Virus record (IMG/VR): IMGVR_UViG_3300006928_000121 | Location: 1-21,338 of that record | Origin: a virus | Length of the DNA stretch: 21,338 nucleotides | Direction: 5' to 3' (one strand) | Shown: piece by piece, positions 1 through 21,338 of the stretch | Numbering within the stretch: position 1 is the first letter of the stretch | How the letters are laid out: every line of letters starts with the position of its first letter | Notes under the pieces: model-generated | Database searches by the model: none | Seen by the model: only the letters and a program-made list of their open reading frames with translations | Told to the model about the DNA's origin: nothing | Program-made: the position numbers and the translations under genes

Positions 1-1256
1 GAAGCAGTACCTGGCTGCATACCAGCAAGCGTTGTGAGATCCCCGTCGAGGGGTTGGGATGTTGCTGCAATATAAGCTTTAGTAGATTGTTGAGTTGGAA
101 CCTTAGTATCTAAGTTTGAAGAGAAATTATCTTCATCAACAACAAAATTCATCGAAGCTGTAGTGGTATCACTGTTCATCACAGCTCCTGCAGCATTGAC
201 GTTTGTTGCGTCAGTTACATCAGCACTATCTTCAATAGAATTTAACTTTGTATGATCAGCATCAGTGAATACGTTTGAGTCACTAGCTGCTTCTACAGCA
301 GCTCTGATTTCTGCATCAGTTTGATCAATAGTAGCGTTAGCTTCTATAGCGTTTAGTTTGTTGTGATCAGCATCTGTAAAGACATTACTATCACTAGCAC
401 TTTCTACTAGAGTTCTTATCTCAGCAGCTGTTTGATCATCCTTAGCATTTGTCTCTATTGTATCTAATTTAGTACCATCTGCTGCTACGTCTCTACCATC
501 AACAGTTCCTGAAACAGCTATGTTTCCTGTAACGGTTGTAACTCCAGCTGCAAGTGTTCCAGTTGTTACTACAGCTTGAGATCCAAAGTTAGGACTGATT
601 TTTGTACCAGCTATTGCAGCTGAATTATTAACATCAGCATTAACTATAGTACCATCTAATATCTTATCACTTGTTACTGCACTATTGTTTAATTCCGAAG
701 TATCGACACAGTTAGGTGATAACTCCGTTGCTGTGATTTGATCTACCTTTCCAGTTACAACTACATTACCTGTATGATCAGGGAAGGTAATAGTACGGTC
801 AGCTGTAGGATCAGCAACAGTAAGAGTAGTCTCATAATCGTTTGCTGTGGTACCTTCAAATTTAATAACCTGGTCTTCTCCCATTTCTAGGGTACCTGAC
901 ATAGTACCACCAAGGGAGCTCATTGCTTGGTTATCAGATTCTTGTGCAATATATAGTAACTGTTTAAAGTTATCGTTTAACTCATTCGATCTAATTGTAG
1001 ATCCAGCAACAAATGTACTAGTAATAGGATCTTCAGTAGTATCACGATATATGATAATACTATCTCCAGTGGTTACTTTACCTGATTGAAAGGTTATACG
1101 TTTATTTGCTGAGTCAAGGGTGTAGTCTGTGGTAACAGTCTGTAGATCACCGTTTACGGTTACTGCGATGTCTCCATCGTCAATATGATCAAAGGGGTAT
1201 GTATACGGTCCTAATGAACCCCCTTGTACGGTATAAGGTTTTTGTGTGACTGCCAT
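1..1256 (-). CDS. Tail fibre protein, gp17-like (C-terminal part outside the window)
   Basis: The reading frame opens with ATG at 1256 and stays open to the window edge, giving 418 codons of an incomplete gene. The first ~140 residues look like the T7 gp17 N-terminal domain that attaches the fibre to the tail: a PYTVQGGS..PYTYPFD opening, then an N-E-L-N-D-N-F segment and a coiled Q-rich stretch. The part that follows is a low-complexity Thr/Ala/Asp-rich shaft with internal repeats (listed separately) and a VPTQQSTKAYIAA block of a kind common in marine phage fibres. It begins 3 bp after the gp16 stop, which matches the T7 gene order. No clear Shine-Dalgarno sequence precedes it. The receptor-binding end is not in the window. 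The N-terminal assignment is solid; the receptor cannot be inferred. Confidence 0.9.
   Translation of the reverse strand, partial: MAVTQKPYTVQGGSLGPYTYPFDHIDDGDIAVTVNGDLQTVTTDYTLDSANKRITFQSGKVTTGDSIIIYRDTTEDPITSTFVAGSTIRSNELNDNFKQLLYIAQESDNQAMSSLGGTMSGTLEMGEDQVIKFEGTTANDYETTLTVADPTADRTITFPDHTGNVVVTGKVDQITATELSPNCVDTSELNNSAVTSDKILDGTIVNADVNNSAAIAGTKISPNFGSQAVVTTGTLAAGVTTVTGNIAVSGTVDGRDVAADGTKLDTIETNAKDDQTAAEIRTLVESASDSNVFTDADHNKLNAIEANATIDQTDAEIRAAVEAASDSNVFTDADHTKLNSIEDSADVTDATNVNAAGAVMNSDTTTASMNFVVDEDNFSSNLDTKVPTQQSTKAYIAATSQPLDGDLTTLAGMQPGTA
216..482 (-). repeat. Tandem 37-residue repeat in the tail fibre shaft
   Basis: Two adjacent 111-bp units (437-327 and 326-216) encode near-identical 37-residue segments, each starting DQT.AEIR and passing through SDSNVFTDADH.KLN.IE. 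A partial third copy (about 482-438, DGTKLDTIETNAKD) precedes them. The copies differ at synonymous and non-synonymous positions, so this is an old protein repeat and not a recent DNA duplication. It probably extends the fibre shaft. Confidence 0.85.
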
Positions 1257-1259
1257 AGT

Positions 1260-4200
1260 TTATTTAGGGATGTTCATTAATTTCTCAATTGCTGGAAGTC
1301 TGGTTTCAGCTGCACCATATGCACCACTTTTTCCATATAACTTCTTATGTGTTCTCATAGTTATCCTATCCCTTAAGTCAGGATGTTCTCTAAGAACATT
1401 TTCTTTAGCTCTTTCTTTTGCATTTTTAAAGATTCTATCTACTTCGATATACCAATCCTGATCTTGTAGTTTCCAACCTTCTTTATGCTTATTACCTAAA
1501 GGCATTCCTTGTCTAACTGCATTCTCATGAATCTTAAATCCACCCTTTTTATATTCTTGGAAAGATTTATAAAACTCATTATAAGGATCAGCTACACGTT
1601 CTAATTCAGCTCGGAACTGTTTATCCATAGATAAGTATTTCTCCATAGCTGATTTTTCTAAAGAATTCAAAGGCTCTTCATTCATTTTAGAAAGTACTTC
1701 TGGTAAGTCATAACGCATATCATGAAGCATTTTCTTAACAGGATCATTATCAATTGGTGTTATAGTAATAGGACTGATCTGATTAAATGCTCTGAGAATA
1801 GTATTCTCTGGCCCGTAGGTCATTGTTTTACCTGAACGATCTTTACCTACAACATCATACTTATTAGCAACAAAGCTCTTAAGGAAGACATCTCTACGTC
1901 CTAGCAGTTGCCAGAAGTTCTGAGCCTCTTTAGCAGAAGCATCATAGATGTTACCTAGAGAACCACTAAATCCTGCAGCAGGTAAGTGTGCTCTTACGAT
2001 ACGTGCGGCTGTCCATTCTAACGGTTTAACGTTAGTTTCAGGGTCTAATATAGAAGCTAAGTCTTCAACACCAGATAACATAGTAGTATCTGTAATGATA
2101 GTTGTAGCAATCCAAGTAGCCTTTTGTAAGGTACGATCTAATACATCTTCACCTAACATACCCATGTTACTAACAGCGTTAGCAGTCATGTTCATGACAG
2201 GTTGATACATTTCCATTCGTTTAATACCAAACTGAGCACCAGCTATATTAAATGAGTTAGGTTGAATCTTCCTCATCTTCCATAAAGCTCGCTCTTCTTT
2301 ATCAAGAGGCATATCACCTCTGTATCTACCTGTAAGTGTAGCTATAGCAGTGATACCAACAATTGCTTTGGCAACTTCAAGGTTACCTTTCATCATTAAT
2401 ACTTCACCAGCCACCTCATCAGGTGTTAAGCCATACAGTTCTAGATTACGTGGTGGATTAGCTTCGACAAGATCCTTCCATTTATTCTGCATTCTAGCAA
2501 ATGGAGTGTTCTCTACAAAGTCTCTTCCAATAGCACCGACACCTGTACGCATAAACGTAAAGAAGTTTCTCATGAAAGGAATCTTCTGTAATCCCTGTAA
2601 AGCAGCAACTCTACCTTCTAAATCCTGTGTTAGAGCAGCTTTATCACCAGCTCTCTTAGCAGCCTTTTCATGTACAACCCACTGGCCATACTTATCTTGT
2701 TTAAATATTTCTTTTCTATAACCTTCTTCATACTCTCTTACAAACTTATTAAGATCCTCTGGGTCTATACCTTGATCAAGTAGATCTCTAGCTGTTTTAC
2801 TAGCCATCCTAAAGCGTCCAGAGAATGTACGAGCTGCAGCATCACCTGCACCCATCCATATTCTAGAGTATGCCATTAATGGGCTATTATTCATATTAAC
2901 CCAGAAGTTTGTAAAGGATGCAGCTAGTTTTAAATTATCATCTCCAAACTGTTCAATGTATGGTAGCTTAGCTTGCCAATCTTTTAGATTACTTTGTAAA
3001 TCAAACTTACCAGTATATGACTGACTCTTTCTAGCATTACCTAAGTCGATGTTATATTTAAACATCTTTAAGGATTCACTGAATGAGCGTCCTATAGCAT
3101 CAATTTGAGCAGATGCAATAAGAGCTTCCTTTGCATTTGCGTGCCAAGGCATTTGAGCTGCTAGAGCCGTTATCATAGGACGGCTGAGAGCGTATAAGTT
3201 TGTACTTGTAATAGCTTTAATAGGTGTGATAGGAGCACTAAGTATAGAGTTATACATAGCACCTACACCTTCTTCCCATATACGTCCTGGTATATTATCG
3301 GCATCCATACGACCACCCCATACACTAGCTTTAAGCCATTCATGAAGTTGATTCATATTACGAACCTTACCATCTGACATCTGATGCAGTATAGCAAGCT
3401 TCTGTCTTAAATCATGATTACCTTCTTTTGATAGACGACTAAGCCAATCATGGTATTCATTCATTTCTTTGGTAATATTCTCAAGCCCTTTTGTATAAGC
3501 TTTCTGTATAGGAGTAGTTAGTTTAAATCCTGCTGACTGTGCTTGACCATCTAACGACCACATAAGACTGAGCTTCTTATTCTCAATCATAGCACGTTTA
3601 GATGCTTCTAAAATCATATCCATCTGTCTACCAATAGGTAAACCATCAGATACATGTACAGCACCTGTAGCAATATCAGAAGCTAATCGTGTTAATGCGT
3701 GTATTCCTATGATATTTACACCCTTTTGAATAGGTGTAATAGTCTTAATTACGTTACCTTCATCAGAATATACACGATAATTCTCAGGATCATTTAGTTG
3801 TTTTTTAAATAAAGCGTTTAAATCAACCTTTTTACCATCTGCATAAGCATGTATATCTTCTAATATAGGCTGTGCTTTTCTGATAATAACATCTTGGACC
3901 TCTCTCCAACTCAATGCACCATCTAAACCCTTAAAAGCATCATCTGTTATATCATCTAAAGTCTCTTTAACCCATTCACGGTAGGTTTTACTACCAGCTG
4001 ACATAGCTTTAATAGCAGATTCAGTGGCATATGGGGTATAACTACGCCCATCTCCACCGTTTTTCATGTCATTGATAGCTCCACTTAGGTGCTTTCTAGC
4101 AGCATCCTTACCATTATTAGGTATAGTACCTTTATCAAAGGAGTCAAATCTTTCTGGATTAACAAAAGGATCAGGTTTTCTACCTGCATTAGCAGCTTCT

Positions 4201-5396
4201 TGTGAAGGGCTTGTACGATTTATATCATCCCAAGCATCGCCTGCTTCATTTCCACGAGTATTAGCTACATCATCCATTTGTTTACGATAAGCATCGCTCA
4301 TCCCTGGAGTATTGTAGTTCTTAAATTCATCTTCTGATAAATGTTTAGCTAGATATTCAGTTCTATAGCGTGAACGTGAGACACCTTTACCTGCTATAAA
4401 GTTATCAGCAGCGTTTTGTAAACCTGTAGATTCATCTAGTGCTTGCTGAGTCTTTATATAATTCTCCATCGCTTCATTGCCAATTCTATCAATCTCATAA
4501 CCAGGCATTTTTGCTGCTTTTGCAGCTCTTGCAGCCTGCTTTCCTTTGATAAAACCACCAATCCCATGAGCTAGATGGTTGAATCCTGAACCAATCAGGA
4601 CAGTTTTCATTCTTTCTAGGTATTCGTTATCACCTTCATTAACAGCAAGAGCATTCACTAACCAAGGTGCTACCCCAGGAGCATGGTCTTGAAATAGATT
4701 AACAAGGTTCTCTTCATAGAAAGCAGCTTGACCTTCTTTAAATCCACCTCTTTGCATGAAGTCAGCAGCAGTACCTTCCGCAGATATAGCTGCAAACTGA
4801 ATCCATTTATTACCTTTATTAGCTAAATTAGCAGCTCTATGAACTCCTGCAGCGCCTGTAGCAGCTTTACCAATACCTTTAGTAGTAGCTGCTAGGACAC
4901 CAAATTCAACAAAGCCTCTAACTATCTTTCCATATCCAGTTTTATTCTCAGGAACCCAGTCATCCGGTATATCTAACCATGTGCCTGGTACGTATTCCTC
5001 ACTAAAGGGGTCATCAGTAGCAGCTGTAGGCTTACCAAACAGCTCGTTAAAACCTTTTCTTACTGTATCACCACCTAAGTCTAAAGTAGAAGCTACACTT
5101 TCAACAGCGTCAGCTGTACCACCAACTGCTGCAGTGCCAAGTTCACTACCTACTGTTTGTGCTTGTTCTACGAGTGTTGGTTGTTGAGCGTTTTGTATAC
5201 CTTGCTGAATAGCTTGTGTAGCATTCTGTGCTCCATCTTGTAATGCTTGAGGATCTACCCCTGGCATTGTAGGTGCTACATTTGGTACTTGTGGTACTGG
5301 CTGGTCTGATGGTACTGGTATAAGATCGGAGAGTTTGTTGGCTTCTTCTGCAGCAATTTCTGCATTAACCTCTTCTCCTCTTGGATTTTCTGCCAT
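1260..5396 (-). CDS. Internal virion (core/ejection) protein, gp16-like
   Basis: This is a 1378-residue protein, close in size to T7 gp16 (about 1318 aa), in the gp16 position between gp15 and the tail fibre. In T7 this protein is part of the inner core, is ejected into the host and helps form the channel for genome entry. The first ~150 residues are Ala/Gln/Pro-rich with long predicted disordered stretches. Hydrophobic segments occur near residues 155-185 and 1005-1022 (AKAIVGITAIATLTG). The remainder is largely helical and charged. I could not find the E-S-x-x motif or the GLMQ-type motif of the lytic transglycosylase domain that T7 gp16 carries at its N terminus, so wall-degrading activity is not supported here. 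Identity rests on size and order more than on motifs. It starts 2 bp after the gp15 stop. Confidence 0.82.
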   Translation of the reverse strand: MAENPRGEEVNAEIAAEEANKLSDLIPVPSDQPVPQVPNVAPTMPGVDPQALQDGAQNATQAIQQGIQNAQQPTLVEQAQTVGSELGTAAVGGTADAVESVASTLDLGGDTVRKGFNELFGKPTAATDDPFSEEYVPGTWLDIPDDWVPENKTGYGKIVRGFVEFGVLAATTKGIGKAATGAAGVHRAANLANKGNKWIQFAAISAEGTAADFMQRGGFKEGQAAFYEENLVNLFQDHAPGVAPWLVNALAVNEGDNEYLERMKTVLIGSGFNHLAHGIGGFIKGKQAARAAKAAKMPGYEIDRIGNEAMENYIKTQQALDESTGLQNAADNFIAGKGVSRSRYRTEYLAKHLSEDEFKNYNTPGMSDAYRKQMDDVANTRGNEAGDAWDDINRTSPSQEAANAGRKPDPFVNPERFDSFDKGTIPNNGKDAARKHLSGAINDMKNGGDGRSYTPYATESAIKAMSAGSKTYREWVKETLDDITDDAFKGLDGALSWREVQDVIIRKAQPILEDIHAYADGKKVDLNALFKKQLNDPENYRVYSDEGNVIKTITPIQKGVNIIGIHALTRLASDIATGAVHVSDGLPIGRQMDMILEASKRAMIENKKLSLMWSLDGQAQSAGFKLTTPIQKAYTKGLENITKEMNEYHDWLSRLSKEGNHDLRQKLAILHQMSDGKVRNMNQLHEWLKASVWGGRMDADNIPGRIWEEGVGAMYNSILSAPITPIKAITSTNLYALSRPMITALAAQMPWHANAKEALIASAQIDAIGRSFSESLKMFKYNIDLGNARKSQSYTGKFDLQSNLKDWQAKLPYIEQFGDDNLKLAASFTNFWVNMNNSPLMAYSRIWMGAGDAAARTFSGRFRMASKTARDLLDQGIDPEDLNKFVREYEEGYRKEIFKQDKYGQWVVHEKAAKRAGDKAALTQDLEGRVAALQGLQKIPFMRNFFTFMRTGVGAIGRDFVENTPFARMQNKWKDLVEANPPRNLELYGLTPDEVAGEVLMMKGNLEVAKAIVGITAIATLTGRYRGDMPLDKEERALWKMRKIQPNSFNIAGAQFGIKRMEMYQPVMNMTANAVSNMGMLGEDVLDRTLQKATWIATTIITDTTMLSGVEDLASILDPETNVKPLEWTAARIVRAHLPAAGFSGSLGNIYDASAKEAQNFWQLLGRRDVFLKSFVANKYDVVGKDRSGKTMTYGPENTILRAFNQISPITITPIDNDPVKKMLHDMRYDLPEVLSKMNEEPLNSLEKSAMEKYLSMDKQFRAELERVADPYNEFYKSFQEYKKGGFKIHENAVRQGMPLGNKHKEGWKLQDQDWYIEVDRIFKNAKERAKENVLREHPDLRDRITMRTHKKLYGKSGAYGAAETRLPAIEKLMNIPK

Positions 5397-5398
5397 AA

Positions 5399-8071
5399 TT
5401 AAATTCCTGATTGAGGAGTTCGGATTTCGTCAACTAACTCTCTTCCAAGTGCCATGACGGTTGGGTTTGTAAGCATATCTTTAGGGTCTACACCATAAAA
5501 CAATGCTGCAAACGTGTATAATTGTCTATTTTTATCTGTAGGGGATAGGGTTATAGCCTTTGTTACAAGTGATTCTACATCTTTTCTCTTTTGTTTAGGA
5601 AAGCCTTGAATCATTAATGTACCGATTTGGTGAGGATCAACTTGATTGTTATTGGAACGTATTTCATTAACAACTGTATTAACACATTTACGACTAGGAG
5701 TATTTCCTAGAGCGTTTAAATCTGTCCAGCTATGTATACCTCCTATCCCAAGTCCTGTATCAATAAGATCATAACAAGTTGTAACAACACTCTGAACTGG
5801 TTCTTCTCTTTCAGGAGGTTCGCCTGGTTGTTCAGATAGCCTGTTTTCTTTTTCCCAGAAATCATCAGCTGTTTGACCTGCCTTAGCAGCAACTACTTTT
5901 AACGTTGGATGATAATCAAGTTGACCATCTCCATCACGATCTCTTCTTTCAAGGTATTTAAGATCTTTAAAGAAACGATTCTTGCTTCTTATTTCCCAAC
6001 CAGTACCTTTAAGTTTATTAGCATTATCAATTAAGATTTGAGCTTCTGAGTAGGGTGATGTATTAAATCTTTCCTTAGTAGCATTTAGAAAGCCTCGATT
6101 AGGTGTTAGGTAACTCCAATGACTTTCATCTGGAGCTTTAGCATCATTAGCTAACTTCATTTCTCCTAGCACTTCTTTATTTGCTTTGCCTATATAATCT
6201 AAATCACTACGAGTACCACCTTTGTCTAACCTTTTTGCTTGAATAGCACGGTTATAAACTTCCTTACGATACAAGTAGTGTACATCATGAGTATCATCTG
6301 ACCATGCAGATGTACTACCGTCAATAGAAGTTTGATTTCTAATAGTACCTATGTCTGTAATTATACTATCTTCTATCCGGTTAACTTGCGTTGTATTATC
6401 TGAACCTATATAACTTTCAACTATTTGTATTTCAGGGTTAGCTGCATTAAATACATCAAAAAGATCTTCATCAACTCCTAGTTTTTTTAGATCTTCTCTA
6501 GTGACTTCAAGGAATCGTTTTTCGTTTAAGTTCTTAAGTACTTGCATCTGACCATCTCTTGATACTTTAGCAAGATTCTGCTTACTAAAATAATCTTGAA
6601 TAAGATCATAAGAATAAGGATGGGTTTGGCGTAATTCCATTTCCTTTTTATCCCAGTAATCCTGATTAATTACAGTACCATTTTTTCTATCTTCTTCAGC
6701 TTGACCTTGAAGATCACCTAATGCAACTTTTGCATCTTTCCGATCATTTGTATAATTTGCATAATTTTTTGAAGTTTTATAATCTTTTCCTGCTTTTAAC
6801 AAAGCTTCTTCTGTAGCCCACTCTCCTAGAGCTAAACCAGCATCACCTAGTTTTTCTTTTCTATATACTGTTTTACCACCTTTAGTTTTACCAACTGGAA
6901 TAGGGTTACCTTGATTATCTGTTGCAAGCTGAGCTTTACCTGCTGGGTGTAAAAACTTCTGATCTTTTAAAACAAGAGCCCATTTTCTAGCTCTATCTAA
7001 TGGATCTTCAGCTGTTTTAATATCTTCATCAATCCAGTTTTTAAGTGTATCTACAGCTGTTGTATTCCAAGTACCGTTTTGAGGAGCTTGTGTACCAGCT
7101 GCCATGCGTAACTCTGGAGCTATATTAGAAACAATATACTTCAGCTCGTTACTTAGTTCTCCAGGGTTCTCTTCATCCCAATCATCAAAAGCATTAATTA
7201 AATCTTTATTACTTTGGGCAAGTGCATCAGCTCCCTTCTGTTTATTACGTGCTAGTCCTCTATCTTTTAAACCTTTATTAGCTAAAGCTAGAGCAGGTCC
7301 ACCTAAATGGTGAGCAACTAAATCAGCACTGAGAGGCTTTCCAGGTACGGATAAAGATACTTGATTAACATACTCTTGCCGTAAAGACATACTAATAGCT
7401 CTATCAGCATCACTATTAGTTAATCTATCAGCTATAGTCCACTTTTCTTTAGGGTCTGTTGGATTAGCCCATGTCCTTTGATTCTCTGGATCTCTCTTTG
7501 CTGCTTCTTGTAGCTCTGCTATTTGGTTAACTTCCCAAACAGGAAAGTTTTCAGCCTTACTCTTCATCAGAGCAATTTTAAATCCCTTCCGTTCAGTCCT
7601 ATGAGCTGTCCGCCACCATTCAGCAAACTCTGCTCCATAAGCTTTTTCTACTTCAACAGAAGATAGTCCAGTTATACCTTTAAGTTCAGACTCACCTGAT
7701 GTAATAGCGCCTAACTTAGTTAATTTTTTAAATTCAGGAGCACCAACTTCTTGATGTTTTTGACTACCTGATTCAATTTTTTTAGCGTAATTTTTAAGGT
7801 GTTCTTTTGTTACAATAGGTATTATTTTCTGTTCAATTGAAGTGAGTAGATTGTTAAGGGCTTTAACATCACGTTCCCCCATACGATCAGCCCACTCATT
7901 AGCTACCTTCTGATTGTCTAGCTGTAAACCACTAACCCATTCAAAACTTTTGTTAGCATTAGAAGCTCGCTCTTGTTCTTTTTTCCAGGTTTCTTCTAAT
8001 TTACTATGGTCACTTACGACGGTTCTATTTTGAAATGCGGGCGTACCTGCACTTCCTGAGTATAATGACAT
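5399..8071 (-). CDS. Internal virion protein, gp15-like
   Basis: An 890-residue, mainly helical and highly charged protein sits between gp14 and gp16; T7 gp15 is about 747 aa. In T7, gp15 is a core protein ejected with gp14 and gp16 to build the periplasmic part of the DNA-delivery conduit. There is no signal peptide or clear membrane segment. Residues 711-719 read D-R-D-G-D-G-Q-L-D, the first nine positions of a calcium-binding EF-hand-type loop, but the usual acidic residue at position 12 is Pro722. The ATG at 8071 lies 5 bp after the gp14 stop. The assignment comes from order, length and composition; no enzymatic motif is visible. Confidence 0.82.
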   Translation of the reverse strand: MSLYSGSAGTPAFQNRTVVSDHSKLEETWKKEQERASNANKSFEWVSGLQLDNQKVANEWADRMGERDVKALNNLLTSIEQKIIPIVTKEHLKNYAKKIESGSQKHQEVGAPEFKKLTKLGAITSGESELKGITGLSSVEVEKAYGAEFAEWWRTAHRTERKGFKIALMKSKAENFPVWEVNQIAELQEAAKRDPENQRTWANPTDPKEKWTIADRLTNSDADRAISMSLRQEYVNQVSLSVPGKPLSADLVAHHLGGPALALANKGLKDRGLARNKQKGADALAQSNKDLINAFDDWDEENPGELSNELKYIVSNIAPELRMAAGTQAPQNGTWNTTAVDTLKNWIDEDIKTAEDPLDRARKWALVLKDQKFLHPAGKAQLATDNQGNPIPVGKTKGGKTVYRKEKLGDAGLALGEWATEEALLKAGKDYKTSKNYANYTNDRKDAKVALGDLQGQAEEDRKNGTVINQDYWDKKEMELRQTHPYSYDLIQDYFSKQNLAKVSRDGQMQVLKNLNEKRFLEVTREDLKKLGVDEDLFDVFNAANPEIQIVESYIGSDNTTQVNRIEDSIITDIGTIRNQTSIDGSTSAWSDDTHDVHYLYRKEVYNRAIQAKRLDKGGTRSDLDYIGKANKEVLGEMKLANDAKAPDESHWSYLTPNRGFLNATKERFNTSPYSEAQILIDNANKLKGTGWEIRSKNRFFKDLKYLERRDRDGDGQLDYHPTLKVVAAKAGQTADDFWEKENRLSEQPGEPPEREEPVQSVVTTCYDLIDTGLGIGGIHSWTDLNALGNTPSRKCVNTVVNEIRSNNNQVDPHQIGTLMIQGFPKQKRKDVESLVTKAITLSPTDKNRQLYTFAALFYGVDPKDMLTNPTVMALGRELVDEIRTPQSGI

Positions 8072-8076
8072 AATTA

Positions 8077-8790
8077 CTAAGCGCCTTGGTCGATAATTTG
8101 TTGTTGTTGATGGATGCCATAGCCTGTAGCTACACCACCTACAATAGATGTTCCTATGTTAGCCAATAAACTAAATCCAGATGGACCTTGAACTTTAATA
8201 GGTTTATGTGGTATGAATGATGCTTGCTGTGCTAAAGGATTAGCAGGTAGCTTATTATAATCTGCAGCATCAGCTGAATAATGATCTAATGCATTACCTT
8301 GTAAGTCCCTAGCATAAGCTATATGAGCATCTTCTAGTGTTTGGTCTAATTGTGCGCCAGCTCTTCCTAACTCTCTTTCTGCCTGTAGCGTTTGGAGTAA
8401 GAAGGATTGACCAGCATTACCTGTAGATAACATTTTACCTTGAGCTTGTATTGCTGCTGCTATACTTTGCTCAATTTCAAATGATGCTGCAGTATTTTTC
8501 TCTATTTTCTGTTGACGGGCTTCGTTAGTAGCTCTATCTGCCTCAACCTGATTAATAGCAAGCTCTTTATTATAGGCTGCTACAGCTTCAGATTGGGCGA
8601 TTAACTGACCTTCATAAGCCTTCTTCTTCATCTCGTCGTTATTACGAGCGATTTGTAAATTGCGTTGATACGCTTGTTGATTAACTTGATTCTGCCTTGC
8701 AGCTGCTCTCTGGGCTTCTTTATGTTGTGCCACGGCACTCATAGTCCCTGAAGCAGCCATTGCGACTCCAATCGCTACGGGTCCGCACAT
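8077..8790 (-). CDS. Internal virion protein, gp14-like
   Basis: This 237-residue protein begins MCGPVAIGVAMAASGTMSAV, a short hydrophobic N terminus like that of T7 gp14 (about 196 aa). A long Gln/Ala-rich helical and probably coiled-coil region follows (residues ~20-150), and the C-terminal part is Gly-rich. In T7, gp14 is the core protein that inserts in the host outer membrane during genome delivery. Its start overlaps the end of gp13 by 16 bp, suggesting coupled translation. The stop is TAG. Order, N-terminal character and size make the assignment good. Confidence 0.85.
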   Translation of the reverse strand: MCGPVAIGVAMAASGTMSAVAQHKEAQRAAARQNQVNQQAYQRNLQIARNNDEMKKKAYEGQLIAQSEAVAAYNKELAINQVEADRATNEARQQKIEKNTAASFEIEQSIAAAIQAQGKMLSTGNAGQSFLLQTLQAERELGRAGAQLDQTLEDAHIAYARDLQGNALDHYSADAADYNKLPANPLAQQASFIPHKPIKVQGPSGFSLLANIGTSIVGGVATGYGIHQQQQIIDQGA

Positions 8791-9221
8791 GGTTTTATAA
8801 ATGAAATAAGGGGAACACCATTTTGAACATAATAGTTAATGAATGTAAAACCAAGAAGTTTCAACAACTTGATGTGACTCTCATTTCTCATGTCAGCATG
8901 GTTAAATAGGTAAGGATTATCTAGACTGTCTAACCAACGTCTAGCTTCTCGAACGAAAGTATGCGGAAATTTATCTCCTTCATCTGTACATAGCATCCAG
9001 ATAATATTATCCGGTGTTACTCCTGCCACTCCGACAGCCTTGCCGTGTGGTGAAGTGAAATAAACTGTACAAGCAGAGTCATAATAAGACTTAAGGACTG
9101 CCACCGGAGCGTACAGTCCTAACGTCTCTTGAACTTCTCTTGCGTCTTCCCAACGAAGATTTTCTCCTACCTCAAGTGCTAGTTGAGGGGTGCATGTTTG
9201 AATGTGGTTACCTACGTACAT
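8775..9221 (-). CDS. Internal virion protein, gp13-like (DUF2833 type)
   Basis: The most likely start is the ATG at 9221, giving 148 residues (MYVGNHIQT...). A longer version from TTG at 9263 is possible but overlaps gp12 by 56 bp; the ATG overlaps it by only 14 bp. T7 gp13 (138 aa) belongs to a family with a GNAT acetyltransferase-like fold (DUF2833) that is needed for virion maturation and may not be catalytic. A plausible core is the run around TVYFTSPHGKAVGVAGVTP, and the C terminus GFTFINYYVQNGVPLISF resembles the end of a GNAT fold. It sits between gp12 and gp14, as in T7. Confidence 0.83.
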   Translation of the reverse strand: MYVGNHIQTCTPQLALEVGENLRWEDAREVQETLGLYAPVAVLKSYYDSACTVYFTSPHGKAVGVAGVTPDNIIWMLCTDEGDKFPHTFVREARRWLDSLDNPYLFNHADMRNESHIKLLKLLGFTFINYYVQNGVPLISFIKPCADP

Positions 9222-12204
9222 GTCGTCTGGTGTTGTATTTACCGTCCCAGCTAGCTGAAACAAGTGTTGCGGTGAAAGGTGCGGTTACTTTAATAGTCAT
9301 ATCATATTTCGTATTCTTCTTATATATTGGTACACTTACACTTTTATATAACTGAGATGGTACTTTGTTTAAAGAACTGATATCATTAATAATACCTGAT
9401 TCATAATGAATATAATCTTTAAATGTTTCACCATCTGTACCAGCTTGGTTTCTTACAATATCTGATAAATGGAACTCTAATGGTCCAGATACACCTAACT
9501 CAAAGTTGAGTCTATGTATTCTTAGATCAGCATTTACATCATAAGCTCCTTTAGATTCAGTACCAAAGTAAGGGGTAGGTAAAGCTACTTCAGTTGTATA
9601 CTTATATCCTGTTGCAAATTCAATAGATCTTAAGTCTACGTTATCATATACTGCTGTAGCACCACTGACACTACTAGGTGTTCTTACATTACCATCAGCT
9701 AATTCAACTAATCGTAAGTTTGTAGTACCATTTTGAATAGTATAAGGGTATGTTATTGTTGTCTTCTTAGTTGTAGAATTATAAGCTATAGCTTGTGTAT
9801 CATTTACTTGGCTCCTATCTACCATATTATCTAGACAAGCTTCAAACTGTCTAGCTATATTAGTTGGTGAGCCTACTGTACCAGCACCAATAGTATAACT
9901 ACGAGTATTAGTAGAGGATACCACAAGTTCATAACGTTGTATAATCCATTCTGAACCTTGTTTAGTAATTGTAAAATAATTACCTCCTGTATAAAGTTGA
10001 TGAATAAGATTACCTTCTATACCCCAGGAATACCAAGCAGACTGCTCTCTCTGATTACCTCCGTCAAAGTACTTATAAGTATATAAAGTACTAGTACCTA
10101 TTTTCCCACAAGTAACAAGACCATTAGTAGAAGAATTACAAATGTCATCAATATCATTTGGTATATACTCCGGTATAACTCTTGTTTGTTCTATAACTTT
10201 AGGTGGAGCGTTCTCGGCTTGTACAACTAGTTCAAATACTTTAGTATAAGAAGATTTATTACTAGCAAATATAACTGATGTTCCAGTATCTACAGGTACT
10301 AATTCTCTACTACAGTCGAACGAAGACATCTTTTTAATCTGTGCTGTCTTAGGACTAAACTGTTCTGACTCTGTAAATAACATGAATTGGGCAGCTTCTG
10401 TAAATAATAAGATGCCTTTTTGCATTGGTATAACATGCCGAATGATAGCTGGCTTAACGTCAGATGCAGCCATATCAATGGGATCAGCGTCACTTCCTGA
10501 AATAGCAGAGTTTACAAAGAAATTAAAATAATCTGCAGGTTGACTAATAACAGTCTGTTCTCCTGAGATCATACCTAGTCTGTTTCGTACAAAGAATAAT
10601 GCAGAGATACCTTGTCCTACAAATGTAGGCATAGGGTTAGTCAGATCATCTCCTACTGTCCTATCTACCCAGTAGTTAGCTAGGAGTGTACCTTGCCATG
10701 CAGTTGGTGTAACCCTACCATTAGAGGTTGGGTTCATAGTTCTACCTAAAATACCACTGTCATGGTCATTCTTATTCTGATGACTAGCATTAGGGTCTAA
10801 TGTTGTCCATGCAAAGTTACCATTACGGTAGTTTATTAGTGCATGTGGCATAGTACTGTAATCAAATCCAGCTACTAGTTGGTTACCATCTCCATCTTTA
10901 GGTGATACAGTCTCTTCCCAAATACCTGAACCTACATCACCTGTACCTGAACCTGATGTTATAAATTTAACGTAGTAATCATCTGCATCTGCATCTTCTG
11001 TATTAGAAACTTTAACAATATATCCATCTTTACATGAGCCAGGTAGCTTAGATATGTTCTGTACTGAACTAGTAAAAGCATATAAGGCATCACCTGTGAG
11101 ACCTCCACGGGTACCAATTGATCCAAAAGCATAGTTAGTCTGTATATATAAACCATTACCTGCTACTGTGACAGAACAGGTATTACTTCCTTGACCATGA
11201 TACTTAGCTACTATTTTATTTCTAAGGTTACCTAGTACTGCGTCAACACTGATTTCACCTTTTCTAATACTCTTAGGTGTGCGGTATATAGCTGCGTCAG
11301 AATCTGAATAAGAGTCGTAGGTAGATTGACGGATAATAGTTACAGTATAAACTGTACCGTTAACAGTGATATCTCTAGAAATATTACTAGAACCTACGTT
11401 CTTACCGTTTTCTTGTAACGTTACTGTAGCAGTATATTGTGTATGATAGTCAGGGTTAGTATTAGCTGAAGGGCTACCTCCATTAGAGGTGTATCCATCA
11501 ACAAAGTGAGTAGCATTAACAGTTACTGTGAACGATACATCTTCCCATGCTCCATCAGTAGACTCACCATAAAAAGTAGCTTTACCTGTACTAGATGCAT
11601 CTGAACTACTTGATTCCCAAGTAGCACTACTTGTATTCTTTTTAACTACTTCAAGAGCTTCTGCTCTATATTTAGTTGTAGAAGTAAGATTAGGATTACC
11701 TAGTGATATAACATATTCTGAGTTATAAGCTATCTCATTAAGACTAACAAAAGCATAGTTATCTTGGAACTGTGCAGTATTACGTGCAGTCTCTACGATC
11801 TTTTGAGGATTAGTTATAATGGTATAGTCATTAATTGTTAACTTCCCTAGTGGATCTGTTGCCCCTAAAAGGTAGTTAAAATTTTGTGGCCCATTTGTTG
11901 CAAAGACTACACCTTGCTCTACACCTGTGGCTAAATTCCATACTCTAATATCAGGTGTACCTGTAGTAGTAACCTGTACTAAATATTTCTCATCATCATC
12001 TCGGATGATATCAAACCATTGACCTCCATCTACAGCATTAGTTAACTTACCAACGTACTCACCAGGGGGTCTCTTCTGTAAACCAAAGGTTACATCAGGA
12101 TGTGCGTTATGGCAGGTTCTTAACTGACCTGGAAATTTAATAAAGTCTGGCTGTTGTGAAACACCTCCTAAAAAATTAGGGATGCGTTGGTTAATTGCTG
12201 GCAT
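9208..12204 (-). CDS. Tail tubular protein B, gp12-like
   Basis: This 998-residue beta-rich protein opens MPAINQRIPNFLGGVSQQPD, a typical start for T7 gp12-family nozzle proteins (F-x-G-G-V-S-Q-Q-P). In T7, gp12 (about 794 aa) forms the distal tail nozzle that contacts the fibres and plugs the DNA. The extra length here includes a Ser/Thr/Gly/Asn-rich stretch at about residues 185-300, possibly an added surface domain. The ATG overlaps the gp11 stop as TAATG. The downstream gp13 starts inside its last codons. Assignment is firm. Confidence 0.93.
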   Translation of the reverse strand: MPAINQRIPNFLGGVSQQPDFIKFPGQLRTCHNAHPDVTFGLQKRPPGEYVGKLTNAVDGGQWFDIIRDDDEKYLVQVTTTGTPDIRVWNLATGVEQGVVFATNGPQNFNYLLGATDPLGKLTINDYTIITNPQKIVETARNTAQFQDNYAFVSLNEIAYNSEYVISLGNPNLTSTTKYRAEALEVVKKNTSSATWESSSSDASSTGKATFYGESTDGAWEDVSFTVTVNATHFVDGYTSNGGSPSANTNPDYHTQYTATVTLQENGKNVGSSNISRDITVNGTVYTVTIIRQSTYDSYSDSDAAIYRTPKSIRKGEISVDAVLGNLRNKIVAKYHGQGSNTCSVTVAGNGLYIQTNYAFGSIGTRGGLTGDALYAFTSSVQNISKLPGSCKDGYIVKVSNTEDADADDYYVKFITSGSGTGDVGSGIWEETVSPKDGDGNQLVAGFDYSTMPHALINYRNGNFAWTTLDPNASHQNKNDHDSGILGRTMNPTSNGRVTPTAWQGTLLANYWVDRTVGDDLTNPMPTFVGQGISALFFVRNRLGMISGEQTVISQPADYFNFFVNSAISGSDADPIDMAASDVKPAIIRHVIPMQKGILLFTEAAQFMLFTESEQFSPKTAQIKKMSSFDCSRELVPVDTGTSVIFASNKSSYTKVFELVVQAENAPPKVIEQTRVIPEYIPNDIDDICNSSTNGLVTCGKIGTSTLYTYKYFDGGNQREQSAWYSWGIEGNLIHQLYTGGNYFTITKQGSEWIIQRYELVVSSTNTRSYTIGAGTVGSPTNIARQFEACLDNMVDRSQVNDTQAIAYNSTTKKTTITYPYTIQNGTTNLRLVELADGNVRTPSSVSGATAVYDNVDLRSIEFATGYKYTTEVALPTPYFGTESKGAYDVNADLRIHRLNFELGVSGPLEFHLSDIVRNQAGTDGETFKDYIHYESGIINDISSLNKVPSQLYKSVSVPIYKKNTKYDMTIKVTAPFTATLVSASWDGKYNTRRHVRR

Positions 12205-12872
12205 TATCTTTGTAAAGCTTTAAAGGGTCGGAAGCTGGTGTAAGATTGCCTGTTGCGTCCATCATTAAATACATTATAATCAGCTTGTGCTGTATCATAT
12301 TCAATTGCGTTCGCTCTTGCTACTACTTCATCCTGTTGTAAGATTGCGTTTGATCCTTCATCACTTACCATTCTCATGGAAGCTATACGACAGGCTTTAG
12401 CAGTAATATAATCTTTAAATACTTGTGGAATATCTTCAAAAGCATAGGCATACACAATGTCTAGATACATAGCTGTTTCATCAGGGAATGTATCTGCACC
12501 TGTTGTATTTGCTCTATAGCGGTCATATAGTTTTCGGGTGGTAACTAGCTTATTATTGACAGTTGAGGTTGTTGCTTTCATCGTCACATCATATGTATCC
12601 AAATGGTAGTAACGGCTGATATCAACACTAAGGATATTATCTCCTAATTCTACCTGATCATTAGTATCAGGAATAAATTTAACGGATTGTTCGGAATTAA
12701 AAGACCAGCCTTCGGCTTGAATCTCCCTAGTTATCTGCCGAAGAGTCGTCTGTGCAATAGCCACTTCGGGGCTTTGAGTTTCAAGGGTATTAACTGGACT
12801 CTCTCCGACACTCATTAAGACTGAGTTTACAGCATCCAATTCACTGGATGTTGCATAAGTAGGGGTTGCCAT
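12204..12872 (-). CDS. Tail tubular protein A, gp11-like
   Basis: This is a 222-residue protein; T7 gp11 is about 196 aa. The N-terminal A-V-N-x-x-L-x-x-V-G-E-S-P-V-N-T-L motif (residues ~14-30) and the following Q-x-E-G-W-x-F-N segment are characteristic of the gp11 tail adaptor family. Gp11 forms the ring between portal and nozzle. It is the first gene after the terminator at 12878-12903, so its expression needs either read-through or a separate promoter in the 57-bp gap after the capsid gene. It is joined to gp12 by TAATG. Confidence 0.94.
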   Translation of the reverse strand: MATPTYATSSELDAVNSVLMSVGESPVNTLETQSPEVAIAQTTLRQITREIQAEGWSFNSEQSVKFIPDTNDQVELGDNILSVDISRYYHLDTYDVTMKATTSTVNNKLVTTRKLYDRYRANTTGADTFPDETAMYLDIVYAYAFEDIPQVFKDYITAKACRIASMRMVSDEGSNAILQQDEVVARANAIEYDTAQADYNVFNDGRNRQSYTSFRPFKALQR

Positions 12873-12877
12873 GATAT

Positions 12878-12903
12878 AAAAAAAGGGGTACCGAAGTACC
12901 CCT
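12878..12903 (-). terminator. Intrinsic terminator after the capsid gene
   Basis: On the minus strand the sequence is a perfect 8-bp stem AGGGGTAC / GTACCCCT closed by a UUCG tetraloop and followed directly by a run of T residues (seven A on the plus strand at 12878-12884). It lies 26 bp past the capsid stop and just before gp11, the position of the T-phi terminator of T7. It probably lowers tail-gene expression relative to capsid. Confidence 0.93.
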
Positions 12904-12929
12904 GTATATGTTGGTTAAAGGTATATTGA

Positions 12930-14054
12930 TTAGAATGTGGTTGGAGCTGTATTTGTAGTATGTAGTTCAATACATGAGGCAGGGTTAAGATAGTCGGCGC
13001 CCATTGCTAAACGTCCGAGTATAATATCGCCTTGGTAAATCACTGATACATCACCACTCGTTACTTGAACCTGTGGTCCGATAGCTTCAACGACACCTGC
13101 GGCTTCCTTCTGGAAGATGAGTCCACAAGATGTACCCCAAGTATTAGCAAGTCCGTAGTCATTGTTGACTCCACCTTGTGCTACTGAGGCGTTCTCCATT
13201 GTTTGACCAACGAATGAACCAGCATTATCAATTGTTGTTGCAGTACCATACTTACCTTGGAAAGGTACGTTCATGGACTGAAGGATATCAATACCTGCAA
13301 TAGATAAGATTCCTTTACCTTTCTGCAATCCATCACCTTGCTGATCTCTATTGATAAGCGCATTAGATGATACGTTCTCAATAAGAGTATAGTATTGGCG
13401 AGGTGAGAGTACGGCGACACGGCCTTCTTGTGATACTCCTTTCTCATCTAGCTGTGTTGCAGCTTCAAAGAATGCTGATACAAGTTTACCTGAATCAAGA
13501 GCGTCACCAGCTGCACCGGAACCGGAGCCTACCTGGATTGTAGATCCACCTGGCTCAACTTTACCTGAAGCCGAGATGGGGTGTGCCTTACGGGCACCAC
13601 GTGAGATAGCTCTAAAGATGAGTCTATCATATTTTTCTGCGAGAGCAAAACCAATCTTCTTAGAGATTTCACCACGTAATTCGTAGTGAGCTAGGGTCTC
13701 GTCAAGGTCGTAAACGAATGCAGAGCTGATCAAGAGGTCATCCATTTGGATGGTCTTCTCAGCTACTGGCAGCGCGTTCTCTGTACCCAAGATAGGTGTA
13801 CCTGGGGTATGGTAGTCGGCGCTCATGCGTCCCGTGTAGATGAACTGTAAAGATTTACCGTTCTTTAGGGTACGACGAGTAACAAGATTCCTGGCGATTG
13901 TGTTATGCTGGAAACCTTTGAAGAGCTCTCCTGAGAAGAGTTTCAGATAGGTTCCGTACTTGGCATCATACCCAGCCTGGTTTGTCGTCAGGGCTAGAGG
14001 GGTTGAACCAGTACTATTAATCTTACCTAAAGCGGTAGTTAAAGCATTAGCCAT
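12930..14054 (-). CDS. Major capsid protein, gp10-like
   Basis: This 374-residue protein has HK97-fold character and matches the T7 gp10A family in size (345 aa). Recognisable parts are the N-terminal K-Y-G-T-Y-L-K-L-F-S-G-E-L segment, the N-T-I-A-R-N-L-V-T-R-R run and the G-K-S-L-Q-F-I-Y-T-G-R-M loop (residues ~58-75), as well as the I-Q-M-D-D-L-L region. The ATG at 14054 follows a leader of about 155 bp with several inverted repeats, and a strong terminator follows the gene; both fit a highly expressed transcript. I saw no obvious slippery site for a 10B-type frameshifted minor form, since the terminator closely follows the stop. Confidence 0.96.
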   Translation of the reverse strand: MANALTTALGKINSTGSTPLALTTNQAGYDAKYGTYLKLFSGELFKGFQHNTIARNLVTRRTLKNGKSLQFIYTGRMSADYHTPGTPILGTENALPVAEKTIQMDDLLISSAFVYDLDETLAHYELRGEISKKIGFALAEKYDRLIFRAISRGARKAHPISASGKVEPGGSTIQVGSGSGAAGDALDSGKLVSAFFEAATQLDEKGVSQEGRVAVLSPRQYYTLIENVSSNALINRDQQGDGLQKGKGILSIAGIDILQSMNVPFQGKYGTATTIDNAGSFVGQTMENASVAQGGVNNDYGLANTWGTSCGLIFQKEAAGVVEAIGPQVQVTSGDVSVIYQGDIILGRLAMGADYLNPASCIELHTTNTAPTTF

Positions 14055-14209
14055 TTATCTTTTTAAAAGTTTATATAAGTTTCTCAGCTGAAATTGTTGC
14101 GCGTTTGTTTGCGGGTCTATCCCCACCGTCTAGACGGCAAAAGGTATCCGACGTATCGGGCTCGTGCCAATGAAAGAGAGGTCCGACTCTGAGGTGCCTC
14201 TCTTCCTGA
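14055..14209 (-). promoter_or_regulatory. Capsid gene leader with three inverted repeats
   Basis: The 155-bp non-coding stretch lies between the 49-aa gene stop and the capsid ATG. In transcription order it holds an 8-bp stem AAGAGAGG/CCTCTCTT with a 15-nt loop (14204-14174), a 4-bp hairpin CCGA-TACG-TCGG (14159-14148), and a perfect 12-bp palindrome CCGTCTAGACGG (14137-14126). An AT-rich stretch (TATATAAACTTTTAAAAAG) lies just before the start codon. No T-run follows the first hairpin, so it is not a standard terminator. A late phage promoter or mRNA-stabilising or processing element is plausible, but no promoter consensus can be assigned from sequence alone. Confidence 0.55.
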
Positions 14210-14359
14210 TCATAGAGTAGTTAATGCTGTCTCTAGATCAATCTCTTCTGTCTCGTTATTCATGTAGTCATCAGTTGCTTTAGCAATCTTCTGACCTTCA
14301 GTAGGTTCTGGTTCGGATTTGTTCTCAGATCCTAGCCATGTTACATTAGCTTTTTCCAT
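14210..14359 (-). CDS. Small acidic protein of unknown function (49 aa)
   Basis: This short gene encodes MEKANVTWLGSENKSEPEP... to a C-terminal ...EEIDLETALTTL, very rich in Glu, Asp and Thr. The ATG at 14359 overlaps the end of the 79-aa gene by 14 bp, with a GGAG about 11 bases upstream of the ATG. It is the last gene before the capsid leader. No family recognised; coding support comes from the overlap, composition and reading-frame continuity, so the call is moderate. Confidence 0.6.
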   Translation of the reverse strand: MEKANVTWLGSENKSEPEPTEGQKIAKATDDYMNNETEEIDLETALTTL

Positions 14360-14585
14360 CTTTAGCAGGCTCCAGGTTTTTTATTTCGGATTCCAGGTTG
14401 GCCAGTAAATCCACGAGGTCTGATTTTCTTCTTTGGTAAGCACTATCAAGTTGCGTAAGTTGGGCTTTGGCTTCTTTGACTTCGTTTTCTTTTTGAGTGA
14501 GTTTGAGTTTGCCAAGTTGTTCCTCCGATACAACGTAGACTGTACGAGTAGGTGGTGTAAAGTAGGAATCAAATAATGAGTACAT
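14346..14585 (-). CDS. Small coiled-coil protein (79 aa), unknown function
   Basis: The N terminus MYSLFDSYFTPPTRTVYVVS is aromatic and Pro-containing; I recall similar openings in other marine phage small proteins, but cannot verify this. Residues ~24-72 form one long helix with heptad-spaced hydrophobics (Leu/Ile/Ala) and many Lys/Glu/Gln, so a coiled coil is expected. The ATG overlaps the stop of the 46-aa membrane peptide as TAATG, and its own end overlaps the 49-aa gene. There is no signal peptide. A structural or chaperone-like role near the capsid is possible but unproven. Confidence 0.75.
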   Translation of the reverse strand: MYSLFDSYFTPPTRTVYVVSEEQLGKLKLTQKENEVKEAKAQLTQLDSAYQRRKSDLVDLLANLESEIKNLEPAKDGKS

Positions 14586-14725
14586 TAGTATTCGTTAGTA
14601 AGTTCAGTGTTACAGGGGCAATCACCACGGCAATTCTCATGTGCATTTAAATGCATGAGCTCTACTGCAGTGAAGAACCCCAAGAGCATGATAACACATG
14701 CCCAGGGGGATTCAAGATACTTCAT
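14585..14725 (-). CDS. Small single-pass membrane protein with Cys-rich tail (46 aa)
   Basis: The gene starts with ATG at 14725 directly after the TAA of the porin-like gene, with no gap. It has a short N terminus (MKYLESPW), one hydrophobic segment at about residues 8-24 (ACVIMLLGFFTAVEL), then a polar tail with the pattern C-R-G-D-C-P-C (residues 32-38). Its stop overlaps the next start as TAATG. The tail would suit an oxidising compartment or metal binding. It could be a small holin-like or spanin-like membrane peptide, but it shows no lipobox and only one segment, so I give no function. Tight spacing on both sides is the main support. Confidence 0.65.
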   Translation of the reverse strand: MKYLESPWACVIMLLGFFTAVELMHLNAHENCRGDCPCNTELTNEY

Positions 14726-15085
14726 TTAGAAGCTATACTTGGCACCGATTTTTGTGCCATATGCATTATCAGCATCTTCATCAGTAATGAATGATACTTC
14801 TCCATACACATCTAGTTTCTCAGATGCAGCTACGGAAGCTCCGAGCTTGCCTGAGAATTCAGTTGATCCGTCCGCGCCGTCACCGTTGACAAGGGCTGGG
14901 CCACCTTGAATATAATATCCAAGATCACCTACCTCGCCTTCGTAACCTACGTGTAGATCAGTAGTACGGGAAGTATAATCATTGCCTGTATAGGATGCGT
15001 TAGACTCGACGTTAGTATAAACGCCAGCCATTGCAGGAGCAGAAGCGAAAGTTGTTGCCGCTAGAGCAATTGCAAATGTTTTCAT
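14726..15085 (-). CDS. Secreted outer-membrane beta-barrel (porin-like) protein
   Basis: The 119-residue product has a clear signal peptide (residues 1-20: Lys2, a hydrophobic core, and an A-P-A-M-A cleavage site before G21). The mature ~99 residues alternate hydrophobic and polar residues in strand-length blocks (for example DLHVGYEGEVGDLGYYIQGG, FSGKLGASVAAS, LDVYGEVSFIT) and end in K-I-G-A-K-Y-S-F. A terminal Phe after alternating aromatics is the standard signal for beta-barrel assembly in the outer membrane. The size suits a small barrel of perhaps 8 strands, much shorter than a full porin. I recall similar small secreted barrels in marine cyanophages. It probably enters the host envelope during infection, but a virion role cannot be excluded. 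It begins 6 bp after the 17-aa peptide stop. Confidence 0.82.
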   Translation of the reverse strand: MKTFAIALAATTFASAPAMAGVYTNVESNASYTGNDYTSRTTDLHVGYEGEVGDLGYYIQGGPALVNGDGADGSTEFSGKLGASVAASEKLDVYGEVSFITDEDADNAYGTKIGAKYSF

Positions 15086-15091
15086 GTTAAG

Positions 15092-15145
15092 TTAATTGGA
15101 AGTTTTTGTGTACTCAACACCACGATACCTTAGTTTAACAGTCAT
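15092..15145 (-). CDS. Very short DUF4278-like peptide (17 aa)
   Basis: The peptide MTVKLRYRGVEYTKTSN carries the Y-R-G motif with the K-L-x-Y-R-G-x-x-Y spacing of DUF4278, a family of short cyanobacterial and phage proteins usually around 60 aa. A GGAG sits 8 bases before the ATG, a better ribosome site than most genes here. The in-frame ATG at 15178 would add residues but lacks such a site. It is either a minimal member, a truncated remnant, or a leader peptide for the porin-like gene 6 bp downstream. Confidence 0.5.
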   Translation of the reverse strand: MTVKLRYRGVEYTKTSN

Positions 15146-15269
15146 TGTTAATACTCCAGTACCACAACCCCGTTCCATGCTGTGGTTTCATGCGACCTTC
15201 AAGAGAAGGTTGAACGGACGTGGCGTGAGGTGGCTTCTACTGTATCGACATACGAGCCGCCTTTGTTAC
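15146..15269 (-). ncRNA. Candidate structured RNA between hli and the DUF4278-like peptide
   Basis: This 124-bp gap contains three short perfect hairpins in the transcript: GTAT-GTCG-ATAC (15253-15242), ACCTTC-TCTT-GAAGGT (15210-15195) and ACCACA...TGTGGT with a 14-nt loop (15186-15161). The plus-strand open frame across it is the complement of this structured stretch and of the neighbouring genes and shows no protein family. Known structured RNAs near light-related genes in cyanophages include the wcaG and PhotoRC-II motifs; I cannot tell whether this is one of them. No T-run follows, so it is not a simple terminator. Confidence 0.4.
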
Positions 15270-15443
15270 CTAGAATATTCCAGGTATGATTTGTCCAGTG
15301 AATAGGTAAGCACCGACTGCTGCATTGAATCCAATCATTGCGAGCCAGCCATTTACACGTTCAGCATTCTCCAGGTACTCTTGAGTAGTAGGTGGAGTAA
15401 CGACCTCAACTTGAGGTTCTGTAGCAAATCTGTTGTTAGGCAT
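15270..15443 (-). CDS. hli: High-light-inducible protein (Hli), phage type
   Basis: The 57-residue product has a polar N terminus (1-24) and one transmembrane helix with the chlorophyll-binding LHC motif, here A-E-R-V-N-G-W-L-A-M-I-G-F (residues 27-39), ending in Y-L-F-T-G-Q-I-I-P-G-I-F. The TGQIIPG ending is the signature of the multicopy, light-induced Hli group shared by Prochlorococcus and its phages. Hli proteins bind chlorophyll and carotenoid in thylakoids and protect photosystem II; phage copies are thought to keep photosynthesis going during infection. The usual Arg of ExxNxR is Trp33 here; Glu28 and Asn31 are kept. The start (ATG 15443) has no clear ribosome site; the 60-bp gap upstream contains a 5-bp GGCGG/CCGCC inverted repeat. 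Confidence 0.95.
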   Translation of the reverse strand: MPNNRFATEPQVEVVTPPTTQEYLENAERVNGWLAMIGFNAAVGAYLFTGQIIPGIF

Positions 15444-15503
15444 TAGTAAATAAGATTGATGTACTAAGGCGGGGACGATGAACTGTTCGGGCCGCCACTT
15501 AAC

Positions 15504-16109
15504 TTATCTTAGAGGGTAATCCCCATGTACCCATTTAACTAGAGAGTATCTAGTTCCATGAGTTACAGGCTGGACTTGGTGTATCCACCGACTATCAAAT
15601 ACAATAATAGTGCCCTGTTCTCTAGGACATACTAGTTTATTTGAGTCAGCTTCCCAACTCCAGTCTTCCATATCAGCATAGTCTAGAAGGAGATCACCTC
15701 CTTCATAGTCATTCTCATCTGATAGTTGTACGGTTACACTAAGCTTCCTAGTATTTGCAATAGATTTTCTGTCACAACTATAATCCATATGATTATTGAA
15801 GTACATACCTACATCATACTTAGAAAACTGTGCCCGTTCTTTGTCATAATCTGTTAAATCATAATCAAAGTTGTGGTTGTTTGCAATCCTAGTGTACCCA
15901 ATCAGCATAGCATTAAGCCATTCTAATTCAGTACCTTGGATGTGGACATTCCTTAAGTCATGCTTGATTGAACCACTGTCACCTTTACCGGTGAGGATTC
16001 CTCCAAGTGTATACTCTTTGTAACAATGAGCATTGATTATGTTGTTACACATATCAACTGGAAGTGCTGACTTAAAGATAGTGTAAGGACACCAGCGGTT
16101 GTTAGTCAT
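15504..16109 (-). CDS. 2-oxoglutarate/Fe(II)-dependent dioxygenase (PKHD/prolyl hydroxylase type)
   Basis: This is a 201-residue protein of the double-stranded beta-helix dioxygenase fold. The iron triad is visible as H107-x-D109 (N-N-H-M-D-Y) and H177 (R-W-I-H-Q-V), and R187 in T-R-Y-S-L-V-K-W is the 2-oxoglutarate anchor. The L-S-x-x-x-D-Y-E-G-G-D-L stretch (129-140) is typical of PKHD-type hydroxylases. The family couples oxidation of 2-oxoglutarate to hydroxylation of a protein, amino acid or nucleobase. Such genes are frequent in marine cyanophages, usually with unknown substrate. The ATG at 16109 overlaps the stop of the Lys-rich 30-aa gene as TAATG, placing it in the same operon as the scaffold and small genes. 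Confidence 0.93.
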   Translation of the reverse strand: MTNNRWCPYTIFKSALPVDMCNNIINAHCYKEYTLGGILTGKGDSGSIKHDLRNVHIQGTELEWLNAMLIGYTRIANNHNFDYDLTDYDKERAQFSKYDVGMYFNNHMDYSCDRKSIANTRKLSVTVQLSDENDYEGGDLLLDYADMEDWSWEADSNKLVCPREQGTIIVFDSRWIHQVQPVTHGTRYSLVKWVHGDYPLR

Positions 16110-16201
16110 TAGTTGTAGTGAACTTTTTTAGGTTTCTCTTTTTTAACCTTTTTCTTTTTCTTCTTTTTGTTCCCGCTGAGAAAGCGGTAGCGAGGTGCCA
16201 T
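16109..16201 (-). CDS. Lys-rich basic peptide (30 aa)
   Basis: MAPRYRFLSGN is followed by seven consecutive Lys and then further Lys-rich sequence, 12 Lys in 30 residues, ending KKVHYN. It is joined to the 56-aa gene upstream and the dioxygenase downstream by TAATG at both ends, which strongly supports translation despite its size. The A-rich coding strand makes the reading frame slip-prone. Such a cation would bind nucleic acid or an acidic partner such as the scaffold; no family is known to me. Confidence 0.62.
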   Translation of the reverse strand: MAPRYRFLSGNKKKKKKKVKKEKPKKVHYN

Positions 16202-16371
16202 TATTTTCTATAAGATGCAGTTGCTTTGTCAGTTGCTTGCTTACGCTTGTTAAGTTTTACTCCTACTTCAACTATCTTAGCAGGAGTTTCAACAATGGCT
16301 TTGCCAAACTCACCTATGCCTTCAAGAAAACTTTTATCTTCACCTCTTTTAGGCTTACCTTTCTCACTCAT
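16201..16371 (-). CDS. Small basic protein of unknown function (56 aa)
   Basis: The product begins MSEKGKPKRGEDKSFLEGIGEFGKAI and ends KQATDKATASYRK. It is basic at both ends with a central amphipathic segment (residues ~15-40: Ile, Val, Phe and Gly among charged residues). Its start overlaps the 51-aa gene by 8 bp (ATGAGTGA) and its stop overlaps the Lys-rich gene as TAATG. No family recognised; the chain of overlaps is the main evidence. Confidence 0.68.
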   Translation of the reverse strand: MSEKGKPKRGEDKSFLEGIGEFGKAIVETPAKIVEVGVKLNKRKQATDKATASYRK

Positions 16372-16519
16372 CCTTCTTACCAGTACCTAATACTTCAGCT
16401 GGAGTCTTGCCCCAACGATCTTTGAACTGTTGCTCAGAGAGACCTTCAGCTCCACCGCTATCTACAATAAGCTGTGCTTCTTCTTTCATGCGGGAGCTTT
16501 TAATTCCTTGTGTTGTCAT
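16364..16519 (-). CDS. Small protein of unknown function (51 aa)
   Basis: The product starts MTTQGIKSSRMKEEAQLIVDSG, continues through A-E-G-L-S-E-Q-Q-F-K-D-R-W-G-K-T-P-A-E-V-L and ends in a charged GKKDE tail. The E-Q-Q-F-x-x-R-W-G-x-T-P-A-E run looks like a short helix-turn-helix-like conserved block, though I cannot assign a family. The ATG overlaps the scaffold stop as ATGA, so translation is probably coupled to scaffold. Confidence 0.7.
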   Translation of the reverse strand: MTTQGIKSSRMKEEAQLIVDSGGAEGLSEQQFKDRWGKTPAEVLGTGKKDE

Positions 16520-17367
16520 ACGTTTAAGTTAGATCGTTCTAGTTTTTGTTGAATGTCTGCTCTGTAAGCAGGGTCTGATTCATATCTACTGTCACCCATA
16601 TCGCGTACAACTTCAGCCATACTACGATACTTACTACCTTGACTAGGTGTCTTACCAGTTACAAGGTCAGGATTCCTACCTATTGCGTCTTCCATCTGTG
16701 CATTAAGTGCTTTAACTGCGAACCTTAATGCTGACTTATTACCAGTAGCAACTACATCATCAAACGCTTTGACATCATCAGCAGGTAAGTTGTTACCAGC
16801 CCACTGAGTTAAGGTATCATAAGCAGCTTTACCGCCAGCTAAGTTATGTATCTCAGAGACATCTGAATCAGTAAGTTCAGCTGAGTCACCCCAACCTCTT
16901 TGTGCTCTAGATCCTTGTAAGTATACATCAATTGTGTCTTGAGGTATACCTGCATTAACTAGAGAATCATTCATCTCTTGAGTTATGTTACCTTCATTAG
17001 CTTCAAAGTGCTGAGCAATCTTCCAGGGATCAACTCCTGCATCTTCTAGCTGAGCTGTGATCTGTTCACCATAAATCTGTTCAACAGTATCATAGTTAAC
17101 AGCACCATCTTGTTGGTAAGGATCACCATACTGACCTTCTTCAGTGGTCTCTTCAGTAGTAATCTCCTCTTCCTGACTACCTTGTTTACTCTGTAATTCA
17201 AGATAAGCTTTCTCTAATTCTTCAGCATTTTTATATTTACCAGCCAGTAATTCTGACTGCTCTTCAGCCATCTTCTCGCCTTGAGCTAGGTTCTCTTGGT
17301 CCCTAGCTGCATCGGAAGCTAACTCTACTGGATCATTAGATGGATCGTATGTAATTGTGTTTGCCAT
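16516..17367 (-). CDS. Capsid assembly scaffolding protein, gp9-like
   Basis: This 283-residue, acidic and mostly helical protein is close to T7 gp9 in size (307 aa) and has the same place between portal and capsid. Residues ~20-65 are a Glu/Gln/Ala helix with the Y-K-N-A-E-E-L-E-K-A-Y-L-E-L segment typical of podovirus scaffolds. An acidic Glu/Thr-rich linker (about 65-80) follows. The C-terminal region (M-A-E-V-V-R-D-M-G-D-S-R-Y-E-S-D-P-A-Y-R) is the conserved block that binds capsid and drives shell formation. It begins 3 bp after the portal stop. Confidence 0.92.
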   Translation of the reverse strand: MANTITYDPSNDPVELASDAARDQENLAQGEKMAEEQSELLAGKYKNAEELEKAYLELQSKQGSQEEEITTEETTEEGQYGDPYQQDGAVNYDTVEQIYGEQITAQLEDAGVDPWKIAQHFEANEGNITQEMNDSLVNAGIPQDTIDVYLQGSRAQRGWGDSAELTDSDVSEIHNLAGGKAAYDTLTQWAGNNLPADDVKAFDDVVATGNKSALRFAVKALNAQMEDAIGRNPDLVTGKTPSQGSKYRSMAEVVRDMGDSRYESDPAYRADIQQKLERSNLNV

Positions 17368-17370
17368 AGT

Positions 17371-18993
17371 TTACTGGGGTGCGGGTGCTGCTTGTTGTGC
17401 TGCTTGTTGTGCTTGTGGGCTATCCATAGCGCCTTGTAAGCTCTCTAAAATTCCAGGGTTCTTCTCTGGATCTGCAAGTGGTGACTTAGCAAACTGACCT
17501 GCTTGCTGCATCATCATTGCTTGTTGTTGTTGCTGCATCTGTTGCTGCTGCTCTTCATTCCTTTCTTCTACACTCTTAACTAGGTTAAGTACATCAATAC
17601 CTTGAGCAGCTGCCAATCTCTTGATAGCCTCATCAGGATTCAAGAATTGAGCCAGAGCTTCTGGTCCCATAGTCTGAGAAATAGTAGTGATGAATGTAAT
17701 AAGTGATTCTCTATCTTGTCCACGGCCTAACGCATTGATACCAGCTACAATTGTAACATTAACCAACCCTTTAGGTAGTGAAGGAATTTTTTTAGATACA
17801 GTCAGTGTGTGCATCTTACGGTCTAAGTATGGTATTAAGAACTCAGCTGTAAGTAAACTAAATAGTCCACCTAGCTGTTGTTCTAGTTCCATCTGCGTCA
17901 TCCGTACTTCCTCTGCAGTAGTACGTTCTGACTGTCTTGGGTTTAATACAAGGAAAGCTTCTGATATTCTACGTTCAATGACACCAGCTAAATCAAAAGC
18001 AGTACGGAAGTCAGCTTGTTTACCAACTTGTATTACTCCAATATCATCTGGCCGCCCTTGAATGATAGCACCGTTGCTAGCATTTGCTAGTGTTGCTGGC
18101 TTCGTAGTAGAGGATGGAGATACAGTAAAGACAACCTTAGCTGCCGCTGCACTTCCCTCAACTAGAGCTTGCATCAATGCTTCTAGTGATTTCAAATCGC
18201 CGAGAAATTCCTCAACTCTTGACCTTCCATAATCTTCCCCGTCCACTGTTACAAACCGTAGTGGTAACCAAGGACTTTTATCTAGTGGGGACTTACCCTC
18301 ACTGTTAGGGATCATCTTGTCATCAGCTTCCTGATGCCAGTACCACCCTTTCTTACTAGCTCTAACACAAGTGTAGACATCTACATCCTTGTCGTGTCCA
18401 CCTGTGCTGCTGTCAACGACACCACGTTCAGGTGATTCTAGAAAGTTTACTCCAGCCATTGCTGTGAGTACATGACGGTTGACCCGTTCGCGTGTAATTA
18501 TCTCAGTTACGTTACCATTTCCATCACGTTCTACTACATACCTATTGAGTGGATACATCTTCATACCATCTTTAGACATGTAAAGCAATGCATTACCTGT
18601 GACTACAAGATGTTTGATAGCTGAGAAGATTTGAACACGATCAGTAGAAGCAGCTATGCTTTCCATAACCATCCGTTCAATCTTAGCAAAGCTTAGATCC
18701 ATCTCACTCTTTTGTTCTGCAGGTATCTCTACTCCTAACTTAGAGTCATCTAGTTGGAGTTTAAAGAAACTTGTAGAGGGTGGTAGTAACCCTAGCATAA
18801 GTTTAGAGGCTAGAGTCACTACACCTTTAGCACCGACTGACTGCCAAGGAGTTTGAATCTTTGTGTAGTTAGTCGCTCCCTCCTCATCAATTAAGATGGA
18901 AGGGATTGTAAGCTTAGCACATTCAAGTGCTACGTCAAGGAAATTGGTACGGCCACTAGATAATTTACCATATCGTTGCCGTGCTAATTCCAT
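17371..18993 (-). CDS. Portal (head-tail connector) protein, gp8-like
   Basis: The 540-residue product is the same length class as T7 gp8 (536 aa). The N-terminal region matches strongly by eye: E-C-A-K-L-T-I-P-S-I, then Q-T-P-W-Q-S-V-G-A-K-G-V and L-A-S-K-L-M-L-G-L-L-P (residues ~23-72). A core with S-E-R-T-T-A-E-E-V-R (residues ~355-364) follows, and the C-terminal ~60 residues are low-complexity Gln/Met/Ala (from about residue 475). Portals form the 12-mer at the head vertex through which DNA is packaged. The ATG at 18993 overlaps the gp7.3-like stop as TAATG. Confidence 0.97.
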   Translation of the reverse strand: MELARQRYGKLSSGRTNFLDVALECAKLTIPSILIDEEGATNYTKIQTPWQSVGAKGVVTLASKLMLGLLPPSTSFFKLQLDDSKLGVEIPAEQKSEMDLSFAKIERMVMESIAASTDRVQIFSAIKHLVVTGNALLYMSKDGMKMYPLNRYVVERDGNGNVTEIITRERVNRHVLTAMAGVNFLESPERGVVDSSTGGHDKDVDVYTCVRASKKGWYWHQEADDKMIPNSEGKSPLDKSPWLPLRFVTVDGEDYGRSRVEEFLGDLKSLEALMQALVEGSAAAAKVVFTVSPSSTTKPATLANASNGAIIQGRPDDIGVIQVGKQADFRTAFDLAGVIERRISEAFLVLNPRQSERTTAEEVRMTQMELEQQLGGLFSLLTAEFLIPYLDRKMHTLTVSKKIPSLPKGLVNVTIVAGINALGRGQDRESLITFITTISQTMGPEALAQFLNPDEAIKRLAAAQGIDVLNLVKSVEERNEEQQQQMQQQQQAMMMQQAGQFAKSPLADPEKNPGILESLQGAMDSPQAQQAAQQAAPAPQ

Positions 18994-19358
18994 TATCTTC
19001 TGTTACCTGTATTGGTATTTCCTGTATTTACATTGCCGCCAGCACCTGTGCCTGTACCACCTTGTGGGGTAGTGCCTTGTCCAGTATTAACTGTACCAGG
19101 AGCTTGTGGTGATGCTTGCTTCTTCTCATCGGGAGCTGCAAGCTGCTTAGATCCACGACGCCTCTTCTGTCTCTTAGATGCTTTCTTAGCATCAGACTGT
19201 TGTACCTTTCCACCTTCGATTTCACCTTGATCGGTTACGTCAAGAGCTGCGCTACTAGGCAGATTTTGTACTACTGGAGGTGGTACTGGTGGAGGAGGAG
19301 GAGGAGGTGGGGGTGGAGGTGGTGGAGGCGGCGGCGGGGATGGTGGAGAACCACACAT
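18993..19358 (-). CDS. Polyproline, basic gp7.3-like virion protein
   Basis: This 121-residue protein has a run of 17 Pro at residues 8-24 (mixed codons), then a helical middle, a strongly basic patch K-R-Q-K-R-R-R-G-S-K-Q-L (residues ~62-73) and a Gly/Thr/Asn-rich tail. T7 carries gp7.3, a small tail-assembly protein with a Lys/Arg-Gly-Ser-Leu segment, at the same place before the portal. Marine podoviruses often have Pro-rich N termini plus this basic R-R-x-G-x-x-x-L block here. I infer a virion or tail-assembly role from position and this block. It overlaps the portal start by one base. Confidence 0.72.
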   Translation of the reverse strand: MCGSPPSPPPPPPPPPPPPPPPPPVPPPVVQNLPSSAALDVTDQGEIEGGKVQQSDAKKASKRQKRRRGSKQLAAPDEKKQASPQAPGTVNTGQGTTPQGGTGTGAGGNVNTGNTNTGNRR

Positions 19359-19362
19359 GTTT

Positions 19363-19548
19363 TTATTCCTCGTCGTTAGTTAGTTTGTTTTTAAGATATC
19401 TTACAACGCTTACTTGTCCTGCCCTGTATGCGAACTCTTTTTCTGAGAGTCTTAGGTCAGGCATGACATCTGGAAACTGCTCGTCTAGTTCTTCGATCAG
19501 TACTTCCAGATTCGTATTAAGCGTATTTGGGAAGATTGGGGTTTGCAT
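19363..19548 (-). CDS. Conserved small phage protein (61 aa), unknown function
   Basis: I choose the ATG at 19548; the codon at 19554 two positions earlier is TTG. The product has the block E-E-L-D-E-Q-F-P-D-V-M-P-D-L-R-L-S-E-K-E-F-A (residues ~19-40) followed by G-Q-V-S-V-V-R-Y-L-K-N-K. It overlaps the 3' end of nrdB by 32 bp in another frame and lies 4 bp before the gp7.3-like start. I recall similar short proteins before the portal of podoviruses, but no function. Confidence 0.78.
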   Translation of the reverse strand: MQTPIFPNTLNTNLEVLIEELDEQFPDVMPDLRLSEKEFAYRAGQVSVVRYLKNKLTNDEE

Positions 19549-20230
19549 GTTCAAAGAACGCTGGCATCCGAGCTCTCTGTGTTTCGAGAAGCCCTTCGGC
19601 TTTACCTCTATACATTAAAGAGTCACTCTGATCCAACCAAAATTTTTTGTCCAAATATTTGTTAGAGCTTGACTTCAATGGGGACATAACCCAGTTGATA
19701 GTAGCTTTCCTAAGCTTGTCCAAACTAGGAGAGATGGTCAAGCCAAGCTCTCTACACACCAGGGAATTAGCACCGACATGTACCTGTTCGTCTCTTGAGA
19801 TATCCGCGCTCACCGTGCGCATTCCAGCGTCACCGTTAAAGCGGAAGAAAGGTAGGAGTACGAAGAAGATTGCACGCTCAGCGACCATGGCTTTAAGAAT
19901 TGTGTGATCTGGATGTGATATCCAGGCTTCTCTGATTCTTTTAGCTTCTGATTCAGCCTTTGCATCAACACCGTGAGCCTCGGCGATATAACCGAGAGCG
20001 AGATCATGTCTCTCTTCGTCCCTGATATTGGACACAAGTAGCTCCCTCGCTGTTTCTGGAATTTCATGTTTGATGGCTTCTTGTATGAAGTCTCCGACTG
20101 GAACTTCCATATGTCTCATAGCGAGGGCACGGAATATTGTTTCTTCCGCACCTTCTTGGAGCTTACCTGCAGTGGTCTGTACTGGAGACCACTTACGTTT
20201 TCTATTTAATAATTTGTCATAAGGATTCAT
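19517..20230 (-). CDS. nrdB: Class I ribonucleotide reductase small (beta) subunit, divergent
   Basis: I place the start at ATG 20230, one base after the nrdA stop, giving 237 residues; the frame is open further upstream only as overlap with nrdA. The protein is a ferritin-like four-helix bundle with the di-metal ligand set E29/E30, E72-x-x-H75, E118 and E148-x-x-H151. It is much shorter than E. coli NrdB (375 aa). In that family the radical Tyr lies four residues after the first His; here this is Leu79, with the nearest Tyr at 81. Y236 near the C terminus could match the tail Tyr that relays the radical to alpha. Direct pairing with nrdA supports function as beta subunit. A Tyr-independent cofactor, such as dimanganese, is possible. 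Confidence 0.85.
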   Translation of the reverse strand: MNPYDKLLNRKRKWSPVQTTAGKLQEGAEETIFRALAMRHMEVPVGDFIQEAIKHEIPETARELLVSNIRDEERHDLALGYIAEAHGVDAKAESEAKRIREAWISHPDHTILKAMVAERAIFFVLLPFFRFNGDAGMRTVSADISRDEQVHVGANSLVCRELGLTISPSLDKLRKATINWVMSPLKSSSNKYLDKKFWLDQSDSLMYRGKAEGLLETQRARMPAFFEHANPNLPKYA

Positions 20231-20231
20231 T

Positions 20232-21338
20232 TCATTCACCGCATTCGCATTGTGGAGTAAGTATTTCCTCCAGATATGCGTCGGCTTCAGCGTCTTCGAG
20301 TGCAGCATATGCATTGGACTTGTCCTGAGTGTTACCCATAACCTGTAAGGAATAATATAAAGAGGTTTGGGGGCTGTCAAGCCACTCTTCCACGAACGCA
20401 TTGTCGTATTCTATAACATCACTCCAAGAGTTAAAGCTATAGCCGTGAAGAAGTCCCGTATTGTTTAACATTATCATGAAGCCGTCTGCTACTTTCTTGT
20501 AAGCATCCCAGCCAACTTCACTGGCAATTTCTACGTTGCCATATTCGTATGTTTGTACACCAAAAGTTCCAGAGTCGCGGTCAACACTCCGAGCTATAGG
20601 TGGTGCTATCTCTGGTGTACATGTGTAGCCATCTCGATCTTCACTCCTGTAAGAACAGGAGGCGGTAGGAGCGATAGCAAAAGCCCTATCCATTTTATTA
20701 GCTCTAGCACATTGAGCTGCTAGCTGTATACCTTTGTATAATTCAACAACAATATGCCCAGCTTTACCAGTTGTTTGTAACCCATTATTGAATTGATGAA
20801 GTGCTTCACCAAATTCTTTATAAGTTACTTGGTAGCCTCGTAAGAGATTGGCAAGTCCAAGGAATCCAAGTCCGACTTGACGGTCCGTTTCACTTGGAAG
20901 ATATTCTCCAGACCCTCCAACACCTGTTCGGCCATGAAGATCGCACAGTTCGGACATACCCGTAAAGATAGCCTCTTGTATGTTGCCGATTGTACAGGCA
21001 CCGAGATTAATATGCTGGAGGAGGCACGTTCCTCGTGATCGCAGGTATACCTCAAGACAGACATTTCCATAGATACGGTTCCCATTTTCATCGTGTTTTA
21101 TTTTGTTGAGCCAGATATCACCTGACTTGATACCGTATATTATGGCATCGCGTGTTTCCTTATCAGTACTTTTCCACTTTTCGTCGTCAAGATCGACGCA
21201 CCTTTTGACCCATGGGAGTTCATGTCTTGGCGTGGTGACAAATTCCAGAGTATCAGGGTGATCAATATCCATGTGGATAACACAAGCGCCATTCTTATAA
21301 TGTCCGCCCCGTCGAAGTGTTTCATTAAGTACTGAATA
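20232..21338 (-). CDS. nrdA: Class I ribonucleotide reductase large (alpha) subunit, 5' part missing
   Basis: The frame is open to the window edge, so this is the C-terminal 368 residues of a longer protein; the internal ATG at 21272 is not the start. Visible features (fragment numbering) are L-R-R-G-G (8-12), the catalytic N92-V-C94-L-E96, its partner Cys C105 in T-C-L-L-Q-H-I-N-L-G, the phosphate-binding P-T-A-S (224-227), the Y328-Y329 radical-relay pair, and a C-terminal C364-x-C366 redox pair. YY together with an adjacent beta gene marks class I; class II enzymes need no beta subunit. The enzyme makes deoxynucleotides for phage DNA. Its stop is followed one base later by nrdB. Any N-terminal ATP cone cannot be seen. 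Confidence 0.93.
   Translation of the reverse strand, partial: YSVLNETLRRGGHYKNGACVIHMDIDHPDTLEFVTTPRHELPWVKRCVDLDDEKWKSTDKETRDAIIYGIKSGDIWLNKIKHDENGNRIYGNVCLEVYLRSRGTCLLQHINLGACTIGNIQEAIFTGMSELCDLHGRTGVGGSGEYLPSETDRQVGLGFLGLANLLRGYQVTYKEFGEALHQFNNGLQTTGKAGHIVVELYKGIQLAAQCARANKMDRAFAIAPTASCSYRSEDRDGYTCTPEIAPPIARSVDRDSGTFGVQTYEYGNVEIASEVGWDAYKKVADGFMIMLNNTGLLHGYSFNSWSDVIEYDNAFVEEWLDSPQTSLYYSLQVMGNTQDKSNAYAALEDAEADAYLEEILTPQCECGE

Follow-up and report, generated by a model that had tools for sequence, protein, structure and literature searches.

In phage T7, 93 bases separate gp9 (scaffold) from gp10 (capsid) with the promoter phi10 in between, and phi10 and the gene 10 leader place special control directly upstream of the capsid gene. 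In tRNA punctuation and mascRNA-type processing, a tRNA or tRNA-like fold marks an mRNA boundary. The type-2 glutamine riboswitch activates expression in response to glutamine, and DUF4278 genes accompany it in marine picocyanobacteria, according to one report (PMC6316151). Glutamine riboswitches have also been described in phages, namely in T4-like cyanophages (PMC9964418, PMC9602691) and in methylophage Melnitz (PMC9004378). Our literature searches found no description of a Glutamine-II riboswitch or a capsid leader RNA in cyanopodoviruses.

The window analyzed here is a stretch of 21,338 nucleotides from an IMG/VR virus record (IMGVR_UViG_3300006928_000121). It comes from a phage of marine cyanobacteria and contains a cyanopodovirus cassette of ten frames (14210-16519, minus strand) between the scaffold gene gp9 (16516..17367, minus strand) and the gene for the major capsid protein gp10 (12930..14054, minus strand). 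Judged from sequence, the chances are about even that this late accessory cassette is punctuated by two RNA devices, a glutamine switch and a capsid-mRNA processing/protection module.

Gene Content of the gp9-gp10 Interval

An earlier note on this DNA had listed ten frames in the cassette, and all ten are present where it placed them. Its description of the frames as mostly linked by overlaps is narrowly true: counted from gp9, six of the ten junctions overlap (by 4, 8, 1, 1, 1, and 14 bases) and four are gapped (60, 124, 6, and 0 bases), with the riboswitch located inside the 124-base gap. The first five frames, all on the minus strand, encode a conserved 51-aa protein (16364..16519; relatives L012, L013, L029, and L014; pN/pS 0.19-0.59), a putative 56-aa protein (16201..16371) with a full-length match only in the identical locus L011, a 30-aa Lys-rich peptide (16109..16201; relatives L012, L013, L014, L026, and L029; pN/pS 0.09 and 0.13), a 2OG-Fe(II) oxygenase of 201 aa (15504..16109; PF13640, 56.8 bits against a cut-off of 27; phrog_61, E 7e-28) and a high-light-inducible protein (hli) of 57 aa (15270..15443; phrog_178 Hli, E 2e-21). 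After the 17-aa peptide treated below follow, on the same strand, a gp222/Phage_OMP barrel protein of 119 aa (14726..15085; PF24653, 153.1 bits against a cut-off of 27), a 46-aa peptide with a hydrophobic stretch (14585..14725; relatives L012, 72%, and L014, 61%), a 79-aa protein of phrog_22044 (14346..14585; E 5e-23; pN/pS 0.17-0.59) and a 49-aa acidic frame (14210..14359; L012 83%, L030 64%, L013 56%; pN/pS 0.35 in two comparisons). PF13640, phrog_178, and PF24653 confirm the family names previously given to the dioxygenase, hli, and the barrel.

Eight of the ten frames (51, 30, 201, 57 (hli), 17, 119, 79, and 49 aa) are under purifying selection, with pN/pS below 0.6 in every gap-free comparison possible, these comparisons being few for the frames of 201, 30, and 49 aa; the 46-aa frame offers zero gap-free comparisons. 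Several of the frames shorter than 60 aa are conserved in the relatives compared. The earlier supposition that gene callers miss such frames holds for the 16-18 aa form of the downstream peptide, which is without annotation in all seven annotated carriers (L001-L006, L008).

That accessory genes (hli, psbA, gp222 barrel) occupy the gp9-gp10 site is already known. A published account describes hli and psbA as cyanopodovirus accessory genes at a syntenic locus (PMC4646655), and the gene tables of annotated relatives place both at the gp9-gp10 locus. The idea of an insertion site is upheld to the extent that the interval is an accessory site with variable gene content in relatives, but it overlooked two structured RNAs, one within the interval and one just outside (14107-14210). 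The only RNA annotated in the interval in 20 annotated genome records is one tRNA. Although the gp9-gp10 stretch holds small accessory genes, the two RNA structures are what is most conserved in it. The picture in the earlier note, taken as a plain insertion site that is transcribed together with scaffold and capsid and lacks special RNA control, would explain the varying gene content and the coding constraint on most frames. We nevertheless consider it quite improbable, since most relatives examined carry a riboswitch above the curated cut-off and a covarying leader. The related argument that the products are co-transcribed and hence abundant is in doubt because the riboswitch lies upstream of the peptide and an RNA element stands between the cassette and the capsid gene.

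The Glutamine-II Riboswitch and Its Downstream Peptide

A complete Glutamine-II riboswitch aptamer with both pseudoknot strands is located at 15161..15219 on the minus strand (RF01704, 54.6 bits, gathering threshold 33). The pseudoknot-capable strands CGUUC and GGAACG are found in the window and in the relatives displayed. At the gathering threshold the aptamer is found in the gp9-gp10 interval of 14 of the 20 annotated relatives (9/10 and 5/10 in two sets), and SS120-1 has it though it is without psbA at the site. Of 52 loci that have both scaffold/portal and capsid genes, 12 gave no riboswitch at gathering or by regular expression; two of these 12 show weak sub-threshold glutamine matches. 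A weak TarB match and the other sub-threshold Rfam matches, glutamine and mascRNA excepted, were taken as chance. A covariance model of the riboswitch with its flanks (R1) mixed the flanks into the aptamer structure and was discarded, the Rfam model being used instead. The fold energy of the aptamer is not distinguishing against shuffles (z -0.9), and the sole predicted occlusion of the Shine-Dalgarno sequence is a weak UCC/GGA pairing.

The aptamer is followed by a 17-aa peptide, MTVKLRYRGVEYTKTSN (15092..15145, minus strand; 28-aa form, 15092-15178; pN/pS 0.25-0.45), with the motif YRGVxYT. A Shine-Dalgarno-like GGAG (15157-15154) lies 8 bases ahead of its ATG (15145), and 6 bases separate the peptide from the start of the barrel gene. 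All 65 aptamer-bearing loci, a set with near-duplicates (L011 is 100% identical to the window and L061 is P-SSP7 again), have a small YRG-motif frame after the aptamer; the same loose test at random positions gave 55 of 5000.

In the hosts Prochlorococcus and Synechococcus, the aptamers precede proteins of 33-72 aa with repeated YRG motifs, and the two host proteins tested exceed the DUF4278 (PF14105) cut-off with 33.1 and 42.9 bits. DUF4278 is the weak best Pfam match for most phage peptides scanned. Phage peptides of at least 20 aa stay below the cut-off (best 20.5 vs 25.3 bits), two of the eight tested have no DUF4278 match, and the Pfam scan gave none for the 28-aa form of the window peptide, the 17-mer being below scannable length. 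The phage shares with the RF01704 copies (Downstream-peptide, type 2 glutamine) of marine picocyanobacteria a host-like arrangement of a complete aptamer and then a small YRG-motif frame, but differs from them in its position within a phage cassette upstream of the capsid gene, in the single repeat of the peptide and in having the barrel or capsid gene next. The YRG motif likewise recalls DUF4278, which also forms the N-terminus of IF17, whereas the phage peptide has one repeat, falls under the Pfam cut-off and is far shorter than IF17. The glutamine aptamer is phage-borne as in the T4-like cyanophages and Melnitz; the Melnitz aptamer accompanies a tmRNA, whereas the present one belongs to a T7-like phage and accompanies a DUF4278-like peptide. 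A connection with PirA was weighed and dropped, as the literature text consulted ties PirA to neither DUF4278 nor a riboswitch.

We infer that plentiful glutamine would open translation of the peptide, on the presumption that the phage element works as an ON switch, the mode of action reported for the type-2 riboswitch of the host. Through translational coupling, the barrel may perhaps also be glutamine-gated. The peptide itself could be a one-repeat form of the host riboswitch-associated DUF4278 proteins and may act on or mimic host nitrogen control.

The Capsid Leader RNA

The second RNA lies directly upstream of the capsid gene. The capsid leader (14111..14170, minus strand) consists of P1/P1b/P2 (14136-14168), the palindrome P3 (14126-14137) and P4 (14111-14126). 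Covariance model R2 matches the window at 14107-14210 with 100.4 bits, a region without any Rfam 15 match at E up to 1. Alignment A3 comprises 54 of 81 H1-type candidates (the window and 80 others). Its rows were drawn from 60 of the 80; the window took the place of L011, and L281, L284, L319, L325, L333, and L255 were omitted (divergent spacing). It contains 26 pairs with 89.4% of cells paired, 19 of the pairs with double changes. Its covariation score is 0.435; shuffling gave 0.156 (0/500), and sliding gave no more than 0.162. R2 matches 58 of 59 sources, with one copy each directly upstream of the capsid gene; 15 of the 59 are also in the model alignment, and 43 of the remaining 44 matched. 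None of 79 host/other loci matched R2, P60 has no leader match and Syn5 reaches E 0.94 only. A leader match was also sought in the T7 stretch and in pelagiphage HTVC019P, and none was found. Inspected by eye, the sequence upstream of the HTVC019P capsid gene contains a CCCCTTGCGAGGGACAA stretch. The fold energy of H1 plus leader is unremarkable alone (z -1.5 vs shuffles).

The pre-capsid element could instead exert control at the DNA level, as a phage RNA polymerase promoter like phi10 or a pause or termination site, with the hairpins as by-products. In T7 the corresponding position holds phi10, followed by GGGAGACCACAAC, P4 of the cyanophages reads GGGATAGACCACAA in many relatives, and P3 and P5 are frequently perfect DNA palindromes. 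However, pairing is kept while the stem sequences vary freely, each source examined has a single copy, H1 is replaced by tRNA and tRNA-like folds, and no U run follows H1, which makes a DNA-level site unlikely. The likeness to T7 phi10 and its leader is one of special control directly upstream of the capsid gene; unlike the T7 stretch, in which the R2 match is absent, the cyanophage leader is covarying and structured and has an interchangeable tRNA module.

An Interchangeable 5′ Module

In the window this 5′ module is a hairpin (H1, 14172..14206, minus strand, with the near-invariant 15-nt loop CACCTCAGAGTCGGA). Close relatives have tRNA-Gly instead, and P-SSP7 and others have a tRNA-like fold that lacks the D-arm; the same folded leader always lies 3′ of the module. 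Among 147 loci, preselected by regular expressions for an upstream H1 or T-arm (L085 was dropped as a false match), 112 have H1, 31 a T-arm and four a tRNA, counts that are uninformative on loci without any of these forms. The H1 loop is identical in 81 of the 112. H1 of the window is not tRNA-like, and ARAGORN found 0 tRNA genes in the window. A 27-aa frame at 14130-14213 was rejected as a gene, with pN/pS of at least 0.7 in 14 of the 19 comparisons with a value; it looks conserved because the RNA hairpin loop within it is conserved.

tRNA-Gly occurs in four of 84 loci scanned, in all four at the pre-capsid site and with the leader beginning at the very next base past the predicted tRNA end. 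Acceptor stems score at least 5 in 29 of 33 tRNA-like or tRNA loci, with a mean of 5.48 vs 3.73 (sd 0.25) for re-dealt partners. Syn5 has a weak mascRNA match (E 2.5). The tRNA-Gly might serve phage translation, in which case H1 and the tRNA-like folds would be its decayed or unrelated remains, given that ARAGORN predicts an intact tRNA-Gly(UCC) in L005, L013, L014, and L018 and that L019 and L317 resemble D-arm-less tRNA derivatives by eye. Yet acceptor stems of many sequences (20 distinct best pairs) would not persist under decay, nor is a near-invariant H1 loop expected, and we hold this explanation to be very improbable.

Alternatively, H1 and the leader may be a site for RNase III or RNase E, or may stabilize the mRNA, without any relation to tRNA enzymes; the RNase III sites of T7 are an analogue. 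The H1 stem is long, and host RNase E expression rises in P-SSP7 infection according to one study (PMC10989914). Near-invariance covers the loop, however, not the stem alone, and the same site is occupied by tRNA forms; we judge this explanation somewhat improbable.

In the two-device reading, the tRNA-like/H1 module would be a cleavage or protection signal that sets the capsid and accessory messages apart, and an abundant, separate capsid mRNA would have the leader as its stable 5′ end. It shares with tRNA punctuation and mascRNA a tRNA or tRNA-like fold at a message boundary; unlike them, it concerns a phage capsid mRNA, its third form is a non-tRNA hairpin and processing is only proposed here. 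A processing enzyme common to the H1 and tRNA forms is a guess because H1 of the window is not tRNA-like.

Implications

We tentatively propose, at less than even confidence, that cyanopodoviruses have, upstream of the capsid gene, an undescribed RNA family whose interchangeable signals (a tRNA, a D-arm-less tRNA-like fold, and a fixed-loop hairpin) excise the capsid mRNA and protect it, and that a glutamine switch captured from the host, together with its one-repeat peptide resembling DUF4278, ties the late program to host nitrogen status. Some mini-genes that seem conserved in regions of this kind are in fact RNA, a reason for caution. Cyanopodoviruses are model ocean viruses. With a widespread glutamine aptamer and a conserved peptide of as little as 16 residues, the sensing of host nitrogen by phages could be put directly to the test. 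A leader with a swapping tRNA/tRNA-like/hairpin module would be a natural system in which to compare how phages control their capsid protein levels.

Genome organization and the scaffold-capsid interval

Genes on the minus strand of the window (21,338 bases) are arranged as in T7-like cyanopodoviruses, with the portal gene at 17371-18993, the scaffold gene at 16516-17367 and the capsid gene at 12930-14054, below which the tail tube genes are located. A 121-aa frame with a long proline run near its start lies just upstream of the portal gene (18993-19358). Among annotated phages, Tangaroavirus, Tiamatvirus and other Autographiviridae that infect Prochlorococcus and Synechococcus are the closest. 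Capsid identity to any listed record is at most 72%, and three IMG/VR contigs (L011, L012, and L013) reach 95-100%.

The earlier note described the interval between scaffold (gp9) and capsid (gp10) as an accessory cassette of ten small genes (14210-16519, minus strand), mostly linked by overlaps of 1-14 bp. All ten frames are present in the window. The claimed overlaps are found at six of the ten junctions counted from gp9, the other four being gaps of 60, 124, 6, and 0 bases. The families encoded are a 2OG-Fe(II) oxygenase, Hli, a Phage_OMP barrel (gp222) and phrog_22044. Substitution counts favor coding for the frames of 51, 30, 201, 57, 17, 119, 79, and 49 aa; for those of 201, 30, and 49 aa, this rests on one or two gap-free comparisons. 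The 46-aa frame has relatives but no gap-free comparisons, and the 56-aa frame is a candidate coding frame, unproven because its only full-length match is in the identical contig L011. The literature describes hli and psbA as accessory genes that these phages carry at a shared, syntenic locus (PMC4646655), and in the gene tables of annotated relatives they lie, where present, between scaffold and capsid; the window has no psbA in this interval. The cassette is of an already known kind.

A conserved RNA element before the capsid gene

Conserved hairpins in the stretch from the cassette to the capsid gene emerged when 19 upstream regions were aligned. In the window, a hairpin with a 15-nt loop (H1, 14172-14206, minus strand) is followed by a leader (14111-14170, minus strand) consisting of P1/P1b/P2 with a UACG loop, palindrome P3 and hairpin P4. 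Across 54 sequences, 89.4% of the 26 named pairs are formed and 19 of the 26 show double-sided changes. The covariation score is 0.435 versus 0.156 (sd 0.009) for shuffled sequences (0/500) and at most 0.162 with partners slid, although related sequences can beat shuffles and the slid control leans towards the structure because the latter was derived from the same sequences. Despite this bias, the double changes are still numerous, in four helices. Of the 18 pairs that RNAalifold independently finds, in H1, P1 and part of P2, 12 have compensatory changes.

At E up to 1, a covariance model of H1 and the leader (R2) matched every phage source but P60 (58 of 59; E below 0.01 in 55), and each match is the only one in its source and directly precedes the capsid gene. 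No match was obtained in 79 host and other loci (607 kb), in HTVC019P or in the T7 stretch. By eye, the capsid gene of the pelagiphage HTVC019P is preceded by a P2-like CCCCTTGCGAGGGACAA stretch (L339, about 19990-20015), which R2 does not match. The H1 core pattern occurs 121 times in IMG/VR; by a loose test, 110 of these occurrences have a capsid-like N-terminal motif no more than 900 bases away, and several of the others are near a contig end or chance-like.

P3 (14126-14137) and a further hairpin, P5 (about 14080-14095), are often perfect DNA palindromes with self-complementary CTAG, CATG, ACGT or AGCT centers, also in relatives. Palindromes of 8 bases or longer were found at P3 in 124 of 148 leader segments (random length-matched segments: 236/3000) and at P5 in 138 of 148 (537/3000). 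A search of Rfam at E up to 1 gave no match for the leader, and our searches of an open-access literature collection, which misses most subscription papers, found no report of it. It is a candidate new RNA family.

Interchangeable forms preceding the leader

ARAGORN predicts an intact tRNA-Gly(UCC) exactly at the place of H1 in four of the 84 loci scanned, namely L005 (phage NATL1A-7, 4744-4814), L013 (5813-5883), L014 (5804-5876), and L018 (1608-1680), and no other tRNA; the window has none. In all four, the predicted tRNA and the capsid leader are directly adjacent, with no base between them. L013 (tRNA form) and L012 (H1 form) share 95% and 97% capsid identity with the window, respectively; close relatives therefore differ in form.

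A T-arm and acceptor stem remain in P-SSP7, P-SSP3, P-GSP1, S-TIP37, S-CBP3, S-SBP1, and others. Counting the four tRNA loci, there are 33 distinct T-arm loci, and the acceptor stem scores 5 or more in 29 of them. The mean score is 5.48; when 3' strands were swapped among loci 200 times, it was 3.73 (sd 0.25, maximum 4.36). Lower scores were obtained for L025, L043, L088, and L281; in the first three, we think that the minimum spacing of the test excludes the nearest stem. By eye, the upstream peptide has its stop codon inside the anticodon-like loop in P-SSP7 and S-CBP3. The same leader follows at once after the tRNA, tRNA-like and H1 forms alike. In Syn5, a weak mascRNA-like (tRNA-like) Rfam match precedes the capsid gene (L216, 4269-4309; 23.4 bits, E 2.5).

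The element before the capsid gene is best read as a putative RNA boundary. The tRNA enzymes would cut the tRNA and tRNA-like forms, H1 would act via the cut of another nuclease or by end protection, and a folded leader would be left on the capsid mRNA. RNases P, Z, III, and E are present in cyanobacteria (PMC10989914). A promoter is a possible alternative reading, since P4 and the following bases (GGGATAGACCACAA) resemble the T7 sequence at phi10 (GGGAGACCACAACGG).

Glutamine riboswitch and downstream peptide

The single curated-level Rfam match in the window is a Glutamine-II aptamer (15161-15219, minus strand; 54.6 bits, cut-off 33), which occupies part of the 124 bases that separate hli from the 17-aa frame. 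The same interval holds a gathering-level aptamer in 14 of 20 annotated records (9/10 in one set, 5/10 in the other), those without being S-B28, S-SBP1, DSL-LC07, Syn5, P60, and S-CBP3. In S-SBP1 and S-CBP3, glutamine matches below the threshold lie at the expected position (19.6 bits, E 1.8, and 21.7 bits, E 3.6, respectively). The S-CBP3 match (L218, 4193-4238), before a YRG-motif peptide, is to the type-1 (glnA) family, at the site of the type-2 aptamer in relatives. Scaffold or portal, together with capsid, is present in 52 of the loci surveyed (the window plus 100 from phages); 40 of these carry the aptamer (Rfam or strict regular expression) and 12, all covered by Rfam searches, do not.

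Type-2 glutamine riboswitches, found in marine picocyanobacteria, turn expression on with glutamine and are linked with DUF4278 genes; the encoded proteins are similar to the N-terminal part of IF17, an inhibitor of glutamine synthetase (PMC6316151). Glutamine riboswitches are reported in T4-like cyanophages (PMC9602691, PMC9964418) and methylophage Melnitz (PMC9004378); for a cyanopodovirus, our open-access searches found no report, with the same gap for subscription papers. The riboswitch of the window is a new member of a known family in a new setting.

The 17-aa frame (MTVKLRYRGVEYTKTSN) starts 15 bases past the aptamer, with GGAG 8 bases ahead of its ATG. All 65 aptamer-bearing loci have a small YRG-motif frame starting near the aptamer; applied to 5000 random places in these loci, the same loose test succeeded 55 times. 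The peptide is 16-20 aa long in kin of the window and of P-SSP7 and elsewhere reaches 43 aa, with an N-terminal extension; 17-100 aa is given as typical for peptides of the motif (PMC2864571). A pattern search of host genomes returned at least 119 stretches. Among the matches listed, nearly all those in Prochlorococcus and Synechococcus precede YRG proteins of 33-72 aa, often with two or three motifs, and those in unrelated bacteria have no such frame downstream and look like chance. Two host proteins score 33.1 and 42.9 bits against DUF4278, above its cut-off; phage peptides at least 20 aa long match it weakly (14.1-20.5 bits) or not at all. A profile built from 15 phage peptides gives 12 host proteins scores of 6.0-17.9 bits, and eight of them exceed the maximum for 2000 shuffled proteins (10.9). 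The phage peptide is therefore termed DUF4278-like, not a member.

The barrel gene begins a few bases past the peptide in the window, L001, L003, and L005, so translational coupling is possible. The peptide would likely be made at high glutamine, and the phages might thereby damp or re-tune nitrogen assimilation; alternatively, the barrel may be the real target of the glutamine switch, through such coupling.

Follow-up and report, generated by a model that had tools for sequence, protein, structure and literature searches.

The closest described relatives of the beta subunit considered here come from cyanophages. Harrison et al. (2019; PMC6370689) found such a subunit in P-SSP7, called it "Cyano SP" and proposed that it could form a new subclass. 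The P-SSP7 protein lacks the radical Tyr and carries a unique eight-residue pattern, and the Cyano SP clade lay apart from class Ic in all the trees of that study. Cyano SP was later made class Ø, whose ferritin-like proteins resemble class Ic in having Phe or Leu in the radical position and end in a C-terminal Tyr followed by almost nothing (Burnim et al. 2022; PMC9531940). The same work solved the structure of the S-CBP4 alpha subunit (7urg). Class Ø RNRs occur widely among cyanophages, and a placement from 2022 makes them ancestors of classes I and II. Therefore, their initiator would bear on the origin of O2-dependent radical enzymes and on the host metals that phages take. A 2026 preprint terms class Ø biochemically uncharacterised and reports that Cyano SP phages anti-correlate with predicted ocean iron, which its authors explain by the distribution of the hosts and by metal pools inside the cell (PMC12918982). 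Our literature search on the class Ø beta subunit found no biochemistry. The question of the initiator has already been posed in the literature and the absence of the radical Tyr is already known (PMC6370689, PMC9531940); the locus described here is one more ortholog and adds no new fact to that question.

The window, an IMG/VR virus record of 21,338 bases, was closest to the T7-like cyanophages P-SSP6 and 9515-10a. Gene order was taken from the list of open reading frames with relatives as a guide, and it followed the cyanopodovirus order: tail fibre, internal proteins, tail tubes, capsid, hli, scaffold, portal, nrdB and nrdA. The features of the two reductase genes are given in Table 1. The preliminary description had placed nrdB correctly and numbered E72/H75, E148/H151, L79 and Y81 exactly, but it omitted the strand; the further Glu ligands that it mentioned are E42 and E118. 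The gene lies directly downstream of nrdA and encodes a short beta subunit (about 240 residues), as expected for class Ø. A Pfam search returned no family for NrdB, and the NCBIfam search gave a single weak match far under the cut-off. The matching PHROG family, phrog_6799, is labelled "class Ia beta subunit", which is misleading because both the Tyr and the Asp of class Ia are absent.

Other genes in the window were noted as well. On one side hli and on the other the small genes preceding the scaffold gene flank a 2OG-Fe(II) oxygenase gene (15504-16109, minus strand), and no psbA-sized open reading frame was found between hli and the capsid gene. Near the capsid gene, positions 14726-15085 (minus) encode an outer-membrane-protein-like beta barrel of cyanophage (Phage_OMP, PF24653, E 5e-45), the start of which resembles a signal peptide. 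An open reading frame at 18993-19358 (minus), between the portal gene and the small gene after nrdB, carries a stretch of about 20 prolines close to its start and had no convincing family match.

Table 1. Features of nrdB and nrdA in the window, with the conservation of each residue among the aligned relatives
Feature	Position	Strand	Evidence or conservation
nrdB, 237 aa, class Ø / Cyano SP beta (ferritin-like) subunit	19517..20230	-	ATG at 20230, stop included; phrog_6799, E 2.8e-133
nrdA, C-terminal 368 aa of alpha subunit, 5' end beyond window	20232..21338	-	phrog_367, E 5e-46
Trp14, possible counterpart of E. coli Trp48 in radical transfer	20189..20191	-	221/221
Glu42, metal ligand 1 (Asp in classes Ia/Ib, Glu in Ic/Id)	20105..20107	-	221/221
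Gly46, ligand 1 + 4	20093..20095	-	Gly in the window's branch
D71-E72-E73-R74-H75, ExxH ligands and second-sphere Asp71	20006..20020	-	D71, E72, H75 221/221
Leu79, position of E. coli Tyr122 (H75+4)	19994..19996	-	L 194/221, F 27/221, never Tyr
Tyr81, closest Tyr, far helix face in the model	19988..19990	-	213/221; F, M, L or N in 8 relatives
Glu118, metal ligand 4	19877..19879	-	221/221
Ile144, at the site of the Tyr-holding Thr of class Id	19799..19801	-	I 212/221, V 9/221
D147-E148-Q149-V150-H151, second ExxH and Asp147 (E. coli D237 equivalent)	19778..19792	-	D147, E148 221/221; H151 220/221 (one X)
Tyr236, penultimate residue, equivalent of E. coli Tyr356	19523..19525	-	221/221
Tyr-Tyr dyad of NrdA (E. 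coli Y730/Y731), residues 328-329 of fragment	20352..20357	-	YY in 228/230 relatives with complete C-terminus
C-terminal Cys-Glu-Cys (CxC) of NrdA	20241..20249	-	fragment end ...PQCECGE

Relatives of NrdB were drawn from IMG/VR, GTDB contigs and phage isolates, and 221 distinct sequences, forming 59 clusters at 85% identity, were aligned. A tblastn search with the window protein matched 56 phage records at 37-82% identity. As the preliminary description had stated, the radical Tyr is missing: residue 79 was Leu or Phe in every relative, which is the class Ø state for the Tyr122 position. The first sphere (E,E,H,E,E,H) and second sphere (D,D) of the window protein are those of the class Ø / Cyano SP set in Table 4 of PMC6370689. 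The gene is under purifying selection, with a dN/dS of 0.09 against the two nearest relatives. Together with the conservation of position 79 and of the ligands, this value shows that the Tyr has been lost, as a fixed trait, throughout the sampled clade; judging by these sequences, the missing-Tyr pattern is not a chance effect.

An AlphaFold2 model of NrdB was built from 55 sequences (pLDDT 91.4, pTM 0.87); such models carry no metals. Foldseek ranked class Ic, Ie and Id beta subunits at the top, the best being 4d8f of class Ic. Structural comparison gave Z-scores of about 19-20 over about 218 residues with class I beta subunits of every subclass. Since the scores were tied, with differences below 1 among most subclasses, the fold could not be used to select a subclass. 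Sequence profiles against the PDB did not select one either, as no match was significant; the best were Chlamydia class Ic proteins at E 0.15-0.2.

Classes Ia and Ib pair Tyr at the radical site with Asp at ligand 1, class Ic pairs Phe with Glu, and class Id pairs Tyr with Glu (PMC8463856). The window protein, with Leu79 and Glu42, thus has neither residue of the Ia/Ib pair and shows the class Ic type of pairing, an inert residue with Glu at ligand 1. Class Ie proteins have lost carboxylate metal ligands, and all carboxylates are present here. Of the eight positions in the pattern, only the one before ligand 2 sets the window protein apart from class Ic, and the change is conservative: this position holds D71 in the window, Glu in class Ic and Cys in the class Id protein of Flavobacterium johnsoniae (Table 3 of PMC6370689). 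No NrdI gene was found in 10 records (seven isolate phages and three contigs), while the same search recovered NrdI in E. coli, B. subtilis and L. lactis.

We consider it likely that the window NrdB is a class Ø beta subunit with a class Ic-like, metal-stored oxidant, most probably containing Mn. The conserved ligands with an inert residue 79, the fold, the Ic-type pairing, Y236, the YY of NrdA and the NrdI result speak for this reading; the tied Z-scores, the published trees apart from class Ic, the tail lacking a docking extension and the metal-free model speak against it. The four-helix core would bind two metals through E42, E72, H75, E118, E148 and H151, and, given a redox-inert residue 79, these metals would most likely store the oxidant, as they do in class Ic. 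That the oxidant is metal-centred appears very likely. This one-electron oxidant would most probably contain Mn, with Mn/Fe favoured over Mn/Mn; we give an Mn/Fe cofactor about an even chance. The metal-only initiator put forward in the preliminary description is the most reasonable reading, whereas the parallel that it drew with class Id does not agree with L79, I144 and G46. Nor does independence from iron follow, because class Ic, whose pairing the window shares, uses Mn/Fe, its cofactor being Mn(IV)/Fe(III). Overall, the earlier observation was a correct rediscovery, and its class Id and iron-free parts are unsupported.

The iron-free proposal corresponds to a cofactor of two Mn ions, Mn(III)Mn(IV), that superoxide would activate in the manner of class Id. 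The first-sphere ligands of the window protein are common to classes Ic and Id (PMC6370689), and class Id needs no NrdI, which agrees with the search above. In addition, the Lys that class Id carries at ligand 1 + 4 (Lys71 in F. johnsoniae; PMC8463856), which attracts superoxide, occurs at position 46 in 84 of the 221 relatives, and a Pro two residues after ligand 1 (219/221) might distort helix 1 as it does in class Id. In the window itself, however, position 46 is Gly, D71 stands where class Id has Cys or Ser, and helix 29-54 is continuous in the model. Class Id also universally keeps a second-sphere Tyr (Tyr104 in F. johnsoniae), essential for activity in that species and hydrogen-bonded to a Thr (Thr191) four residues before the second ExxH (PMC8463856); neither the Tyr, at 79, nor the Thr, at 144, is present in the window. 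Class Id membership was therefore rejected on two features, the Tyr with its Thr partner and the Lys, and a Mn2 cofactor seems unlikely. Some class Ø branches resemble class Id at the single position 46. All 27 sequences with Phe79 also had Lys46, but this coupling is a lead and no test because the sequences are related by descent. The survey of positions 79 and 46 over the 221 relatives should aid in picking proteins for the bench.

Another explanation is that a stable radical on a different residue, Tyr81 or a Trp, replaces the lost Tyr. Tyr81 is present in most relatives and W14, W180, W103 and W198 are invariant or nearly so. Helix 59-86 is unbroken in the model, and at 100 degrees per residue with E72 at 0, H75 and L79 fall on the metal face (300 and 340 degrees), while Y81 falls at 180. 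Tyr81 was rejected as the radical site, since the model puts it on the far face rather than in the radical pocket and eight relatives replace it; a radical on another residue is very improbable. A di-iron centre that holds no stable radical and is oxidised anew at each turnover or each activation would be compatible with the ligand set, which has the same residues as metal-dependent subclasses, but is hardly to be expected, as we know of no class I enzyme that uses such a centre and iron-loaded beta subunits lacking the Tyr, such as E. coli Y122F, are inactive.

The YY relay and the C-terminal Cys pair that the preliminary description had noted in NrdA are both retained, as in other class Ø alpha subunits (YY dyad, CxC or CxxC terminus). 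In the E. coli holocomplex, residues 33-357 of chain 6w4x_C aligned with residues 1-237 of the NrdB model, so that Y236, the last residue but one, falls on Y356 or beside it, in a tail that is modelled with low confidence. A single residue follows the C-terminal Tyr in 164 of the 221 relatives, and at most five do. The window protein, with one residue after Y236, has the short tail of class Ø and lacks the usual alpha-docking extension. On docking, the hole may travel through W14/D147 to Y236 and from there enter NrdA, where it would pass along the YY dyad to the active-site Cys; this transfer would let the phage make its own dNTP precursors. It is possible, if doubtful, that the metal-only initiator is unlike those of both Ic and Id in make-up or activation and that the radical is passed to alpha without the usual docking tail. 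If this were true, class Ø would be a separate biochemical class.

Several nrdB records showed irregularities. In S-CBP4 (KC310804) and P-GSP1 (HQ332140), one A of a six-A run near codon 197 is missing (GACAAAAATTTTGG versus GACAAAAAATTTTGG), which truncates the annotated beta subunit in both records; the run is intact in the window and P-SSP7. P-RSP2 nrdB has a frame break near codon 131. A programmed frameshift in S-CBP4 and P-GSP1 was rejected, as a missing A in a homopolymer is more like a sequencing error or recent mutation, and all three breaks are probably homopolymer sequencing errors. Class Ø beta subunits were also seen on contigs filed as bacterial genomes (Calothrix membranacea, a Chloroflexi MAG and a Limnothrix MAG); they are 42-50% identical to the window protein and have N or M in place of Y81.

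Compared with known systems, the class Id proteins of F. johnsoniae and Leeuwenhoekiella blandensis (6cwo, 6cwp, 6sf4) share with the window Glu at ligand 1, the fold (Z 20 for 6sf4), the lack of NrdI and a metal-centred oxidant, the last being likely for the window; they differ in the Tyr, its Thr partner and the Lys, where the window has L79, I144 and G46. Chlamydia trachomatis class Ic NrdB (1syy, 4d8f, 4m1i) also has Glu at ligand 1, an acidic residue before ligand 2 and an inert residue at the Tyr site (Phe rather than Leu), with a Z-score of about 19-20. It is only 15-16% identical to the window protein over about 218 aligned residues, is about 100 residues longer with a long docking tail, and is separate in published trees. 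The beta subunit of the S-CBP4 class Ø RNR is about 80% identical, with no difference found, and the window shares the traits described for class Ø, namely a radical site occupied by Phe or Leu, a C-terminal Tyr, a short tail and an alpha subunit with CxC. P-SSP7 Cyano SP beta, which also lacks the Tyr, is 74% identical and has the same operon position. The preliminary description was right to liken the window NrdB to the P-SSP7 reductase and to treat it as a class-I-type beta subunit. The eight residues of the first and second spheres are the same (E42, E71, H74, E117, E147, H150, D70 and D146 in P-SSP7), and apart from a one-residue offset in numbering, nothing of substance separates the two.
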